Positions 1 to 64,000 of a stretch of DNA of 64,000 nucleotides are shown here, piece after piece. This DNA is from Modicisalibacter coralii (GTDB taxonomy: Bacteria > Pseudomonadota > Gammaproteobacteria > Pseudomonadales > Halomonadaceae), in the NCBI RefSeq assembly GCF_004117855.1, contig NZ_QWBW01000007.1, forward strand, positions 186,517 through 250,516, read 5' to 3'. The notes beneath the pieces were generated by a model. That model had not been told where the DNA came from, did not search any database, and saw only the letters and a list, made by a program, of their open reading frames with translations. The position numbers were made by a program, and so were the translations under genes. Each line of letters opens with the position of its first letter. The first letter of the stretch is position 1.

Positions 1-749
1 ATCAGGGTATTGGTTAGCCCGGTTGCGACACCCTCGAGCTGATTCATGGCCAGGGCGGCGTCCACGGCCTTGTCGATGTCTACCTGGTCCATCGCAACAC
101 CGAGCGATCGGGCCATACTGGCGTACTGCTTCAGCGCCTCGGCGTTGTTCTCGAGCAGCGGTTGTAGCAACACCGCGTCGTCGCCCAGTGATTCCAGGAT
201 GTTGACCTGCGAGTAGCGGTCCAACTGCTGCAGACCTTCGGCTATCTTGAGGATCGTTTCGTCAGGGCTCAACTTGATCAGGTCGGCGGCTTGGAGGTTC
301 AGCGTTTCGAGCGCGTCGATCGCCTCGCCTCCGCCGTTGCGGTAGGCATCACCGATCTTGTCAGCGACATCCTTCATGATGCCGCCGATGTTTTCGGCAT
401 CCATTCCGACTGACTTGCTGGCGTACTGCCATTCCTGGAGGCGCTGAGTGCTGACACCGATCGACCTTGCCAGGGCGTCGGTCTGCTGGATCATCTTCGC
501 CTGTTCAGCGAGATTCCCGACAGCAAACATTCCAGCCAAAGCAGCGCCGGCACCAAGGGCGATGTCCTTCAACGTGTCCAGGCTTTCGCCAGCATTATCT
601 ATATCATCGGACATTTGCCGCGACCGGCGGCTACTATCATCGAACCGGCGGTTCAGGTTCTGTAACTGATCGTCCGTTGCCTGAATTGCTCGAATCCCGC
701 CCCTGGCGTCACCTTCGATGATCAGCGCTGTCCGATACTGCTTGGCCAT
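1..749 (-). CDS. Phage tail tape measure protein (partial, C-terminal part outside window)
   Basis: The minus-strand reading frame is open from an ATG at 749 to the window edge (about 249 codons). It starts MAKQYRTALIIEGD and has the alternating hydrophobic and polar helices of tape measure N-termini, including a glycine/alanine-rich stretch (GAGAALAGM). The start follows a GAGGT ribosome site. Tape measure proteins set tail length and sit in the tail lumen. Position after the frameshifted tail chaperone genes supports this, although a lipoprotein cassette and a terminator lie in between. Tape measures usually exceed 600 residues, so most of the gene lies outside. Confidence 0.75.
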   Translation of the reverse strand, partial: MAKQYRTALIIEGDARGGIRAIQATDDQLQNLNRRFDDSSRRSRQMSDDIDNAGESLDTLKDIALGAGAALAGMFAVGNLAEQAKMIQQTDALARSIGVSTQRLQEWQYASKSVGMDAENIGGIMKDVADKIGDAYRNGGGEAIDALETLNLQAADLIKLSPDETILKIAEGLQQLDRYSQVNILESLGDDAVLLQPLLENNAEALKQYASMARSLGVAMDQVDIDKAVDAALAMNQLEGVATGLTNTL

Positions 750-773
750 GACTTACCTCACCCGATAGGCAAT

Positions 774-797
774 AAAAAACCCCGCCGTGGCGGGGTT
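774..797 (-). terminator. Intrinsic terminator after lipoprotein cassette
   Basis: A 9-bp perfect stem (AACCCCGCC/GGCGGGGTT) is followed on the minus strand by a run of T residues. It ends the lipoprotein pair and lies upstream of the tape measure gene, so late transcription must read through it. Confidence 0.85.
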
Positions 798-822
798 CGA
801 TGTTGTAAAGAGAAGACGTTAT

Positions 823-1221
823 TCAGCGACAGGAATCCGGTGCGAGCATTTCAATGGACATCATGCCCTGGGAGACTGAATCATATACGGCGACACAAGC
901 ACCCTTAGGCACGAAGTTGTAGGCATTGATTAGTTGAGGGTCTTCACTTGACACAGGCTTGACGATATAGCTGTATGCATCGACGTCACCAATGTCAGAT
1001 TCTGATAGGCCGGCGAAAGCGCTCGCCACAATACCGCCAGCAAGAAGGCCCCAGCCAGCCCGCGACCAATTGCTCTCACTGGCCTCACCGGTATACGGCT
1101 GGACATGAGCCACAGTTCCAACGAGACGATTGGTGGCACCGGAAGCTGGGTAGCTTTTTCTTTCCAAGCCTCCACACCCTGCCAGCGATACGATCAAGAG
1201 ACTAGCGACGATCCAGCGCAT
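823..1221 (-). CDS. Predicted lipoprotein with glycine-zipper-like segment (moron)
   Basis: The ATG at 1221 gives 132 residues beginning MRWIVASLLIVSLAGCGG, a lipoprotein signal peptide with lipobox LAGC. A more upstream in-frame ATG at 1263 would bury the signal peptide and is rejected. A GWGLLAGGIVASAFAG segment resembles the glycine zippers of SlyB/17-kDa-antigen lipoproteins, which is a weak similarity. The gene overlaps the end of the preceding lipoprotein gene by 20 bases, so the two are probably translationally coupled. It lies between tail genes but is not a known tail component. A role in changing the lysogen's surface is inferred from location only. Confidence 0.7.
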   Translation of the reverse strand: MRWIVASLLIVSLAGCGGLERKSYPASGATNRLVGTVAHVQPYTGEASESNWSRAGWGLLAGGIVASAFAGLSESDIGDVDAYSYIVKPVSSEDPQLINAYNFVPKGACVAVYDSVSQGMMSIEMLAPDSCR

Positions 1222-1603
1222 GCTCGATACCATCGAAGACCGCTTGGGCGAATTCATCTTCATCCGTACCTGTCAGTTGGTACTTCGACCGCTTCTCGGA
1301 AACCACGGACACACGACTGTTTGGGTGAAGGTCCATGACGTTGACGCGCCCTATCTCCCCCCAACTGAACGCCGACATGGGCTTCGCGAAAAGAATCGTA
1401 TAAACGTCACCCGACTCCTGCGTCGATTTAACATCGACGTTCAGTCCTTGGACACTCTCGAGCGTCAGACGCTTGGTAGTGTCGTAGGGAGCGCTGAAGT
1501 CCTTGGACACACCCGCTGTCAGTGGAGCGTTCATCACATCAGATGAAGTTGCACAGCCAGCCAGCATGGCCAGGGCGGCCGCTCCCATGGTTATTTTCCA
1601 CAT
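1202..1603 (-). CDS. Predicted lipoprotein (moron)
   Basis: This encodes 133 residues starting MWKITMGAAALAMLAGCATSS, with a short lipoprotein signal and lipobox LAGC; Ser residues after the Cys fit outer-membrane sorting. The mature part is a soluble domain of unknown family. The ATG at 1603 follows an AAGGGAA ribosome site. It is the first gene of a two-gene cassette that ends in the intrinsic terminator at 774-797. It sits in the phage tail region between the tail chaperones and the tape measure, where accessory moron genes are often found. Confidence 0.72.
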   Translation of the reverse strand: MWKITMGAAALAMLAGCATSSDVMNAPLTAGVSKDFSAPYDTTKRLTLESVQGLNVDVKSTQESGDVYTILFAKPMSAFSWGEIGRVNVMDLHPNSRVSVVSEKRSKYQLTGTDEDEFAQAVFDGIEHALDRR

Positions 1604-1675
1604 TGCTTTGTTCCCTTGCGTTGTTAGGCAAAGGAAACTTTAGCGCCGACTGCATTAGTCATCTACCCCACCTCC

Positions 1676-2038
1676 CTACCGCGCATTCAACCCTTCGAGC
1701 GCGCCGGCCTCGATGTGGCGCAACTGCTCGAGGCGTTCGTCCTGCTCGTCGTAGCCGAGCCGGGCGAGGCGTGGGTGGGCGTAGACGGCGCTGTAGTCGA
1801 GGCCCTGGTATTGGGCCCCGCCCATGCCGGCGACGATGCGCCACTGGGTCTGCACGCCGAAAAACAGCTCGAGGGCCGGCCAGTGCTCGGGCCAGACGGC
1901 GCAGTGCTCGGGCCAGACGGCGCAGTGCTCGGGCTGCACGTCGTCGGGCGTGTAGTCGTCCAGCCCCCAGGCGGCGGCGTCATCGGCGCGGGTATCCTGG
2001 ATGCTGCCGCCCGCCCAGTACCGGCCGGCCTCCCTCAG
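1676..2038 (-). CDS. Tail assembly chaperone frameshift extension (T-like, DUF1799-type)
   Basis: This frame has no ATG upstream of its conserved region. It continues directly from the preceding chaperone gene after a -1 shift at the heptamer A AAA AAC (2044-2038), adding 120 residues to give a G-T fusion of about 234 residues. Phage tail chaperones of lambda and relatives are made this way, with the fused form recruiting tail tube subunits to the tape measure. The segment VQPEHCAVWPEHCAVWPEHW is a duplication produced by 21-bp tandem repeats at 1881-1933. An internal GTG at 1939 is a weaker alternative start. Confidence 0.8.
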   Translation of the reverse strand: MREAGRYWAGGSIQDTRADDAAAWGLDDYTPDDVQPEHCAVWPEHCAVWPEHWPALELFFGVQTQWRIVAGMGGAQYQGLDYSAVYAHPRLARLGYDEQDERLEQLRHIEAGALEGLNAR

Positions 2039-2379
2039 TTTTTTGCGGCGGCCTCGCCCCGGCCCTGCTGGGCGGCGAACCAGGACAGCACCAGAGGCCG
2101 GCGGATGTACGCCTTACGCATCAGCTGATCGCGAATGTCCTTGGTCAGCTTCAGCGGCTTTCCCTTCTCGTCGCTCATGCCCTCGATGTCGAGCAGGTCT
2201 TCCTCGACGAGCTGGTCCTCCGACAGCTCGCTTTTCTGCATTTGCTCCTGACGCTTCTGGGCGTCGGGGACGTCATGCAGGCGCCAGCGCGCGGAGATCT
2301 TGCATGTGCTTTCTTCGCCCGGGATCTGGATTGTGACGGGGACGGTGATGTCGGTGACTTCTTTGAGCAGGAATGCCAT
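2035..2379 (-). CDS. Phage tail assembly chaperone (G-like)
   Basis: This encodes 114 acidic, helix-rich residues (MAFLLKEVTDITVPVTIQIP...). It sits between the tail tube gene and the tape measure, the standard place for lambda G-type chaperones. The last codons are GCA AAA AAC TGA. The slippery heptamer A AAA AAC therefore lies immediately before the stop, and a -1 slip enters the downstream T-like frame. The unshifted product is this protein. Confidence 0.85.
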   Translation of the reverse strand: MAFLLKEVTDITVPVTIQIPGEESTCKISARWRLHDVPDAQKRQEQMQKSELSEDQLVEEDLLDIEGMSDEKGKPLKLTKDIRDQLMRKAYIRRPLVLSWFAAQQGRGEAAAKN

Positions 2380-2455
2380 GTCGGGCTCTCACGATAGACG
2401 GAACGAACGGCGCCGCCCGGAGGCGGCGCGGTAAAGGGTTGCCGGCGGAGCCGGA

Positions 2456-3409
2456 TCAGGTGAACACGATGGAGACGTCGTCGTCCTCGGCGGCGCTGGG
2501 CAGGAACCGCAGACCGAGGTCGTAATGCATGATGCCCTGGTTCTCGCTGGGCGAGATGCTGCTGAGCTGCACTTGCTGGCCGCTGATCTCGACGATGTTG
2601 CCCTCGGCCGTACCGTGGGTGAGCACCACCGGCACCAGAGCTTGGGCCTGATGGCTCTCGACCTTGGCGAAGTAGTCGACCGTCGCGAGATCCGGCGCCT
2701 CGATGTTGGTCGAGCCGGAGACCTGACGGTCGGTGAGCTCGACTCCCTCATAGCTGGTGAGGTTGCGATACGGGTACTCGATGCCCAGGTCCAGCGAGAA
2801 CGACGACATGCGCGCCTGGTTGCCGTCGATGCTGAACTGGCTGTTCTGCTTGTTGACCGGCAACTCCTTGGCCTGGGCGCCCTTGGTGGCAACGCTGGCA
2901 TCGCCGGCAGCCTCCGGGCGCTGGTAGAGTCCGCGCAACTGGTACTGGATATACGGAAGGCCCTGGCTATCGGTGGTAATCGAGGCCGTGCCGCGCACAC
3001 CAGTGACGTGCTGCTGCTGAGTGTCCTCGAGCCACCACATTTCCAGGGACTCGAAACCCTTGCTGACCGGCGCGTAGGTCACGCTCTCGCTGCCCGCCTC
3101 TGAGTTGATGGTCTCCGAGAAGCCACACACACGCAGCAGCAGGCCGGAACCCGGCGGTTCGCCTTTGGTGCCGGAGCCTGACAAAGGCGTGCGGAGCGAG
3201 CGTTCTACATAGGGCCCGGTGTTGACCTGCTCGAACCCGCCGAGACCGTTGCGCATACGCTCGCGGTCCACGGTGTTGCCGGCATAGGGATTGCCGCCCT
3301 CCATCATCACGACCTCGAGGATGGTGGCCCCGGTCATGTCTGCACTGCCCTGGCCGTAGGTGGATTCCTTCTTCACCGCCACCAGGCGCTTACGCCATTT
3401 GATCGGCAT
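2456..3409 (-). CDS. Phage major tail tube protein
   Basis: This encodes 317 residues beginning MPIKWRKRLVAVKKESTYG, an opening typical of siphovirus tail tube proteins. Domains of beta-rich sequence follow. It lies upstream of the tail chaperones and downstream of the tail terminator gene, the normal order. The product would polymerise into the tail tube around the tape measure. No Ig-like C-terminal domain is obvious. Confidence 0.85.
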   Translation of the reverse strand: MPIKWRKRLVAVKKESTYGQGSADMTGATILEVVMMEGGNPYAGNTVDRERMRNGLGGFEQVNTGPYVERSLRTPLSGSGTKGEPPGSGLLLRVCGFSETINSEAGSESVTYAPVSKGFESLEMWWLEDTQQQHVTGVRGTASITTDSQGLPYIQYQLRGLYQRPEAAGDASVATKGAQAKELPVNKQNSQFSIDGNQARMSSFSLDLGIEYPYRNLTSYEGVELTDRQVSGSTNIEAPDLATVDYFAKVESHQAQALVPVVLTHGTAEGNIVEISGQQVQLSSISPSENQGIMHYDLGLRFLPSAAEDDDVSIVFT

Positions 3410-3578
3410 CGCCGCTCTCCTTCACGTTGCTGGATTTCGCCGGCGCCGGCTTAGCGGCGGGCTCGCTGGCCTTGGCGGGCGCCTTGGCCTGGGGCTTGGG
3501 GTCGGCCGCGGGCTGGGTGTACTGCACGCGCACGCGCTTGCCGTTGCGGATCTCGTAACGGCCGCCGAGGTTGGCCAT
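3390..3578 (-). CDS. Small Ala/Pro/Lys-rich phage protein
   Basis: This encodes 62 residues: an ordered N-terminus (MANLGGRYEIRNGKRVRVQY) then a low-complexity tail rich in Ala, Pro and Lys. The start follows a GGAGACACCC ribosome site and the end overlaps the tail tube start by 20 bases, so it is part of the late operon. The function is unknown. Similar small proteins precede tail tube genes in related phages. Confidence 0.6.
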   Translation of the reverse strand: MANLGGRYEIRNGKRVRVQYTQPAADPKPQAKAPAKASEPAAKPAPAKSSNVKESGDADQMA

Positions 3579-3601
3579 GGGTGTCTCCTACATGGACTGG
3601 A

Positions 3602-4333
3602 TCAGGTGGACTGGATCAGGCGCTGGTAGCCGTAGAGCTCGCGCCAGTAGACGTGCCGGCCGGAAATCGCCGCGGGCTGGCCGGCCAGATACACCAGGGG
3701 CGACACGCCGTCGCCACCGGTGTCCATGCCCAGCAGGGCCACGCCGGCGGCGCGGCGCTGGGCCTCGATGTCGTCCTGGTCGGCGACGATCACCACGGCG
3801 ATCTGTTCGGTGACGGTCTGGCGCACCGCCCAGGCATCGAGATCGTTTTCCGACGGCGACGCGCCGACAACGTGCACGAACGCCGCCGGCACCGTCGGGA
3901 CCGTCATGGCCAACGCCGCGGCCTGCAGCTCGAAGTGCGCGCGGTACTGGAGCGGCTCGGGCTCGTAGTCGGTGGCGGCGTCGGTGATCGACCAGCTGAC
4001 GGTGCCGCGATGGGCGGCGACGCGGTCGATCAGGTCGTCCGTCATGGTGCGCAGCGGGTCGAACTGCGGCGATCGCAGGCTCAGGACGTAGGTATCGACG
4101 CGACCCAGGCGGTAGCCGTCGACGTCGATCTCGTTCCAGCCGACCAGCTGATACACGCCGTTGGTGGCCGGGGCCTGCTCGGGCAGGTTGAGCGGCCACA
4201 GCGCGCTGTCGACGACGGGGTCGACGAGCGTGACCAGCCCCGGCACGGTGTCGGTCCGCGCGGGCTCGGCGTCGCTCGAGCGCGCGGCGGTGATACCGGC
4301 GCCCTGCAGTTGGGTGATGATGGCGTCGATCAT
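3602..4333 (-). CDS. Phage tail terminator/completion protein
   Basis: This encodes 243 residues starting MIDAIITQLQGAG. The central and C-terminal regions (ending RELYGYQRLIQ) resemble Gp37-type tail terminator proteins, which cap the tail tube at the head-tail joint. Gene order (after the gp10-like protein, before the tail tube) agrees. The start overlaps the end of the upstream gene by 4 bases. Just upstream of the next gene, a short direct repeat of TGGACTGGATCAGG occurs near the C-terminal end. Confidence 0.65.
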   Translation of the reverse strand: MIDAIITQLQGAGITAARSSDAEPARTDTVPGLVTLVDPVVDSALWPLNLPEQAPATNGVYQLVGWNEIDVDGYRLGRVDTYVLSLRSPQFDPLRTMTDDLIDRVAAHRGTVSWSITDAATDYEPEPLQYRAHFELQAAALAMTVPTVPAAFVHVVGASPSENDLDAWAVRQTVTEQIAVVIVADQDDIEAQRRAAGVALLGMDTGGDGVSPLVYLAGQPAAISGRHVYWRELYGYQRLIQST

Positions 4334-4857
4334 GCGCGGTGCTTCTCGAGGTAGCGGGTCAGGCCCTGGTAGAACCGGCTGTCCATCTCGTCGCCGTTTT
4401 CACGCAAGGCCGGGCCAAGGAACGGTTCGGCCTTCTGGCCGGGGTGGCGGTAGGTGTAGGTAACCCACTTGCCGTCGCGCTTGTGCGCCTGGTGGCCTTT
4501 CAGGTTGCGGCGCACTGTGCGCGTGCTGGGCTCGACACCGCTCTCGACCAGCCCGGCCACGAAGTCCTGGGCGTAGCCGCCAACCTTCCGCGTCGGCCCG
4601 ACGACGATGGCGACGCGGTCGTTGGCGATACCCAGCCGCCCACGCGCCGACTTGCTCAGCAGGCGGTGACCGATCGACTTTCGGAGATCACCGGAGAGCA
4701 CCGGGACATTTCGCTTCGCGGCACGCTTGATGGGCGACACGGCCTTGACCAGGCCGGCGCGCACCGCCTTCGCCTGCAGATCGGCGGCGAGGCCATCGAG
4801 ATCCTTTTGCACCTCGGCCATCTGCTCGGCGGAGAGCTGGAATTCAAACCCACTCAT
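4330..4857 (-). CDS. HK97 gp10-like head-tail joining protein
   Basis: With the ATG at 4857 this encodes 175 residues (MSGFEFQLSAEQMAEV...). The middle region, APIKRAAKRNVPVLSGDLRKSI-like, is the signature stretch of the HK97 gp10 family (residues about 40-65), which helps join tail to head. A longer in-frame start at 4911 is rejected because it would run far into the upstream gene. The gene overlaps its upstream neighbour by 14 bases. Confidence 0.82.
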   Translation of the reverse strand: MSGFEFQLSAEQMAEVQKDLDGLAADLQAKAVRAGLVKAVSPIKRAAKRNVPVLSGDLRKSIGHRLLSKSARGRLGIANDRVAIVVGPTRKVGGYAQDFVAGLVESGVEPSTRTVRRNLKGHQAHKRDGKWVTYTYRHPGQKAEPFLGPALRENGDEMDSRFYQGLTRYLEKHRA

Positions 4858-5182
4858 GGCAGCTGATCTCCAGTTCTCGGCGTCGGCCGTCCTTGTCCAG
4901 AGGCCGCCCATCGACGCGGTAGACCCGGCCGTCGTGCACCAGGCGCAGCGTCTCGCCGGTGGCGTTGGCGATGGCCTCGTTCCAGCGCATGCGGACGGTG
5001 TGTGTGGTGCTGCTGTTGGCCTCGTTGGCGAGGAACGTCATGCGGGTGCTGAGCGGCTTCACTTCGGCCCAGCGCGCCCGGGCCTCGGCCACCCACTCGG
5101 CGGGTGTGGCACCGGAGGGGGACCGGGCGCCTTCCTGGTACCACTCGAGCGTGACGCGGTGGCGTAGCTGACCGGCTCTCAT
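4844..5182 (-). CDS. Phage head closure/head-tail adaptor protein
   Basis: This encodes 112 residues opening MRAGQLRHRVTLEWYQEG, which matches the start of the SPP1 gp16/HK97 gp7 head closure family (M-x-AG-x-L-R-H-R-V-T-L). These beta-barrel proteins stopper the connector after packaging. It lies between the gp6-like connector and the gp10-like protein, the usual order. Confidence 0.85.
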   Translation of the reverse strand: MRAGQLRHRVTLEWYQEGARSPSGATPAEWVAEARARWAEVKPLSTRMTFLANEANSSTTHTVRMRWNEAIANATGETLRLVHDGRVYRVDGRPLDKDGRRRELEISCHEWV

Positions 5183-5185
5183 GGC

Positions 5186-5728
5186 TCACCCCACGGCGTG
5201 AATGCGATACGGCGCCAGCAGCGAGCCGACACCCAGCGGCACTTCGCTACTGGTGGTGCCGACCACTACTTGCTCGCGGTTCTCGTACCAGTGCCCGATC
5301 AGCAGCAGCAACGCGAGGCGGACGTCAGCCGGCAGCGTGTCGTAGCCCACCGTTGCGGTGATGGTCACCGACTCGGGTTCGGCGATGGTCACCGGCCAGT
5401 CGCTGCCGTACTGCGGAGAGAGCCGGGGCATGATCGGCCGGGTATCGAGGCGCAACGTCGAGACATCCATGGCCTGGCTGACGCCGGCCGGGTCGATGTA
5501 GTCGAGGCTGTCGATGGCGATCACCGGCGACCACGGCAATTCGATGGCGGCATCCTTGGCCGGAAACCCGTCGAGCACCTGGATCTTGCTGGCCTTGGCG
5601 AACCGCGACTGGGTGTGGTTCTCGGCGTAGCGGACGGCGGCGTCGATCAACGCCTGGATCAGCGTTTCCTCGCTGGTGTCGTCGGCATCGAGACGTAGGT
5701 GCGCCTTGGCGTCGGCCAGTGTGATCAT
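5186..5728 (-). CDS. Phage head-tail connector (gp6/gp15-like)
   Basis: This encodes 180 residues starting MITLADAKAHLRLDADD, a hallmark of the gp6-like connector family. The family core is alpha-helical with a C-terminal segment of the type VRLALLLLIGHWYENRE. The protein forms the ring attached below the portal. Its position directly downstream of capsid genes supports the call. Confidence 0.88.
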   Translation of the reverse strand: MITLADAKAHLRLDADDTSEETLIQALIDAAVRYAENHTQSRFAKASKIQVLDGFPAKDAAIELPWSPVIAIDSLDYIDPAGVSQAMDVSTLRLDTRPIMPRLSPQYGSDWPVTIAEPESVTITATVGYDTLPADVRLALLLLIGHWYENREQVVVGTTSSEVPLGVGSLLAPYRIHAVG

Positions 5729-5786
5729 GCGGGCACTCGCTCAGAATTCGGGATCACGGCCGCCGGTCGGCGGCCGCGGTTGACGA

Positions 5787-6008
5787 TCAGGTCTTCTCGG
5801 CGGCCTTGCCGTCGCCGCCAGCGTTCTTGCTGGTGGTGGCCTTGGTCTCGGCATCGGCGGTCGAGGTCTTGCCGGACTCGACGGCGCGCTTGGTCTCGAT
5901 CAACCACTGGGCTTTCTCGGGCTCGAAACCGGCACGGTCGCCGATCGCGTAGCGACCCCAGGATTTCTTGAAGGTCACGGAGACCAACTTGGATTTCTGT
6001 TCGGCCAT
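5787..6008 (-). CDS. Small phage protein between capsid and connector
   Basis: This encodes 73 residues with an ordered N-terminal half (VTFKKSWGRYAIGDRAGFEPEKAQWLIE) and a Thr/Ala/Lys-rich tail. The start follows GGAGCCTCCC. Small proteins like this often follow capsid genes and may bind the capsid or act as a minor head component, but the sequence does not show a function. Confidence 0.6.
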   Translation of the reverse strand: MAEQKSKLVSVTFKKSWGRYAIGDRAGFEPEKAQWLIETKRAVESGKTSTADAETKATTSKNAGGDGKAAEKT

Positions 6009-6092
6009 GGGAGGCTCCTTCGGGGAATGAGGGGAAGTGCCCGGCCGCGCGGGGCGCGCAGCCGGGGTAACTGCCTGCCGGGCGGCAGCGGC

Positions 6093-7394
6093 TTACCAGG
6101 TGATCTCGGTACCCAGTACCAGGCCTTCGGGATGGCGGAAGCCGACGTCGTGCTCGTTGACGACGCGGATGACCGACTGGTTGCGCGTGAACGCGGAGAC
6201 GAGGTTGCCGGCCCCATCCTTGTAGGTGGCCTCGCGGCTGAAATCGATGGTCATGGAGTCGGCGTCGCCGATCACCACATCGTTCCAGTCCGCGAAGTAG
6301 ATCTCGGTCTCGTTGTTGTTGCCGGCGGCCGAGGTGTCGAGGTTTACCGGAATGGTCGTGGTGTGCTTGATCGGGTAGCCCTTGAGCATGCCCTGCGCCA
6401 TCTCCGGATAGACCTTGTTGCCGTTACCGTCGCGCAGCCCGAACAGCTTCATGTAGGAGCGCGGCGACAGCCCCCAGCCACAGGCAACCATCATGCTGTC
6501 GCTGTTCATCAGCTTGAGGATCAGGCTGTCGAGATACTCGTCGATGGTGGCCAGGTCGGCAGTGCCTGACCAAGCCACGACGCGGCTGGCATCGCGGGCG
6601 GCCTGGGCGAAGCCAGTCGGCATGTCGCCGGAGCCGGTATCGCGCAGGAACGCCTTGTCCTGACGCACGGCCATGGAGTTGAGCATGTCGTTGAGGAACA
6701 TCTGCTCGACCTGGAAGCCGGCGCGGCCGATCAACTGGTTGGAGATCGGCACCAGCGTGATCATGGTCTTGGCGCTGAGCTGCACGTCGTCGGTCGATGC
6801 CTCGGTGGCCAGCGCGTCGGATCCTTCGCCGACGTAGCTGGACGCAGCACCGGACGCCATGCGCGGAACGCTCAGGTTGCCGTTGGGCAGCGGCAGCGAT
6901 TGGGCGCCGAGCCCGCGCACGATGGTTTTCGGGCGCAGCAGCTCGATCACCTCGCTGTAGAGGTTCTGGGGCACCAGCGACCCGGCGGACCCGGACGAGG
7001 TCTCGATCGCCATGGCGACGTCGGCATCGCCGATTTCCTCGCGGGCGAACTTGACGGCGAGATCACGGTTGCCGCCGGCGGCCGCCACGGACATGGCGAT
7101 ACGCGTGGCCTTGGCGCCCTCGTACTGCTTCAGCTCGGGCTTGGTGTGCACGGCCGGTGACCGGCTGTGCCCGCCGAAGCTCTCGACCGGTTTGGAGGCC
7201 GCGGCGTTCATGCGTTCCATGCGCTCGGCGCGGTCCAGTTGGGCGCTGATCTTGTCGAAGTCGCCGGCCAACTGCTCGAACTCCTCGAGCTGCTCGGCGG
7301 AGAGCTCGCCGCTCTCCTCCTCGGTCTTGGCCAGCGCCTGGATCTTGTCGTTGACCTCGGCGCGGTTGCGGCGGAGTTCTTCGATGGTGGGCAT
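6093..7394 (-). CDS. HK97-fold major capsid protein
   Basis: The ATG at 7394 follows CCAAGGAGACACCGCA and gives 433 residues. Residues 1 to about 70 are charged and helical (the delta scaffold domain, MPTIEELRRNRAEVNDKI). The mature part, with GSAGSLVPQNLYSEVIELL and a C-terminus on HDVGFRHPEGLVLGTEI, is typical of HK97-type shells. The upstream S49 protease probably removes the delta domain after assembly. In-frame sequence upstream of 7394 lies in an intergenic terminator and is not coding. Confidence 0.93.
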   Translation of the reverse strand: MPTIEELRRNRAEVNDKIQALAKTEEESGELSAEQLEEFEQLAGDFDKISAQLDRAERMERMNAAASKPVESFGGHSRSPAVHTKPELKQYEGAKATRIAMSVAAAGGNRDLAVKFAREEIGDADVAMAIETSSGSAGSLVPQNLYSEVIELLRPKTIVRGLGAQSLPLPNGNLSVPRMASGAASSYVGEGSDALATEASTDDVQLSAKTMITLVPISNQLIGRAGFQVEQMFLNDMLNSMAVRQDKAFLRDTGSGDMPTGFAQAARDASRVVAWSGTADLATIDEYLDSLILKLMNSDSMMVACGWGLSPRSYMKLFGLRDGNGNKVYPEMAQGMLKGYPIKHTTTIPVNLDTSAAGNNNETEIYFADWNDVVIGDADSMTIDFSREATYKDGAGNLVSAFTRNQSVIRVVNEHDVGFRHPEGLVLGTEITW

Positions 7395-7425
7395 TGCGGT
7401 GTCTCCTTGGGGATTCACGGGCATG

Positions 7426-7448
7426 AAAAAGGCGGCCGGTGGCCGCCT
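7426..7448 (-). terminator. Intrinsic terminator between protease and capsid genes
   Basis: The stem AGGCGGCC/GGCCGCCT with a short loop is followed on the minus strand by TTTTT. It is inside the late operon, so capsid expression presumably depends on antitermination, partial read-through, or a local promoter. Confidence 0.75.
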
Positions 7449-7470
7449 GGGTTGTCGCTCCGCCGCCTGG

Positions 7471-8406
7471 CTAGAGCCGACACTGGGCGTCGAGCGCCCG
7501 GGCCTGGGCCCGGATGCGCCGACCGGAACTGGTACGACTGGATGAGGCGTAGCGTTGGGCGATCGCGTCGACCGCGTCCTGGGCCGGCGCGATCTCATCG
7601 ATCAGCTTGGCGGCCAGGGCATCCTCGGCGCTGTAGAGCCGCGCCTGGGTGGCGACGACATCGGCCACGTCCATGCCGCGATAACCGGCCACCGATTCAG
7701 TGAAGGTGGCGTAGTGGGCATCGAGCCGGTGATTGATCTCGGCGATGGCCTGGTCGGTGATCGGCTCGTGCGGGGAGCCGTCGTTCTTGTGGTCGCCGCG
7801 GAAAAAGGTGTTGAAGGTGATGCCCATCTCTTCTTCCATGCGGCTCACCTCGTAGGTCTCGATGATCACGCCGATCGAGCCGACGCCGGCGGTCGGGCTG
7901 CAGACGATTCGCGAACAGGCCGAGGCCAGGAAGTAGCCCGCCGAGTAGGCGGCGAAGTTGACCAGCGCCGTGATGGGCTTGACCTGCCGGCTGGCCTGGA
8001 TGAAGTCGGCCAGTTCCTTGCAGCCCATGGCGTGGCCGCCGCCGGTGTGAAAATCGAGGACGATCTCCTCGACCATCTCGTGTTTGAGCGCCGCCGTGAT
8101 CTGCGTGCGCAGCCGCTCGTAGGAGACCAGCTCCTCGCAGGCGGCATTGATGGTGCCGCGCCGAGCCACCAGGATCCCGTCGACCGGGATGATTGCCAGT
8201 CGCCCTACCACCTGCAGGCGCTGCATCTCGCGTTCTTCCGGGTTACCGCCGTCCAGACTGACACCGTTGGGCAGGTCGGCGGCCTTGCCGAGCAGGCGCG
8301 GCTCGAGGACCGTGCGCACGGACTGAACCAGCGTGGGCGTCGCGTACAGTGGCGTGTCGAACACCATCGACGCGATGTGTGGATAGTTGATCAGGGCGTG
8401 CGGCAT
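7471..8406 (-). CDS. S49-family prohead protease (lambda C/SppA-like)
   Basis: This encodes 311 residues. The S49 core is clear: the nucleophile Ser155 lies in NFAAYSAGYFLAS and the general base Lys207 in GDHKNDGSPHEP. The spacing of 52 residues equals that of bacterial SppA and lambda C dyads. The enzyme processes the capsid delta domain and portal vicinity during prohead maturation. It lies between portal and capsid genes and overlaps the portal gene by 16 bases. No nested scaffold start was identified. Confidence 0.92.
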   Translation of the reverse strand: MPHALINYPHIASMVFDTPLYATPTLVQSVRTVLEPRLLGKAADLPNGVSLDGGNPEEREMQRLQVVGRLAIIPVDGILVARRGTINAACEELVSYERLRTQITAALKHEMVEEIVLDFHTGGGHAMGCKELADFIQASRQVKPITALVNFAAYSAGYFLASACSRIVCSPTAGVGSIGVIIETYEVSRMEEEMGITFNTFFRGDHKNDGSPHEPITDQAIAEINHRLDAHYATFTESVAGYRGMDVADVVATQARLYSAEDALAAKLIDEIAPAQDAVDAIAQRYASSSRTSSGRRIRAQARALDAQCRL

Positions 8407-9671
8407 TTAAGGATCCCCTCGATTTCCTGCATCTGTTCGGGCGTGGCGTTCATCGACTGCTCGATGTTGCCGGAGTCGTTCATGTTCAGCGGGGTCAGGT
8501 AGCGGTCGCCGCCAGTGATGGGCGGCATGTTCTCGAGGCGACGGATGTCGTTGACCGACAGCCAGCCCCACTGGCGGCCCAGGGCATAGGATTCGTATCG
8601 GGATTTCTGGTCACCGCGCAGCAGGCCGCCGACGTTGAACTCGATGTAGTGGTTCTTGCGCTCTGCCGGTAGCAGCAGGTCGCGCATCATCGCGCCCTCG
8701 ATGCGCTTCACCCACGGCAGCAGGGTGTAGATGACGAACTGCAGGCCCTGGTGCTCGATGTTGCTGAATGTGGCCTTGTCAAGCTGCTGGACCATGTGCG
8801 GCGGCACCTTGTACAGCCGGCAGATCTCGTTGACCGAGAAGTTGCGGGACTCGAGCAACTGCGCCTTCTCGTTGTCCATGGAGAGCTGCTTGTAGGTCAT
8901 GCCCTCCTGCAGCATCGCGACCGAGAAGGCGGTGCGAAGCCCGCCGCCGTGCTTCTCGGTGAACTTCTCGAGGATCCGGTCGATGGCCCCCTGGCTCTCG
9001 ATTGCGGGCGCCTCGCGCGGCCGCTCGATCACGCCGGACATGGTGGCACCGCGCTGGAACACCGCCGCGGCGTGCTGGTCGGTGGCCAGCCCCAGGCCAA
9101 TGACGTCGGCGTTGGTGGCGATCGGCGAGAGGCCGACATAGCCGTCCACCGAGAACGCCTTGATGTGGTGCATCATGCGCATCGGCACCACCTCGTCGAC
9201 CTCGAGTAGGTGGTAGTACGGCATGGCGTCCGGCCCCTTCAGCACCCGGACTTTCTTCGGATGGATGGGGATCAGTTCGGTCGGGTAACCGCGCCCGTCG
9301 CGCTCGATCAGCGAGAACTGGTTTCCCTCGAGGCCGAGGCAGCCCTGGGCCTGCTCGTAATACTCGAACGCGGTGTCCTTGCGGTTGGGCTGACTGTGGA
9401 TCAGGTCGTAGACCGGGTGCTCGACGGCGCGGTCGCGGCCGCCCTTGCCGTCACGCCGGTACAGCTCGCAAGGCAGTTGCGCAACGGATTCGGCGAGCAG
9501 CGTGACGCAGGCACGCAGCGCACCCACCGCCATCGCGGTCTCGGTGTTGACCATGACGCCGGCGGAACTCTGGCGACCAGTCATGGAACTGACCCAGCCA
9601 GTCCAGTCCGGATTACGCTTGGCAGTGCCGGCGCTGCTAGACGAGGTAGTGAAAAGCCCGGGCCAGAACAT
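8391..9671 (-). CDS. HK97-type phage portal protein
   Basis: This encodes 426 residues. Conserved family stretches include VGALRACVTLLAESVAQLP, the VYDLIHSQPN block and NEICRLYKVPPHMV near residue 285. The dodecameric portal is the DNA entry channel and nucleates the capsid. The ATG at 9671 overlaps the stop of a small membrane protein gene (TGATG). Confidence 0.93.
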   Translation of the reverse strand: MFWPGLFTTSSSSAGTAKRNPDWTGWVSSMTGRQSSAGVMVNTETAMAVGALRACVTLLAESVAQLPCELYRRDGKGGRDRAVEHPVYDLIHSQPNRKDTAFEYYEQAQGCLGLEGNQFSLIERDGRGYPTELIPIHPKKVRVLKGPDAMPYYHLLEVDEVVPMRMMHHIKAFSVDGYVGLSPIATNADVIGLGLATDQHAAAVFQRGATMSGVIERPREAPAIESQGAIDRILEKFTEKHGGGLRTAFSVAMLQEGMTYKQLSMDNEKAQLLESRNFSVNEICRLYKVPPHMVQQLDKATFSNIEHQGLQFVIYTLLPWVKRIEGAMMRDLLLPAERKNHYIEFNVGGLLRGDQKSRYESYALGRQWGWLSVNDIRRLENMPPITGGDRYLTPLNMNDSGNIEQSMNATPEQMQEIEGILKCRTP

Positions 9672-9850
9672 CAGTCAGCCTCCTGCGCCGGGGTTTGGCG
9701 GCCGGCGGCGCGGGACGCCAGCCAGGACCACGCCAGGCACAGAACGCCGGCGACGATGTAGCCGGCGGCCGGGGCCAGCAGCCAGGCCCCGAACGACACC
9801 AGGGCGGCGCCGATCAGCCCGACGAGAAAAGCGATCAAGGGAATCAGCAT
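9671..9850 (-). CDS. Small two-helix membrane protein between terminase and portal
   Basis: A 59-residue frame starts at the ATG at 9850 and stops at 9671. It overlaps the terminase end by 7 bases and shares TGATG with the portal start, so it is embedded in a translationally coupled series. The sequence is almost all hydrophobic, with two predicted membrane segments (MLIPLIAFLVGLIGAALVSF and a second around AGYIVAGVLCLAW), then a basic tail. The function is unknown; HK97-like phages often carry a small gene here. Confidence 0.75.
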   Translation of the reverse strand: MLIPLIAFLVGLIGAALVSFGAWLLAPAAGYIVAGVLCLAWSWLASRAAGRQTPAQEAD

Positions 9851-11559
9851 GTCACGTCCGTCGTGTCGTAGATGGATTTCTGGGGCTCATCACCCTCGGT
9901 GAGAACCGCCCTACCCAGCGCCATGAGAATCGCGACGATGCCGTCGATCTTGTTCTCGTCCTTCTCCTTGCGCGGGTAGATGTTGTCCTTGGCGTCGGAC
10001 TTGGCGACCACGTTGGAGGCCATCCAGGTGAGCACGGGATCCGAGCTGTGCCGCCAGCGCCCACCGGTTATGGCGGCCTCCATCTCGCGCATCGCTGGGC
10101 TCATGTTCTGCACCGTGTTGCGGTACTCGATGACCTCGGCGCCGTCCTTCATCAGCTGGTGAGCGAGCTGCGTCGCGCGCCAGGGGTCGTAGGCGATTTC
10201 CTGGATCTCGAAGCGCCCGGCGAGGTCCTTGATGTCCTCGCGGATGACGTCGAAGTCGAGCTCCTCGCCATCAGTGGTGATCAGGTCGCCGCTGTTGACC
10301 CAGCTCTCGTAGGCGGCGCGGTTGTTGCTCGCCCGCTCGACCGCGCCTTCCGGCAGGTAGCTGCGCACGAAGACTGTCCAGCGCGTCTTCAACCGCCCCT
10401 TCTTGTCCTCGACCTCGTCGCGAAACAGCAGCGCGATGGCGGCGATGTCGGTCTTGCTGGCCAAGTCGACGCCCAGCCAGCAGGGCTGGCCCTCGAAGGC
10501 CTCGAGCGTCAGGCCGTCCTCGCCCGACGAGTGCCAGTCCGCCATGTTCAACCAGGCGGTGCGGGCGCTGACCCAGACATTGAGGTGCTTGGTCAGGAAG
10601 GCGTTCTGACGACTCGGGTAGCGAACGGCGTCGCGCTGCGCCTTGAGCAGGAATTCCTCGGAGACCGAGACGCCGAAGTTGGGGTTGGCCTTGCGCAGGA
10701 CCGCCGGATCCTGCCAGTCGTCCCCCTGGTCGATCGTGTAGATGATCCCGAACAGCTCGTCGTTGGGCAGCGCGCCGTCGAGCATCTGCTGCACCTGGCG
10801 GCGCTTGTCGTAACAGGGCCCGGCCAGGTTGAAGCCCGCGGTGGTGATGATGAACATCAGCGCCTGGTCGCGGGCGCCCATGCCGGTGAGCATGGTGTCG
10901 TAGAGGTTGGGCGTCTGGTGCTCGTGGAACTCGTCGACCAGCGCGCAGCTGGGCGAGGAGCCATCTCCCGGGTCGCCGATCAGCGGTTCGAGGCGACTGC
11001 CGTCCTCCGGGATCGAGATGTTCTTGGCCATGATCTCGATGCCGGCGGCACTAACCAGCGCCGGGGACTTCATCAGCATCAGCCGTGCCGGGCGGAAGAC
11101 CTCCCAGGCCTGTTTCTCGGTGGTCGCGCCGCAGTAAACCTCGGCGCCGTACTCGCCATCCGCGGCGAGCATGTAGTTGGCCACGCCGGCGGCCATCACC
11201 GACTTGCCGTTCTTGCGCTCGACCTCGACGTAGGCCTCGGAGAAGCGGCGAAGGCCGCTCTTCTTGCGCAGCCAGCCGAAGATCGCGCAGAAGATGAACA
11301 GCTGCCAGGGCTCGAGAGTGATCAGCCGGCGCTCACGCGCCCAGCGCCCCTTGGTGTGGGGCAGCAGTTGGATGAAGACACAGACCGTCTCGGCAGCGTC
11401 ACGGTCGAAACGGTACTGAAACGATCGGGACTTCGCTGCCTTCAGGTCGTCGAGATGGCGCCGGCAGGCCTGCCGGACCTCCTTGCACGCCGGAATCCTG
11501 CCAGCCACGACGTCCCGGGCGTACTTGTTCGCGGCGTTGACGTTGGGGTAGCTGGCCAT
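9844..11559 (-). CDS. terL: Terminase large subunit (Terminase_1 family)
   Basis: This encodes 571 residues. The ATPase has a Walker A variant VERKNGKS at 113-120 and Walker B with catalytic Glu in CALVDEFHEH at 205-214. The RNase H-like nuclease begins at WLGVDLASKTD (about 361-371) and ends with the acidic ENKIDGIVAILMALGRA block. It cuts and pumps phage DNA into the prohead through the portal. It directly follows the small subunit gene. Confidence 0.96.
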   Translation of the reverse strand: MASYPNVNAANKYARDVVAGRIPACKEVRQACRRHLDDLKAAKSRSFQYRFDRDAAETVCVFIQLLPHTKGRWARERRLITLEPWQLFIFCAIFGWLRKKSGLRRFSEAYVEVERKNGKSVMAAGVANYMLAADGEYGAEVYCGATTEKQAWEVFRPARLMLMKSPALVSAAGIEIMAKNISIPEDGSRLEPLIGDPGDGSSPSCALVDEFHEHQTPNLYDTMLTGMGARDQALMFIITTAGFNLAGPCYDKRRQVQQMLDGALPNDELFGIIYTIDQGDDWQDPAVLRKANPNFGVSVSEEFLLKAQRDAVRYPSRQNAFLTKHLNVWVSARTAWLNMADWHSSGEDGLTLEAFEGQPCWLGVDLASKTDIAAIALLFRDEVEDKKGRLKTRWTVFVRSYLPEGAVERASNNRAAYESWVNSGDLITTDGEELDFDVIREDIKDLAGRFEIQEIAYDPWRATQLAHQLMKDGAEVIEYRNTVQNMSPAMREMEAAITGGRWRHSSDPVLTWMASNVVAKSDAKDNIYPRKEKDENKIDGIVAILMALGRAVLTEGDEPQKSIYDTTDVTC

Positions 11560-11565
11560 CCGATC

Positions 11566-12039
11566 TCATCGCTTTTTGCCCACCAGATCCTTGAACGGGT
11601 TGTTGGCTTCCTTCGCGCCCGGTACCGCAAGGCGAGCCCGACTGGCGGGGTCGAGGCCCAGGGCGCTGCCGAAGGTCGTCATCTGCTTGAGGGATTCGTT
11701 GGCCACGGTGCAGGCCGGGTTCTTCACCACGCCGCCCATGGGGCTGTCCACCACCAGACCGTTGACAGCGATGTTCTCTTCCGCCTTGCGCCACCGCGCG
11801 TAGGCGGCACAATAGGCCTCGAGGTTGGGGATGTCGGACGCGGTGAGGATCTTGCTGCTCACCAGCCACGGCGCCACCCTCTCCCACATCTGAATGCCGA
11901 TCGGATCGAGCCACTCCGGTGGCGGCGGCACCTCGAGCAGCGAATCGGCCTGCGGCTCGTCATGGTTGATCGCCCGCTTGCCGGCGTTCCCTTGGACCGC
12001 CTTCAAGTGACTCGGCTTGGGCTTACGTCCACGGGTCAT
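11566..12039 (-). CDS. terS: Terminase small subunit (P27 family)
   Basis: The ATG at 12039 follows GAGGAGTT and gives 157 residues opening MTRGRKPKPSHLKAVQGN, the N-terminal signature of P27-type small terminases. The rest is helical (WERVAPWLVSSKILTASD...). The subunit recognises the packaging site and hands DNA to TerL. Sequence upstream in the same frame is rejected because it lacks the family start. Confidence 0.92.
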   Translation of the reverse strand: MTRGRKPKPSHLKAVQGNAGKRAINHDEPQADSLLEVPPPPEWLDPIGIQMWERVAPWLVSSKILTASDIPNLEAYCAAYARWRKAEENIAVNGLVVDSPMGGVVKNPACTVANESLKQMTTFGSALGLDPASRARLAVPGAKEANNPFKDLVGKKR

Positions 12040-12187
12040 AAATGAGAACTCCTCGCGCCGACCTGATTTTTCAATTTCGCGGGTGTAAAAATTTGACCTC
12101 GGCGTCGGTGTCCGGGGGTCGAAGGCTCCAGGGATTGACCCTCCCCCTCCCCTCGGCCTGGCCCGCACCATCGTAGTGCACCGGGCT

Positions 12188-12544
12188 TCACTGGCGGCCG
12201 GTCTGGGCCTCCTGTGCCGTCTTCACCTTGTGGCATGCCCGGCAGATGGCTTCGAGGTTGCTGTCATCGTCGGTACCGCCGGCGGCCAGCCCAACAATGT
12301 GGTCCACCTCGCTGGCCGGCTGCACCCGACCCGCACGCATGCAGGGCTGGCAGAGGTAGTTGTCACGCTGCAGGATCCGCTCGCGTTTCCGGCGCCAGGG
12401 GCGACCGCCTCGACCGCTGCCCTTCTGCCTTGGCTTCTGCCACGCGGCAGACAGGTGTTGGTGATCCGCGCAGTAGCCATTCCCGGCGGTCGTCTTGCGC
12501 GGGCACATGGCGGCGCGGCACGGACGTGGCGGCTTGGAAGGCAT
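12188..12544 (-). CDS. HNH endonuclease next to terminase
   Basis: This encodes 118 residues (MPSKPPRPCRAAMCPRK...). The HNH core reads SEVDHIVGLAAGGTDDDSNLEAICRACHKVKT, preceded by LCQPCMRAG, so it has the paired CxxC plus DH/N/H layout. HNH proteins beside terminase genes in HK97-like phages are needed for cohesive-end cutting with TerL. The 148-base gap to terS (12040-12187) is therefore a reasonable place to look for cos. An upstream in-frame start would overlap another gene and is rejected. Confidence 0.88.
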   Translation of the reverse strand: MPSKPPRPCRAAMCPRKTTAGNGYCADHQHLSAAWQKPRQKGSGRGGRPWRRKRERILQRDNYLCQPCMRAGRVQPASEVDHIVGLAAGGTDDDSNLEAICRACHKVKTAQEAQTGRQ

Positions 12545-12687
12545 CGGCGTCACCTGCTGACGATCATGAGAGAAGCGAAAATTCTCGGCAGCCGGGAGAC
12601 TGCCCGTCCCCATGGCTGGCTTTGGGGTGGTCCGGAAGGACCCGCGATTTTCTGCATCAGCGTGGTGCGGACGCGCCTGCTCGGCAT

Positions 12688-12825
12688 TCAGCGCACCTTG
12701 CGCCACTTGCGCTCGATCCATCGCGCGGCCGCCGTGATCTTGTCCCTCACGTACCGATACGGGACAACCACCACCGCGAGGAGCAGGATCTTCGTGATTC
12801 CCCATGCCGTGTTCGGCAGCGGCAT
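12688..12825 (-). CDS. Small membrane protein in lysis region
   Basis: A 45-residue frame starts at an ATG at 12825, 6 bases after an AGGAGG ribosome site. It has one membrane helix (ITKILLLAVVVVPYRYV) followed by a strongly basic amphipathic tail rich in Arg, Lys and Trp. It lies between the spanin and HNH genes. Such small basic single-span proteins may act as lysis accessories, but this is inference. Confidence 0.7.
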   Translation of the reverse strand: MPLPNTAWGITKILLLAVVVVPYRYVRDKITAAARWIERKWRKVR

Positions 12826-12878
12826 ATCGCCTCCTATGCCCGCGGCGCGGGCGATGTCAGTTCGATGGGCGTGGCCGC

Positions 12879-13151
12879 TTACTCGGCATCGTCGTCATCC
12901 ATCCTCTGCAGGATCTGGCTCACACCCAGCCGATCGGCGTTGGCCCGGCGCCGCAGCGACTCGTAAGCGGCCAGCAGATCCAGCAGCCCGCCGTTGCTCT
13001 CATTCGTCAGAGGCGGCGCCGGTAGAGGTGTCAGCAGGTGCGGCGGCACGTTCGGCGTCATCACCACCGGCACGGTCTTCACCGAGCCGGCGCACCCAGT
13101 CACCAACGCCAACAGGCAGAGGCTGAGCAGCCCAGTCGCGAGTCTCGGCAT
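12879..13151 (-). CDS. o-spanin lipoprotein (Rz1-like)
   Basis: The ATG at 13151 gives 90 residues starting MPRLATGLLSLCLLALVTGC, with lipobox LVTGC at Cys20 followed by a proline-rich segment (PNVPPHLLTPLPAPP) typical of Rz1. The gene starts inside the Rz-like gene in a different frame and extends beyond it, the usual overlapped spanin layout. The product sits in the outer membrane and, with the i-spanin, fuses the membranes at the end of lysis. Confidence 0.88.
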   Translation of the reverse strand: MPRLATGLLSLCLLALVTGCAGSVKTVPVVMTPNVPPHLLTPLPAPPLTNESNGGLLDLLAAYESLRRRANADRLGVSQILQRMDDDDAE

Positions 13152-13458
13152 CCGTTTTCTCCATCTGGCGCAGGTCGCGGCGCTTAGCGTCGATCTGCTC
13201 GTTGGCATCGGACAGCGCCGCCTCCCGATCAGCCAGGGCGGCATTCAGGCGCTGGGCCTCGGCGCGGCGGTAGTCCAGCGCGCTCTGCAGCGCGGCGGCC
13301 AGATCTTCGGACTTCTCGGCCTGAGCCCGGGCAGCATCCCGCTGGGCGGTGAGCGCCTCGATGCGCCACCAGCCAAGGGCGCCAGCCACGGCGGCCAGCA
13401 ACGCCAACCACGCCCAGCCGGGCACCAGCCGCAGCAGCTTGCCGATCACCGGCGCCAC
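13000..13458 (-). CDS. i-spanin (Rz-like)
   Basis: From a GTG at 13458 this encodes 152 residues: a short cytoplasmic start, one membrane segment (GWAWLALLAAVAGALGWW) and a long periplasmic coiled coil rich in Ala, Glu, Gln and Arg. An upstream ATG at 13506 is possible but would add an unlikely basic extension. The gene overlaps the holin end and contains the start of the Rz1-like gene, so it fits the spanin pair. The start is not certain. Confidence 0.82.
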   Translation of the reverse strand: MAPVIGKLLRLVPGWAWLALLAAVAGALGWWRIEALTAQRDAARAQAEKSEDLAAALQSALDYRRAEAQRLNAALADREAALSDANEQIDAKRRDLRQMEKTDAETRDWAAQPLPVGVGDWVRRLGEDRAGGDDAERAAAPADTSTGAASDE

Positions 13459-13796
13459 CGACCGACGATGATGTCGTAGATGTCGTCGGCCTTGTTGCGC
13501 ATCCACTCCGTGCCCAGGAATCCCAGAAACACGCAGGGAGCGATGGCCACCGACGGCGCCAGGTCATAGCGATCCGCCAGGGCCTGAAACAGCGGGAACA
13601 GCCCGACGCTGAGCAGCGTACAGACCAGAGCCCCCAACATCGCCTTCTTCCAGGGGCCGCCGTCCTGCAGGCCCCGGAACAGCGCGATGGCAAACGTCAG
13701 CAGCGCCGCCGCCAGGTTGGGCAGATACTCGATCACCCGCTGCCAGAGTTCAGGATCACGTTCCTGCATGGCGCGTTTCTCGTGTTTACGGTTCAT
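13446..13796 (-). CDS. Lambda-type phage holin
   Basis: The ATG at 13796 follows GAGGTG and gives 116 residues opening MNRKHEKRAMQERDPELW. Three hydrophobic segments follow (YLPNLAAALLTFAIALFRGL, AMLGALVCTLLSVGLFPLF, and VAIAPCVFLGFLGTEWM), the topology of lambda S-family holins. It times lysis by forming inner membrane lesions that free the endolysin. A second in-frame Met at codon 10 could produce a shorter partner, as with lambda S105/S107, but this is unproven. Confidence 0.88.
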   Translation of the reverse strand: MNRKHEKRAMQERDPELWQRVIEYLPNLAAALLTFAIALFRGLQDGGPWKKAMLGALVCTLLSVGLFPLFQALADRYDLAPSVAIAPCVFLGFLGTEWMRNKADDIYDIIVGRWRR

Positions 13797-13842
13797 CGTT
13801 GGGCACCTCATGAGCTGCCCGCGTACCGGAAGGGTTATCGTG

Positions 13843-14373
13843 TTATGCGACGTGCCCACCGGCCTGGCGGTACACGTCGACCAGCTCAGCCATGGCCACC
13901 TCTCGCTGCCCATAGCCAGCGCCGGGCAGGCTCGCCCAGATCGTGCGGCATGCATGAATGGCATCGCGGATGCGGCCGTCGTAGATCAGCCGCAGTGCCT
14001 TGCACTGGCGAATCAGCTGCGTGGCGGCGGCATCCTGGCTCGCCGGCGTGAAGTCGGTGAAGCCGAAACGCTCAACCAGATCGTCCCAGGTCGACTCGAG
14101 GAACTGGGCACGCCCCGCCGCCGTACTGTGGATGCCGTAGGCCGGCAGCCAGATCGAGCGACGCGGGTGATCGGCATAGCTGTGGAACAGGCCACCACCG
14201 ACCAGCACGTTGTAGCCGTCCTGATCACCGAAACGGACGGTACCCTCTGCATGCGCGAGCATGTCGAGGAATGCAGCCAGGTTGCCGGCGTCATCGGCTG
14301 CGGGGTCAACGGGCGGATCGAACGGGACCAGCTCGGCCTCGCCGAGCCAGGTGCGCGGTGCATAGGCAGGCAT
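13843..14373 (-). CDS. Endolysin, lambda R-type lytic transglycosylase
   Basis: The ATG at 14373 gives 176 residues. The lambda R family is recognised by FLDMLAHAEGT (candidate catalytic Glu43), YNVLVGGGLFHSYADHPR, STAAGRAQFLESTWDDL and FTPASQDAAATQLI. It cuts peptidoglycan once the holin opens the inner membrane. There is no signal peptide, consistent with holin-dependent release. The gene lies just downstream of the phage tRNA. An upstream in-frame ATG inside the tRNA is rejected. Confidence 0.93.
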   Translation of the reverse strand: MPAYAPRTWLGEAELVPFDPPVDPAADDAGNLAAFLDMLAHAEGTVRFGDQDGYNVLVGGGLFHSYADHPRRSIWLPAYGIHSTAAGRAQFLESTWDDLVERFGFTDFTPASQDAAATQLIRQCKALRLIYDGRIRDAIHACRTIWASLPGAGYGQREVAMAELVDVYRQAGGHVA

Positions 14374-14450
14374 GACGAGGCCTCGGGATAGGTGCCGCCC
14401 GACGGGACATGGGGAACGAGCGCGGGGAACGCACGGCCGGGCGGCGTAAC

Positions 14451-14525
14451 TGGTAGCGGGTAGTGGAGTCGAACCACTTTCTCCGGGATATGAGCCCGGC
14501 GTCTTTACCGTCTGACTCACCCGCT
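14451..14525 (-). tRNA. Phage tRNA with CAT anticodon (Met or lysidine-type Ile)
   Basis: The minus strand folds into a cloverleaf. The acceptor is AGCGGGT/ACCCGCT, the anticodon stem CCGGG/CCCGG with loop CTCATAT (anticodon CAT), the T arm AGTGG/CCACT with loop TTCGACT, and the CCA is encoded. The D stem is only three pairs and the variable loop is four bases, so it is unlike the host tRNAs. CAT can mean elongator Met or, after lysidine modification, Ile for AUA codons. The sequence does not settle which. It lies just upstream of lysis genes, where lambdoid phages carry tRNAs. Confidence 0.88.
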
Positions 14526-14625
14526 AGAAACGACGGCGCCCCGGCCACCGGAGTGGTCGAGGCGCACGGATCACAAGCATAGCTGAACACTAGCACCGCG
14601 GTGTCGCAATTACAACATATTGTGG
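14526..14625 (-). promoter_or_regulatory. Possible late promoter region
   Basis: This 100-base gap between the probable late regulator and the tRNA is where a Q-dependent late promoter is expected. On the minus strand TTGTAA, 17 bases, TAGTGT is a weak sigma-70-like match, near an inverted repeat ACAA-N4-TTGT. The call rests mainly on position. Confidence 0.35.
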
Positions 14626-15333
14626 TTATATAGCCGAAAAAGCCTGTTGCTCTACCACCGATAGTAGTGATGCCCTCGCCCGCTTGGTCGTTTGCTTCAG
14701 GCTCTGCACGCTCTTGAACACCACCCGATCGCCCGGGGCCAACTGGCGCATCCGCTGGCGCGAGCGCCAGGCGTTGTGCCGCACTGGCGCCAGCGCCCAC
14801 ACCACTGGTCGGAACGCCACGCACTCCCCGGCCGCATACCCCGCACCCGGCGCCCAGCCCAGCCGACGCAGGACGACCAGCTGCGCGTCGCACACCTCGG
14901 CGAGCGATAACCCCCGCTCCCCGGCCAGCACCGCATGATGCAGCGCGATCTGCCCGACCGCCCGGCGCTGGTGCCGATGCTCAGGGATCGCATACCCGCA
15001 CAGCAGCACCGCCATACGCTGGCGCTCGGAGAGGTGCGCCAGCAGCGCCTCGGCCATGGAGCGCCAGCGGCAGGCATACCGGTACCGCTCCGCCGCCTGG
15101 CCGACGTGGTCAACCCGGCCGGTCAGTTGCCCGCGCCCCTCGCCCATCCCGGCGATGCTGCTCGCCTGGTGATACCCGGGGTTCTGGTGGCGCAGGTCCA
15201 GTCGCCAGCTCACCTCCACCTCGATCAGCGCTGCCAGCGCCGCCGACAATGCCCGCTCCCGGCGCTGCCCCTCCGGCTCGCGCCGCACGATCCCCAGCAA
15301 CTCGCCGATACCCATGTCCTCGATCTGGCGCAT
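14626..15333 (-). CDS. Putative phage late regulator (Q position), family not recognised
   Basis: This encodes 235 residues beginning MRQIEDMGIGELLGIVRRE; the start follows AAGGGG. The protein is Arg-rich and helical. One stretch (LSERQRMAVLLCGYAI) has a loose sigma-region-4/HTH look and is followed by LSLAEVCDAQLVVLRRLG. It is the last gene before the phage tRNA and lysis genes, exactly where Q antiterminators lie. At least two intrinsic terminators inside the late operon need such a factor. No motif proves the function. Confidence 0.5.
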   Translation of the reverse strand: MRQIEDMGIGELLGIVRREPEGQRRERALSAALAALIEVEVSWRLDLRHQNPGYHQASSIAGMGEGRGQLTGRVDHVGQAAERYRYACRWRSMAEALLAHLSERQRMAVLLCGYAIPEHRHQRRAVGQIALHHAVLAGERGLSLAEVCDAQLVVLRRLGWAPGAGYAAGECVAFRPVVWALAPVRHNAWRSRQRMRQLAPGDRVVFKSVQSLKQTTKRARASLLSVVEQQAFSAI

Positions 15334-15364
15334 AGCATCCCCTTCAAATAATTAAACACTTCTG

Positions 15365-15393
15365 TTGCGTTTCGCCACACTTGTGTGTATACT
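15365..15393 (+). promoter_or_regulatory. hicAB promoter and candidate HicB operator
   Basis: TTGCGT (15365-15370), a 17-base spacer and TATACT (15388-15393) make a good sigma-70 promoter 26 bases before hicA. An inverted repeat CACAC-TT-GTGTG (15376-15387) lies in the spacer and is a candidate autoregulatory site. Confidence 0.75.
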
Positions 15394-15418
15394 GAGTTCA
15401 TCGAATCGAGGAGGAGGC

Positions 15419-15598
15419 ATGACATACAACGAGTTCGTCAGATGGTTGAAGAAACGCGGCGTTGAGGTCACCACCGGCAAAGGACGGCACAGCATGAAGG
15501 CGACTCACAACGGAAAGACGGTCCCGCTCCCCTACCACGGCGCCAAGGAAATCGGCGAGGGAGTCAGGAAACGGATCATCAAGCAACTGGGCCTCTAA
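15419..15598 (+). CDS. hicA: HicA-family mRNA interferase toxin
   Basis: This encodes 59 residues starting MTYNEFVRWLKKRGVEV after a GAGGAGG ribosome site. The dsRBD-like HicA fold is recognised by GKGRHSMK, with the catalytic His at residue 24, and the ending KEIGEGVRKRIIKQLGL. HicA cuts mRNA during translation. It is encoded against the direction of the surrounding right operon, next to hicB, so it is a self-contained insert in the prophage that could stabilise the lysogen or act against other phages. Confidence 0.93.
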   Translation: MTYNEFVRWLKKRGVEVTTGKGRHSMKATHNGKTVPLPYHGAKEIGEGVRKRIIKQLGL

Positions 15599-15670
15599 GG
15601 AGGCCCCATCACCGACGAACCCGGCATGCCTCCGGTCGACAACAACCCCGTGAACGCAAGAGGTGTTCGC

Positions 15671-16090
15671 ATGCGCTACCCCATCACCATCGAGCCCGAC
15701 ACCGTCGGCTACATGGCAACATCCCGAGACCTGCCCGAATTCACTGCGGCAGGTGAAACCGTGGCCGAGACCCTGGAGAACGCCATCGAGATCCTCGAGA
15801 CCACCGCCGGGATCTACATCGACGAACGGCGCACTGTGCCCGGCCCCAGCAACACGCTCGACGGCGAGCACCTGGTCGCCCTGCCGTTGAGCACCGCACT
15901 CAAGGTGCTGCTGTCCAACGCGATGATCGAGCGTGGCTGGCGCAAAGCGGATCTCGCCCGGGCACTGGGCTCCGCCCCGACGCATATCGACAGGCTGCTG
16001 GACGTCAACCACAAGTCCAAGCTCGCCGCGATCGAGGACGCATTCGCTGCGATGGACCGCCGGGTCGAGGTCGATGTCCATGCCGCGTGA
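15671..16090 (+). CDS. hicB: HicB-family antitoxin
   Basis: From an ATG at 15671 (after AGAGGTG) this encodes 139 residues. The N-terminus, MRYPITIEPDTVGYMATSRD then DLPEF and AGETVAETLENA, is the degenerate RNase H-like HicB domain that binds HicA. Residues about 80-130 form a helix-turn-helix (ALARALG...SAPTHIDRLLDV) for operator binding. It lies 72 bases after hicA, so the toxin-first order is kept. The end is 2 bases from the converging VRR-NUC gene. Confidence 0.92.
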   Translation: MRYPITIEPDTVGYMATSRDLPEFTAAGETVAETLENAIEILETTAGIYIDERRTVPGPSNTLDGEHLVALPLSTALKVLLSNAMIERGWRKADLARALGSAPTHIDRLLDVNHKSKLAAIEDAFAAMDRRVEVDVHAA

Positions 16091-16092
16091 CA

Positions 16093-16614
16093 TCATCGCC
16101 AGGCACTCCCCGCGATGAGTGGGTCCGGCCCGGCGACCACCTCGGTTGCCGGGCGGCTCATGTACTCGGTGATCACCGCCCGCGCCTCGTCGATACCCCG
16201 CGCCAGCGCCGCGCAGTACCCTGCCGCCTCCATCCGCGCCAGCCACTCACGCTGTGACTGAGCCAGGCTCGCTCCGTGGGGCGGCGTCGCCTTCAGCTCA
16301 AGGTACAGGCCGTGATACCCACCGCGTGGCACCGCGATGACCAGATCGCTCACCCCCGACTTCACTCCCTGAGCTTTCAGGTTTGCCGCTTCCTTGCTAT
16401 GGCGTGTCCCGCCATTGGGGACCGCGTAGGTGTTGGCGAAAGCTGGCGCCACCGGCGTACCCCGATGCGCCTCACCCCTGAGCCACAACATCAAGGCCGC
16501 CTGTTCCTGCCCCTCCCAGTTGACCGACTTGCGGCGTGGCTTGCCGTCGGCATTGAGCGAACGCTTGCGGCGTACCGGCTTCGGGCCCGGCTGCCCATGT
16601 GTGCGCCAGCTCAT
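16093..16614 (-). CDS. VRR-NUC domain nuclease
   Basis: The ATG at 16614 gives 173 residues. After a basic N-terminus the VRR-NUC core shows FANTYAVPNGGTRHS, KAQGVKSGVSDLVIAVPRGG and YHGLYLELKA, that is the D...ExK nuclease signature, then QREWLARMEAAGY. Phage VRR-NUC proteins act as structure-specific, Holliday-junction-type nucleases and often replace RusA near the end of the replication operon. It overlaps the next upstream gene by 4 bases. Confidence 0.88.
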   Translation of the reverse strand: MSWRTHGQPGPKPVRRKRSLNADGKPRRKSVNWEGQEQAALMLWLRGEAHRGTPVAPAFANTYAVPNGGTRHSKEAANLKAQGVKSGVSDLVIAVPRGGYHGLYLELKATPPHGASLAQSQREWLARMEAAGYCAALARGIDEARAVITEYMSRPATEVVAGPDPLIAGSAWR

Positions 16615-16871
16615 ACCTCCAGCTCCTCGTTCCGTTCCCACAGCCGAAACCGCTTCACGATCTGATCGAACGCCGCCGCGGCCTCCGGGTCGGTGCTGAT
16701 CCGGCCCAGGGTGTCGACGTCACACTGCTCGCGCAGCCAGCGGGCCGCTGTGCCGGTTGAGTGCGGCCACCGGCTGTCGAGTGAATGGTGGGCGTCCAGG
16801 TACTCGCAGAACCGTGGATCCTCGGCCAGGACGTGCGCCTCCATCTCGATCGGGTGCATTGCCTCGCTCAT
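16611..16871 (-). CDS. Small phage protein, paralogue of next gene
   Basis: This encodes 86 residues (MSEAMHPIEMEAHVLAEDP...). Its C-terminal part (residues about 46-82, ending FDQIVKRFRLWERN) aligns with the C-terminal part of the protein at 16868-17191 (LDRIVSDYQLWERR). The function is unknown. Four-base overlaps on both sides show it belongs to the replication-module operon. Confidence 0.6.
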   Translation of the reverse strand: MSEAMHPIEMEAHVLAEDPRFCEYLDAHHSLDSRWPHSTGTAARWLREQCDVDTLGRISTDPEAAAAFDQIVKRFRLWERNEELEV

Positions 16872-17191
16872 CCGGCCACCCCCTGATCTTCCGGCTGGCG
16901 CTTAGCGAGCTCGCGCCGTTCCCAGAGTTGGTAGTCGGAGACGATGCGGTCGAGCATCGCCCGGGCGTCGGGGTTGTGGTCGATCTCGGCCCGGCTGGTC
17001 ACCCCGCAGGCCTCACGGATGAACTCGGCGACGTCCTCCTCGCTGTGCGTGCCGTCGGGCAGTTGCTCGGTGCTCAGGCCGTGGGCATGCCGCCGACGAT
17101 GGTCGAGGTAGAGACGGAACCGGTCGTTGGTGCCGAGCTTCCAGGCGCGTTGCGACTGCAGGCCGCCCGCGCGGTGGGTGGTCTGGGTCAT
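16868..17191 (-). CDS. Small phage protein, paralogue of previous gene
   Basis: This encodes 107 residues. The second half (REACGVTSRAEIDHNPDA, then LDRIVSDYQLWER) is clearly related to the 86-residue neighbour, so the two arose by tandem duplication. The N-terminal part (FRLYLDHRRRHAHGL) is different. The function is unknown. Confidence 0.6.
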   Translation of the reverse strand: MTQTTHRAGGLQSQRAWKLGTNDRFRLYLDHRRRHAHGLSTEQLPDGTHSEEDVAEFIREACGVTSRAEIDHNPDARAMLDRIVSDYQLWERRELAKRQPEDQGVAG

Positions 17192-17460
17192 TGGCTACCT
17201 CCCGGCAGTGTCCGCGCCTCGACGATCCCGGCGGCGGTGAGTGAGTAGACCGGCTGGCTGACTCCGCCGGCTGGGTGTTCTTCGGTCAGGATCTGCGCCA
17301 GCCCGTCGCGGCGCAGCGTCTCGAGGGCGCGGGTCACCTCGTACCCGGCCACCGCGTACCCGGCATGGCGCAGGTCTAGCGTGATCCGGCTGGGCGTGCC
17401 CGAGGTGCGCAGCAGTGCCAGCAACGTGGCGTTCTGGATGTCGATGGGTTTCATGCTCAT
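17188..17460 (-). CDS. Winged-helix-like small phage protein
   Basis: This encodes 90 residues. LLALLRTSGTPSRITLDLRHAG, then VTRALETLRRDGLAQIL and QPVYSLTAAGIVEARTL, is the pattern of a winged-helix DNA-binding domain filling the whole protein. A regulator role is probable but the target is unknown. It overlaps both neighbours by 4 bases. Confidence 0.55.
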   Translation of the reverse strand: MSMKPIDIQNATLLALLRTSGTPSRITLDLRHAGYAVAGYEVTRALETLRRDGLAQILTEEHPAGGVSQPVYSLTAAGIVEARTLPGGSQ

Positions 17461-17741
17461 GCCGTCTCAGCCTCCCGCGCTTCGGTATTGAGTGACTCCC
17501 CACCGTCAATGCGGAGCAGCATGCTTTCGCAAACGATGTGGCCGAAATCCCATCCCTCAGGAACAGCGCACGGCCCATCAGTGACGCGCCATACTGCTTC
17601 TTCCAGAACGCCAAAGAAGGTTTCGCCGCCGGGCACAATCTCCCCGGCTCCGAAGCGCTCGAGCGCTGTGGTCTGAAATCCGAAAAACTTGGGATGGATG
17701 ATGATGCACAAACACCCCGGCTCAATCGGCTTCATGCTCAT
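17457..17741 (-). CDS. Hypothetical phage protein
   Basis: From ATG at 17741 this encodes 94 residues (MSMKPIEPGCLCIIIHPKFF...), a beta-rich sequence without a recognised domain. Its first residues MSMKPI are shared with the next protein in the operon (MSMKPIDIQ), so the start regions were probably copied. Longer in-frame starts would overlap the upstream gene and are rejected. Confidence 0.5.
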   Translation of the reverse strand: MSMKPIEPGCLCIIIHPKFFGFQTTALERFGAGEIVPGGETFFGVLEEAVWRVTDGPCAVPEGWDFGHIVCESMLLRIDGGESLNTEAREAETA

Positions 17742-18073
17742 CCCTGCCGCACCTCCGCCACGATCCGCGCGGCTTCGGCGCGACCCTTCTCGGTCAGGCG
17801 AAGCGTGGTCCGCGGCGAACTGGAGCCCGGGTCCTTGCGCGTGCCATCGACCTCGACGTAATCGAGATCCAGCAGCTCGGACACGCGGCCGCACACCGAG
17901 CTCAACGACATGCCCGCACGCTCTCCCAGCTGGTGGCGTGTGAGTGACTGGGGCGAGAGCGACAGCGCCAGCAAAATGGTCTGCTGCTGGCGGCCCAGGT
18001 AGCCCTTGCGCAGGTGCGCCAGGTAGGCGCTCAGCGATACCTCGGTGCCAGTGGGTGCTCCGATCGGTTGCAT
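17738..18073 (-). CDS. MarR-like winged-helix phage protein
   Basis: This encodes 111 residues with one winged-helix domain: QQTILLALSLSPQSLTRHQLGERAGMSL, then SSVCGRVSELLDLDYVEVDG and TTLRLTEKGRAEAARIV. It is likely DNA binding. It lies between the P-like gene and the small helical proteins, with coupled stops and starts. Confidence 0.62.
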   Translation of the reverse strand: MQPIGAPTGTEVSLSAYLAHLRKGYLGRQQQTILLALSLSPQSLTRHQLGERAGMSLSSVCGRVSELLDLDYVEVDGTRKDPGSSSPRTTLRLTEKGRAEAARIVAEVRQG

Positions 18074-18075
18074 GG

Positions 18076-18843
18076 TCAGGTCCTCCCCAGTGCGGCGCGC
18101 AGAGCTCGGCGGCCCTGGTCGGCGTTCATGCGAGGCGGTAGGCCGGCGTCCGCCGCGCGCTGTGCGGCCTGCTCGTTGCTGGCGCGCTCGGCCAGCTCGG
18201 CGGCGCTGCGGTTACCGTCGTGCTCGAGCAGATGGCGCGGGGTCAGGTTCTCGCCGGCCATCACGCGATTGATCAATGCCTCGTACTCCCGGGCGAATCG
18301 GCGCTCGAGGCGCTCCACCCGGCTGGGCATGACGTGCTGAATCTCCCACCAGCCCACGGCCTGGCCGGCCAGACGCACGGCCTCGTGGCTCCAGCGCCAG
18401 CCCGACGGGTCATGGGCATGGCTGCTCGCCTCACGCCAGGCCTGTGCCACGGTCGGCAGGCCGAGATCCTCCGGGCGCGGCTCGCACAACCCGGCGAACG
18501 CCAGCGGCTGCGGGGGCCATGCCTCGTCGCCGGTGCGGGCCGCATCGCGGACCTGATCGCGGCAACGCTGGAGGCCCAGTTCAATGGCACGGCGCGGCAG
18601 GTGCGCCAGCTCTGCCAGCCAGGCACCGGTCGCGTCCCAGTCGCCCCACTGGCTGGTGAACTTGTTGCCGAACAGCTGGCTCATGGCGTTGAACAGGTGA
18701 TCCATGTCCGATTCACCGACCTGGGGTGCATTCGCCGTCGAAGACGTCCCCGCCTCCGTCGCCACCTGCTGCGGCTCGGGCTGCGGCGCGGGCTTCTTGG
18801 GCTGATCGATGGCGCGCTGGAGTACGTTGCTGGCGAGTTCCAT
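18076..18843 (-). CDS. Replication protein P-like helicase loader
   Basis: The ATG at 18843 gives 255 residues. After a flexible Pro/Gln-rich N-terminus, the part starting MDHLFNAMSQLFGNKFTSQW is a strong match to the lambda P family, continuing through LPRRAIELGLQRCRD and WPPQPLAFAGLCEP. P proteins bring the host replicative helicase to the O-bound origin. The gene begins inside the O-like gene, overlapping it by 131 bases in another frame, a larger overlap than in lambda. Confidence 0.85.
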   Translation of the reverse strand: MELASNVLQRAIDQPKKPAPQPEPQQVATEAGTSSTANAPQVGESDMDHLFNAMSQLFGNKFTSQWGDWDATGAWLAELAHLPRRAIELGLQRCRDQVRDAARTGDEAWPPQPLAFAGLCEPRPEDLGLPTVAQAWREASSHAHDPSGWRWSHEAVRLAGQAVGWWEIQHVMPSRVERLERRFAREYEALINRVMAGENLTPRHLLEHDGNRSAAELAERASNEQAAQRAADAGLPPRMNADQGRRALRAALGRT

Positions 18844-19654
18844 GGCGGGCACCTCCGGTGGCTTGTTGAGATTGGGCGGCCTGCTGGCGCGCGTCGTTGC
18901 GGATCCAGTCGACGAGCTTCGACGTCCACGCCATCGCGCCGTGGCGCCGGCTTGGGTTGTCGGCGTGGTGGGCGGTGAACTTGGCGAGCTGGTGCGGGGC
19001 CGGCCGGGTGTCGGCAGGCAGGCCGGCACGCTGGCACGCCGCGGCCAGGTGCTCAGGGTCGGGTTGCCAGTCCAGGGTCATCGCGAACTGGTGAGCGCCA
19101 GCGGTCAGCGGCTGGCCGTCGTCACCCTGTTGGGCGGCTCGAGCGAACACGTCGCCCGCGCCAGAGAGAGAGTTGTGGTTGGTTAAGGACGTTTCGGGTG
19201 CAGCTCCTGCACCCCGTGGCGTCGTCATTTGCACCCCGTTCCCGTCACGGGGTGCATTTGGCGCACCCCGCTGATCTGAACGGGGTGCATTTCCTGCACC
19301 CGGTGATTCCGGCATGTCCGGGGTCTGCTCATCCCCCAGATCGACCTCCTCGAGGCCAACGCCCAGGGCCAGGTCGTACACCACCGGACGTCGGTCAGCG
19401 CGATCGATGATTGCCGCCGCCACCTTCTGGTTACCGCGACGAATCAGGCCCTGCTCCTGCAGCAGCTTGAGCTTGGCGATCACCGTGCGCCGGCCAAGAC
19501 CGGTGTAGCGGCACAGCAGGTCGACGCTGGGGAACGCGTGGCGCCCCTCGTGGTTGGCATGGTTGGCCAGGCCGAACAGCACAGCGCGGGCACCGGGATC
19601 GGTCACCGCCTGCTGCTGGAGCGCCCAGCTGGTGGCTTCAACGCTCATAGCCAT
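18713..19654 (-). CDS. Replication initiator, O-like with HTH and DnaT-like domains
   Basis: This encodes 313 residues. Residues 1-95 form a helix-turn-helix domain (HAFPSVDLLCRYTGLGRRTVIAKLKLLQEQGLIR, shortened). Residues about 105-150 are a low-complexity linker coded by the iteron cluster. Residues about 185-255 form a DnaT-like domain (MTLDWQPDPEHLAAACQRAG, then AWTSKLVDWIRND). The product binds the iterons and starts phage replication with the P-like protein. The start may be 19654 or 19648. Confidence 0.82.
   Translation of the reverse strand: MAMSVEATSWALQQQAVTDPGARAVLFGLANHANHEGRHAFPSVDLLCRYTGLGRRTVIAKLKLLQEQGLIRRGNQKVAAAIIDRADRRPVVYDLALGVGLEEVDLGDEQTPDMPESPGAGNAPRSDQRGAPNAPRDGNGVQMTTPRGAGAAPETSLTNHNSLSGAGDVFARAAQQGDDGQPLTAGAHQFAMTLDWQPDPEHLAAACQRAGLPADTRPAPHQLAKFTAHHADNPSRRHGAMAWTSKLVDWIRNDARQQAAQSQQATGGARHGTRQQRTPARHRSAQEARAAARAAAGGDGGGDVFDGECTPGR
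19195..19302 (-). other. Probable phage replication origin: iterons inside the O gene
   Basis: Seven copies of CGGGGTGCA or close variants lie in 108 bp, at 19196-19202(+), 19208-19216(-), 19230-19238(-), 19248-19256(+), 19262-19270(-, variant), 19281-19289(+) and 19295-19302(-). Two pairs form the same palindrome (GGGTGCA-N5-TGCACCC). Lambda ori has this layout: O-binding iterons in the linker part of the O gene. No strongly AT-rich block is adjacent, which is unlike lambda. Confidence 0.72.
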
Positions 19655-19727
19655 TACCCGTTGAATAGAGGGTCATACCGTTACCCGGTAAAGTGGGAGT
19701 TCTCACGCAACCCACTGGAGCAACGAC

Positions 19728-20186
19728 ATGACCGAAACAGCCTTTCCCGACGGGGTACAAGGATTCAATCAATGCTGGATCAGACTGGGGAAAGAGGAGT
19801 TTGAAAAGCTTGGCCTTAATCCAGAAGGCCATGCCTTCCCGAGAGACCAGCTCCACGAAGCTTTGCTGGCGACATTCAAGCGGTTTGTTATTGAATGCTA
19901 CGCACTCGAACTCAGAGCTAGATATGCGCGCGCATGGCAAAGCCTTGACACTCAACAAGCTCTTATGCTTCGGGCCGTGACAGTTCATCACTGGCAAATC
20001 GACTACGCGCAAAGCCTGACTATCTCTGACCTGGCATTCGCGCTTCATGACGAAATTTGCCATTTCAAACTCCCCGACCCGGCTTTTCGGACTGCATATG
20101 GGAAGCTGATGGACTTTGGCCCTCGCCAGGCTGAAGAGATGTTAGAGCCGCATCGTCCCGATGGGCTAAACCCGCCGAGGGCTTAG
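19728..20186 (+). CDS. Unknown accessory gene opposing the right operon
   Basis: This encodes 152 residues (MTETAFPDGVQGFNQCWIRL...), mostly helical and with no recognised domain. It has lower GC than neighbours and lies on the plus strand, between leftward early genes, overlapping the end of the converging gene by 122 bases. The start follows GGAGC. Its upstream region has TTGAAT and two TTACCCG motifs, one in the near-palindrome TTACCCGGTAA. This looks like a moron expressed in the lysogen. Confidence 0.6.
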   Translation: MTETAFPDGVQGFNQCWIRLGKEEFEKLGLNPEGHAFPRDQLHEALLATFKRFVIECYALELRARYARAWQSLDTQQALMLRAVTVHHWQIDYAQSLTISDLAFALHDEICHFKLPDPAFRTAYGKLMDFGPRQAEEMLEPHRPDGLNPPRA

Positions 20187-20421
20187 TCTTATATCCGGGT
20201 GAGAAAGTCAGCATCGGAGCTGGAAGCGGTCCATTTTGTAGACCGAGGTGTTCCCGAATACTGCGGATTTCGCTGATCACCTCGGCTTCTTCTCCCCGAA
20301 GCTCGCTAGCCAGCAGCTCATGCCAGTCTGCGTCACGACGGGTCTTGTCGAGTCGTCTCAGAGCCGAAGCCAGCTCCAGCTCGATCTCCCACTGCTCAAG
20401 TTCGTTCAGCTTCGTAGCCAT
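20065..20421 (-). CDS. Hypothetical early phage protein
   Basis: The ATG at 20421 gives 118 residues. Residues 1-65 are a charged helical hairpin (ELEQWEIELELASALRRLDK...), and the rest is flexible and polar. Its C-terminal third overlaps the converging plus-strand gene, so the two may interfere with each other. The function is unknown. Confidence 0.5.
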   Translation of the reverse strand: MATKLNELEQWEIELELASALRRLDKTRRDADWHELLASELRGEEAEVISEIRSIREHLGLQNGPLPAPMLTFSPGYKTKPSAGLAHRDDAALTSLQPGEGQSPSASHMQSEKPGRGV

Positions 20422-20422
20422 A

Positions 20423-20620
20423 TCAGGCCCCCCTTCCCACCGATGCGACAGCACGTGCTTTGCGGTTGGCTTTGCTCGAGCTGAGCTGACACCGCCGGCA
20501 CGCCAGCAGCGTGTGTCGCTCATGGGTCACCGGGTCGACGACCGTCATCTCGCCCTCACCGCGCGTGCGGCAGCACATCGGGCACCAGTGTCGGCCGTGG
20601 CCGCGTGTCAGTTGTGTCAT
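20423..20620 (-). CDS. Small zinc-ribbon phage protein
   Basis: The ATG at 20620 gives 65 residues. Two cysteine knuckles (HWCPMCCRTRGEG and LLACRRCQLSSSK) fit a single zinc ribbon, followed by a basic tail. The start overlaps the stop of the 31-residue gene (ATGA). A nucleic-acid or protein-binding role is possible. Confidence 0.65.
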   Translation of the reverse strand: MTQLTRGHGRHWCPMCCRTRGEGEMTVVDPVTHERHTLLACRRCQLSSSKANRKARAVASVGRGA

Positions 20621-20712
20621 CCTGCGTACCTCCCCAAGAATCCGATCCACACCAGCACCGGCAGCGAGGCCGCCAGCGCCAGCGTCAGGCTGATATGCAG
20701 TGCGGTTCTCAT
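20617..20712 (-). CDS. 31-residue single-span membrane peptide
   Basis: An ATG at 20712 overlaps the stop of the upstream gene and its own stop overlaps the next start, so coupling is intact on both sides. The peptide is one membrane helix (LHISLTLALAASLPVLVWIG) with a short basic end. The function is unknown; coupling is the main evidence that it is translated. Confidence 0.6.
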   Translation of the reverse strand: MRTALHISLTLALAASLPVLVWIGFLGRYAG

Positions 20713-20999
20713 GCCGGCACCGCCTTGCCGGTCCCAAGCCGGGCGCCGCGGTGGCGGGCGGCTTCCTCGAGGTGGCCCTGGCAGGTTTTCCGGGCGCGCT
20801 CGACGGCCGCTTCGTCACGCCCGGCTGCCGACTTGGTGATCAGCCAGGACTGCGCGATATGGAACCGCTCGCACAGCTGGTGGTGGCCGACCATGTCGCC
20901 CAGCGTGGCGCGCTTATCGGCCGCCAGCGCCAGCCGGATCGTCTCGGCGATCAGATCGTCGCGCGTCCAGTTCGCGTAATCGGGTGTCGTGTTCTTCAT
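20709..20999 (-). CDS. Hypothetical early phage protein
   Basis: This encodes 96 residues (MKNTTPDYANWTRDDLIAET...), helical and acidic in the first half and basic in the second. It is the gene after cro in the right operon. The position is that of lambda cII, but no helix-turn-helix of the CII type is evident, so the function is left open. Confidence 0.55.
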   Translation of the reverse strand: MKNTTPDYANWTRDDLIAETIRLALAADKRATLGDMVGHHQLCERFHIAQSWLITKSAAGRDEAAVERARKTCQGHLEEAARHRGARLGTGKAVPA

Positions 21000-21032
21000 G
21001 CGGGCGTTCCCCTGTATGGATTTACACGGGGC

Positions 21033-21236
21033 TCAGGCCCGCTGTGCGGTGCGGCGCTTGCCGGTAGGCTGAGGGGTGTCGGCCTTGAGCCTTCCCTCAG
21101 TCATCTTTTCCAACTGGAATTGACGGCCCAGAGGTACCGTCTCCGGCCACAGGCTCACCGCCTGACTAGTGATGCCGAGTGCGGTTGCCACCGCCCCTAC
21201 GGAACCGAAGAAATGGATAACGTCAGCTTTTCTCAT
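21033..21236 (-). CDS. Cro-like repressor
   Basis: The ATG at 21236 gives 67 residues. MRKADVIHFFGSVGAVATAL, followed by GITSQAVSLW, is a YdaS/Cro-type helix-turn-helix, and the protein is little larger than the domain. It is transcribed divergently from the cI gene from the promoter at 21268-21296. It would shut down cI and early promoters on the lytic path. A start at 21269 would lie in the operator region and is rejected. Confidence 0.85.
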   Translation of the reverse strand: MRKADVIHFFGSVGAVATALGITSQAVSLWPETVPLGRQFQLEKMTEGRLKADTPQPTGKRRTAQRA

Positions 21237-21251
21237 GGAATGCCCCGGAAT

Positions 21252-21314
21252 GTAAGTCCGCTTACGCATCTTAGAGAAAGCCTGCTTACTTCACAAGCAT
21301 GTAAGATTGCTTAC
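21252..21314. promoter_or_regulatory. OR-like operators and PR promoter
   Basis: Three 14-bp sites of form GTAAG-N4-CTTAC lie at 21252-21265, 21276-21289 (one mismatch, GAAAG arm) and 21301-21314, spaced 24 and 25 bp. The minus-strand promoter TTGTGA (21296-21291), 17 bases, TAAGAT (21273-21268) drives cro. Repressor binding would cover it. The last site abuts the cI start codon, so cI mRNA is probably leaderless or nearly so, as in lambda PRM. Confidence 0.9.
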
Positions 21315-21989
21315 ATGAGTGATCAATCAACGCGCATAAAGCACCGCCGGAAAGAGCTGAAGCTCACGCAAGAGAAGCTGTCCAAAGCGGTCGGCGTCTC
21401 CCGCGTGGCCATCTCTCAGTGGGAAAGCGACCCGACGATCCAGATCGCAGGCAAGAACCTCACGAAGCTGTGCCAAGCGCTCAAGTGCTCGACCGACTGG
21501 CTTTTGGAGGGCAAGGGAGGTGCGGATATGGGGGTCTCACAGCAGACCGGCACTTACCAAGCAAACAGTAATGTCTCGTCAGGCCCTGCATTGCGGGGTC
21601 TGGCTCCGGAAATTTCATGGGTGCAGGCCGGAGCATGGACCGAGGTCTGTCACGTCGAACTCGATCCCGAGGCGGTCAACTGGTACCCACGACCGCCCGG
21701 CGCCAGTGATCGCACCTTCGTGCTGCGCGTCGTCGGAGAGAGCATGCTGCCCGAATACCCGCCGGGGCGGCTCATATTCGTCGACCCCGAGCGCATCGCC
21801 GACAGCGGCGATGATGTCGTGGCGGTGATGACCGAGACAGGTGAGGCCACGTTCAAACGCTTCATTGAAGAGCCTGGCAGCGGCAAGATGCTCAAGGCCA
21901 TCAATCCCGCATGGCACGAGCCCTACATCCAGATCAACGGCAACTGCCGCGTGGTCGGCGTGGTGGTCGCCGACATGCGGATACGCTGA
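21315..21989 (+). CDS. CI-like phage repressor (LexA/S24 autopeptidase)
   Basis: This encodes 224 residues. Residues 8-62 form an HTH_3 domain (LTQEKLSKAVGVSRVAISQW). Residues 100-220 form an S24 peptidase domain with cleavage bond Ala105-Gly106 (WVQAGAW), nucleophile Ser143 (GESMLP) and Lys181 (ATFKRF). RecA activity would trigger self-cleavage and induction. The start is the ATG at 21315 directly after an operator, without a ribosome site. A far longer in-frame upstream frame crosses cro and is not coding. Confidence 0.93.
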   Translation: MSDQSTRIKHRRKELKLTQEKLSKAVGVSRVAISQWESDPTIQIAGKNLTKLCQALKCSTDWLLEGKGGADMGVSQQTGTYQANSNVSSGPALRGLAPEISWVQAGAWTEVCHVELDPEAVNWYPRPPGASDRTFVLRVVGESMLPEYPPGRLIFVDPERIADSGDDVVAVMTETGEATFKRFIEEPGSGKMLKAINPAWHEPYIQINGNCRVVGVVVADMRIR

Positions 21990-22137
21990 GAGCAACACAT
22001 AACAATACCTAGCCGCACGCGGGGAGGCTGGATGCCTGATCAGGGGATCAAGGAGAGGTTTTTCAGTTTTTACTTACAGAACTCGACTTCAACCTTTGTC
22101 AAAATGGGGTGGCGCAGAAGAAAAAAGGAGCTGAAGC

Positions 22138-22731
22138 ATGGGAAAAATATTAGCGTTAGCGCTTGCGGCGCTAGTCCTCTACGCAGTCTTTGGCGGCGGG
22201 AGAGACGACACTGACGCCGGTTCGTCAGCCGCAGCGACCTCCAAAAAGCCAGAGCCCAAGCATACCCCACCGCCGCTACCACGGTCGCCATGGCATGTTA
22301 GCCAATGGACGTCGGATATGGATGACAGCCCAGCCGTGGCTCTGACGACAAACTCCGAGGAGATCTACACCGGCGCCTACGGTGGCCCCGCCGGTTATGC
22401 CACCCTGCATCTCCGCTGCCTGGAGAATTCGACCAACCTCTACGTCAAGATGAACGGTCACTTCCTCGCCGACTCCGGTGGTTATGGGAGAGTCACCTAC
22501 CGTATCGATGACAATCGTGCGCATACCGTGAGCATGCACGAATCGACCGACAACAAGGCCCTGGGCTTATGGTCTGGCGGACGGGCAATACCTGTCATCC
22601 GCCGATTCTTCGGCCACGACCAGGTAATCATGCGTGTCACGCCATTCAATCAATCGCCGGTTGAGGTGAAATTCCCGATCAAAGGGATCGAGGAAAAGAT
22701 CAAGCCCTTGCGCACAGCCTGCCACTGGTAA
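22138..22731 (+). CDS. VasI-like membrane-anchored protein in rex position
   Basis: This encodes 197 residues: a hydrophobic N-terminal anchor (MGKILALALAALVLYAVFGG), a Pro/Lys linker, then a domain starting WHVSQWTSDMDDSPAVALTT, with LHLRCLENSTNLYVKM, VTYRIDDN and a final RTACHW. The order resembles the VasI family linked with type VI secretion (residues about 50-195, judged from motif pattern). No lipobox Cys is present. The gene follows cI with an AAAAGGAGC ribosome site and ends before a terminator, so it is probably expressed in the lysogen. Lambda keeps exclusion genes here. Confidence 0.65.
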   Translation: MGKILALALAALVLYAVFGGGRDDTDAGSSAAATSKKPEPKHTPPPLPRSPWHVSQWTSDMDDSPAVALTTNSEEIYTGAYGGPAGYATLHLRCLENSTNLYVKMNGHFLADSGGYGRVTYRIDDNRAHTVSMHESTDNKALGLWSGGRAIPVIRRFFGHDQVIMRVTPFNQSPVEVKFPIKGIEEKIKPLRTACHW

Positions 22732-22751
22732 CTCCTCACCTCTGCTGACAG

Positions 22752-22774
22752 CCCGCCCACTGGGCGGGTTTTTT
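22752..22774 (+). terminator. Intrinsic terminator ending the cI operon
   Basis: The perfect 7-bp stem CCCGCCC/GGGCGGG with a 3-base loop is followed by TTTTTT. It separates repressor-operon transcription from the PL promoter that follows. Confidence 0.92.
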
Positions 22775-22786
22775 ACGCCCTGCTGC

Positions 22787-22837
22787 GTAAGCTGGCTTAC
22801 ATTTCTTGTTGACAGCGAGAGTAAGCTTACTTACATT
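22787..22837 (+). promoter_or_regulatory. PL promoter with two CI operator sites
   Basis: TTGACA (22809-22814), 17 bases, TACATT (22832-22837) is a near-consensus sigma-70 promoter. Operator GTAAG-CTGG-CTTAC lies at 22787-22800 just upstream and GTAAG-CTTA-CTTAC at 22821-22834 covers the spacer and -10. They match the sites at the cro promoter, so the repressor should silence this operon in the lysogen. A further half site CTTAC is at 22842-22846. Confidence 0.9.
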
Positions 22838-22872
22838 CTGACTTACGAGAACAGATCAGCGCAGGGGAAATC

Positions 22873-23259
22873 ATGAACCTCACTTACCGATCCTGGCGGG
22901 CCACCGCCAATCCCAATCGCAAGGCCGGCGGCCTGGCGCCGAGGGAAGCCCAGCACCTCATGGCCCTGGCATGCGGGATGACCCAGAAAGAGATCGCCCG
23001 CGAGTTCGGCGTTTCGCCCAGCACCGTCGGCCACAGCCTGACCCGCATCTACCAGCGGCTGGGTGTCGAGCGCGGCACGGCGGCCGTGGCCATCGCCATC
23101 CGTCGCGGCTGGATCGCCCCGATGGCCCTGGTGCTGCTGATCAGCGCCATGACGCCGGACGCCCACTGGCAGCGCGTGCGTCAACCGCGCACCCGCACCG
23201 TGACCATGACCAAGCTGGCGCGGCGTGAGCTCGCCTGTGTTACAGGGGGTGCCGCGTGA
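22873..23259 (+). CDS. LuxR-type HTH protein, first gene of PL operon
   Basis: This encodes 128 residues. Residues 20-82 are a GerE/LuxR helix-turn-helix (LAPREAQHLMALACGMTQKE, then FGVSPSTVGHSLTRIYQRLG). A hydrophobic segment (APMALVLLISAM) follows and the C-terminus is basic. No signal-binding domain exists, so it may act as a simple DNA-binding regulator. It holds the place of lambda N but is not of N type. Confidence 0.75.
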   Translation: MNLTYRSWRATANPNRKAGGLAPREAQHLMALACGMTQKEIAREFGVSPSTVGHSLTRIYQRLGVERGTAAVAIAIRRGWIAPMALVLLISAMTPDAHWQRVRQPRTRTVTMTKLARRELACVTGGAA

Positions 23260-23585
23260 AACTCCCCACCCACATCCGTTTCGAGATCGCGGCGATCAAT
23301 GACCTGTGCATCGACATCGGTCTGGCCGGCAAATACGAGGCGCGCGCCGATCTGGTGACCGGCCCCAAACTGTTCGTGCTCGACGTCACCACCTGCCCGG
23401 TCGGCAGTGCCCGGACGGCAGACGACTGCGAGCGGCACAGCTGCACCCTGGGCCGCCTCACCGTCCCGGGCTGGGGAAATCTCACACCGGAACGAGCCTT
23501 GGAGCTGGTGCGCGAAGAACTCGCCGAGACCATCCAGCACCTCGAGCGCCTGCGCGCCGAGACCCAGGAGGGCCAGCCGTCATGA
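23256..23585 (+). CDS. Hypothetical early phage protein
   Basis: This encodes 109 residues from a GTG that overlaps the previous stop (GTGA). The C-terminal part is a helix rich in Glu and Arg (LTPERALELVREELAETIQHL). The N-terminal part is mixed alpha/beta with several Cys. No family is recognised. Confidence 0.55.
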   Translation: MKLPTHIRFEIAAINDLCIDIGLAGKYEARADLVTGPKLFVLDVTTCPVGSARTADDCERHSCTLGRLTVPGWGNLTPERALELVREELAETIQHLERLRAETQEGQPS

Positions 23586-23884
23586 CCGCCGACACCCTGT
23601 TCACGTATGCCGTCCACGACGTCGCCCACGCCTGGCGCGAGCACGCCCAGCAAAGCGGCATCACCGACCCCGAGACCGAGATCCTCGCTCGCGAGGCCGT
23701 CGCCGGCTCACCGCGCGCCGGGTACCGCCCCGCGTTCCGCGTGCCCAGCACCGGGCACCTGGTGGTGATCGTCACCTGCGAACCGCACCGCACCGAGTAC
23801 GAGGCGCGCCACTGGCTGCGCTGGATGCTCGAGCAGCTCCACAACAACGGCAACATCACCCTCTACCGGGAGGACGTCGCATGA
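23582..23884 (+). CDS. Hypothetical early phage protein
   Basis: The ATG at 23582 overlaps the previous stop by 4 bases and gives 100 residues (MTADTLFTYAVHDVAHAWRE...). The sequence is a small alpha/beta domain with no known motif. Coupling to both neighbours is intact. Confidence 0.55.
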   Translation: MTADTLFTYAVHDVAHAWREHAQQSGITDPETEILAREAVAGSPRAGYRPAFRVPSTGHLVVIVTCEPHRTEYEARHWLRWMLEQLHNNGNITLYREDVA

Positions 23885-24174
23885 GCTGGATGACCGATTC
23901 CGACCGCGGAGTGGCCGGCCTCCTGGGCGCGGGCGCCCTACTGCTGATCGCCATGCTCGCCTGCCTGGGCTGGGCCCTGGTCGTTGGCCCCTCAGATGCC
24001 GAGGTTCGCCAGGCCGCCCAGGCCGACTACTGCGATGCGGTCCAGCAGTGGCAGGAAATGGCCGCCCGCGGCGTCCCGGCGGCCCAGCGCTTCGGCCATC
24101 CGGACTACGACCACCGCGCCGACGAGTGCACCAGCTACACCAGCGCCAGCGGCGAGCAGCTCGCCCAGCAGTAA
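23881..24174 (+). CDS. Small membrane-anchored early phage protein
   Basis: The ATG at 23881 gives 97 residues. There is one membrane segment (GLLGAGALLLIAMLACLGWA, residues about 13-33), then a polar domain with DYCDAVQQWQEMAARGV and a Cys near the end, so a periplasmic domain with one disulfide is possible. The function is unknown. Confidence 0.6.
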   Translation: MSWMTDSDRGVAGLLGAGALLLIAMLACLGWALVVGPSDAEVRQAAQADYCDAVQQWQEMAARGVPAAQRFGHPDYDHRADECTSYTSASGEQLAQQ

Positions 24175-24187
24175 CCGGGAGGACGCC

Positions 24188-24721
24188 ATGCAACTGCATC
24201 TGATCGACCGACAGACCGCCAGCGAGCGAGGCATCAAGCACTTCTTCACCGGCGTTCCCTGCAAGCACGGCCACATCGCCCTGCGCTACACGCGCTGCGG
24301 TGAGTGCCTGGAGTGCCACGCGGCGCGCCTCAAGAAGTGGAGGGCGAAGAACAAGGGTCACATCGACGCCTACAACGCGCGGTATCAGGCGGCGAATCCG
24401 GACTACTTCCGCTCGTTCCACCAGCGGTGCCACTTGAAGTCCATGGCCAGCAAGCGCCGTCGGCGCCGGATGATCGAGAACGGGACGCTCAAGGTCAGCG
24501 ACCCGGTATGGCAGGCCTACGAGCGGGAGCGCTGGAAGCACCTGCGCCAGTTGGCCCGGCAGTACGAGGAATGGACCGGCATCACCTTCGAGGTGGACCA
24601 CATCGTGCCGGTCGTCGACGAGAACGTGTGTGGGCTGCATTGGCATGGGAACTGGCAGCTCATCCCAATGCGGCTCAACCGCAGGAAGCGCGGCGTCATC
24701 AATCACGAAGTCGCCGTTTAA
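24188..24721 (+). CDS. HNH endonuclease-like protein
   Basis: From the ATG at 24188 (GAGGACGCC upstream) this encodes 177 residues. The N-terminal CKHGHIALRYTRCGECLECH is a zinc-knuckle pair, a basic helical region follows, and the end carries FEVDHIVPV, then CGLHWHGNWQLIPMRLNRRK, an HNH-type core. It could be a homing endonuclease or a structural nuclease. Confidence 0.78.
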   Translation: MQLHLIDRQTASERGIKHFFTGVPCKHGHIALRYTRCGECLECHAARLKKWRAKNKGHIDAYNARYQAANPDYFRSFHQRCHLKSMASKRRRRRMIENGTLKVSDPVWQAYERERWKHLRQLARQYEEWTGITFEVDHIVPVVDENVCGLHWHGNWQLIPMRLNRRKRGVINHEVAV

Positions 24722-24793
24722 CGAACGACCAGCGTGCCACGGCAACACCGGCACGACTGCTGCTCTTTATCAATGTGGACCCCGAACGCGGCG

Positions 24794-25001
24794 CCAGCAG
24801 CGCGTGAAATCTGCTGGCCATCGGGAAGGGTTCTGAAGAGTGCCCGGGGGAGGAGAAACCCCTGCAATGTGCGGATAAAGCAAGAGCGAGAGCACCGCCA
24901 AGAGCCCTTCCCGATGCCCCTGGCATCACCCGAGCGCCTCCCCCTGGGCTGCTCGGCTCTCTCGTTGCGTATTGCCCCGGTGGGTGTCACCGGGGCCCTT
25001 T
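24794..25001 (+). ncRNA. Candidate structured RNA
   Basis: Four nested or serial pairings are visible. There is a hairpin CCAGCAG/CTGCTGG (about 24794-24817), then a 12-bp perfect helix CATCGGGAAGGG (24819-24830) with CCCTTCCCGATG (24905-24916) closing smaller stems GGGG/CCCC and GCGG/CCGC. Next come a hairpin CCGAGC/GCTCGG (24930-24956) and the terminator stem at 24974-24996. The closing helix over 74 bases with inner hairpins suggests a folded RNA ended by its own terminator. No known family is recognised. Confidence 0.45.
24974..25001 (+). terminator. Intrinsic terminator
   Basis: The 9-bp stem GCCCCGGTG/CACCGGGGC is followed by CCTTTT. It ends the candidate RNA and the first PL genes. 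Confidence 0.75.
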
Positions 25002-25082
25002 TCGAGACCAGCGGGGTGTCGCCCTCACCGGCGCCAGCCCGCTGCCCTTGGACAGGCAGCACCCTCAATTCCTTGCATACCT

Positions 25083-25108
25083 CGCCCGGCGACGGCCGGG
25101 CGCTTTTT
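25083..25108 (+). terminator. Intrinsic terminator
   Basis: The 8-bp stem CGCCCGGC/GCCGGGCG is followed by CTTTTT, 77 bases before the helicase-methylase gene. Confidence 0.8.
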
Positions 25109-25184
25109 CGTCCCAGTGCAGCGGTCAAGGATTCCTTGACGACTGATCCCTGACCGGTGCGCTGGCACAACGACGGAGACCCTC

Positions 25185-27803
25185 ATGGACTACCAGCAAT
25201 TCCTCGAGGCCAAGGTGCCGCCGGCGCCGGTGTTCGGCGCGCCGGTCGCCACGGCCGATCTCAACCCAGTGTTGAAGGACCACCACCGCGCCATGGTGCA
25301 GTGGCTGGTCGACGGCGGGCGCCGAGGCTGTTTCGCCAGCTTCGGCCTGGGCAAGTCGGTCATCCAGCTGGAGACGGTGCGGATCTGCCGGGAGCGCGCC
25401 GGCGGCATGGTACTGATCGTCATCCCCCTGGGTGTGCGGCAGGAATTCATCCGCGACGCCTGGATGCTGCGCACCGGCGATCACCCGCACATCACCGATG
25501 ACCAGCGCCAGCAACTGGGCGCCTGGCTGGGCGACGAGCCGGAACGGCGGGCGCCGGTACCGAAGTTTATTCGGCGCATCGAGGAAGCGAAGGACCCCGA
25601 GGGCATCTACCTCACCAACTACGAGACGGTGCGCGACGGCAAGCTCGACCCGCGGGCCTTCAGCGTGGCATCGCTCGACGAAGCGTCCTGCCTGCGCGGC
25701 TTCGGCGGCACGAAGACGTTTCGCGAGTTCATGGCCCTATTCGCCGGTGACGATCGCCAGACCGGGGTGAAGCGGCCGGGCATCCCCTACCGCTTCGTGG
25801 CCACGGCCACGCCCAGCCCCAACGACTACATCGAGCTGCTCGCCTACGCGGCCTTCCTGGGGATCATGGATGTCGGCCAGGCCAAGACGCGCTTCTTCCG
25901 CCGCAACAGCGAGAAGGCCGACAAGCTCACCATCCACCCCCACAAGGAGCGCGAGTTCTGGTTGTGGGTCGCCAGCTGGGCCCTGTTCGTCCAGCGTCCC
26001 AGTGACCTGGGATTCAGCGACGAGGGCTACGAACTGCCGGAGCTCGACATCCGCTGGCACGAGATCCCCAGCGACCACAGCGAGGCCGGCAGCGAGAAGG
26101 ACGGCCAGGGGCGGCTCTTCGCCAACGCGGCGATCGGCGTGGTCGACGCCGCCCGGGAGAAACGCCACAGCCTCGAGGCTCGGGTCGCCAAGTTGATGGA
26201 TCTCCGCGCCGAAGATCCCGGCGCCCACCGGCTGATCTGGCACGACCTCGAGGCCGAGCGGCACGCCATCGAGAAGGCGATACCGGGCATCACCAGCGTC
26301 TACGGCAGCCAGGACCTCGACGAGCGCGAGGCGGCGATCATCGACTTCAGCGAGGGCCGCTACCCGGAACTGGCAGCCAAGCCCTCCATCGCCGGCAGCG
26401 GCTGCAACTTCCAGCGCTTCTGCTGGTGGGCGGTGTTCCTCGGCATCGGCTTCAAATTCAACGATTTCATCCAGGCGATCCACCGCCTGCAGCGCTTCCA
26501 GCAGACGCACCAGGTGCGCATCGACCTCATCTATACCGAGGCCGAGATCCAGGTGCAGCAGGAGCTGCAACGCAAGTGGCGCCAGCACGAGCACCAGGTG
26601 GAGACCATGAGCAAGATCATTCGCGAGTTCGGCCTCACCCAGCACGCCCTCAACGACCAGTTGGCCCGGTCGCTAGGCATCGAGCGCGTCGAGGCCTCGG
26701 GCGACGGCTACACGGTGGTCAACAACGACTGCGTGCTGGAGACCCGGGCGATGGCCGAGAACAGCATCGACCTGATCGTCACCAGCATCCCGTTCTCGAC
26801 CCAGTACGAGTACAGCCCCAGCTACAACGACTTCGGCCACACCGACGACAACGCCCACTTCTGGGCGCAGATGGACTACCTGGTACCGGAGCTGCTGCGG
26901 GTGCTCAAGCCTGGCCGGGTCGCGGCGATTCACGTCAAGGACCGCATCGTGCCCGGCGGCATCAACGGCCTGGGCTTTCAGACGGTGCACCCGTTCAGTG
27001 ACGAGACGATCGCCAACTTCATCAAGCACGGCTTCGCGCTGCTGGCCCGCAAGACGATCGTCACCGACGTGGTGCGCGAGAACAATCAGACCTACCGGCT
27101 GGGCTGGACCGAGCAGTGCAAGGACGGCAGCCGGATGGGCAACGGAACCCCGGAATACCTGCTGGTGTTTCGCAAGCCGCCCAGCGACCCCAGCAATGGC
27201 TACGCCGACGAGCCGGTGGTCAAGGACAAGGCCGAGTACAGCCGGGCGAGGTGGCAGATGGACGCCCACGGCTTCATGCGATCGAGCGGTGACCGGCTGC
27301 TCAACCCCGCCGAACTCGAGGGCATGGACCAAGCCGCCATCTTCCAGCTGTTCAAGCGCCACAGCCTTGAGGAGGTCTACGACTTCCGCCACGACGTGAA
27401 GATCGCCGAGGCGGTCGACGAGACCGGCTGGCTGCCGACCACCTTCATGCTGCTGCAGCCGCAGTCCTGGCACCCCGACGTGTGGGCCGACGTGGTGCGG
27501 ATGCGCTCGCTGAACACCAGCCAAGCCAGCAAGGGCAAGGAACAGCACCTGTGCCCGCTGCCCTTCGACATCGTCGAGCGCTGCATCGAGCAGTACAGCA
27601 TGAAGGGCGAGGAAGTGTTCGACCCCTTCGGCGGCCTAATGACCGTCCCCTACTGCGCCATCAAGGCCGGACGGCGCGGCCGCGGCTGCGAACTCAGCCC
27701 CGCCTACTTCATGGACGGCGCCGGCTACTGCGCGGCGGCCGCCAAGGAAATGTCCATGCCGTCGCTATTCGACGCGCTCGAGGAAGAGGAGAACGCTGCA
27801 TGA
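25185..27803 (+). CDS. Fused SF2 helicase and N4/N6 DNA methyltransferase-like protein
   Basis: This encodes 872 residues. Residues 1-480 form an SNF2/DEAD-like helicase: motif I FASFGLGKS (50-58), motif II LDEAS (164-168) in place of DEAD/DEAH, motif III TATP (207-210) and motif VI QAIHRLQR (430-437). Residues 500-850 form a beta-class methyltransferase: motif IV SIPFS (534-538) where most families have DPPY or SPPY, and motif I FDPFGGLMT (812-820). No nuclease domain is seen. It probably modifies or protects phage DNA; substrate and catalytic competence are unproven. Confidence 0.8.
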   Translation: MDYQQFLEAKVPPAPVFGAPVATADLNPVLKDHHRAMVQWLVDGGRRGCFASFGLGKSVIQLETVRICRERAGGMVLIVIPLGVRQEFIRDAWMLRTGDHPHITDDQRQQLGAWLGDEPERRAPVPKFIRRIEEAKDPEGIYLTNYETVRDGKLDPRAFSVASLDEASCLRGFGGTKTFREFMALFAGDDRQTGVKRPGIPYRFVATATPSPNDYIELLAYAAFLGIMDVGQAKTRFFRRNSEKADKLTIHPHKEREFWLWVASWALFVQRPSDLGFSDEGYELPELDIRWHEIPSDHSEAGSEKDGQGRLFANAAIGVVDAAREKRHSLEARVAKLMDLRAEDPGAHRLIWHDLEAERHAIEKAIPGITSVYGSQDLDEREAAIIDFSEGRYPELAAKPSIAGSGCNFQRFCWWAVFLGIGFKFNDFIQAIHRLQRFQQTHQVRIDLIYTEAEIQVQQELQRKWRQHEHQVETMSKIIREFGLTQHALNDQLARSLGIERVEASGDGYTVVNNDCVLETRAMAENSIDLIVTSIPFSTQYEYSPSYNDFGHTDDNAHFWAQMDYLVPELLRVLKPGRVAAIHVKDRIVPGGINGLGFQTVHPFSDETIANFIKHGFALLARKTIVTDVVRENNQTYRLGWTEQCKDGSRMGNGTPEYLLVFRKPPSDPSNGYADEPVVKDKAEYSRARWQMDAHGFMRSSGDRLLNPAELEGMDQAAIFQLFKRHSLEEVYDFRHDVKIAEAVDETGWLPTTFMLLQPQSWHPDVWADVVRMRSLNTSQASKGKEQHLCPLPFDIVERCIEQYSMKGEEVFDPFGGLMTVPYCAIKAGRRGRGCELSPAYFMDGAGYCAAAAKEMSMPSLFDALEEEENAA

Positions 27804-27994
27804 CCATCACCACCACCGTCCAGTGTGACGCGCTCAACTGCTGCGCCGAACGGGAAATCGAGGACGCCTACGACTCGTCTGTGACCGCCGCTGGCTGGCA
27901 CGTCGATCCCAACGATGGATACCAGCACTACTGCCCCAGGTGCTGGCCGGTCGTGAAGAAAGAGCTCGAAGAACTGGAAGAGGAGGATGCCTGA
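27800..27994 (+). CDS. Small Cys-rich phage protein
   Basis: This encodes 64 residues whose start overlaps the previous stop. It has CDALNCC and HYCPRCW cysteine pairs, separated by about 30 residues, fitting a zinc ribbon, and an acidic end (KKELEELEEEDA). It precedes rdgC closely. The function is unknown. Confidence 0.62.
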   Translation: MTITTTVQCDALNCCAEREIEDAYDSSVTAAGWHVDPNDGYQHYCPRCWPVVKKELEELEEEDA

Positions 27995-27995
27995 T

Positions 27996-28922
27996 ATGTG
28001 GTTCAAACACCTCCACCTCTACCGCGTCCACGACCTTCCCGTCCTGCCGCTCCGTGACCTGGGCGCCTGTCTGGCTGAATCCTCCTACCGGCCGCTCGGT
28101 GGCAGCGAGGCCAAGCGCATCGGCTGGGCCGCCCCGGCCGGGCGCGGTAGCGAGCAGCTGGTCCACCAGGTCAAGGGCCACCGGCTGCTCTCCGCCCTGC
28201 TCCAGGAACGCATCCTGCCCGCCTCCGTGGTCCGCGAGGAACTCGAAGCGCGCGTCTCCGATCGCGAGGCCAGCGAGGGGCGCCCGCTGCGCCGCCAGGA
28301 GAAGCAGGCCCTCAAGGAACAGATCTACGAGGAGTTCCTGCCCCGCGCCTTCGTGCGCACCCAGCGCATCGACCTGTGGTGGGACACCGAGCGCCAACTC
28401 ATCGCCGTCAACGCCGCCAGCCGGGCCCGGGCCGAGGACGTGCTCGACCTGCTGCGCCAGACCCTGGGTTCGCTCAAGGTCACGCCGCTGGCCACCAAGG
28501 TGACGCCAGTACGCGCCATGACCGACTGGCTGCGCCAGCCCGAGGATCGCCCGGCCTGGCTGGAGATCGGCGACCAGGTTCAGCTCAAGGCCACCGGCGA
28601 CGAGAGCACCATCGCCGGTCGGCATGCCGATCTCGACGCCGAGGACATTCAAGCCGCGCTGGAAGCCGGCCGCCAGGTCACCCGCATGGCGATCACCATC
28701 GACGAGCGCGTCTCCTGCGTCCTTCACGACGACCTGGCCATCAAGTCGCTGCGCTTCGCCGACGGGGCGCTCGACGAGGCCGCCCAGGTCGAGGACGACG
28801 GCGACCCGGTCGTGCGCCTCGAGGCCGACTTCACGCTGATGACCGGCGCCCTGCGCGCCAGCATCGAGCAACTCATCCACGGCCTGGGCGGCGAGACTCA
28901 GCCCGCGGCCGCTACCCCATAA
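27996..28922 (+). CDS. rdgC: Recombination-associated protein RdgC
   Basis: The ATG at 27996 follows AGGAGG with 9-base spacing and gives 308 residues opening MWFKHLHLYRVHDLP, close to the standard RdgC start (an ATG at 27987 is too near the ribosome site). Family stretches include the TLGSLKV block and RITIDERVSCVLHDDLAIKS-like region. RdgC forms a ring on double-stranded DNA and restrains RecA. A phage copy could limit host recombination or SOS during infection. Confidence 0.92.
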   Translation: MWFKHLHLYRVHDLPVLPLRDLGACLAESSYRPLGGSEAKRIGWAAPAGRGSEQLVHQVKGHRLLSALLQERILPASVVREELEARVSDREASEGRPLRRQEKQALKEQIYEEFLPRAFVRTQRIDLWWDTERQLIAVNAASRARAEDVLDLLRQTLGSLKVTPLATKVTPVRAMTDWLRQPEDRPAWLEIGDQVQLKATGDESTIAGRHADLDAEDIQAALEAGRQVTRMAITIDERVSCVLHDDLAIKSLRFADGALDEAAQVEDDGDPVVRLEADFTLMTGALRASIEQLIHGLGGETQPAAATP

Positions 28923-28939
28923 CGACAATGGAGGGAGTC

Positions 28940-29572
28940 ATGCATCCGATCCTCGAACGCTTCCAGCGGGACGTAGCCAGCCACCAGATGGAAGTCCTGC
29001 ACGATGACGGCCTGTATCGCCACCTACGGTTTTCGCGGGACGGCTCCAGCGCATACCACTTCAACATCACCACCTGGCCGGGCTATCTAGCAATCACTGG
29101 CGACATGGGCGATTTCGTGTTCTCCCGCGTGCAGGACATGTTCGCCTTCTTCCGTGACGAGCCGGGGCGGCTGGGCATCAACCCCGGCTACTGGGCCGAG
29201 AAGATTCAGGCCGGCGCCAGCACTCCCGATCGATCCCTGTACATGGACTGGGACGAGAAGGCTTTCAAGCAGCGAGTTGTCGAAGAGTACAAGCGCTGGC
29301 TGGAATCTAACGGGCCTCTGGACCCGGAAGTGTCCAGTGACCTCAAGGACCAGATTCGTGAGGAGATACTCGACGAAGCCCATTCCGAAGAGCTCGCGTG
29401 CGTGGCTGTGGCCAATTTCCACTCTGATGACGCGCCGGATCTGTTCGATGACTTCCTGATGGAACTGGGCAGCTCCTGTCACGAATACAGCTTCCACTAT
29501 CTCTGGTGCTGCTGGGCCATCGTCTGGGGGGTCTCCCGCTATGACGAGCAGCGGGAGGCGGCCGCGGCATGA
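28940..29572 (+). CDS. Hypothetical phage protein
   Basis: The ATG at 28940 follows GAGGGAG and gives 210 residues (MHPILERFQRDVASHQMEVL...). The first 65 residues are beta-rich (YRHLRFSRDGSSAYHFNITT). The rest is acidic and helical with a Trp/Cys-rich stretch near the end (YSFHYLWCCWAIVWGVSRYD). This looks like a conserved phage protein of unknown role that often sits with methylase genes. The end overlaps the C5 methylase start by 4 bases. Confidence 0.6.
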   Translation: MHPILERFQRDVASHQMEVLHDDGLYRHLRFSRDGSSAYHFNITTWPGYLAITGDMGDFVFSRVQDMFAFFRDEPGRLGINPGYWAEKIQAGASTPDRSLYMDWDEKAFKQRVVEEYKRWLESNGPLDPEVSSDLKDQIREEILDEAHSEELACVAVANFHSDDAPDLFDDFLMELGSSCHEYSFHYLWCCWAIVWGVSRYDEQREAAAA

Positions 29573-31368
29573 GCAACCTGACCGAGATCCGTCACTTCCA
29601 TCTGTTCTGCGGCCTCGGCGGCGGTGCCGCTGGCTTCAACCGTGGGCACGCCCGGGTCGGCACCATGGAGGCGCGATTCCGCTGCATCGGCGGCATCGAC
29701 TCCGACCCGGCGGCCATCGCTGACTTCGGCCGGCTGACCGGGACTCCAGGAACGGTGCTCGACCTGTTCGACCGTGACCAGTACCAGGCCTTCCACGACG
29801 CCGAGCCGCCGGCAGACTGGCGAGAAGCCACGCCGGCCGACATTCAGGCCGCCGCCGGCAATGAGCGCCCGCACATCGTCTTCCTTTCGGCGCCCTGCAA
29901 GGGCTTCTCCGGACTGCTCTCGCAATCGCGCAGCACCACACCCAAGTATCAGGCCCTCAACCGGCTGACATTGAGGGGCATGTGGCTGACGCTGGAAGCC
30001 TTCGCCGACGATCCGCCCGAGCTGATCATCTTCGAGAACGTCCCGCGCATCGCGAACCGTGGCCGGCCGCTGCTCGACAAGATCGTCGCCATGCTCGAGC
30101 ACTACGGCTATGCCGTGGCAGAGACGACCCACGACTGCGGAGAGATCGGCGGACTCGCGCAGAGTCGCAAGCGCTTCCTGCTCGTCGCCCGCCACCAGGA
30201 GAAGGTGCCGCCCTTCCTCTACGAGCCAGTCAAGCGTCCGCTGCGCGCCGTTGGCCAGGTACTGGGCGAGATGCCCCTACCTGGGGACGAGCTGGCCGGC
30301 CCGATGCACCGGGTGCCTCGCCTGCAGTGGAAGACCTGGGTTCGCCTGGCGTTCGTCGAGGCCGGTAGCGACTGGCGATCGCTGAACAAGCTGGCCGTCG
30401 AGGATGGCCACCTGCGGGACTACCTGATCGTGCCCGACTACCGCTCGGGCTACCTGGGCGTGAACGACTGGCAGGAGCCGGCCGGCACGGTCGCCGGGCG
30501 GAGCGGGCCGAGCAACGGCGCCTTCTCGGTCGCGGATCCGCGCTTCGACCAGTCGGCACGATGGAAAGACGGCCAGGCCTACGGCGTGCGGCGCTGGGAC
30601 GAGGCCACCGGGGCCGTCACCGGTCAGCAATCACCCGGGCAGGGAACATTCAGCGTGGCGGACCCGCGGCTCAGCGGCATCCGACACAACAACGTCTTCC
30701 GCATCATGCCTTGGGTGGCGACCAGCCAAGCCGTAACCGCCGGCGGCGGGCCCACGGCCGGCGGGCTGGCGGTGGCTGACCCGCGCGGCGCCACCTTCGC
30801 CGGCAAGTACCAGGTGACCCCATTCAACCGCGCAGCCGGCACAGTCATCTCGGGCAGCACCACCGGTCAGGGAGCCTTCGCCGTCGCCGATCCTCGCCCC
30901 GGTCTGCGCCGCGGGAAAGGAGACGCCTGGCTGGAAGGCGGACATTACGGGGTCGTGCCTTGGTCGTCGAGGTGCGGCGCTGTCTCCGGATCGGCCCGGC
31001 AGGACAACGGCTCATGGTCAGTAGCCGACCCTCGGCTACCGGCGGCCACCGACAAGCTGGTTGCGGTGATTCGCGCACTGGACGGCACATGGCACCGCCC
31101 TTTCACCACGCTCGAACTCGCAGCCCTGCAGGGGCTGGTTGACCCCACCGAGCAGCTCGAACTCGACGGACTGAACGACAGCGCCTGGCGGGAACGCATC
31201 GGCAATGCGGTACCCCGCAAGGCCGCCGAGGCGATCGCCGGCGTGATGGGCACCACCCTGCTGCTGGCCTGGAGCGGCGAGACGTTCGCCCTGGGCTCGA
31301 CGCCGATCTGGGTTCGCAACGCCGCGATGGCCCTTTCCGTTCAACAGCCGGCGAAAGCCGAGGCATAG
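29569..31368 (+). CDS. C5-cytosine DNA methyltransferase with five repeated modules
   Basis: This encodes 599 residues. Catalytic motifs are intact: I LFCGLGGGAAGF (12-23), IV APCKGFSG with Cys110 (the usual Gln after PC is Lys), VI ENV (156-158), VIII QSRKRF (198-203) and X GNAVP near 550. Residues about 305-495 hold five repeats of roughly 40 residues, each ending in a form of G-x-FSVADPR. They occupy the target-recognition region between motifs VIII and X. Phage self-methylation against host restriction is the likely role. Confidence 0.9.
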   Translation: MSNLTEIRHFHLFCGLGGGAAGFNRGHARVGTMEARFRCIGGIDSDPAAIADFGRLTGTPGTVLDLFDRDQYQAFHDAEPPADWREATPADIQAAAGNERPHIVFLSAPCKGFSGLLSQSRSTTPKYQALNRLTLRGMWLTLEAFADDPPELIIFENVPRIANRGRPLLDKIVAMLEHYGYAVAETTHDCGEIGGLAQSRKRFLLVARHQEKVPPFLYEPVKRPLRAVGQVLGEMPLPGDELAGPMHRVPRLQWKTWVRLAFVEAGSDWRSLNKLAVEDGHLRDYLIVPDYRSGYLGVNDWQEPAGTVAGRSGPSNGAFSVADPRFDQSARWKDGQAYGVRRWDEATGAVTGQQSPGQGTFSVADPRLSGIRHNNVFRIMPWVATSQAVTAGGGPTAGGLAVADPRGATFAGKYQVTPFNRAAGTVISGSTTGQGAFAVADPRPGLRRGKGDAWLEGGHYGVVPWSSRCGAVSGSARQDNGSWSVADPRLPAATDKLVAVIRALDGTWHRPFTTLELAALQGLVDPTEQLELDGLNDSAWRERIGNAVPRKAAEAIAGVMGTTLLLAWSGETFALGSTPIWVRNAAMALSVQQPAKAEA

Positions 31369-31376
31369 GAGAACAC

Positions 31377-31721
31377 ATGCCTGATGCCCCGCTGATCAGC
31401 AGCCAGCGCCATCTCGACCGCGCCAAGGTGCTGAACAAGGCCCGGACGTTCCGGATCTTCACCGTGAAGATCCACGAATGCGAGCTGCGCGGCCGGCGAT
31501 ACCGGATGGTCGTCGACGGTCATCACAATCTCGCCGCCGCCCGGGTGGCCGGTGTGGCGCCCCGCTTCAAACCCGTCAGCGAGAAGTTCCTGCGGAGCCT
31601 CGGCCGGCTGACACCTACCCAGCGCGAAGCGTTTCTGATCAACAACCTCAGCGACAGCGACCACTACTACGTCGAGACCGGCGAGGTGGTCGCCGAGTTG
31701 CTGCCGATCGCCGAGGCATAG
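31377..31721 (+). CDS. ParB-nuclease-like small protein
   Basis: This encodes 114 residues. RYRMVVDGHHNLAAARVAGV matches the ParB/Srx-like core (usually DG-H-R/H-R/N-L-A-A), after a short region with KVLNKARTFRIFTVKIHE. It lacks a DNA-binding domain. The start is preceded by a repeated junction sequence shared with the next two genes. Confidence 0.62.
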   Translation: MPDAPLISSQRHLDRAKVLNKARTFRIFTVKIHECELRGRRYRMVVDGHHNLAAARVAGVAPRFKPVSEKFLRSLGRLTPTQREAFLINNLSDSDHYYVETGEVVAELLPIAEA

Positions 31722-31730
31722 GAGAACCCC

Positions 31731-32006
31731 ATGGCAGACCTGACATTCGACACGCTGCGCCAGGCCAACATCACGCGCCAACAGGAGTGGCCCGGCTACG
31801 AACAGACCGACACCACCTTCAAGGCCCTGGAGGTATGCGGCGAGGCCGGCGAGTTGGCGGAGGCCGTCAAGAAGCTGGTCCGCGTCGAGCGAGGCATCGC
31901 CGGCACCACGGTGAACCTCGAGGCGGTCGCCGATGAACTGGCCGACGTGGTGATCAGCGTCGACCTACTTGCCGAGCACCTGGGCATCACTGACGAGGCC
32001 GCATAG
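31731..32006 (+). CDS. MazG-like nucleotide pyrophosphohydrolase
   Basis: This encodes 91 residues. The all-alpha NTP-pyrophosphatase motif is present: CGEAGELAEAVKKLVR (EAGEL) and ADELADVVISVDLLA (D-E-L-A-D), with metal-binding acids in place. Phage MazG enzymes change nucleotide or alarmone pools during infection. Confidence 0.85.
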   Translation: MADLTFDTLRQANITRQQEWPGYEQTDTTFKALEVCGEAGELAEAVKKLVRVERGIAGTTVNLEAVADELADVVISVDLLAEHLGITDEAA

Positions 32007-32015
32007 GAGAACTCC

Positions 32016-32486
32016 ATGGCGCGATACGCCGAAAACACCTCGGTCTCCAGCGAGCGCAGCCGCGCGGAGATCGAGCAGACCCTCGCCCGCTACGGGGCCG
32101 ACGGGTTCATGTACGGCTGGGATGGCGGTACCGCGGTGCTGGCCTTTCAGATGCACGGCCGCCGCATCCGCTTCGACCTGACCATGCCCGACCGCAACGA
32201 CGAGGCCTACACCCTCACCGAAACCGGCCGGGAGCGAGCGCCAGCCCAAGCCGCCAAGTCGTGGGAACAGGCATGCCGCCAGCGCTGGCGGGCCCTCGCC
32301 CTGGTCATCAAGGCCAAGCTCGAGGCGGTCGAGTCCGGCATCACGGTGTTCGAGGAGGAATTCCTGGCTCACATCGTGCTGCCCGGCGGCAACACGGTCG
32401 GCCGCTGGATGCTCCCGCAGGTCGAACTCTCCTACGAAACCGGGCAGATGCCGCCGCTGCTGCCCGGGCCAGACGACAAGAGGTGA
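32016..32486 (+). CDS. Hypothetical phage protein
   Basis: This encodes 156 residues (MARYAENTSVSSERSRAEIE...). A beta-rich first half (FMYGWDGGTAVLAFQMHGRR) and a helical middle (WEQACRQRWRALALVIKAKL) recall a widespread phage family of unknown function that sits among early genes. It has the shared junction sequence upstream. Confidence 0.62.
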   Translation: MARYAENTSVSSERSRAEIEQTLARYGADGFMYGWDGGTAVLAFQMHGRRIRFDLTMPDRNDEAYTLTETGRERAPAQAAKSWEQACRQRWRALALVIKAKLEAVESGITVFEEEFLAHIVLPGGNTVGRWMLPQVELSYETGQMPPLLPGPDDKR

Positions 32487-32539
32487 TTCATGGAACAGTG
32501 CAGCGAATACGACCCCGAAAGCCGCACCTGCCGATCTAG

Positions 32540-32629
32540 ATGGCCGGTAACCTCGAGGAAGAACCACCGTCCCAGTTCCTGCAGGAAGACGGCAAGCCGA
32601 AAGGATTTCCCAAGGAGCCCACCGCGTGA
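32540..32629 (+). CDS. Possible 29-residue peptide
   Basis: A short frame (MAGNLEEEPPSQFLQEDGKP...) ends at TGA overlapping the GTG of the next gene. This coupling supports it, but no good ribosome site precedes it. Another frame from an ATG at 32490 has a better ribosome site (AGAGGTG) but runs on as an unlikely Arg/Pro-rich protein. One of these may be a remnant gene. Confidence 0.25.
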   Translation: MAGNLEEEPPSQFLQEDGKPKGFPKEPTA

Positions 32630-33141
32630 CCCCGACCCACACCCACACCACCCAGGGCGGCCGTTTCGAGCTGGTCAGCGAGTCGACCGGGGCCGGCCCG
32701 CTCGAGGGCCAGGCGCTGGTCATCTATCACGACCTCGACCGAGACGTGCAGAGCGTCACCACCAGCGCCGACTGGCGCCAGCACTGGCGGTCGATCGCCG
32801 CCGACGACTGCACCGTCTGCCTCGGATCCGGTACCGACCAGATCAAAGGCAACAAGAGTCAGCCGTGCGGCGGCTGCTTCGGGCTGGGGAAAGTGCGCCA
32901 GGACGGCGAGACGCCGGCCGGCGAATGGCAGGTGGCCGACGTCGCGCTGGGCGTCATCCGGCGCCAGCAGCGGATCATCGAGCAGCGGGACCAGGTGCTA
33001 GCGTTCCCCGAAGTGCAGGCAGCGTTGAAGGCGCGAAAGGAGAAGAAGGGAAAGGAGCCGGCCGACTGGGTCCAGCGGGAACAGCAATGGCGGGAAAGTG
33101 GCGGCCGCGGGCACGGCGGTCGGCGCCACGTCGGAGATTGA
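32626..33141 (+). CDS. Zinc-finger phage protein (DnaJ-type CxxCxGxG repeats)
   Basis: From a GTG at 32626 this encodes 171 residues. The first part (GRFELVSESTGAGPLEGQAL, then VIYHDLDRDVQSV) looks like a small beta domain. Then CTVCLGSGTDQ and CGGCFGLGK form two cysteine knuckles of the DnaJ kind, and the C-terminus is basic. The function is unknown. Confidence 0.65.
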   Translation: MTPTHTHTTQGGRFELVSESTGAGPLEGQALVIYHDLDRDVQSVTTSADWRQHWRSIAADDCTVCLGSGTDQIKGNKSQPCGGCFGLGKVRQDGETPAGEWQVADVALGVIRRQQRIIEQRDQVLAFPEVQAALKARKEKKGKEPADWVQREQQWRESGGRGHGGRRHVGD

Positions 33142-33204
33142 GCGACTGCATCGGGGTCCACGCGGCCGGCGACGGCCAGGCAGGAAGGTACACAGGAGAG
33201 GAAT

Positions 33205-33471
33205 ATGGCGAACGCCCAACGAAAAGACGCTCAGGAGTGGATCGACCCACGGTTCGTGCAGATCTCTCGGACCGAGGCGGCGAGGATCCTCGGGCGGAGC
33301 CCTACAGAGTTCGACCGGATGCGGAAGAACGACCCCGAGTGCCCGAAGGGTTTCAAGGATGGGAACGACCGCGGTGCGCGGGTGAGGTTTCGCTTGTCAG
33401 ACGTCTACGCTTACAGCGACACTCTGATGAGTCGCGGTAGCAACGACGCTGGAGATGGGGAAGGCGAGTGA
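33205..33471 (+). CDS. Excisionase/AlpA-like HTH protein
   Basis: This encodes 88 residues. ISRTEAARILGRSPTEFDRM, then FKDGNDRGARVRFRLSDVYAYSDTL-type sequence, is a MerR/AlpA-like helix-wing domain as in phage Xis proteins. It is the last gene of the PL operon, beside the proposed right attachment site, the expected place for xis. An accompanying integrase is missing here, so the role is inferred. Confidence 0.6.
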   Translation: MANAQRKDAQEWIDPRFVQISRTEAARILGRSPTEFDRMRKNDPECPKGFKDGNDRGARVRFRLSDVYAYSDTLMSRGSNDAGDGEGE

Positions 33472-33953
33472 TTCCGAGGGTCGGCGTTGGCAGCAGGCAG
33501 CAGCGTCGACCTTGTACACCCACGTGTAGACCAACCTCGAAATCCGCTTATAAAGCATTGATTTAATTAGGCGGTTTGTGTCTCCCCATCCGCACCAAAA
33601 CCCCGTTTAAAACCAAGACATTACCGAAATAGACATAGCCAGCATTGGCTCACCATGGTCAGTTCTTGGCATGCCTTGGTTCAGCTTTTCCACCGCCCCT
33701 GGCTGGCCCCACTCGCCACCCCACCAGCCCCTTCCGTTTCGAATGCCTCATGTTCGATCAGGCCTTCTTCCGGCTGATGACCACCGCAGCGCTGAATATC
33801 GTCGTCATAGTGTAATCCGCATATAGGCTTCGCAAGTTAATATTTCACCCCCTATCAATTGACCTTACAAAACCACACAAAGCAAAAAGAAAAGGCGCTC
33901 AATGACTTAGCAAAACAGCAAAAAAAACCAATATTGACTTAGACTTCCACCGA
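33472..33953. other. Non-coding prophage/host junction with candidate att core
   Basis: This stretch of 482 bases has no coding frame. GTCTCCCCATCCGCACCA (33576-33593) reads like the 3' end of a tRNA gene (T-stem end, acceptor CATCCGC, then ACCA), without the rest of a tRNA. Such 3' fragments are common attachment cores. AT-rich sequence follows, becoming host-like toward 33954. A direct partner copy should lie at the other prophage end, outside the window. Confidence 0.4.
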
Positions 33954-35732
33954 ATGGATATTCCAGGAAACTACAATAAAAACATGAGAGCCGATGGGTC
34001 ACACGGGGGAATGCCCATGCCATTTTTGACCGGATACAATAATTTTGCCTATGCCATCGAAACGATCCTCAACAAGGGACATAATGTCTATATCTTGTCA
34101 AAATACGAACCACAGACTCTCCCGGCCACCATTCTGGAAGTCGACGCCGCCACTGGTAAGCTTCTTATAGAAGCACATTTCGATCAGGACAAGCTCGAGC
34201 GCTTCGTCTGGAACGGCAAGATCAATATCGACATCGAAATAATGAAGGAGGAAGATGAACCCGAGACTCTCAGCCTGGAACGGATTCAGGCATCGGCCTC
34301 CAAGAAATCGGGTGACACCTATCGACTGAATTGCCAACTACCCAACTCGATCTTCGTGAAGGAAGCCCGGGGTAGTGTGCGCATCCCCTTCGTTCTCGGC
34401 ATGAAAGCCAAGGCCAATATCGTCGTCTATGAAGGAGGAATGTCCCTCGCGGGCAGCGTCAAGAACTTGTCGATCGGTGGATGCCTGCTGGAAGTTGCCA
34501 TCGAGGACAGCACGGCGCTCTCCGTCGGCCAGGACCTGGCCGAGGTACATATCGAATTCCCCAACTGTCAATCCTTCACCAGCCATGCAAGGGTACGCCA
34601 CATGCGCCCGCTAGGTGGAGGGTTGCAAGCCGCGGTGGGCATCGAATTTCTCGACATATCTCCCGAGCTGCAGAAGGACCTCAGTCACTTTGTCAACGAG
34701 TGCGAACGCGAGTCTGCCCGTCGAACCGGTCTCAAGCCTCTCGAGATCGCCACTTCGGCGCTTTTCATTGCCAGCGGGAAGACGCGCCAGATGCTTCAGA
34801 AAGAGCGTCGGGAGCATCTCAAGGCTACCAAGCTACCGCCCATGGTTCAGGGGGTTCGCGAAGTCGCCAGACGGCTACAATTGTCGTTGATGTTCCTGAA
34901 AAACCATCGCGACTTCCCTCAGGAGATTATCTACGATTGTGCGGATACGCTTCTCTATCTGTTGTCCAAGGAGCGCAAGCAGCTCCTCTATGCGCTCTCC
35001 TACCTGACGAGCGCCCCAGACTGGGTCAGTCACACCCTGGTGACCAGCGTCCGCCTGGCCGATTACATGCTGGCTAGCCCTGCGCTTGCCCACAAGGCGC
35101 GCGGGGCCATGGTCGGCTCCTTGCTGCACGTCATGGGCAAGTCGCTGCTGCTCAACCGCGACCTGCCCTCGCTCAAGGTCTGCATGACTCCGACGCAGAA
35201 GGAGATACTGCGGGGGCATGTCACGGCGCTGCTCGCAAAGTTCGACGAGATAGACTGGCAGCCGGGTAGCATCTGCCTTGACGTGATTGTCAACGCCAAC
35301 GAACGCCTGGACGGTAGCGGCTATCCGGCCGGCAAGCGCGGTGACGCGCTTTCTGATGAAGCCCGCTATATGGCCGTCGTCAAGATCATCGACAAGCTGA
35401 CCCATCCCCGTAACGGGGCGCCGCCCCAGCCGCCAATCGATGCCTACCGCTGGGTCAACGAACATTCGCAGTGTTACGAACGGTCGATGTTGGTCGAGTA
35501 CATCCAGACCTACGGGCTCTATCCGATCGGCATGCTGGCCCGGTATTCGCAGGGCTTTCTGGCCTGGATCGTCGATGTCGACCTCAAGGGCTTGCCGAAT
35601 AAGGTACACGTCGTCAAGAACTTGCACTTCTCCGATACCTCGCTGGATATCAACCTGACCCAAAACGACTTCGGCCAGATCGGCAAGCTCGAAGGCATCG
35701 TCAATCCTGCCGACTACGACATTTCCCGTTAG
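33954..35732 (+). CDS. PilZ protein with degenerate HD-GYP domain
   Basis: This encodes up to 592 residues. Residues about 40-110 resemble the YcgR-type N-terminal domain. Residues 142-236 are PilZ (RIPFVLG, NLSIGG), for cyclic-di-GMP binding. Residues 340-520 resemble HD-GYP with DGSGYPAG (453-460) kept, but the HD pair is HV (LLHVMGK, 390-396) and the HHE before GYP is ANE. It is probably a non-catalytic c-di-GMP effector. The start is uncertain (ATGs at 33954, 33984 or later; a GGGGG site precedes Met20-21). A MITE directly follows its TAG stop. Confidence 0.8.
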   Translation: MDIPGNYNKNMRADGSHGGMPMPFLTGYNNFAYAIETILNKGHNVYILSKYEPQTLPATILEVDAATGKLLIEAHFDQDKLERFVWNGKINIDIEIMKEEDEPETLSLERIQASASKKSGDTYRLNCQLPNSIFVKEARGSVRIPFVLGMKAKANIVVYEGGMSLAGSVKNLSIGGCLLEVAIEDSTALSVGQDLAEVHIEFPNCQSFTSHARVRHMRPLGGGLQAAVGIEFLDISPELQKDLSHFVNECERESARRTGLKPLEIATSALFIASGKTRQMLQKERREHLKATKLPPMVQGVREVARRLQLSLMFLKNHRDFPQEIIYDCADTLLYLLSKERKQLLYALSYLTSAPDWVSHTLVTSVRLADYMLASPALAHKARGAMVGSLLHVMGKSLLLNRDLPSLKVCMTPTQKEILRGHVTALLAKFDEIDWQPGSICLDVIVNANERLDGSGYPAGKRGDALSDEARYMAVVKIIDKLTHPRNGAPPQPPIDAYRWVNEHSQCYERSMLVEYIQTYGLYPIGMLARYSQGFLAWIVDVDLKGLPNKVHVVKNLHFSDTSLDINLTQNDFGQIGKLEGIVNPADYDISR

Positions 35733-35875
35733 GGAAATGCTTAATAAATCGACGAGCGAGATGAAGCGCGAGGCGCATGGAACGGAGAAAACGAGACATA
35801 ACATGAAGTTAGGCGAGTTTTCGAGTACCACGCAACGAAGCGATTCGCTCGCGCAGGCATTTATGCAGCGTTTCC
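35733..35875 (+). mobile_element. MITE copy 1 (143 bp)
   Basis: The element has near-perfect terminal inverted repeats (GGAAATGCT-AATAAAT / ATTTATGCAGCGTTTCC) and is flanked by the target duplication TTAG at 35729-35732 and 35876-35879. It is almost identical to the copy at 36423-36565. It is too short for a transposase. TTAG fits the 4-bp YTAR duplications of IS5-family elements, so an IS5-like helper is likely. The left TTAG supplies the TAG stop of the PilZ gene. Confidence 0.92.
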
Positions 35876-36089
35876 TTAGCAGCAGGGGGCTCGATCGCAT
35901 GGAAGACGGAATGGCAACTCATGGGTACGTTTTGGCGAGCCAGGGCCTGAAGCCCGCCTCACCCATGAAACGCCGATGACAGTCATTGATTGAACGTTTG
36001 GCGTATTGAGGGGTGCCGCGTTGTTGCCGTACAAGCATCGAGGGCTCGCCCGATACGGACGGACAACGACAGGACCGCGGGAGGCAGAC

Positions 36090-36380
36090 GTGACGGATCT
36101 GGAACTGGGCTTCGTGGCCATGCTCAATGCCGGCTACAAGGAAGTGACACGCGACACCACAGGCGGCCCCGTCGGAGCCCCGGATCAAGCCTGCGTGAAT
36201 GCGTGCTTCCTGCGCAGCGACAGTGACGAACTGCATTTCGAGCGCGTCAGCCACGACCAGCTAGAGGCGCGATACGAGCCGGCGCTGGCCATCTATGCGG
36301 GCGCCCCGATCGGGGTATTCCTGCGATGCGCCTGGTGGGACAACGACTCGGCGCCGGTGGCGTGGGCGGACTGGGATTGA
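36090..36380 (+). CDS. Hypothetical protein between MITEs
   Basis: A GTG at 36090 follows GGAGG and gives 96 residues (MTDLELGFVAMLNAGYKEVT...). An ATG at 36006 is the alternative. The protein is a small acidic alpha/beta domain ending VAWADWD, with no recognised family. It is flanked on each side by a MITE copy. Confidence 0.55.
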   Translation: MTDLELGFVAMLNAGYKEVTRDTTGGPVGAPDQACVNACFLRSDSDELHFERVSHDQLEARYEPALAIYAGAPIGVFLRCAWWDNDSAPVAWADWD

Positions 36381-36422
36381 GGCTCGCCCCTTCGTTTGTC
36401 ACCCGACTTCCTTGCCGGCTGA

Positions 36423-36565
36423 GGAAATGCTGAATAAATCGACGAGCGGGATGAAGCGCGAGGCGCATGGAACGCAGAAAATGAGGCATAACATGAAGTT
36501 AGGCGAGTTTTCGAGTACCACGCAACGAAGCGATTCGCTCGCGCAGGCATTTATGCAGCGTTTCC
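36423..36565 (+). mobile_element. MITE copy 2 (143 bp)
   Basis: This has the same length, ends and interior as copy 1, with a few substitutions. The target duplication is CTGA at 36419-36422 and 36566-36569. Different flanks show that it inserted independently of copy 1 rather than by local duplication. Confidence 0.92.
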
Positions 36566-36650
36566 CTGAGTGCCGCCGCTTTTACCCGTGGCGTTGACAC
36601 GTGACAGTGGATGCTGCCGGGGCCCGGTTACCGGCAGGCCACCCAGCGGG

Positions 36651-36827
36651 TCAGGCCTCGCGTTCGGGATGCGCGTTTCCACCCTGCCCCAGGTGATAGC
36701 TGCTGACCCCGGTTATCGTCCCGTCGATCAACTGACGTTCATCCTTTTCCGCCACGGCGGTCAACGGCATCAGGGCCGAGAGCACCACGGCGGCAATCGG
36801 CGAGAGAACCTTGTTGAGATACGGCAT
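36651..36827 (-). CDS. Small secreted protein
   Basis: A 58-residue frame starts at ATG 36827 after an AGGAGG site. It has a signal peptide (MPYLNKVLSPIAAVVLSALM, cleavage after AVA), leaving about 32 residues (EKDERQLIDGTITGVSSYHL...). It is monocistronic. No family is recognised, but the strong ribosome site and signal make it convincing. Confidence 0.72.
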   Translation of the reverse strand: MPYLNKVLSPIAAVVLSALMPLTAVAEKDERQLIDGTITGVSSYHLGQGGNAHPEREA

Positions 36828-36940
36828 GACAGCCTCCTATCTATTAGCTTGCTATCAATATAGCCGATTCCAGCCCTCTCGTTAACCCCTTCGCTTCATC
36901 GCCCCCATAGGCTACGGCTATCGCGGGACGCTCGAGAGGC

Positions 36941-37657
36941 TCAACTCAGGTCATGGGTCAGCGGCTCGATGCTCACGTCGAAATGGTAAGGCTCCAGTTG
37001 CCTTTCCAGCGGCGCGAACATGTCGTCCATGAAGTCCATCAACCGCTGCGTGGCGGTAACGGCCGTCTCGCTGTCACGGGCGATGATCGCCTCGAGAATA
37101 TGGACGTGCAGTTGCACGTTGTCGTGCACGCTGTCGTCGGTGCCCAGGTGGCTCTGATAGAGAAAGCCCAGCCGCCGAAAGATCGTGTGCAGGGGGCGCA
37201 ACGAGCGCTCGACGAAGGGTTCGGCACAGGCATCGAGCAACAATCGATCCATGCGCTTGTCGAGTTCGTTGAACTGGCGCATGTCCTGGCTGGCCTCGAC
37301 CTCCCGCAGCGCACGCGCCAGATAGTGCATCTGGTTGCGAACCAGCCCACTGGCATTGTCGATCGCCAGGCCGACGACGAAACACTCGAGGTGCCGGCGG
37401 ATTTCGAGCAGGCGGCGTTCGCGAACCAGATCGATGGGCGTCACCCGCACCCCACGCCCGGCACGCACTTCCAGCAGCGTGTCGTCCGACAACTTTCTGA
37501 TCGCCTCCAGCACCGGCGTGCGCCCCAGTTCCACCCGCTCCTGCAGGTCGGCCATGGTCATGAAGGCGCCCGGTTTCAGCTCCAGATGGGCAATCAGGGT
37601 CTCCAGCCGTTCGTAGGCCAGCTCGCCCTGAGACAGTCCTGATGACTCTGTTTTCAT
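36941..37657 (-). CDS. GntR-family regulator (FCD domain)
   Basis: This encodes 238 residues. Residues 10-72 are a winged helix (YERLETLIAHLELKPGAFMT, then GRTPVLEAIRKLSDDTLLEV). Residues 85-215 are an all-alpha FCD ligand domain. It is transcribed away from the SDR/TRAP operon, so it probably represses it until a sugar-acid ligand is bound. The site TGGTATATCA lies in the shared upstream region. Confidence 0.88.
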   Translation of the reverse strand: MKTESSGLSQGELAYERLETLIAHLELKPGAFMTMADLQERVELGRTPVLEAIRKLSDDTLLEVRAGRGVRVTPIDLVRERRLLEIRRHLECFVVGLAIDNASGLVRNQMHYLARALREVEASQDMRQFNELDKRMDRLLLDACAEPFVERSLRPLHTIFRRLGFLYQSHLGTDDSVHDNVQLHVHILEAIIARDSETAVTATQRLMDFMDDMFAPLERQLEPYHFDVSIEPLTHDLS

Positions 37658-37959
37658 GGTCTTAACAATTCTTCACTGGTGAAGTGCGCTTACGCATTAG
37701 CCATAAGTATCATGGTATATCAAGGTATTGACCAATATATTTCTTAACAGGCGCTTGAGTCGAGCCCCCTAATTCACGACACATCGTCAGCCAATCATCC
37801 CGGCTGTGTGCTGTCCGAATCCGCCGGATAATCGCGCCATCCCGGCGCGGAATGGCCTGCGAAGCCAGATATGACTTGCGGCGTGAACGCCCTTCGGACG
37901 GGGTGCCAGTGCACCACAACATTTCAAGAATCGGCCCCACTCAGGAGGAGAAACGACCG
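37658..37959. promoter_or_regulatory. Divergent control region with candidate GntR site
   Basis: This is the 302-base gap between the regulator and the SDR gene. TGGTATATCA (37713-37722) is one base from the palindrome TGGTATACCA typical of FadR-subfamily GntR operators. A palindrome CTTCACTGGTGAAG lies near 37671-37684, close to the regulator start. No clear promoter hexamers were settled. Confidence 0.45.
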
Positions 37960-38724
37960 ATGAACCTATTCGACCTTTCCGGAAAGACGGCCCTCGTCAC
38001 GGGCTCCTCGGGCGGCCTGGGCCATGCCATGGCGCGGGGACTGGCCGAGGCCGGGGCGCGCATCGTCTTGCATGGGCGCGACGCCGAAAAACTCGAGAAG
38101 GCACAGCAATCGCTACGCGATGCCGGTCACGAAGTCGCCGTGGCCTCCTTCGATGTCACCGACGAAAGTGGCATCGCCGAGGCGCTAGACGCACTGGAAG
38201 ACAACGGCCTTTCGATCGACATCCTGGTCAACAATGCCGGCATGCAGTTGCGCAAGCCGATGGTCGACCTCGAACGAGACGAGTGGCAGAAGGTCATCGA
38301 TACCAATCTCTCCAGTGCCTTTCTCGTCGGCCGTCAGGTTGCCCGTCGCCTGATCGAGCGAGGCCAGGGCGGCAAGGTGATCAACATCGGCTCGCTGATG
38401 AGCTCGGTGGCCCGCCCCACGGTGGCGCCCTATACCGCCGCCAAGGGCGGCATTCGTCTCTTGACCCAGTCGATGGCGGCCGAGTGGGCGGAACACGGCA
38501 TCCAGGCCAACGCCATCGGTCCCGGCTACATGATCACCGAGATGACCCAGCCGCTGGTCGACGACAAGGCGTTCAACGACTGGATCATCGGCCGCACGCC
38601 GTCCCGGCGTTGGGGCACGCCCGATGACCTGGTCGGCACGGCGGTCTATCTCGCCTCGCCCGCCTCGAGCTACGTCAACGGGCAGATCATCTACGTCGAC
38701 GGCGGCATGCTGGCCGTCCTCTGA
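37960..38724 (+). CDS. SDR oxidoreductase, gluconate 5-dehydrogenase-like
   Basis: The ATG at 37960 follows AGGAGG and gives 254 residues. The Rossmann motif is TGSSGGLG (residues 15-22), then NNAG, the catalytic Ser in INIGSLMSS and Tyr-x-x-x-Lys in YTAAKGG. Length and the start MNLFDLSGKTALVTG fit the gluconate 5-dehydrogenase/IdnO branch. In an operon with a TRAP transporter and a GntR regulator it probably oxidises or reduces an imported sugar acid. The exact substrate is not fixed. Confidence 0.85.
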   Translation: MNLFDLSGKTALVTGSSGGLGHAMARGLAEAGARIVLHGRDAEKLEKAQQSLRDAGHEVAVASFDVTDESGIAEALDALEDNGLSIDILVNNAGMQLRKPMVDLERDEWQKVIDTNLSSAFLVGRQVARRLIERGQGGKVINIGSLMSSVARPTVAPYTAAKGGIRLLTQSMAAEWAEHGIQANAIGPGYMITEMTQPLVDDKAFNDWIIGRTPSRRWGTPDDLVGTAVYLASPASSYVNGQIIYVDGGMLAVL

Positions 38725-38812
38725 GCGACTCGCGCCGACCGACCATGGCGGCCCCACCCACAACGACAACCCTCCACCGACGACCGGACGAACAACACAA
38801 GAGGTTCACGAC

Positions 38813-39805
38813 ATGTCGATCAAGCAACGCCTTCGCCAGTTCCCTGCACTGACACTGCTCGGGGCGGCCATGACCTTCGGCGGCAGCGCACTGGCCGCCG
38901 ACTACAACGCCAAGCTGTCGCTCGATGTTCCGGAAGGCAACACCAAGTACGTGGCCGCCAAGCAGTTCGCCGACCTGGTGCGCGAAAAGACCCACCAGGA
39001 TGTCGACATCAAGCTGTTTCCCAACAGCGTGCTCGGCGGCGAGAACGAGTCCGCGGAAGGCATCCGCCTGGGCTCCGTGCAGATGGGCATCATCACCAGT
39101 TCGGTGCTGACCTCCTGGGTGCCCGAGGTTCAGGTCCTCGACCTGCCCTATCTGATCAACAGCGACGAACAGGCCGTGGCGATCAACCAGCCCCTCACCG
39201 ACGAGCTGGCACCCAAGTTCGCGGAACAGAACTTTCACCTGCTGGGGTTCTCGGTCAACGGTATCCGCCAGTTGATGAGCAGCTTCCCGATCCACTCGGT
39301 GGAAGACATTCAGGGCAAGAAGATGCGCGTCATCCAGAGCCCGCTGCACGTCGCCATGTGGCGCGCCGCCGGCGCCAATCCGACGCCGATCCCCGCGCCC
39401 GAGATCTACAACTCGATGCAGACCGGGGTGATCGACTTCTTCGACAACACCGCGACCAACTATCTGACCAACCGCTTCTACGAAGTCGCGCCCTACTACG
39501 TGAAGACCGGCCACGTCTACGCGATGGGCACCTGGGTGGTGTCGCAGAGCTGGTGGCAGCGCCTGCCCGAGGAGTACCAGCAGGCGATCACCGAGGCCGC
39601 TCACGAGGTGCAGGAAAAACTGCCGGCGATGCGCCAGAAGGATGACCAGGCGGCACTGGCCAAGACCGAAGAGGATGGTGCCACCGTCATCGAGATCGAC
39701 GACAAGGGCCCCTGGAAGAAGGCCATGCAACCGGTCAAGGCGGAGTACATCGAGAAGATTCCCGACGGCAAGGCACTGGTCTCGCTGATCGAGAACGCCG
39801 ACTGA
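38813..39805 (+). CDS. TRAP transporter substrate-binding protein (DctP family)
   Basis: This encodes 330 residues with a signal peptide (LTLLGAAMTFGGSALAADYN, cleavage after ALA). The DctP core is seen in GNTKYVAAKQFADLVREKT, QGKKMRVIQSPLHVAMWRAAG and VIDFFDNTATNYLTNRFYEV, where the Arg of KMRV binds the substrate carboxylate. It delivers an organic or sugar acid to the QM membrane subunit coded next. Confidence 0.93.
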   Translation: MSIKQRLRQFPALTLLGAAMTFGGSALAADYNAKLSLDVPEGNTKYVAAKQFADLVREKTHQDVDIKLFPNSVLGGENESAEGIRLGSVQMGIITSSVLTSWVPEVQVLDLPYLINSDEQAVAINQPLTDELAPKFAEQNFHLLGFSVNGIRQLMSSFPIHSVEDIQGKKMRVIQSPLHVAMWRAAGANPTPIPAPEIYNSMQTGVIDFFDNTATNYLTNRFYEVAPYYVKTGHVYAMGTWVVSQSWWQRLPEEYQQAITEAAHEVQEKLPAMRQKDDQAALAKTEEDGATVIEIDDKGPWKKAMQPVKAEYIEKIPDGKALVSLIENAD

Positions 39806-39883
39806 GCCAGTCGACGGCCCCGTCATGACGACGGGGCCCCTGCGTTTCCCTTCCAATGGCATTGCCATTCTGGAGCCTACCGG

Positions 39884-41749
39884 ATGTCCGCCTTTCGTCT
39901 TTCTCTCGCCCTGCCGTCGCTGGGGATCGGCCGTATCGCGACCGGTCTGGAGTCGGCGGTGCGCCTGCTGATCTTCGTCGACCTTCTGGCGATGACACTG
40001 GATGTGTTCGCCGGCGTGGTCTCGCGCTACGTGTTCAACGATGCCTTTTCCTGGACGGCCGAATTCGCGGTGTGGTCGTTCACCTGGCTGATCTTCCTCG
40101 GTGCAGCGCTGGGCATCCGCTACCAGCGTCACGTCGCCGCCGACTTCCTGCCGCAGAATCTGCCAGGCTGGCTGTCGGGCTCGCTCGGCTTCGCGCAGAG
40201 CCTGATCATGGCCCTGACGGTGCTGATGATGGTGTTCGGCGGCTATCAGCTCGCCACCCTGGTCGGCGGCGTCAGCGCCAGCCTCGAATGGCCCAAGGCC
40301 TACAAGTACGCCGTCATTCCGCTGTTCGGCGTGATCAGCCTGGTCTTCCTGCTGGCCCGCGACGCCGGGACCCTGCGGGTGCTCTTGCGCAACCTCCTGG
40401 CGCTGGTGCTGGCCGGCCTGCTCTATCTGGGCATGGACCACGGCCTGCTGGGTCCGCTTCAGGGCCTCTCGCCCAGCCTGATCATGCTGGTGGCCTTCTT
40501 CGTCGCCTTGAGCGTCGGCGTGCCAGTGTCGTTCTCGCTGATGTTCGGCGTCTTTCTGGCCAGCTCGGCCTCGTTCATTCTGCCGGCGCCGGCGGTGGTC
40601 CAAAACATGGTGACGGGGTCGACCAAGTTCATCCTGCTGGCGATTCCGTTCTTCCTGTCGACCGGCTATCTGCTCAACCTGGGCGGGCTGTCCACACGTC
40701 TGATCGACTTCGCCTCCAGCCTGGTCGGCCACCTGCGCGGCGGCCTGGCCCACGTCAACGTGCTCAACAGCCTGATGGTCGGCGGCATTTCCGGCTCGTC
40801 GAGCGCCGACGCCGCCAGCAGCACCAAGATCCTGGTTCCCGAGATGGTCCGGCGCGGCTATTCGCCGGCGTTCTCGTGCGCCGTCACCGCCTCCTCGGCG
40901 ATCCTGCCCAACGTCGTGCCGCCGGCCATCGCCATGCTGGTGTACGCCTCGGTGGCCAACGTGTCCATCGCCCGGCTGTTCATGGCCGGCATCCTGCCGG
41001 CGATCCTCTGCGCCGGCGCCCTGATGGGGGTGGCCTACCTGATCTCGGTACGTCGCCATTACCAGACGGCCACGGCAAGGGCGCCCGGTAGCGAGATCTG
41101 GCGCACCTTCCTGCGCGCCCTGCCGGTGCTGGTGATCACCGTCGGCGTCCTCGGCGGCATCCGCTTCGGCGTCATCACCGCCACCGAGGCCGGTGTCGTG
41201 GCGCTGATCTGGACCTTCGTGCTCGGCAAGTGGGTGTTCCGCGCCTACGGCTGGGGCCGCTTCTATCGTGCCTTCGCGGAATGCGGCACCGACGCCGCAC
41301 TGGTGGGCTTTCTGATCGCCGCCTCGGTGCCCTTCGCCTGGATCCTGATCGCCGAACAGGTGCCCCAGACCATCGTCGCCTGGGCAGGCAGCATCGCCGA
41401 CGGCCAGTTCGGCCTGTTCGTCATCCTGCTGCTGGTACTGGCCGCCGCCGGGATGTTCCTCGACCTGACCCCGGCGATGCTGATCATCGCCCCGCTGTTC
41501 CTGCCGATGATGACCAACGCCGGCGTCGATCCGGTCCAGCTCGGCATCATCATGATCATCACCCTGCAACTGGGCGGTGTCTCGCCGCCGGTGGGGCTGC
41601 TGGTGTTCATCTCCTCGCAGATCGCCAAGGTCTCGCCCTCCGCGGTGTTCCGCGCCGTGACGCCGTTCATCGCCGCCGCGATGGGGGTCGTGCTGCTGCT
41701 GTGCCTCTTTCCGGGACTCACCCTGGGCATCTGGGAGCTGATGGAATAA
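39884..41749 (+). CDS. TRAP transporter fused small and large membrane subunits (DctQM)
   Basis: This encodes 621 residues. Residues 1 to about 165 form the DctQ domain with four membrane segments (VFAGVVSRYVFNDAFSW, then FTWLIFLGAALGIRYQRHVA). Residues about 190-621 form the DctM domain with more than ten segments and the family stretches GGISGSSSADAASS and ILPNVVPPAIAMLVYASV. Most TRAP systems keep Q and M separate; fusions are a known variant. It uses the sodium gradient. An intrinsic terminator follows. Confidence 0.93.
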   Translation: MSAFRLSLALPSLGIGRIATGLESAVRLLIFVDLLAMTLDVFAGVVSRYVFNDAFSWTAEFAVWSFTWLIFLGAALGIRYQRHVAADFLPQNLPGWLSGSLGFAQSLIMALTVLMMVFGGYQLATLVGGVSASLEWPKAYKYAVIPLFGVISLVFLLARDAGTLRVLLRNLLALVLAGLLYLGMDHGLLGPLQGLSPSLIMLVAFFVALSVGVPVSFSLMFGVFLASSASFILPAPAVVQNMVTGSTKFILLAIPFFLSTGYLLNLGGLSTRLIDFASSLVGHLRGGLAHVNVLNSLMVGGISGSSSADAASSTKILVPEMVRRGYSPAFSCAVTASSAILPNVVPPAIAMLVYASVANVSIARLFMAGILPAILCAGALMGVAYLISVRRHYQTATARAPGSEIWRTFLRALPVLVITVGVLGGIRFGVITATEAGVVALIWTFVLGKWVFRAYGWGRFYRAFAECGTDAALVGFLIAASVPFAWILIAEQVPQTIVAWAGSIADGQFGLFVILLLVLAAAGMFLDLTPAMLIIAPLFLPMMTNAGVDPVQLGIIMIITLQLGGVSPPVGLLVFISSQIAKVSPSAVFRAVTPFIAAAMGVVLLLCLFPGLTLGIWELME

Positions 41750-41782
41750 GAGCCCGGCAAAGGGCTCACGCTAGCGGCGACG

Positions 41783-41824
41783 AAAAAAGGCCGGCCTGCC
41801 CCCTTCGGGCAGACCGGCCTTTTT
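41783..41824 (+). terminator. Intrinsic terminator of TRAP operon
   Basis: A long stem (AAGGCCGGCCTGCCC with GGGCAGACCGGCCTT) around a CTTC-type loop is flanked by A and T runs, so it may serve both the TRAP operon and the converging gene. Confidence 0.88.
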
Positions 41825-41902
41825 GTCTCTTCTCCATCAGCACGACCAGCAGGACGCGGCGCCCGAGGGCGCGCATCAGGCCGCCGGGCCTGACGAGGGC
41901 GC

Positions 41903-42160
41903 CTAGGCGCTCAGCCGTTGCTCGGGCTCGGCCAGCACCTGCTTGAGATGAGCGACGTCCGCGGCGGTGCTCGCCTCGGTGAACTGCGCGAGCACTCGCT
42001 CCGCCTCGGCATGGATGGCGTTGCGAATGTAGTCGTCGTAGAGGGTGACGAAGCCTTCGCAGGCGCGGCAATAGAGCTCGTCGGTGAGCCCCGGATTACC
42101 GGTCCAGAAATTGGCTTCTTGACAATGCGGGCACGTGACTTGCCGGGTACGATTGAACAT
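41903..42160 (-). CDS. Small zinc-ribbon protein
   Basis: The ATG at 42160 follows GGAGG and gives 85 residues opening MFNRTRQVTCPHCQEANFW, then CRAC, a CxxC-x(n)-CxxC zinc ribbon, and an acidic helical C-terminus. It is monocistronic. The function is unknown. An in-frame ATG at 42196 lacks a ribosome site. Confidence 0.7.
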   Translation of the reverse strand: MFNRTRQVTCPHCQEANFWTGNPGLTDELYCRACEGFVTLYDDYIRNAIHAEAERVLAQFTEASTAADVAHLKQVLAEPEQRLSA

Positions 42161-42356
42161 GATGGCCTCCTGCCAGATTGAGCGATCTCGAGCCACCCTG
42201 GCCCGAGTATCCCGTCGCGCCGACTCCTTCGGCGACTAACGAGTCTCTAGCATAAGACATCCGTGAACTTATACAAGGGCGGCGACGCACGATCGGAGAG
42301 CGACGCCGTGGCGACGACGGGATCCAACTGGAGGAATCGACCGGCAGCACACAACG

Positions 42357-42391
42357 AAAAAGCCGCCCGGCAATGCCGGACGGCTTTTCGA
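42357..42391 (-). terminator. Intrinsic terminator after tRNA-Ala
   Basis: The stem AAGCCGNCCGGCA with its complement has an AT loop and a T run on the minus strand, just past the tRNA 3' end. Confidence 0.85.
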
Positions 42392-42397
42392 GAATCT

Positions 42398-42473
42398 TGG
42401 TGGAGCCTAGCGGGATCGAACCGCTGACCTCAACACTGCCAGTGTTGCGCTCTCCCAGCTGAGCTAAGGCCCC
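42398..42473 (-). tRNA. tRNA-Ala (GGC)
   Basis: The minus strand forms a standard cloverleaf: acceptor GGGGCCT/AGGCTCC with one G-U pair, D arm AGCTCAGCTGGGAGAGC, anticodon loop CTGGCAG (anticodon GGC), T loop TTCGATC, and encoded CCA. A terminator follows. Confidence 0.97.
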
Positions 42474-42674
42474 AATCGCGTTACCTGCCTGCCGTGTCGG
42501 CCTGCTTGGCAACGGCACGAATAGTACGCGACCACCCTTTCCCCGTCAAGTACTCGCGTTAGACCCGGTGGCTGGCGTCCCCATATCAGAAAACAGTAAA
42601 CTGACCGCGCCGGAACCGATAACGGATTCTCGCACTCACCACGCCAGAAAGAAAAAGATGCCAGGAGCGAGCAC

Positions 42675-43322
42675 TTGATCAGGGTTCTAGTCGCAGACGA
42701 CCACCACCTCGTTCGCACCAGCATCGCGCGCATGCTGGACGCGGAGGAAGGCTTGCGCGTCGTCGGCGAAGCCGCCGACGGCGAAGAAGCCATCAGCCAG
42801 GCGCGAAACACCCGTCCCGATCTCGTCCTCATGGACATCCGCATGCCCGGGATCGGTGGCCTGGAGGCGACCCGCAAGATCGCCCGGGGCATGTCCGACA
42901 TCAAGGTGATCGTACTCACTGCCTACCTCGAGGACACCTTCGCCCAGCGTCTTCTCGACGCCGGGGCCAGCGGTTTCATCAGCAAGGGCACCGAGCTCGA
43001 CGAGATGGTCAGGGCGATTCATTGCGTCCATGCCGGCCAGCGTTACATCAGTCCCGACATCGCCCAGCGACTGGTTCTGGCGAAGCTCGACAGTCAGGAA
43101 AACCCCTTCGATCAACTCTCCAGCCGCGAGTTGCAGGTGGCGATGATGATCGTCAACTGCCACAAGGTCAGCGAAATCTCGGACAGCCTGTTTCTCAGTC
43201 CCAAGACGGTGAATACCTACCGCTATCGCATCTTCGAGAAGCTCGGTGTCCAGTCGGACGTCGAGCTGACTCACCTGGGACTGCGCTTCGGCCTGATCGA
43301 GGACTATCCGGCGCCGGGCTGA
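42675..43322 (+). CDS. uvrY: Response regulator UvrY/GacA
   Basis: This encodes 215 residues. The receiver domain has Asp54 in LVLMDIRMPG, and the LuxR-type output domain starts at LSSRELQVAMMIVNCHKVSE. The start codon is TTG at 42675 (TTG ATC AGG GTT, matching the usual MIRV), after AGGAG. It lies before uvrC, the conserved gammaproteobacterial order. GacA-type regulators drive Rsm/Csr small RNAs; a fitting RNA gene with an upstream box is at 59632-59862 in this window. Confidence 0.95.
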   Translation: MIRVLVADDHHLVRTSIARMLDAEEGLRVVGEAADGEEAISQARNTRPDLVLMDIRMPGIGGLEATRKIARGMSDIKVIVLTAYLEDTFAQRLLDAGASGFISKGTELDEMVRAIHCVHAGQRYISPDIAQRLVLAKLDSQENPFDQLSSRELQVAMMIVNCHKVSEISDSLFLSPKTVNTYRYRIFEKLGVQSDVELTHLGLRFGLIEDYPAPG

Positions 43323-43389
43323 TTCGTCCGACGCCACCCGCCGGTGAATTTGCTATCCTCGGGGCCTTTTCCAGTCAATCGAACGGCCC

Positions 43390-45204
43390 ATGAGTTTCGA
43401 CGCCAAGCACTTTCTCAAGACGGTCAGCGAAGCGCCGGGCGTCTATCGGATGCTCGATGCCGAGGAGAACATTCTCTACGTCGGCAAGGCCAAGCGGCTC
43501 AAGGCCCGTCTGGCCAGCTACTTCCGCGGCGCGCTCAATGCCAAGACCCAGGCGCTGGTCGCGCGGATCGCCGATATCCAGGTCACCATCACACGCAGCG
43601 AGACCGAGGCGCTGCTGCTCGAGCAGACGCTGATCAAGGAGCAGCGCCCGCCCTACAACATCCTGCTGCGCGACGACAAGTCATACCCCTACGTCTTCGC
43701 CAGCGACCGCCACCCCTACCCCGCCCTGGAGTTCAAGCGGGTGCGCCACAAGCGCAACGACGGCCGCTATCTCGGGCCTTTCCCGAGTTCCGTCGCGGTC
43801 CGCGAGAGCCTGGCGCTGATGCAGAAGATCTTTCGCATCCGCAACTGCGAGGACAGCGTCTTCGCTCACCGCACGCGCCCCTGCCTGCAGTACCAGATCA
43901 ATCGCTGCAGTGCCCCCTGCGTCGATTACATCAGCGAGGCCGAGTACCGCCGCGACCTGGAGCACGCCGTGCTGTGTCTCGAAGGCAAGAGCGAGCAGGT
44001 CACCGCGCAGTTGACCGCCGCCATGGAGGCGGCGAGCCGTGCGTTGAACTTCGAGGAAGCGGCACGCCTGCGCGACCAGATCCAGCAGCTGCGCCGCCTG
44101 CAGGAGCGCCAGATCGTCGATACCGGCAGCGGCGAGGCCGACGTCTTCGCTCTCGCCCAGCGACCGGGCGGCCTGTGCATCAGTCTGCTCACCGTGCGCC
44201 AGGGGCGGGTACTGGGAGCCCGTCACTTCGCCCCCGACAATGGCCTCGACCTCGGCGAGGCCGAGCTGCTCGGCGAATTCGTCAGCCAGTACTATCTCGG
44301 TCAGGAACGCGAGTTGCCCCAGGAGGTGCTGACCAGTCATGCGCTGCCCGATGTCGCTCTTTTGCAGTCGGCGCTCGCCGAGAAGGCCGGCCGACGGTTG
44401 CGCATCGCCCATCAGGTGCGCGGTCATCGCGCCCAGTGGCTGCAGCTGGCCCGCACCAACGCCGAACAGCACCTGGCCACCGAGCTGGCCAATCGCAGCC
44501 AGTTGTCGCGGCGCTTCGAGTCGTTGCAGGAAGCCCTGGCCATGGACGCACCGCCCGAGCGCATCGAGTGTTTCGACATCAGTCACAGCCATGGCGAGGC
44601 GACCGTCGCCTCCTGCGTGGTCTTCGATCACGACGGTCCGGTGAAATCGGACTACCGCCGCTTCAACATCGAGGGCGTGGCCGCCGGCGACGACTACGCG
44701 GCGATGCGCCAGGCCCTGGAGCGGCGCTTCAAGCGTCTGCAGAAAGGCGAGGGCAAATGCCCCGACATCCTGCTCGTCGATGGCGGCAAGGGCCAGCTCA
44801 ACATGGCCCGCGAGGTCTTCGAGTCGCTCGACGTGGCCGGCGTGCGCCTGATCGGTGTCGCCAAGGGCACCACCCGCAAGCCGGGCCTCGAGACGCTGTT
44901 CCTCGAAACGGTCGATCGCAGCCTGACCCTCGAGGGCAGCTCGCCGGCCCTGCACCTGATCCAGCACGTGCGCGACGAGGCGCACCGCTTCGCCATCACC
45001 GGCCACCGCCAGCGTCGCGACAAGGCGCGTCGCACCTCGACGCTGCAGGACATCCCGGGCGTCGGCCCCAAGCGCCGCCGCGAACTGCTGCGCTTCTTCG
45101 GCGGCTTGCAGGGGGTGCGCCGCGCCACCCGCGAGGAACTCGCTCGCGTGCCCGGCATCAGCGCCAGCCTGGCGGCGTCGATCCATCAGGCGCTGCATGG
45201 ATGA
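43390..45204 (+). CDS. uvrC: Excinuclease ABC subunit C
   Basis: This encodes 604 residues. The GIY-YIG domain ([18 protein letters not shown]) at 16-33 makes the 3' cut. A UVR domain is at about 200-235, the RNase H-like endonuclease ([11 protein letters not shown] at about 395) makes the 5' cut, and a helix-hairpin-helix pair ([18 protein letters not shown], then [13 protein letters not shown]) ends the protein. It acts with UvrAB in nucleotide excision repair. It follows uvrY and precedes pgsA. Confidence 0.97.
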
Positions 45205-45265
45205 AGCCCCATCGCGCGGGTAGAATGCAGCTTTACGTAAACCGGCAAGGGACCCCTGCTGAGCG

Positions 45266-45814
45266 ATGAACATCCCCAATATCCTGACCATGGCCCGTAT
45301 CGTGTTCATCCCGCTGCTGGTGATCCTCTTCTACCTGCCCTATGCCTGGAGCTTTCTGGTCACCGCCGCCCTGTTCGCCCTGGCCGCCGTCACCGACTGG
45401 CTGGACGGCTACCTGGCCCGCCGCTGGGATCAGAGCACGCCTTTCGGCGCCTTCCTCGACCCGGTGGCCGACAAGGTGATGGTCGCCGTGGCCCTGGCCC
45501 TGCTGATCGAGCGCTTCGACTCGGCCTGGCTGACACTGCCCGCCCTGGTGATCATCGGCCGCGAGATCGTGATCTCGGCCCTGCGCGAATGGATGGCGGA
45601 AATGGGCAAGCGAGCCAGCGTCGCCGTCTCCTGGATCGGCAAGATCAAGACCACCCTGCAGATGGTCGCCCTGCTGCTGCTGCTGGCCTCGCCGCCGGGT
45701 ACCTGGCTCTCCGACCTGGGCGTCGTCACGCTCTACCTGGCCGCGATCCTGACCTTGTGGTCGATGATCCAATACCTGCGCGCCGCCTGGCCGCACCTCA
45801 CCCGCTCGCTGTGA
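45266..45814 (+). CDS. pgsA: CDP-diacylglycerol-glycerol-3-phosphate phosphatidyltransferase
   Basis: This encodes 182 residues opening [19 protein letters not shown]. The CDP-alcohol motif [23 protein letters not shown] (D-G-x2-A-R-x8-G-x3-D-x3-D) is complete, and five to six membrane segments are visible. It makes phosphatidylglycerol phosphate, the first step of phosphatidylglycerol and cardiolipin synthesis. It sits between uvrC and the tRNA cluster, a common order. Confidence 0.96.
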
Positions 45815-45829
45815 GCAGACCATAAACGT

Positions 45830-45857
45830 TTGACAGTCACGCACTTATCCGTATAAT
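45830..45857 (+). promoter_or_regulatory. Consensus promoter of tRNA cluster
   Basis: TTGACA (45830-45835), a 16-base spacer and TATAAT (45852-45857) are both perfect hexamers, 15 bases before tRNA-Gly. The GC-rich start region that follows fits stringent control. Confidence 0.93.
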
Positions 45858-45872
45858 GCGCACTCGAGTCGA

Positions 45873-45947
45873 GCGGGAATAGCTCAGTGGTAGAGCATCG
45901 CCTTGCCAAGGCGAGGGTCGCGAGTTCGAATCTCGTTTCCCGCTCCA
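45873..45947 (+). tRNA. tRNA-Gly (GCC)
   Basis: The cloverleaf has acceptor GCGGGAA/TTCCCGC, anticodon loop TTGCCAA (anticodon GCC), T loop TTCGAAT and encoded CCA. It is the first gene of the cluster. Confidence 0.98.
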
Positions 45948-46147
45948 GACTTCGATTCGGATTATTGTTCGGATCAGGAGTTGGAAAAGAGGGTCGCGAG
46001 CTGGAGCGCCAGTCCGATCGAATCCTGTTTCCCGCTCCAGACTTCGATTCGGACTATTGTTCGAATCAGGAGTTGGAAAACGAGGGTCGCGAGCTGGAGC
46101 GCCAGCCCGGTGGAACGCCACCCGATCAAATCCCGTTTCCCGCTCCA
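45948..46147 (+). repeat. Two degenerate repeats of the tRNA-Gly 3' end
   Basis: After tRNA-Gly, two copies of its 3' part recur (GAGGGTCGCGAG ... GTTTCCCGCTCCA) at 45989-46039 and 46082-46147. They are linked by a repeated spacer (GACTTCGATTCGGA, then TATTGTTCG and ATCAGGAGTTGGAAAA). The tRNA-end copies are 92 and 108 bp apart. The inner arm is replaced by CTGGAGCGCCAG, so none is a working tRNA. They resemble the tRNA 3'-remnant repeats of the E. coli tyrT (rtT) operon. Confidence 0.88.
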
Positions 46148-46167
46148 ATTATCGAAATGTTCGATAT

Positions 46168-46241
46168 GGCTGGATGGCAGAGTGGTTATGCAGCGGACTG
46201 CAACTCCGTGTACGCCGGTTCGATTCCGACTCCAGCCTCCA
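46168..46241 (+). tRNA. tRNA-Cys (GCA)
   Basis: The cloverleaf has acceptor GGCTGGA/TCCAGCC, anticodon loop CTGCAAC (anticodon GCA), T loop TTCGATT and encoded CCA after discriminator T. Confidence 0.97.
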
Positions 46242-46273
46242 TTTCCCCGCCTGAAACCGGCACCTCCCTTCCT

Positions 46274-46360
46274 GCCCGGATGGCGAAATTGGTAGACGCA
46301 AGGGACTTAAAATCCCTCGGTGGTAACACCGTGCCGGTTCGAGCCCGGCTCCGGGCACCA
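46274..46360 (+). tRNA. tRNA-Leu (TAA)
   Basis: A class II tRNA with acceptor GCCCGGA/TCCGGGC, anticodon loop CTTAAAA (anticodon TAA), a long variable arm (CGGTGGTAACACCG), T loop TTCGAGC and encoded CCA. Confidence 0.97.
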
Positions 46361-46503
46361 GGCACCTCGATTCCACCGACCTCCATGCGGCAACCGACTC
46401 ATCACGCAACGCCCCCTGCCGCTTGCGGTTTCATGGCACGCTCCCTCGGGGCGCATACGCTACCCCCAGCGAGCCCGTTCGGCACTCGACAAGGCCGCGT
46501 CCG

Positions 46504-47685
46504 ATGAAACTGCCACGCCTGCGCGACCCCTATTTCAACTACTTTCATCGCCACCGGCTGCACGTTCTGCGCACCAGCCTGGCGCTGGTGATCACCTATG
46601 CACTGATCCGCAGCCTGGCCCTGCCCCACGGCAGCTGGGCGCTGGTCAGCAGTCTCATGGTCATGGGCAATCTGCCGCACATCGGCGGCGTTCTCGACAA
46701 GGGGCTGCAGCGCCTGCTGGGCACGGTGCTGGGCGCGCTCTGGGGCATCCTCCTGATTCTGATCCCGGAACCGTCACCCGGCGTCGTCCCCGTCTGGACC
46801 CTGATCAGCATCGCCGTCGCCACCCACGCCACCTTCGCCACCCGCTACGGTTACAGCGCGCTGATGTTCGGCATCTCGCTGCTGCTGGTGGTCGGCAGCG
46901 GCGACAACGACCTGAGCGTGGCACTGTGGCGGGCGGCCAACGTTCTGCTCGGCACCCTCATCGGCATCGGCGTCACGCTGCTGGTGCTGCCCCAGAAGGC
47001 CACCGACACCTTTCGCTTTCTGCTCGCCGACAATCTCGACAAGCTGGCGCGGCTCTATCACGCCCACACCAGCAGCGCCTCCGCCGACAACGACCTGGAC
47101 ACCCGCGAACTGCTGAAGACGACGACCGCGCAACTGGTCAAGCAGCGCAGCCTGGTCGACGCCATTCACCGCGAGCGGCGATTGCGCCGGGATGCCCTGG
47201 AGGACATCCTGTCCCTGCAGCGGCGAATGCTTTCCACCGTCGAGCTTTTGCTGGAAACTCACTGGACCACCCGCGAGGGCCACGACCGCATCGACGCCAT
47301 GGACGGCCTGCGTGACGAGCAGCACCGCCTGGCCCGCGGGCTGGGCACGCTGGCCTTCCAGGTCCGCACCGGCCAGGCGATCCGGGTCAGCGTGACCCGC
47401 TTCGACCCGCAACGCTATGCCGACCAGGCGACGACCGCCCGCGGCGCGGATGGTCGCATGCTGTTCAGCCCCAGCGGCTATCTGTGGCTCAATCGCGAGC
47501 TGGCACGCCTGACCCGCGAGATGAGCCTGCGCCTGGCCCGGCTGCGGCGCCTGCCCAGCCGTCGCCTGCGGCGACGCGCCAGTCGTCATACCCTGATCAG
47601 CGATGCCCGCCGCCTGGCCATCGGCAACGCCGATACGCCCCACGAGAACCACGGAGGAAGAAACGAACGCCATGACTCGCAGTGA
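46504..47685 (+). CDS. FUSC-family inner membrane protein (aromatic acid exporter-like)
   Basis: The ATG at 46504 gives 393 residues. Six hydrophobic segments lie in residues 18-170 (VLRTSLALVITYALIRSLAL, GTVLGALWGILLILIPEP, and VLLGTLIGIGVTLLVLPQ), followed by a long cytoplasmic helical domain rich in Arg. This is the N-terminal half-transporter plan of the FUSC/ArAE family. The substrate is unknown. The end overlaps the nadB start by 14 bases, so nadB may be coupled to it. Confidence 0.82.
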   Translation: MKLPRLRDPYFNYFHRHRLHVLRTSLALVITYALIRSLALPHGSWALVSSLMVMGNLPHIGGVLDKGLQRLLGTVLGALWGILLILIPEPSPGVVPVWTLISIAVATHATFATRYGYSALMFGISLLLVVGSGDNDLSVALWRAANVLLGTLIGIGVTLLVLPQKATDTFRFLLADNLDKLARLYHAHTSSASADNDLDTRELLKTTTAQLVKQRSLVDAIHRERRLRRDALEDILSLQRRMLSTVELLLETHWTTREGHDRIDAMDGLRDEQHRLARGLGTLAFQVRTGQAIRVSVTRFDPQRYADQATTARGADGRMLFSPSGYLWLNRELARLTREMSLRLARLRRLPSRRLRRRASRHTLISDARRLAIGNADTPHENHGGRNERHDSQ

Positions 47686-49252
47686 GCACGATGTTCTCGT
47701 CGTCGGCGGCGGCGTCGCCGGCCTGACCCTGGCCCTCGAACTCGCCGATCATCGGCAGGTCACCCTGCTCCGACCGGTGCAGGACGACATCGGCGCCAGT
47801 CGCTGGGCCCAGGGCGGAATCGCCGCGGTTCTCGACCCGCGGGATGCGGTGGAGGACCATGTCCAGGACACCCTGATCGCCGGTGACGGCCTGTGCGACG
47901 AGGAGGCGGTGCGTTTCACCGTCACCCACAGCACCGCGGCGATCGAATGGCTGGTAGCGCTCGGCGTGCCCTTCACCCCGGACCCCACGCCGGACGCCCC
48001 CTACCCCTTTCACCTGACGCGCGAGGGCGGGCACGGTACCCGGCGCATCATCCACGCCGCCGACGCCACCGGACAGGCGCTGATCGAGACACTGCTCGAG
48101 CGCGTCTTCGGCGACCCGCGCATCCAGGTGCGCGACGACCTGCAGGCCATCGAGCTGCTCGCCGACGCGCAGCGTGCCTGCTGTGGCGCCCTGTGCCTCG
48201 ACGCCGCGGGCAATCCGGTCACGCTCGCCGCCCGTGACGTGGTGCTCGCCACCGGCGGGGCCAGCGGCCTGTTCCGGCACACCACCAGCCCCGCGCCGGC
48301 CTGTGGCGAAGGCATGGCCATGGCCGCCGCGCTCGGCGCCACCCTGATGAATCTGGAATTCCAGCAGTTCCACCCCACCTGCCTCTATGACCCGGCGGGC
48401 GCCCCCTTCCTGATCAGCGAGGCGGTACGCGGCGAGGGCGGACGGCTGCGCGACATCCACGGGCGGGCCTTCATGGCCGACTACGACAGCCGCGCCGAGC
48501 TCGCGCCGCGCGACGTGGTCGCCCGCGCGATCCATGCGGAGATGCAGCGCACCCGCGCCTCTCACGTACTGCTGGACGTCACCCACCTGCCCGCCGCGCA
48601 GATCGCCCATCATTTCCCGACCATCCAGGCCCACTGCCAGTCCCGCGGACTCGACATCACCCGTCAGCCGATTCCCGTGGTTCCCGCGGCTCACTACAGT
48701 TGCGGCGGCGTCGCCACCGACCTCAACGGTGCCAGCGACGTGCCCCATCTGTACGCGATCGGCGAAGTCGCCTGCACCGGCCTGCACGGCGCCAACCGCA
48801 TGGCCAGCAACTCGCTGCTCGAATGCCTGGTCTTCGCCCGCGCGGCGGCGCGCGCGCTGCGCGAGGCCACGTCACGGGAGACCGCCGGCGACCCGGCGCC
48901 CCACCGCGCCGGCGGCGAGGCACCGATGCCCCCTGCCGAGGCCAACGCAGGACTGCAGGAACTGCGCAGCCTCATGAGCGCCCATGCCGGAATCGTGCGC
49001 CACGATGCCGGCATGGACGAAGGGCTCCGGGCGCTGGAGGCACTGGCCGAGCGTTACGCCCCGTTCTGGCGACGCCAGCGACCCAGCGTCGAATCGGCAC
49101 GCCTGCACCACGCCACCCGGCTGGCGATCCTGCTGATGCAGGCCGCACGCCAGCGTCGCGAATCGCGCGGGCTGCACTACAACCGCGACTGCCCGGACCG
49201 GCAACCCGGCCCGGCGCGGGCCTCACGCTCCCGCCTCGCCCCGCCAGAGTAA
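47672..49252 (+). CDS. nadB: L-aspartate oxidase
   Basis: This encodes 526 residues. The FAD-binding motif VVGGGVAGL is at 10-18. Flavoprotein family stretches include ASRWAQGGIAAVL, LTREGGHGTRRIIHAADATG, FQQFHPTCLY and GLHGANRMASNSLLECLVF. It oxidises aspartate to iminoaspartate, the first step of NAD synthesis. SdhE, encoded convergently nearby, flavinylates the related SdhA subunit; NadB itself binds FAD non-covalently. Confidence 0.96.
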   Translation: MTRSEHDVLVVGGGVAGLTLALELADHRQVTLLRPVQDDIGASRWAQGGIAAVLDPRDAVEDHVQDTLIAGDGLCDEEAVRFTVTHSTAAIEWLVALGVPFTPDPTPDAPYPFHLTREGGHGTRRIIHAADATGQALIETLLERVFGDPRIQVRDDLQAIELLADAQRACCGALCLDAAGNPVTLAARDVVLATGGASGLFRHTTSPAPACGEGMAMAAALGATLMNLEFQQFHPTCLYDPAGAPFLISEAVRGEGGRLRDIHGRAFMADYDSRAELAPRDVVARAIHAEMQRTRASHVLLDVTHLPAAQIAHHFPTIQAHCQSRGLDITRQPIPVVPAAHYSCGGVATDLNGASDVPHLYAIGEVACTGLHGANRMASNSLLECLVFARAAARALREATSRETAGDPAPHRAGGEAPMPPAEANAGLQELRSLMSAHAGIVRHDAGMDEGLRALEALAERYAPFWRRQRPSVESARLHHATRLAILLMQAARQRRESRGLHYNRDCPDRQPGPARASRSRLAPPE

Positions 49253-49621
49253 CAGCCGCCGCAGATGCCAGCGCTGCCGAGGGCCCGCGCTGTCGGGCCA
49301 GACCCAGCGGCACTGCCCGTCGATACGCAGGCCGGTCAGCCAGGGCCCCAAGTAGAAGCCATCGACACTCGCCGAACGCCACTCGCCGTCCCGCCGGCGC
49401 TGCCAGCCGGGGGCGGCACCGGGGACCCAGCGCAGCTGGATCGGGGTCTCGCCGCGCCATTCGACGGCCAGCCCCGTCACCAGAGCGGCCAGGCTGAGCA
49501 TCCACAGCCACCCGGGGGCGAAGGCGATCAGCAGAGAAACGACGGCCGCTCCCAAGGCCACGGAGAGGCCGCGCCCCCATCTAGAGGGTGCGATACTGAT
49601 CGTTATCGGTCGTTTCCGCAT
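49223..49621 (-). CDS. ygfX: YgfX-like membrane protein (CptA)
   Basis: This encodes 132 residues with two close membrane segments (GLSVALGAAVVSLLIAFAPG and WLWMLSLAALVTGLAVEW) and a soluble domain rich in Trp and Arg. It follows sdhE with a 41-base overlap, the standard sdhE-ygfX pair. In E. coli this protein was described as a toxin-like inhibitor of cytoskeletal proteins. Its 3' end overlaps the convergent nadB end by 30 bases. Confidence 0.8.
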   Translation of the reverse strand: MRKRPITISIAPSRWGRGLSVALGAAVVSLLIAFAPGWLWMLSLAALVTGLAVEWRGETPIQLRWVPGAAPGWQRRRDGEWRSASVDGFYLGPWLTGLRIDGQCRWVWPDSAGPRQRWHLRRLLLWRGEAGA

Positions 49622-49859
49622 ACTCGACGATCAACTTGACGATACGCCGCAGGGCGTCGTCCGAGGGCCACTCGCGACGCATCAACCAGATGAACAGATC
49701 CTGATCCTCCTGGTCGATCAATTCCCGATACGCCGCCTGGTCGGCCGCGTCCAGCGAGGCATAACGATGCTCGAGAAACGGCACCAGCAGCAGGTCGAGC
49801 TCCCACATGCCGCGACGGGAGTGCCAGTAGAGACGTTTGAGCGTGGAATCTTCACTCAC
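49581..49859 (-). CDS. sdhE: FAD assembly factor SdhE
   Basis: From a GTG at 49859 (GAGGTT upstream) this encodes 92 residues opening MSEDSTLKRLYWHSRRGMWE. The RGxxE motif (residues 16-20), needed for covalent flavinylation of succinate dehydrogenase SdhA, is present. The protein is small and helical and ends IVKLIVEYAETTDNDQYRTL. Upstream in-frame starts (49871 and 49925) are less likely. Confidence 0.93.
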   Translation of the reverse strand: MSEDSTLKRLYWHSRRGMWELDLLLVPFLEHRYASLDAADQAAYRELIDQEDQDLFIWLMRREWPSDDALRRIVKLIVEYAETTDNDQYRTL

Positions 49860-50015
49860 CGGGGAACCTCGCATGACTCGAATTGACGAGCCGGCAGTAT
49901 ACCCGAGCCCGGAAGCCGACGACACGGACCCGGTCGGGGCACGGCTGGCTCCGGGCGCGCCCGGTCAGCGTTTGCCGCCTTTCCCGATGGCAGCGCGGCT
50001 CCCCAACCTAGTGCG

Positions 50016-50044
50016 TTGTTTTCTCACGATTTGCCAAGTATGCT
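50016..50044 (+). promoter_or_regulatory. Probable ihfB promoter
   Basis: TTGTTT (50016-50021), a 17-base spacer and TATGCT (50039-50044) lie 56 bases before the ihfB start. A separate promoter fits, since rpsA is not upstream here. Confidence 0.6.
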
Positions 50045-50099
50045 GACAAAAACAAGAAGACGCGCCCTGCCGCCGGCAGGCCTCGTGTGGAGACGACCG

Positions 50100-50396
50100 A
50101 TGACCAAATCAGAGTTGATTGAACAGATCGCCATGCGACAGCCCGAATTGTCGATCAAGGAAGTCGAATCCGCCGTGCGGCTGATCCTCGACGACATCAC
50201 CAATGCCCTGGCGGACGGCGGTCGTGTCGAGATTCGCGGCTTCGGCAGCTTTTCGCTGCATTACCGTGAGCCGCGTGTCGGTCGCAACCCCAAGACCGGC
50301 GACCCGGTCGACCTGGATGGCAAGTTCGTGCCACATTTCAAGCCGGGCAAGGAGCTGCGAGAGCAGGTCAACGCCAGTCGCGCCCTGGGCTACTAG
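50100..50396 (+). CDS. ihfB: Integration host factor beta subunit
   Basis: This encodes 98 residues opening [20 protein letters not shown], with the DNA-bending arm [22 protein letters not shown] including the conserved Pro/Arg region. It pairs with IHF alpha. In many gammaproteobacteria ihfB follows rpsA; here sdhE lies upstream and diverges from it. lapA-lapB follow as usual. Confidence 0.97.
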
Positions 50397-50430
50397 CGGC
50401 CCCTGTCCGAGACCGTAAAAGGAACACACT

Positions 50431-50736
50431 ATGCGTTGGCTAAAAGGCCTGCTGCTCGCGATCATCCTGCTGGTCGTCCTGCTCCTCGGCATCCTGTTCG
50501 CCGTCAACAATCAACAGGCGGTACCGCTGAACCTGATCTGGATCGACCTGCCGCCGGCCTCCCTCTCGCTCTGGCTGCTCGTCGCCCTGGCCTGTGGCGT
50601 GATACTGGGCATGCTGGCCATGACCGGCGTCTACCTTCGCCTGCGCACGCTGCTCACCCGGGCTCAGCGCCACAACCAGCAGCAGCGCAAGGAGCTCGAC
50701 CGTCTGCGTATTCAGGAGTTCAAGGAAATTCCCTAA
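50431..50736 (+). CDS. lapA: Lipopolysaccharide assembly protein LapA
   Basis: This encodes 101 residues with two membrane segments (GLLLAIILLVVLLLGILFAV and LWLLVALACGVILGMLAMTG) and a basic helical tail. The NNQQAVPLNLIW stretch between them is typical of the DUF1049 family. It works with LapB in controlling LpxC turnover. It stops one base before the lapB ATG. Confidence 0.92.
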   Translation: MRWLKGLLLAIILLVVLLLGILFAVNNQQAVPLNLIWIDLPPASLSLWLLVALACGVILGMLAMTGVYLRLRTLLTRAQRHNQQQRKELDRLRIQEFKEIP

Positions 50737-51921
50737 ATGCCCGATCTGATGCTGCTGGCCCTCTTGTTGGCGGCAATTGCCATCGGCTGGTGGCTGGGAC
50801 GACGCGAGCAGGGACGCTCGGAGCCTCGAACGCATCACGCGAATCGCCTCTCTCGCGACTATTTCGTCGGTCTCAACTATCTGCTCAACGAGCAGCCCGA
50901 CCAGGCCATCGAAACCTTCGTCCAGGCGCTGGAAGTCAACAGCGACACCATCGACACGCACATCGCGCTGGGCAACCTGTTTCGGCTGCGCGGCGAAGCC
51001 GACCGTGCCGTGAAGATCCACCAGAACCTGCTGGCCCGCCCCGCGCTCACCGCCCTGCAGAGCGGCCAGGTACAGATCGAACTGTCCCGGGACTTCCTGC
51101 ACCTGGGCCTGCTCGACCGCGCCGAACGCCTCCTCGAGTCGCTGTCCCGCGAGAGTATCGACGAAGAACAGCTCAACGCCGCCAAGCGGCTGCTCGTCGA
51201 TCTCTACGAACGGGAACGCGAATGGCAGAAGGCGCTGGATGTCGCCCTCCCCCAGCTGGTCCGTCAGGACGACGACACCCGCCGCGCCGCCGCCCACTGG
51301 CTGTGCGAGCTGGCCGAAGGCGACATGCGCTCGGCCAGCCCCGCCCTGGCCCGCAAGCGGTTACGCCACGCGCTCAACATCGACGCCCGCTGCGTGCGCG
51401 CCAACTGGCTGCTCGCCGAACTCGAGCGTGATACCGCCAACTACAAGAGCCAGATCCGACTCTTGCAGCGGCTCGCCGAACAGGACCGGGATTTCATACC
51501 GATCGTTCTGGAGCCGCTGCGCGACGCCTACCTGAAGCTCGAGGACGAAAAGGGCCTGGAGCGCTGCCTGCACCGCTGGCTGGAATCGGCACCGCACATC
51601 AGCACCGTGATCATGCTCGCGCAGCGCATCGAGCATCGCGAAGGAATCGACGCCGCCGCGGCGTTCGTCAGCGAGCAACTGGCCGTCAACCCGAGCCTGC
51701 GGGGCGTCGACTACCTGATGAATCTGTATCTCGTCGATGCCCAGCCCGACCAGCGCCAGCACTTTTCACTGCTCAAGCAGCACACCGGCAAGCTGCTCGA
51801 GGCGCGGCCGCGCTTTCGCTGCCATCGCTGCGGCTTCTCCGGCGGGCAGTTGCACTGGCAATGCCCGCGCTGTCGCAGTTGGGGCACCACCAAGCCGATC
51901 ACCGGCCTCGAAGGCGAATGA
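50737..51921 (+). CDS. lapB: Lipopolysaccharide assembly protein LapB
   Basis: This encodes 394 residues: an N-terminal membrane anchor (MLLALLLAAIAIGWWLG), tetratricopeptide repeats from about 45 to 345 (RDYFVGLNYLLNEQPDQAIE...) and a C-terminal rubredoxin-like domain with CHRCGF and CPRCRSW. LapB adapts LpxC to the FtsH protease to balance lipid A synthesis. It is coupled to lapA. Confidence 0.95.
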   Translation: MPDLMLLALLLAAIAIGWWLGRREQGRSEPRTHHANRLSRDYFVGLNYLLNEQPDQAIETFVQALEVNSDTIDTHIALGNLFRLRGEADRAVKIHQNLLARPALTALQSGQVQIELSRDFLHLGLLDRAERLLESLSRESIDEEQLNAAKRLLVDLYEREREWQKALDVALPQLVRQDDDTRRAAAHWLCELAEGDMRSASPALARKRLRHALNIDARCVRANWLLAELERDTANYKSQIRLLQRLAEQDRDFIPIVLEPLRDAYLKLEDEKGLERCLHRWLESAPHISTVIMLAQRIEHREGIDAAAAFVSEQLAVNPSLRGVDYLMNLYLVDAQPDQRQHFSLLKQHTGKLLEARPRFRCHRCGFSGGQLHWQCPRCRSWGTTKPITGLEGE

Positions 51922-51933
51922 GCGCCGGCCGGT

Positions 51934-52635
51934 TCAGGCCGAAAGTTCCTGCTCGATCGCGGCCAGCGCCGCCATCGGCTCCCGCGCCTGGGTCACCGGA
52001 CGCCCCACCACCAGATGCGTGCTGCCGGCCCGGATCGCCTCGGCGGGCGTCAGCACACGGCGTTGATCGTCGGCGGCCGCGAAGGACGGGCGGATCCCCG
52101 GCGTCACCTTGAGGAAGGTGTCGCCACAGACATCGCGCAGCCGCTGCGCTTCCTGCGCCGAGCAGACCACGCCATCCATGCCGCTGTCCCGGGCAAGGCG
52201 CGCCAGCCGCTCGACCTGGCTCATGGGCTCGACGTCGAGCCCCGTCTCCGCCAGATCGGCCCGTTCCATGCTCGTGAGTACCGTCACCGCGATCAGGTGC
52301 GTGGCCAGCCCGGCGTGATCCAGCCGCTCGCGGGCGGCTTCCATCATCCGCCGACCGCCGGCGGCATGCAGATTGACCATCCACACGCCCTGGTCGGCCG
52401 CCGCCTGCACCGCCGCGGCGACCGTATTGGGGATGTCGTGAAACTTGAGGTCCAGAAAGACCTCGAATCCCCGCCCGTGCAAGGCTTCCAGCACCGCGGG
52501 TCCGCTGCGGGTGAACAACTCCTTGCCGACCTTGAGCCGACAGCGCGAGGGATCGAGTTGATCGGCCATGCACAAGGCGGTATCGAGCGATGCGTAGTCG
52601 AGCGCGATGATCAACGGGGAACGGGTGACGGCCAT
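51934..52635 (-). CDS. pyrF: Orotidine 5'-phosphate decarboxylase
   Basis: The ATG at 52635 gives 233 residues. The catalytic D-x-K-x-x-D motif is in [13 protein letters not shown] (residues about 60-72), and the phosphate-binding end reads [14 protein letters not shown]. It makes UMP in the last pyrimidine step. In enterics and pseudomonads pyrF often follows lapB on the same strand; here it is convergent. Confidence 0.96.
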
Positions 52636-52843
52636 GACGACTCCAGATCGGGTTTTCCGCGGAGTATACCAGCGAAGCCGGAAACGCCGGAAAGCCGCCA
52701 ATGTCGCCTTTCGCCGACAGACTTCTCCGACATCTCTTACACAATGTTGAGAAAAAGTAACTAAACGTTCCTCGCGTCATTGCTTAGCGTGAAAGGTCCC
52801 GTCGGTTCCGGGGCAACTGTGCACACTACCGCGAGGAAACGCC

Positions 52844-53119
52844 ATGACCATGAAACGCGTCATCCAGACACTGTTACTCACGCTGGCGCTGGGCGTCGTC
52901 GCGTCGCCGGCCTTCGCCGATGATACGCCGGCCATCGACGTCAACACGGCCACCGCCGAGCAGCTCGCCCAGCTTCCGGGCATCGGCGAGGTCAAGGCGC
53001 AGGCGATCGTCGCTGACCGCAAGGCCAATGGAGACTACCAGACGGTCCAGGATCTGGCCCGCGTCGACGGCATCGGCGACGCCACGATCGAAGGGCTAGA
53101 GGGCAAGGTCAGTTTCTGA
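52844..53119 (+). CDS. Secreted ComEA-like helix-hairpin-helix protein
   Basis: This encodes 91 residues with a signal peptide ending ASPAFA-D (residues 1-25). The rest is a helix-hairpin-helix pair: IDVNTATAEQLAQLPGIGEV and DLARVDGIGDATIEGLEG. It resembles the small periplasmic ComEA-like proteins that bind DNA non-specifically, for example during uptake. It is monocistronic. Confidence 0.85.
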   Translation: MTMKRVIQTLLLTLALGVVASPAFADDTPAIDVNTATAEQLAQLPGIGEVKAQAIVADRKANGDYQTVQDLARVDGIGDATIEGLEGKVSF

Positions 53120-53140
53120 CACGACAGGGGGATCAACGAC

Positions 53141-53172
53141 GCAGGGCGTGGCCATGGCCACGCCCTGCGGAC
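53141..53172. terminator. Palindromic hairpin between convergent genes
   Basis: GCAGGGCGTGGCC pairs with GGCCACGCCCTGC across an AT loop. There is no T run, so it is a likely bidirectional transcript end but a weak intrinsic terminator. Confidence 0.5.
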
Positions 53173-53193
53173 GTTGCATTCGACCGATTCCTG

Positions 53194-53955
53194 TCAGATA
53201 CGCAGCGCGCCGTCACACTCCAGAACCCGGCCGCTGAAGTAGCCGTTCTCGAAAATGTAACGAACACTGTCGGCAATGTCCTGCGGCTGGCCGAGATGCC
53301 CCAGCGGGATCCCTCGGGTGATCTTGTCGAGCACATCCGAGCGCATCGAGGCGGTCATCTCGGTCTCGATGAAGCCCGGCGCCACGGCACCGACCCGGAT
53401 CCCGTGGCGCGCCAGTTCCTTCGCCCAGGTCACGGTCAGCGCCGCCACGCCCGCCTTGGTGGCCGCATAGTTGCTCTGGCCCATGTTACCGGCCCGCGAG
53501 ATGCTCGAGATGTTGACGATCACGCCCTCGTGACCGGCTTCGATCATCTGGCGCGCGGCTTCCCGCCCACACAGGAAGACGCCGGTGAGATTGACATCGA
53601 TGACCTGCTGCCACTGTTCGAGCGACATCGTCTTTTCCACTTCGCCGTTCTTGGCCTTGACCAGCAGACCGTCACGGGTCACGCCGGCGTTGTTCACCAG
53701 CCCCGAGACCGGTCCCAGTCGGTCGGCGATCGCAGCGAAGGTATCCACGACCGAGCGCTCGTCGGCGACATCGGTCACGAAGGTCTCGACGCCGATGCCC
53801 CGTTCGGCCAATGCCCCCGCGGCTTCGACGAGGGCCTCGTCCTCGCGGTCGAGCAATGCCAGCCGTGCGCCCTGCGCGCCCAGCGTCTTCGCCATGGCCA
53901 GGCCCAGACCGCGAGCCCCGCCGGTAATCGCGATGATGGCACCATCCAGTTGCAT
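53194..53955 (-). CDS. SDR oxidoreductase, FabG-like
   Basis: The ATG at 53955 follows GGAGG and gives 253 residues. It has TGGARGLG (11-18), NNAGVTRDGLL, Ser in VNISSISR, and Tyr-x-x-x-Lys in YAATKAGVAAL. The ending YFSGRVLECDGALRI is FabG-like. It may be a 3-oxoacyl-ACP or acetoacetyl-CoA type reductase; it does not sit in the fatty-acid cluster, so a secondary role is likely. Confidence 0.82.
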   Translation of the reverse strand: MQLDGAIIAITGGARGLGLAMAKTLGAQGARLALLDREDEALVEAAGALAERGIGVETFVTDVADERSVVDTFAAIADRLGPVSGLVNNAGVTRDGLLVKAKNGEVEKTMSLEQWQQVIDVNLTGVFLCGREAARQMIEAGHEGVIVNISSISRAGNMGQSNYAATKAGVAALTVTWAKELARHGIRVGAVAPGFIETEMTASMRSDVLDKITRGIPLGHLGQPQDIADSVRYIFENGYFSGRVLECDGALRI

Positions 53956-54124
53956 GTTCGTTCCTCCGCACCAGTCGGTTTTGTGCACTGCAATATAATC
54001 CCAAGATAGCATGGCTCCCCGACCGAAGCCATTGGCGCATGGTGGTGTCGCGCCGCGTCCCGGAACACTTGCATTCCGCGTGTTTGCCTCCATCTTGTCG
54101 AGAGTCCCACGCCTCGGAGCAACT

Positions 54125-54634
54125 ATGCCGATTCTGCTGTTCTTCACCCTGTTCGCCCTGCTCGACTTCGTCATCCTCTTCACGGTCGGCGCTCACATCG
54201 GACTGCTGATGACGCTCCTGCTGGTACTGGGTACCGGCTTTCTGGGCCTGCACCTCATCAAGCGTGAAGGCGTTGCAACCCTCCAGCGCGCCCAGCAGCG
54301 CCTGGCCGAGGGGGAAATTCCGTCCGACGAACTGATGACCGGCGCCGCCCTGATCTTCGGTGGCGCCCTGCTGATGGCGCCGGGGTTTCTCTCCGACACC
54401 CTGGGCTTCCTGTGTCTGTTGCCCAACACCCGCCGCTGGCTGGGCCGGTTGCTGACGCGGCTACCCGCCCAGGTGCGCGGCTTCAACCTGCACACCTATC
54501 GTCGCGGCAGCGACGGCTGGCACGAAACCTATCGCCCGTCCGGCGCTCGCGAGAGCGATTCGCGCCAGCAGCAGGCCTCGGAAGGCGACGCCCTGGAAGG
54601 CGACTTCATCGCCAAGGACGAGCCTCGTCAGTGA
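54125..54634 (+). CDS. fxsA: FxsA family membrane protein
   Basis: This encodes 169 residues. FxsA signatures are the N-terminal segments (MPILLFFTLFALLDFVILF and LLMTLLLVLGTGFLGLHLIK), then GGALLMAPGFLSDTLGFLCL, followed by a polar tail. In E. coli FxsA overexpression relieves exclusion of phage T7 by the F plasmid. Placement directly before groES is conserved. Confidence 0.92.
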   Translation: MPILLFFTLFALLDFVILFTVGAHIGLLMTLLLVLGTGFLGLHLIKREGVATLQRAQQRLAEGEIPSDELMTGAALIFGGALLMAPGFLSDTLGFLCLLPNTRRWLGRLLTRLPAQVRGFNLHTYRRGSDGWHETYRPSGARESDSRQQQASEGDALEGDFIAKDEPRQ

Positions 54635-54653
54635 ATTTTTTTCATTGCAACCC

Positions 54654-54681
54654 CTTGAAAGGGGTTGAGCCGACCCCATCA
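54654..54681 (+). promoter_or_regulatory. Sigma-32-type heat-shock promoter of groESL
   Basis: CTTGAAA (54654-54660), a 13-base spacer and CCCCATCA (54674-54681) closely match the sigma-32 consensus, about 135 bases before groES. Confidence 0.88.
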
Positions 54682-54815
54682 AGGGAGCAGCAATCAGCTT
54701 CGGTCTGCATCCCGATGCAGACCATTGACACCGGGGGGTCGAGGCCCTCCGCCCGTGAGCCTTGCTCGACAGGGAAATGCATTCTAGTCATGCAACCATC
54801 AGGAGAACGTGAGCA

Positions 54816-55109
54816 ATGAACATCCGTCCCTTGCACGATCGCGTCGTCGTCCGTCGCGTCGAAGAAGAACAGAAAACCGCTGGCGGCATCGTGCTCCCGG
54901 GCAATGCCCAGGAAAAGCCGACTCGTGGCGAGGTCGTCGCCGTCGGTAACGGCCGGATTCTGGACAGCGGCGAAGTTCGCCCCCTGGACGTGAAAGTGGG
55001 CGACACCGTGATCTTCAAGGAAGGCTTTGGCGTCGAAAAGCAGAAGATCGATGGCGAAGAAGTTCTGATCATGAGCGAATCGGACATTCTGGCCGTCGTC
55101 GAAGGCTAA
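54816..55109 (+). CDS. groES: Co-chaperonin GroES
   Basis: This encodes 97 residues opening [20 protein letters not shown] with the mobile loop [15 protein letters not shown]. It forms the lid of the GroEL cage. It is 76 bases from groEL in the usual operon, behind a sigma-32-type promoter. Confidence 0.98.
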
Positions 55110-55149
55110 CCAGGACTTCGTGTCGAGTCCGACCTTTTACTACTTCTAA

Positions 55150-56826
<1,677 letters not shown>

Positions 56827-56874
56827 GCCAGCCCCGGCCGACCGCCGATACGTCGCCTCCATCGAGGCGACGCA

Positions 56875-56905
56875 GAAGCCCCACCGCACGCGGTGGGGCT
56901 TTTTC
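56875..56905 (+). terminator. Intrinsic terminator of groESL
   Basis: The 12-bp stem AAGCCCCACCGC/GCGGTGGGGCTT ends in TTTTT, 49 bases after the groEL stop. Confidence 0.93.
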
Positions 56906-56961
56906 ATGAGCGCCGTTCCGGCAGCCGGCGACAAAGCCCGGCCACAGCAGACCGGGCAGGC

Positions 56962-57252
56962 TCAACCCAGCGGGGCGTCCTCCTCGAGGCGTTCGACCAC
57001 CCAGTCGTGAACATCGCGCTGCTGGCGCAATGCAGACGGCAGCGCCTCCTTGATCAGGGACTCGCCCTTGTGGAGCTTGGTCTTCTCGGACGCCCCCAGC
57101 GTCTCGAGCGCCTTGTTGAGCACATACAACACCTCATTGCCCTCCTCGGGCACGAACTCGCTGCCATCGGGCTCGCCCTCGAAGCGCGAATCCTTGGGGC
57201 CGGTACGCCAGGAATAGTGCGTCAGGCTCATGTCGGACTTGTCGAAAAGCAT
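56962..57252 (-). CDS. Small acidic hypothetical protein
   Basis: The ATG at 57252 follows AAGGGAG and gives 96 residues (MLFDKSDMSLTHYSWRTGPK...). It is soluble and rich in Glu and Lys. No domain is recognised. It converges with groEL and is monocistronic. An upstream ATG at 57285 lacks a ribosome site. Confidence 0.65.
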   Translation of the reverse strand: MLFDKSDMSLTHYSWRTGPKDSRFEGEPDGSEFVPEEGNEVLYVLNKALETLGASEKTKLHKGESLIKEALPSALRQQRDVHDWVVERLEEDAPLG

Positions 57253-57493
57253 CACAATCTCCCTTTGTTGCCATTGAGCGGGCATTTTCCCAATGCCCTC
57301 CCCAGCCTAGGCGTTATCCCCCTTTTTCGTCACCCGGCTCGTCGGGATTTTTCTCCCCGCACCGCTGGCGCAGGCCCCGACGCCCCGTCGTCAACGCGTA
57401 CCAGCCAACACCCCGTGAGCGAGATCGCGGGTTGCCTTATGATGGGCAGGTGGAAAGACGACCCTGGCGCTAGCCGATGAGGATAATGACCGA

Positions 57494-58054
57494 ATGTCGA
57501 GTGACACGCCCCGAGAACAGCGGATAACGACCTGGCTCGAACGGGACGACGTTCGCATGAAGGCGTTGCGCCTGGCCCGGTCACTGAATCTCGACGACTG
57601 GTGCATCGGCGCCGGCTTCGTCAGGAATCTGGTCTGGGACACCTTGCACGGCAACGCCGAGTCGACGCCGTTGAACGACATCGACCTGATCTACCATGAC
57701 GCGAGCCATGCGACGCCCGCCCGTGACGCGGCCCTCGAAGCGCGACTGGCCAGTGTGTCGCGGCTACCATGGTCGATCAAGAATCAGGCACGCATGCACC
57801 ATCGCAATGACGACGCGCCCTACACCGACACCGCGCATGCCATGCAGCATTGGGTGGAAGTGGAGACGGCAGTCGGGGCGCGGCTGTCGCCACGTGACGA
57901 TATCGAACTGATCGCGCCATTCGGCCTCGCGGCCCTGTTCGCCGGAACCATCACGCTGAATCCGTACCGCCCCAGGCCATCGGCTTTCCAGCAACGTGTT
58001 GCGGATAAACGCTGGCGGGAAACCTGGCCGACACTCAAGGTAAACTGTTCTTGA
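57494..58054 (+). CDS. Nucleotidyltransferase-fold protein (NTP_transf_6 family)
   Basis: This encodes 186 residues. WCIGAGFVRNLVWD at about 36-49 and LNDIDLIYHDA at about 61-71 are the family's GxG-like and D-x-D signatures. The end FQQRVADKRWRETWP fits. The family is widely distributed with unknown substrate. Confidence 0.85.
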   Translation: MSSDTPREQRITTWLERDDVRMKALRLARSLNLDDWCIGAGFVRNLVWDTLHGNAESTPLNDIDLIYHDASHATPARDAALEARLASVSRLPWSIKNQARMHHRNDDAPYTDTAHAMQHWVEVETAVGARLSPRDDIELIAPFGLAALFAGTITLNPYRPRPSAFQQRVADKRWRETWPTLKVNCS

Positions 58055-58147
58055 GGGACCACTAATCGCTGTCTGAAAAGTCGGCGAGCGCAGATATTTT
58101 TCAGACAACGCGTAACCGCCAGCCCTTCTCGACGAACCCGGTGAACC

Positions 58148-58573
58148 ATGACCCAACATAGCGGACGCTGCCTCTGCGGCGCGGTGACCTACACGATCAA
58201 CGCCGAACTGACGATGGCCCGGGTGTGCTGGTGCCGCGCCTGCCAGCACATCGCCTCGAACGGTACCGTCAACGCCCTGGCGCCCACGGACGCCGTCTCG
58301 GTGAGCGGCGAACTCAGCACCTTCACCGCCACGGCCGACAGCGGCAACGAGATCCAGCGGCGGTTTTGCCCGCAATGCGGCTGCCACCTCTTCGCCAATT
58401 CATCCGGTCGACCGCAATTCACCGTCGTGCGCCTGGGCACATTGGACGACCCGTCCTCGGTCCCGCCGACGATGAACATCTGGGCACAGAACGCACCGTC
58501 TTGGGCCTGCCTGGACCCGGCCCTGACACGTATCGAGGGTCAGCCCGCGCCTCCCCGCCCGGCCGGACAATGA
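58148..58573 (+). CDS. GFA-family (glutathione-dependent formaldehyde-activating-like) protein
   Basis: This encodes 141 residues. Zinc-binding cysteines lie in GRCLCGAVTY (7-16), VCWCRACQHI (28-37) and RRFCPQCGCHLF (73-84). These proteins bind zinc in a Mss4-like fold; some bind glutathione, most have no assigned reaction. Confidence 0.9.
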   Translation: MTQHSGRCLCGAVTYTINAELTMARVCWCRACQHIASNGTVNALAPTDAVSVSGELSTFTATADSGNEIQRRFCPQCGCHLFANSSGRPQFTVVRLGTLDDPSSVPPTMNIWAQNAPSWACLDPALTRIEGQPAPPRPAGQ

Positions 58574-58658
58574 CACCACCCCGAGTCATCACCGCTCTCG
58601 GCATGGCATCGCCTGAGCCGGGATGCGGGGCCCGGTGTGAGCGAGGCAAGCTCGCCGC

Positions 58659-59105
58659 TCAACGAGTAACGCTGACCACGTGGCCGTAACAGATCTTCAC
58701 CCGGTGATCGGGGCGCCACCAGGTCAGCTCGTCGCACCCTTCGCCATCCGCCGTGACTCGATCCGGCGGGCCGTAGATCAGACAGGCATCGCTGGCCATC
58801 ATGCCCGGAATGACCCGTTCGGCGATGATGAGATGCTCCAGGCGTCTGCCGAACGCCAGACGGTCGAGCAGATGACTCGCCTCACTGTTCTGGGGGCCGC
58901 ACAGCGACCGCCGCGTCACGGAAGCACCCCGCTGGCAGGCACAGGATGGCGTCGCACTGTCGGGATGCGCGATCTGATGATAGAGGTCGAGTTTCGCCGG
59001 GCTGGCCATGGCGCCACTGGCGGCGATGCCCAGGCCGACCAGCATGCCGAGCATCAATGATTTGACAGGCGGGATTGCGTCGCTTCGAAAGGCTTCCTTG
59101 CCCAT
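58659..59105 (-). CDS. Secreted hypothetical protein
   Basis: This encodes 148 residues, or 131 from Met18. A signal-like segment (MLGMLVGLGIAASGAMASPA) is better placed if translation starts at Met18 (59054). The mature part has five cysteines, suggesting disulfides (SCACQRG, SLCGPQ, ACLIYG, GCDELTWW, ICYGHVV). No family is recognised. Confidence 0.6.
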   Translation of the reverse strand: MGKEAFRSDAIPPVKSLMLGMLVGLGIAASGAMASPAKLDLYHQIAHPDSATPSCACQRGASVTRRSLCGPQNSEASHLLDRLAFGRRLEHLIIAERVIPGMMASDACLIYGPPDRVTADGEGCDELTWWRPDHRVKICYGHVVSVTR

Positions 59106-59315
59106 AGGTCACGTCTACACGCTTGATCGAGTCAGTCGGAAAACGGCCCCGATGCCAGCGGAGCGGAACAACGAGCGTACGGCGTCGGAGTCGCAAGGGC
59201 AAGCGGCCACGCGAGGCGACCGCCCGGCACCGCAAGCGCCGGCACACCGTCATTGTAGTCCATGGCAGGCGGCCCATCTCGAACGTTCACACGGGAACGG
59301 CACCCGTTCAGGCGT

Positions 59316-59447
59316 CTAGCGCGGTTCGACGCGCAGGCCCTCCCCGACCATCACCGACTGATTGTCCGCCCTTGCCGGTAAGGCACATGCCAAGGCGGCA
59401 GTCGCCAACACCCCCGCCAGAACTCCAGCAATCAGCCAACGCTGCAT
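59316..59447 (-). CDS. 43-residue secreted peptide
   Basis: A short frame starts at ATG 59447. Its signal-like N-terminus is MQRWLIAGVLAGVLATAALA, with cleavage likely after LPARA, leaving a tiny peptide (DNQSVMVGEGLRVEPR). No strong ribosome site is visible. The signal sequence is the main support. Confidence 0.5.
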   Translation of the reverse strand: MQRWLIAGVLAGVLATAALACALPARADNQSVMVGEGLRVEPR

Positions 59448-59631
59448 AGTGTTTCCCCTACGTTGCCATTCACAGTTTTATACGTCGATTATCGTGAAGG
59501 TATTACTATAAACAGAGGAAACGGGTGCATTCTGTCAGCCAAGGCTTACATTCGCGTGCGAAAGTGGCGAAACAACGCAGACCTTGCCATGGCGACGGCC
59601 CTCGTCCGGCCGAGGTACGCGCAGGCACTCC

Positions 59632-59768
59632 AAAAAAGCCCGGCCTCAAGGGCCGGGCTGCGTAGCGCTATGCTCCTTGCTGCTCACCCGTGAGCAATCC
59701 GGCTCACGCCTCCTTGGTGCATCGGGCATTCCCTGCCCGGGGTCCTTCACGGGTCTTCCCTGACCACT
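59632..59768 (-). ncRNA. RsmY/RsmZ/CsrB-type small RNA
   Basis: A minus-strand transcript of about 137 bases runs from a TATACT -10 box (59780-59775) to a strong terminator (AGCCCGGCC/GGCCGGGCT then TTTTTT). It carries six GGA motifs, several in hairpin loops: GGTC-AGGGAA-GACC (59765-59752), GGGC-AGGGAAT-GCCC, GAGC-CGGATT-GCTC and AGCAAGGAGC. This is the design of RNAs that sequester RsmA/CsrA. The GacA homologue UvrY is also encoded in this window. No coding frame on either strand fits. Confidence 0.82.
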
Positions 59769-59844
59769 GAGAACAGTATAGCGAGGCATTTCGCCAGGTA
59801 ATTAACTCAAGTTAGAAACCCGGGTAAGCGATCGCCCAAGACGA

Positions 59845-59862
59845 GGTAAGAGATAACCTACA
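59845..59862 (-). promoter_or_regulatory. GacA-type upstream activating box
   Basis: On the minus strand TGTAGG-N6-CTTACC matches the GacA box TGTAAG-N6-CTTACA with one mismatch per arm. It lies about 85 bases upstream of the predicted start of the small RNA, a fitting place for activation. Confidence 0.7.
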
Positions 59863-59918
59863 AAACACCGGCGAGATCGTTGGCCACGGCGTCACTGCAC
59901 CGCGCGCCGCGGTGCTGC

Positions 59919-60962
59919 TCAGTGGATAGCCGGCTCGTTCACTTCCGGCACCAGTCCGAGCGCATCGTCGTAGACCGCGATCCCGGCACCGTCGCGGTGG
60001 GCGTTTTCGGAGAGATGACGGCGGAAGCGACGCCCGCCCGGGCACCCCTGGAAGAGTCCCAGCAAATGCCGGGTAACGTGGTTGAGCCTGGCACCCTCCT
60101 CCAGCCGCCGAATGATATAGGGGCGCAGGGCCTGCGCCGCTGCATGGCGCGACGTCGCCGGGCCGGGGACCCCGTACAGGGCCGCATCCACACCGGCCAG
60201 CAGCCAGGGATTCTGGTAGGCTTCGCGACCGATCATCACGCTGTCGACGTGGGCGAGATGCGCACCGCAATCATCGAGGGTCTTGATGCCGCCGTTGATG
60301 CCGATGTGCAGCTGCGGATTATCGCGTTTCAGCCGATGGACCCGCGGATAGTCGAGCGGCGGCACGTCGCGATTTTCCTTGGGCGATAGCCCCTGCAGCC
60401 AGGCCTTGCGCGCGTGGACGATGAAGGTCTCGCAGCCGGCGTCGGCCACCTCGGCGACGAAACGCGCCAGATCAGCGTCGGCATCCTGATCGTCGATGCC
60501 GATACGGCACTTCACCGTCACCGGAATCGATACCGCCTCGCGCATGGCGCGTACCGCCGCCGCCACCGTCTGCGGATGGGCCATCAGACAGGCGCCGATC
60601 AGGTTGTTCTGTACCCGGTCGCTGGGACAGCCGACATTGAGGTTGACCTCATCGTAGCCCCAGGCCTCGGCGATCGCCGCGCAGGCCGCCAACTCCCCCG
60701 CATCGCTACCGCCCAGTTGCAGGGCCAGCGGATGTTCGGTGTCGTCGTAGCCCAGGAAGCGCTCCCGCGGCGAGCCGTGAAGAATCGCCCCGGTGGTGAC
60801 CATCTCGGTATACAGCAGCGCATGCCGGGTCAAGGTCCGCGCGAAGGCCCGGTAGTCCCGGGTCGTCCAGTCCATCATCGGCGCGACGGAAAACGTCCTG
60901 TCCAGCGCAGGCCGTAGGGGGTGAGTCGTGGTACGGGAAATCGCGTCTTGGAGCTTTGCCAT
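59919..60962 (-). CDS. dusA: tRNA-dihydrouridine synthase A
   Basis: The ATG at 60962 gives 347 residues. FMN-binding TIM-barrel motifs are FSVAPMMDWTTRDYRAFAR, VNLNVGCPSDRVQNN with the catalytic Cys, TVKCRIGIDDQD, FIVHARKAWLQGLSPKENR and SVMIGREAYQNPW. It reduces U20 in tRNA D-loops. dusA is also a known integration hotspot for some phages, but no element is inserted here. Confidence 0.96.
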   Translation of the reverse strand: MAKLQDAISRTTTHPLRPALDRTFSVAPMMDWTTRDYRAFARTLTRHALLYTEMVTTGAILHGSPRERFLGYDDTEHPLALQLGGSDAGELAACAAIAEAWGYDEVNLNVGCPSDRVQNNLIGACLMAHPQTVAAAVRAMREAVSIPVTVKCRIGIDDQDADADLARFVAEVADAGCETFIVHARKAWLQGLSPKENRDVPPLDYPRVHRLKRDNPQLHIGINGGIKTLDDCGAHLAHVDSVMIGREAYQNPWLLAGVDAALYGVPGPATSRHAAAQALRPYIIRRLEEGARLNHVTRHLLGLFQGCPGGRRFRRHLSENAHRDGAGIAVYDDALGLVPEVNEPAIH

Positions 60963-61129
60963 GGCGTATCGATCACGGAGAATTCGAGGCATCACCGCCC
61001 CCGGCGGCGCAGTGCGCCAGCAGAAGACGGCAGAAAGGAAGGGGCGGATTCTCGCACAGCACGGCGCGATTCGCATCCCGACGCGCCACCGCCCTCCAGC
61101 CCTCGGGTCGATGGTTCGACACGGCCCCT

Positions 61130-62158
61130 TCAGAGGACGTCCGGCAGCCCTTCATAGTCGGACTGGAACGACTCGACGGCATTCTCCGCTTCTTCGATGG
61201 CCTCGAAGCGCGCGACGTGAAACAACGCCTCGCCCTCGTTGGCCAGGGGCAGATTGCTCTGGCCGATGACGATACCGTCGGCGTTGGATACCACCTCGCC
61301 TTCGGTGTTGCCGAACGGATCCGCGACGATGCCCAGCACCTGGCCCTTGGCCACCCGCGTGCCCAGGCGCACGCGCGGACGCAGGATGCCGTCGATCGGC
61401 GCCCGTGCCCAGCTCGACCCGTTGGCGATCTCCGCCGGGGGCGGTTCGCGACGCCGCCGGCTCGCCGCCAGCATGCCCAGGTGGCGCATCACCCGCAGCA
61501 CACCGCGCACCCCCGGGGCGATCGCCCACTCGTCGAAACGCAGCGCCTCGCCGGCCTCGTAGGTGAGTACCGGCACCCCGCGCCCCTGGGCGTAGGCGCG
61601 CAGACTGCCCTCGCGCAGCTCGGCGTTGAGGATCACCGGCGCGCCGAACGCCTCCGCCATCGCCGCGGTTTCGTCGCCCACGTCGAGCTGCGAGCGCACC
61701 TGCGGCAGGTTGGTACGGTGGATGGCGCCGGTGTGCAGATCGATGATGTGCGACGCCAGGTCGACGATCTGCTCGCGAAACAGCGCGGCCACCCGCGAGC
61801 CCAGCGAACCCGATTCACTCCCCGGGAAACAGCGGTTGAGGTCGCGCCGGTCCGGCAGGTAGCGGGTGTGCTGGACGAAGCCGAAGACGTTGACGATGGG
61901 CACCGCGATCAGCGTGCCGCGCAGGCGACGAATCGACGAGGAGCGCAACAGGCGGCGAACGATCTCGACGCTGTTGATCTCGTCGCCGTGAATCGCCCCG
62001 CAGACCAGCAGTACCGGGCCGGGCTGCCGGCCATGGACCACCTCGACGGGAATGTCCAGCGGCGCATGCGTGTAGAGCTTGGCCACCGGCACGTCGATCT
62101 GCTCGCGCGACCCCGGCGCCACGCGCACCCCGGCCAGTTCGAAGGGGGCTCTTGCCAT
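61130..62158 (-). CDS. Succinylglutamate desuccinylase/aspartoacylase family protein
   Basis: This encodes 342 residues. Zinc ligands are in CGAIHGDEIN (H57, E60) and IDLHTG (His about 142), with RDLNRCFPG before them. The C-terminal part (ILRPRVRLGTRVAKGQVLGI) looks like a lipoyl/biotin-type barrel. Members hydrolyse N-acyl amino acids or trim poly-Glu tails; in halophiles relatives act on acetylated ectoine intermediates. The substrate here is not fixed. Confidence 0.88.
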   Translation of the reverse strand: MARAPFELAGVRVAPGSREQIDVPVAKLYTHAPLDIPVEVVHGRQPGPVLLVCGAIHGDEINSVEIVRRLLRSSSIRRLRGTLIAVPIVNVFGFVQHTRYLPDRRDLNRCFPGSESGSLGSRVAALFREQIVDLASHIIDLHTGAIHRTNLPQVRSQLDVGDETAAMAEAFGAPVILNAELREGSLRAYAQGRGVPVLTYEAGEALRFDEWAIAPGVRGVLRVMRHLGMLAASRRRREPPPAEIANGSSWARAPIDGILRPRVRLGTRVAKGQVLGIVADPFGNTEGEVVSNADGIVIGQSNLPLANEGEALFHVARFEAIEEAENAVESFQSDYEGLPDVL

Positions 62159-62309
62159 GTCCTTGCGTTCCTTTGATGAAGCGTGGGTTCCTTATACGCG
62201 GCGAGTGGCGCATTGACGACCCCCATGCTTTCTTCCCGGTCCTCTCGCACGCCGGACTGATACACTCCACCCCCTCGTCGTCTTACCCGTGCGAACCCAA
62301 GGAGCCCGC

Positions 62310-63062
62310 ATGACCCTGCCGGACTTTTCGCTGCTCGCCTGGTCCCTGATCGTGATCTCGACCTTCTTCACCGGGGTCTCCAAGGGGGGATTCGCCGGCG
62401 GGTTCGGCACCCTGTCGGTGCCGCTGATGGCACTGGCCATCGGTCCGATCGAGGCAGCGGGCCTGCTGTTGCCGCTGCTGATCGTGATGGATGCCTTCAG
62501 CGTCAAGGCCTGGTGGGGCCGGCAGGACAATCGCGAAGTGAAACGGCTGCTGCCGGGCATGGCCGTCGGCGTGGTGATCGGCACGCTGACCATCGGGCTG
62601 CTCGACGAGGACCTGATCCGGCTGCTGCTGGGGGTCATCTCGCTGCTGTTCGCCGCCTACATGCTGGCGCGCCCCGCCGCCTCACGCGCGATCTCCGCCC
62701 TCTGGTCGATCCCGGCCGGCATCGGCTGCGGCTTCACCAGCTTTCTCGCCCATGCCGGCGGACCGCCGGTGAACCTCTACCTGATCCCGCGACGCCTCTC
62801 CAAGGAAGCCTTCATCGCCACCAGCGTGCTGGCCTTCGCCGCGGTCAACCTGATGAAGCTCGGCCCCTATCTGTGGCTCGGCGAGATCGACCTCACCAGC
62901 GCCAGCGCCTCGCTCTTGCTGGTGCCGGTGGCCTGGGCCGGGGTACGCAGTGGCCTGTGGCTGCAGCACCGGGTCAACGAACGGCTGTTCTATCGCCTGA
63001 TCATCCTGGCCATGGCGATCGTCGGGGGGCAGTTGATCCTCAAGGCGCTGGGCGTGGTCTGA
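62310..63062 (+). CDS. TauE/SafE-family sulfite or anion exporter-like membrane protein
   Basis: From the ATG at 62310 (AAGGAG upstream) this encodes 250 residues with about eight membrane segments. Family features are FFTGVSKGGFAGGFGTLSVP at 17-36 and the second-half repeat AGIGCGFTSFLAHAGGPPVN. The substrate is unknown. Confidence 0.9.
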   Translation: MTLPDFSLLAWSLIVISTFFTGVSKGGFAGGFGTLSVPLMALAIGPIEAAGLLLPLLIVMDAFSVKAWWGRQDNREVKRLLPGMAVGVVIGTLTIGLLDEDLIRLLLGVISLLFAAYMLARPAASRAISALWSIPAGIGCGFTSFLAHAGGPPVNLYLIPRRLSKEAFIATSVLAFAAVNLMKLGPYLWLGEIDLTSASASLLLVPVAWAGVRSGLWLQHRVNERLFYRLIILAMAIVGGQLILKALGVV

Positions 63063-63072
63063 ACGTCCCGTC

Positions 63073-63840
63073 TCAGCACTCGCCCGCCGGCACGGGGACG
63101 TGACGCCGGCGCGCCAGCCAGCGCACATCGATCGCGAAGGACAGCCCCAGCAGCGCCAGCGCCACGCCGGCCAGCCCGCTCGCCAGCGACTCAGGCGTCC
63201 AGGGCAGCAGACCGACGAGCAGGGTCGCGACCTGCCAGACACAGATCACCTTGCGGCGACGCGACGCGAACAGCGGGCGCTGGAGCCACTGCCAGCGCCA
63301 GCCGGCCATCACGAACAGGTAGCGCAGGGCGCCGATCGCCAGTACCCAGCAACCGACCTTGCCCAGCACCGTCAGCGCGGCACACAGCACCACGATGAAG
63401 AAGGCATCGAGCTCCATGTCGAAGCGCGCCCCGAAGCGCGATATCGACCGGGTCAGGCGCGCCACCCAGCCGTCCACGCCGTCGAGCAGCAGGGCCACCA
63501 GCGCCAGCCCGGCCATGGCCCCGGCGTGCCGGGCCATGAACTCGGGGAACACCAGCGCGCCGGCGATCACCGCCACCGGCATGCCGCGCAGCAGGGTGAC
63601 GCGGTTGGCCCAGCCCAGCGCCTGGCGCGACGGTGCCCAGCCCCACGCCACCAGGACCAGCATGGCCAGATAGATCGCGCCGGCACTCACGCGCAGCCCG
63701 GCGGGCGCCGCCAGCCAGGCCAGCAGGCTCTCGACCAGCAGGGCGAACAGCGTCAATACGGCCAGGCTCTCGGCGAGACTCGGCAGCGGTAGACGCCGGA
63801 GACGGGGGACACCGGCAGGTGGCGGGGATGACCGACGCAT
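63073..63840 (-). CDS. CDP-alcohol phosphatidyltransferase family protein
   Basis: This encodes 255 residues. The motif DGVDGWVARLTRSISRFGAR-FDMELD fits D-G-x2-A-R-x8-G-x3-D-x3-D at about 118-146. At least six membrane segments surround it. It transfers a phosphoalcohol onto an acceptor, probably a lipid; the acceptor is unknown. It is longer than PgsA and is a second family member in this window. The start follows GAGGAGG. Confidence 0.9.
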   Translation of the reverse strand: MRRSSPPPAGVPRLRRLPLPSLAESLAVLTLFALLVESLLAWLAAPAGLRVSAGAIYLAMLVLVAWGWAPSRQALGWANRVTLLRGMPVAVIAGALVFPEFMARHAGAMAGLALVALLLDGVDGWVARLTRSISRFGARFDMELDAFFIVVLCAALTVLGKVGCWVLAIGALRYLFVMAGWRWQWLQRPLFASRRRKVICVWQVATLLVGLLPWTPESLASGLAGVALALLGLSFAIDVRWLARRRHVPVPAGEC

Positions 63841-64000
63841 GTGGCGCTACCTCCTCGTCGACTGACGCACTCGCCAGATGATGACTTGACGTCGCCGGCC
63901 CCACCACGGAACTTAAGGATGACGGCGCGATGACGCGCAGCACCCCACCCGGTGCAGGTCGAGCATTGATGATGCAAGGATGCATTGCTATACAATCATT
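63841..64000. other. Upstream region of phosphatidyltransferase gene
   Basis: This 160-base stretch ends the window. I see the ribosome site GAGGAGG at about 63850 and no gene. On the minus strand an AT-rich part near 63980-64000 could hold a promoter, but no convincing hexamer pair was found. Confidence 0.5.

Follow-up and report, generated by a model that had tools for sequence, protein, structure and literature searches.

In the 64-kb window (the whole stretch of 64,000 nucleotides that was analysed), a predicted gene for an RNA of the CsrA-sponge kind lies on the minus strand at 59768-59632. The RNA is 137 nt long, its start being estimated from the -10 element to within a few bases. The gene is intergenic. 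On one side, 150 bp away, is dusA (61076-59919, minus, the same strand as the RNA; DusA by NCBIfam), and on the other side is a stretch without a recognised gene. The -10 element, TATACT, was read directly at 59780-59775 (minus); no sigma-70-type promoter with a -35 element was found on the minus strand at the locus. The RNA ends in an intrinsic terminator (59659-59637, minus) of nine pairs, eight of them G-C, followed by a T run, with pair probabilities of 0.87-1.0. It carries six GGA motifs (minus strand, first G at 59759, 59745, 59732, 59713, 59700 and 59676), five of which are ANGGA. Upstream is a distal GacA-like box, TGTAGG-TTATCT-CTTACC (59862-59845, minus), which matches 9 of 10 scored positions. 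The -10 element, the six GGA within 137 nt, the terminator and the upstream TGTAGG-N6-CTTACC had been reported in the initial annotation, and all were found in place when read directly and measured. That annotation lacked a second conserved promoter element and the fact that this RNA is one of several copies.

We compared the RNA with 5000 mononucleotide shuffles of itself. At least six GGA occurred in 17% of the shuffles, so that the motif count is unremarkable by itself. At least five ANGGA were found in 0.08% of the shuffles, and at least three hairpins with GGA in the loop in 3.9%. Within the window, at least five ANGGA per 137 nt occur at two places, of which only the RNA locus adds three hairpins. 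The other cluster, at 15439-15646 on the plus strand, has six ANGGA and one GGA-loop hairpin.

The initial annotation had assigned at least three GGA motifs to stable hairpin loops. Three such hairpins can indeed be formed, but stability is firm only for the middle one and for the terminator. Hairpin 2, CGGGCA-GGGAA-TGCCCG (59739-59723, minus), has pair probabilities of 0.93-0.97. In contrast, in the ensemble of the full-length RNA, hairpin 1, GGTC-AGGGAA-GACC (59765-59752, minus), has a pair probability of only about 0.09, and hairpin 3, CGTGAGC-CGGATT-GCTCACG (59708-59689, minus), about 0.26 in the window copy. In the predicted fold, competing long-range pairing makes hairpins 1 and 3 less probable, and the three-hairpin fold of the window copy lies 9.3 kcal/mol above the minimum of the full-length ensemble. 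As modelled, the fold of this copy would disfavour hairpins 1 and 3, and this counts against the sponge reading. The overall stability of the RNA is ordinary (z -1.52; 13 of 200 shuffles fold equally well).

A covariance search of the whole window with Rfam 15, the check proposed in the initial annotation, gave five tRNA matches only at gathering score, and no RsmY, PrrB_RsmZ, CsrB or CsrC. At the locus itself, seven weak matches were obtained up to an E-value of 10, none of them to RsmY, RsmZ, CsrB or CsrC. The designation as an RsmY/Z-CsrB-type RNA gene can thus be kept for the kind of RNA and not for membership of those Rfam families. The best of the weak matches, SorX (E 0.0017, 24.1 bits, gathering score 46.6), was rejected, as it rests largely on the terminator.

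Relatives of the RNA were collected by blastn. Of 38 relatives' genomes, 7 gave a match, that of M. coralii itself included, and all 7 are from one genus. The matches in G010 (82% identity over 135 nt) and G001 (74%) support the RNA family independently of the model described next. Three matches (L015, L016 and L017) covered the terminator only and were dropped before model building, and L007 was omitted because its RNA sequence is identical to that of L006. A covariance model, R1, was built from the window RNA and 12 relatives. The window RNA has the two GGA-loop helices of the family and a score above 40 bits; its 116 bits at 59772-59631 follow by construction, since it is one of the 13 model sequences, and the next match on the same strand is below 12 bits. 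With an E-value of at most 1e-6, R1 detects the RNA in 106 of 201 genomes of Halomonadaceae (hand count, including the M. coralii genome and the model members; only 15 candidates scored per genome). Using the same threshold, no match was obtained in 92 genomes from other families of the order, the best score being 30.9 bits. At E-values of up to 0.01, 24 of 95 genomes in the order scan match R1, and the corresponding tally of 145 of 201 family genomes was set aside because chance matches reached 30.9 bits in that scan. Copies were therefore counted at E-values of at most 1e-6 or at 40 bits. In searches that covered more than 40 genomes, about 15 to 33 candidates were scored in each.

The fold of the family is supported by covariation. 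In an alignment of 98 distinct copies fitted to R1, which favours the score, 18 of 20 model pairs in three supported helices show two-sided compensatory changes. Two of the helices hold GGA in or at their loops: helix 1, corresponding to hairpin 2 of the window RNA, with two-sided changes in 4 of 4 pairs, and helix 2, corresponding to hairpin 3, with such changes in 7 of 7. The third helix is the terminator. Cells with two-sided changes numbered 214, as compared to 41 in shuffles, and 97.2% of the cells were paired as compared to 87.1% after column shuffling; sliding the partner, which destroyed the signal, left no more than 49.4% paired. A free MAFFT alignment of the 13 RNAs already showed six pairs with two-sided changes. 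In 97 copies, GGA has a median count of 7 and ANGGA of 5, against shuffle means of 4.4 and 1.1.

These counts bear on whether the RNA could be an ordinary trans-acting small RNA that works mainly by base pairing with mRNAs, its GGA motifs being incidental. Its intergenic position, its terminator and its usual size would suit such an RNA, and SorX, the weak match noted above, is a base-pairing RNA, although that match is largely terminator-based. However, ANGGA is about five times as frequent as in shuffles, it is placed in conserved hairpin loops, and csrA genes adjoin some of the relatives. We consider this explanation very improbable.

A further question is whether the locus is an independent RNA gene at all. 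An open reading frame of 47 amino acids (59789-59646) overlaps the RNA, which lies 150 bp after dusA on the same strand, and among the copies the longest frame that begins with ATG measures 25 codons in the median, as compared to 17 in mononucleotide shuffles; the locus could accordingly be read as a small-protein gene or as a 3′ element of dusA. Against this, the 47-residue frame has no Pfam match, and the lengths of 101 RNA copies are evenly spread over the three frames (30, 33 and 38). The copies sit in many unrelated neighbourhoods, with conserved promoters of their own. Some others are found a few kb from dusA, though on its opposite side or at a greater distance, which does not support a conserved position beside this gene. 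A protein gene or a dusA element is thus, in our judgement, hardly credible, and we retain an independent sponge RNA gene as the probable reading.

The number of copies varies widely within the genus. In 14 genomes, copies scoring at least 40 bits numbered 17, 13, 13, 7, 7, 4, 4, 3, 1, 1, 1, 0, 0 and 0, for a total of 71. For this count, 150 candidates were scored in each genome, and matches that overlapped were merged by hand. The three genomes without a copy at 40 bits (G006, G011 and G013) nevertheless encode UvrY. The M. coralii genome has four copies at this threshold, and four more were recognised by eye (the C35 repeat RNA, C21c, C28 and C29); C28 and C29, at 21.3 and 19.3 bits, lie under the background of the order scan and were judged by eye only. 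This genome therefore holds at least four such RNAs and probably about eight. As a consequence of this multiplicity, loss of the window RNA may be masked by the others.

Several arrangements were observed among the copies. The C35 repeat RNA of M. coralii (C35:29224-29650, minus; L139, and L052 1501-1657 plus upstream) is a 425-nt RNA of alternating hairpins with 31 GGA and 16 ANGGA, and upstream of it are TGTAAG and a TAAC-N4-GTTA palindrome; its terminator is poorly defined. In the same genome, a stretch of 2.2 kb (C21:40724-42947; L138) contains three sponge-like RNAs, and close to the trio Rfam gives a match to a manganese riboswitch (L053 1925-2099, 47.4 bits). In G010, four tandem copies lie within 3.1 kb (C30:5245-8341; L153/L103). 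In another genus, a sponge copy is preceded at about 0.45 kb by a guanidine-II riboswitch match (L026 1009-1058; 34 bits, gathering score 32).

The promoter region was then considered across the copies. In the window, the distal box starts at -90 from the model start. A proximal half-box, CTTGGG-CGATCG-CTTACC (59840-59823, minus; 7/10), lies 22 bp from it, and a perfect palindrome, TAACTTGAGTTA (TAAC-N4-GTTA; 59814-59803, minus), is centred at about -41 from the predicted start. By itself a GacA-like box says little, as ten places in the window (both strands, locus included) score at least 9/10. For the counts across copies, 98 of 101 rows were used after two duplicates and one copy overlapping a longer RNA were set aside, and 97 of the promoters were distinct. 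In these, a box of at least 9/10 is present in 50 and absent from 47; 34 of the good boxes start at -71 to -68 and 16 at -93 to -88, and the distal box of the window sits where relatives carry perfect GacA boxes. CYTAC between -60 and -48 was found in 50 of the 97 promoters (shuffled mean 1.55, maximum 6). The palindrome, at 7/8 or better, is present in 66 of 97, with 62 starting at -46 to -40, and box and palindrome occur together in 38 of 97. As the copies are related, these counts are not independent events. In the promoters chosen from the genus (74 of 75, G005 C24:15830 being left out), a box of at least 9/10 was present in 34 (shuffled mean 0.6, maximum 3), and a palindrome of at least 7/8 at -48 to -40 in 44 (shuffled mean 0.28, maximum 3 in 500 shuffles). 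A loose -10 pattern was found close to the model start in only 35 of the 97 copies; either the start positions differ among the copies or the start of the model is ill suited as a reference point.

The palindrome was also evaluated as a genome-wide marker of sponge genes and was discarded as not specific enough, with 104 sites against 86 for the reversed pattern in 14 genomes. In the M. coralii genome, 11 sites compare with 2 of the reversed pattern, while in 6 of the 14 genomes the sites were fewer than in the control. Seven other sites of the M. coralii genome were read. A short RNA with GGA motifs may follow the one on C43, and no clear sponge was apparent at the remaining six. The palindrome also occurs there upstream of a protein gene (C18:284495, L146), the leader of which contains a GGGCAGGAGTGCCC hairpin, a possible CsrA site. 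TTAAC-N4-GTTAA has what we take to be the layout of CRP/FNR superfamily sites, and on account of this layout a CRP/FNR-type protein is a candidate for the second activator. The copies L010, L013 and L095 share a neighbourhood, in which L010 and L013 encode, as judged by eye, a CRP/FNR-like protein beside the copy.

The partners expected of a sponge RNA are encoded in the genome. CsrA is specified by a single gene (93.5 bits), and its product is identical to the solved CsrA 1y00 at 50 of 52 residues. All 14 genomes of the genus have CsrA, with one to three genes each. The initial annotation had placed UvrY at 42675, and the gene at 42675-43322 (plus strand) indeed scores above the NCBIfam cut-off (NF007018, 292.3 bits, cut-off 280). 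It is followed by uvrC (43390-45204; TIGR00194, 613.7 bits) and lies within the window, about 17 kb from the RNA gene; its product is the proposed activator. The sensor domain of E. coli BarA (PF09984) is absent from the genome. In G001, G005 and G010, which are the three genomes with extra csrA, an extra csrA gene is divergent from an RNA copy at a distance of 155-159 bp, and in G009 an RNA copy is divergent from uvrY at about 0.4 kb. The extra csrA genes at L003, L150 and L151, which form a tandem pair in L003 and in L151, are divergent from a sponge RNA. For some of the extra CsrA proteins, identity to the main CsrA is only 70-79% in the part that could be aligned.

Across the family, the RNA is present in 3 of 20 genomes without a strong UvrY match, as compared to 103 of 181 others (Fisher p 5.8e-4; related and thus not independent genomes, hand count, a strong match being absent when the best E-value was above 1e-50). 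The three genomes that have the RNA without a strong UvrY match count against the favoured reading. The RNA might bind CsrA and yet be transcribed mainly under the control of the protein that recognises the palindrome, with a weak role of UvrY or none. Indeed, the palindrome is commoner than a good GacA box (66 as compared to 50 of the 97 copies), most other copies of the M. coralii genome have the palindrome without a good box, and the window copy itself combines a perfect palindrome with imperfect boxes. The distal box nonetheless lies exactly where relatives have perfect GacA boxes, and UvrY and the RNA go together across the family. We regard control mainly through the palindrome as unlikely, and keep UvrY as the proposed activator.

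A promoter requiring two keys could combine these observations. In it, GacA boxes centred near -61 and -82 would be joined by a second activator bound to TAAC-N4-GTTA at -41, the class II position, the elements being spaced by about two helical turns. In some lineages this module may have been multiplied to up to 17 sponge genes with extra csrA adjoining, in such a way that CsrA would be set by gene dosage together with the Gac signal. We put this proposal forward only tentatively and hold it to be possible rather than probable.

Among the closest known systems are RsmY, RsmX and RsmZ of Pseudomonas (RF00195, RF00166; clan CL00106), which resemble the window RNA in size, in GGA placed in hairpin loops, in the terminator and in the upstream GacA box. 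Such a box upstream of the Pseudomonas Rsm RNAs is described in the available part of PMC2375449. The Pseudomonas Rsm RNAs and the window family both have 4-10 GGA, partly in hairpin loops. The RsmY model gave 35 bits (E 8e-5) with a relative of the window RNA in L003 and 25 bits in L024, and the RsmZ model 24 bits with a relative in L026, all under the gathering scores of 57 and 44; conversely, of seven RsmZ loci one scored 26 bits with R1. Unlike the Pseudomonas Rsm RNAs, the window family has a different order of hairpins and a conserved GCCCGGCC terminator. Moreover, none of seven RsmZ promoters from another family of the order had the palindrome near -44, and none had a box scoring 9 within 130 bp.

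With CsrB and CsrC of enterobacteria, the window RNA has in common the proposal of CsrA titration under UvrY. It differs in being a 137-nt RNA with six GGA and without a CsrB or CsrC match. The CsrB plan is resembled by the C35 RNA of M. coralii, with its 31 GGA in 425 nt. As for the number of copies, a table in PMC7366521, in the part of that paper available, lists nine rsm RNAs in Azotobacter vinelandii, RsmZ1-7 and RsmY1-2. Modicisalibacter, with up to 17 copies at 40 bits, is alike in having many sponge copies per genome, but its copies are predictions and belong to another RNA family, whereas those of A. vinelandii come from published work. In Halomonas anticariensis, which belongs to the same bacterial family as the organism of the window, the Gac system controls quorum sensing, according to the accessible part of PMC4187203, and the small RNA of its GacS/GacA system is tabulated as 'Unknown' in PMC7366521. 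The RNA family of the window gene is a candidate for this missing RNA. For H. hydrothermalis, CsrA binding has been modelled, and sponge RNAs are left to future models in the part of PMC12889724 that was available. The literature searched, in which subscription papers were mostly out of reach, held no description of Csr/Rsm RNAs in Halomonadaceae.

Overall, the locus is very probably a Csr/Rsm-type sponge gene, coding for a small RNA that stands by itself and ends at a terminator. We favour this reading because the GGA-loop hairpins are conserved with compensatory changes, the GacA boxes stand at fixed distances, and csrA or uvrY adjoin relatives; it is also favoured because the genome encodes UvrY and one CsrA nearly identical to a solved CsrA. 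According to this reading, phosphorylated UvrY (GacA) would bind one or both of the upstream boxes and, with whatever protein binds TAAC-N4-GTTA near -41, would turn on a promoter having a -10 element and no recognisable -35. The transcript would offer six GGA sites, some of them in hairpin loops, and could bind several CsrA dimers. Titration of CsrA by the RNA would then free the mRNAs that CsrA represses.

Gac-controlled CsrA sponges are well known as a kind, and no description of this RNA family turned up in the literature searched. Its unusual features are the large number of copies in some genomes and the palindrome as a second element of the promoter. Halomonadaceae are used in industrial biotechnology, and Gac has been studied in one Halomonas species; the locus and its relatives provide testable candidates for the downstream Gac RNA in this family. 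The copy number and the palindrome raise the questions of why there are so many sponges and of what second signal feeds the Csr system.
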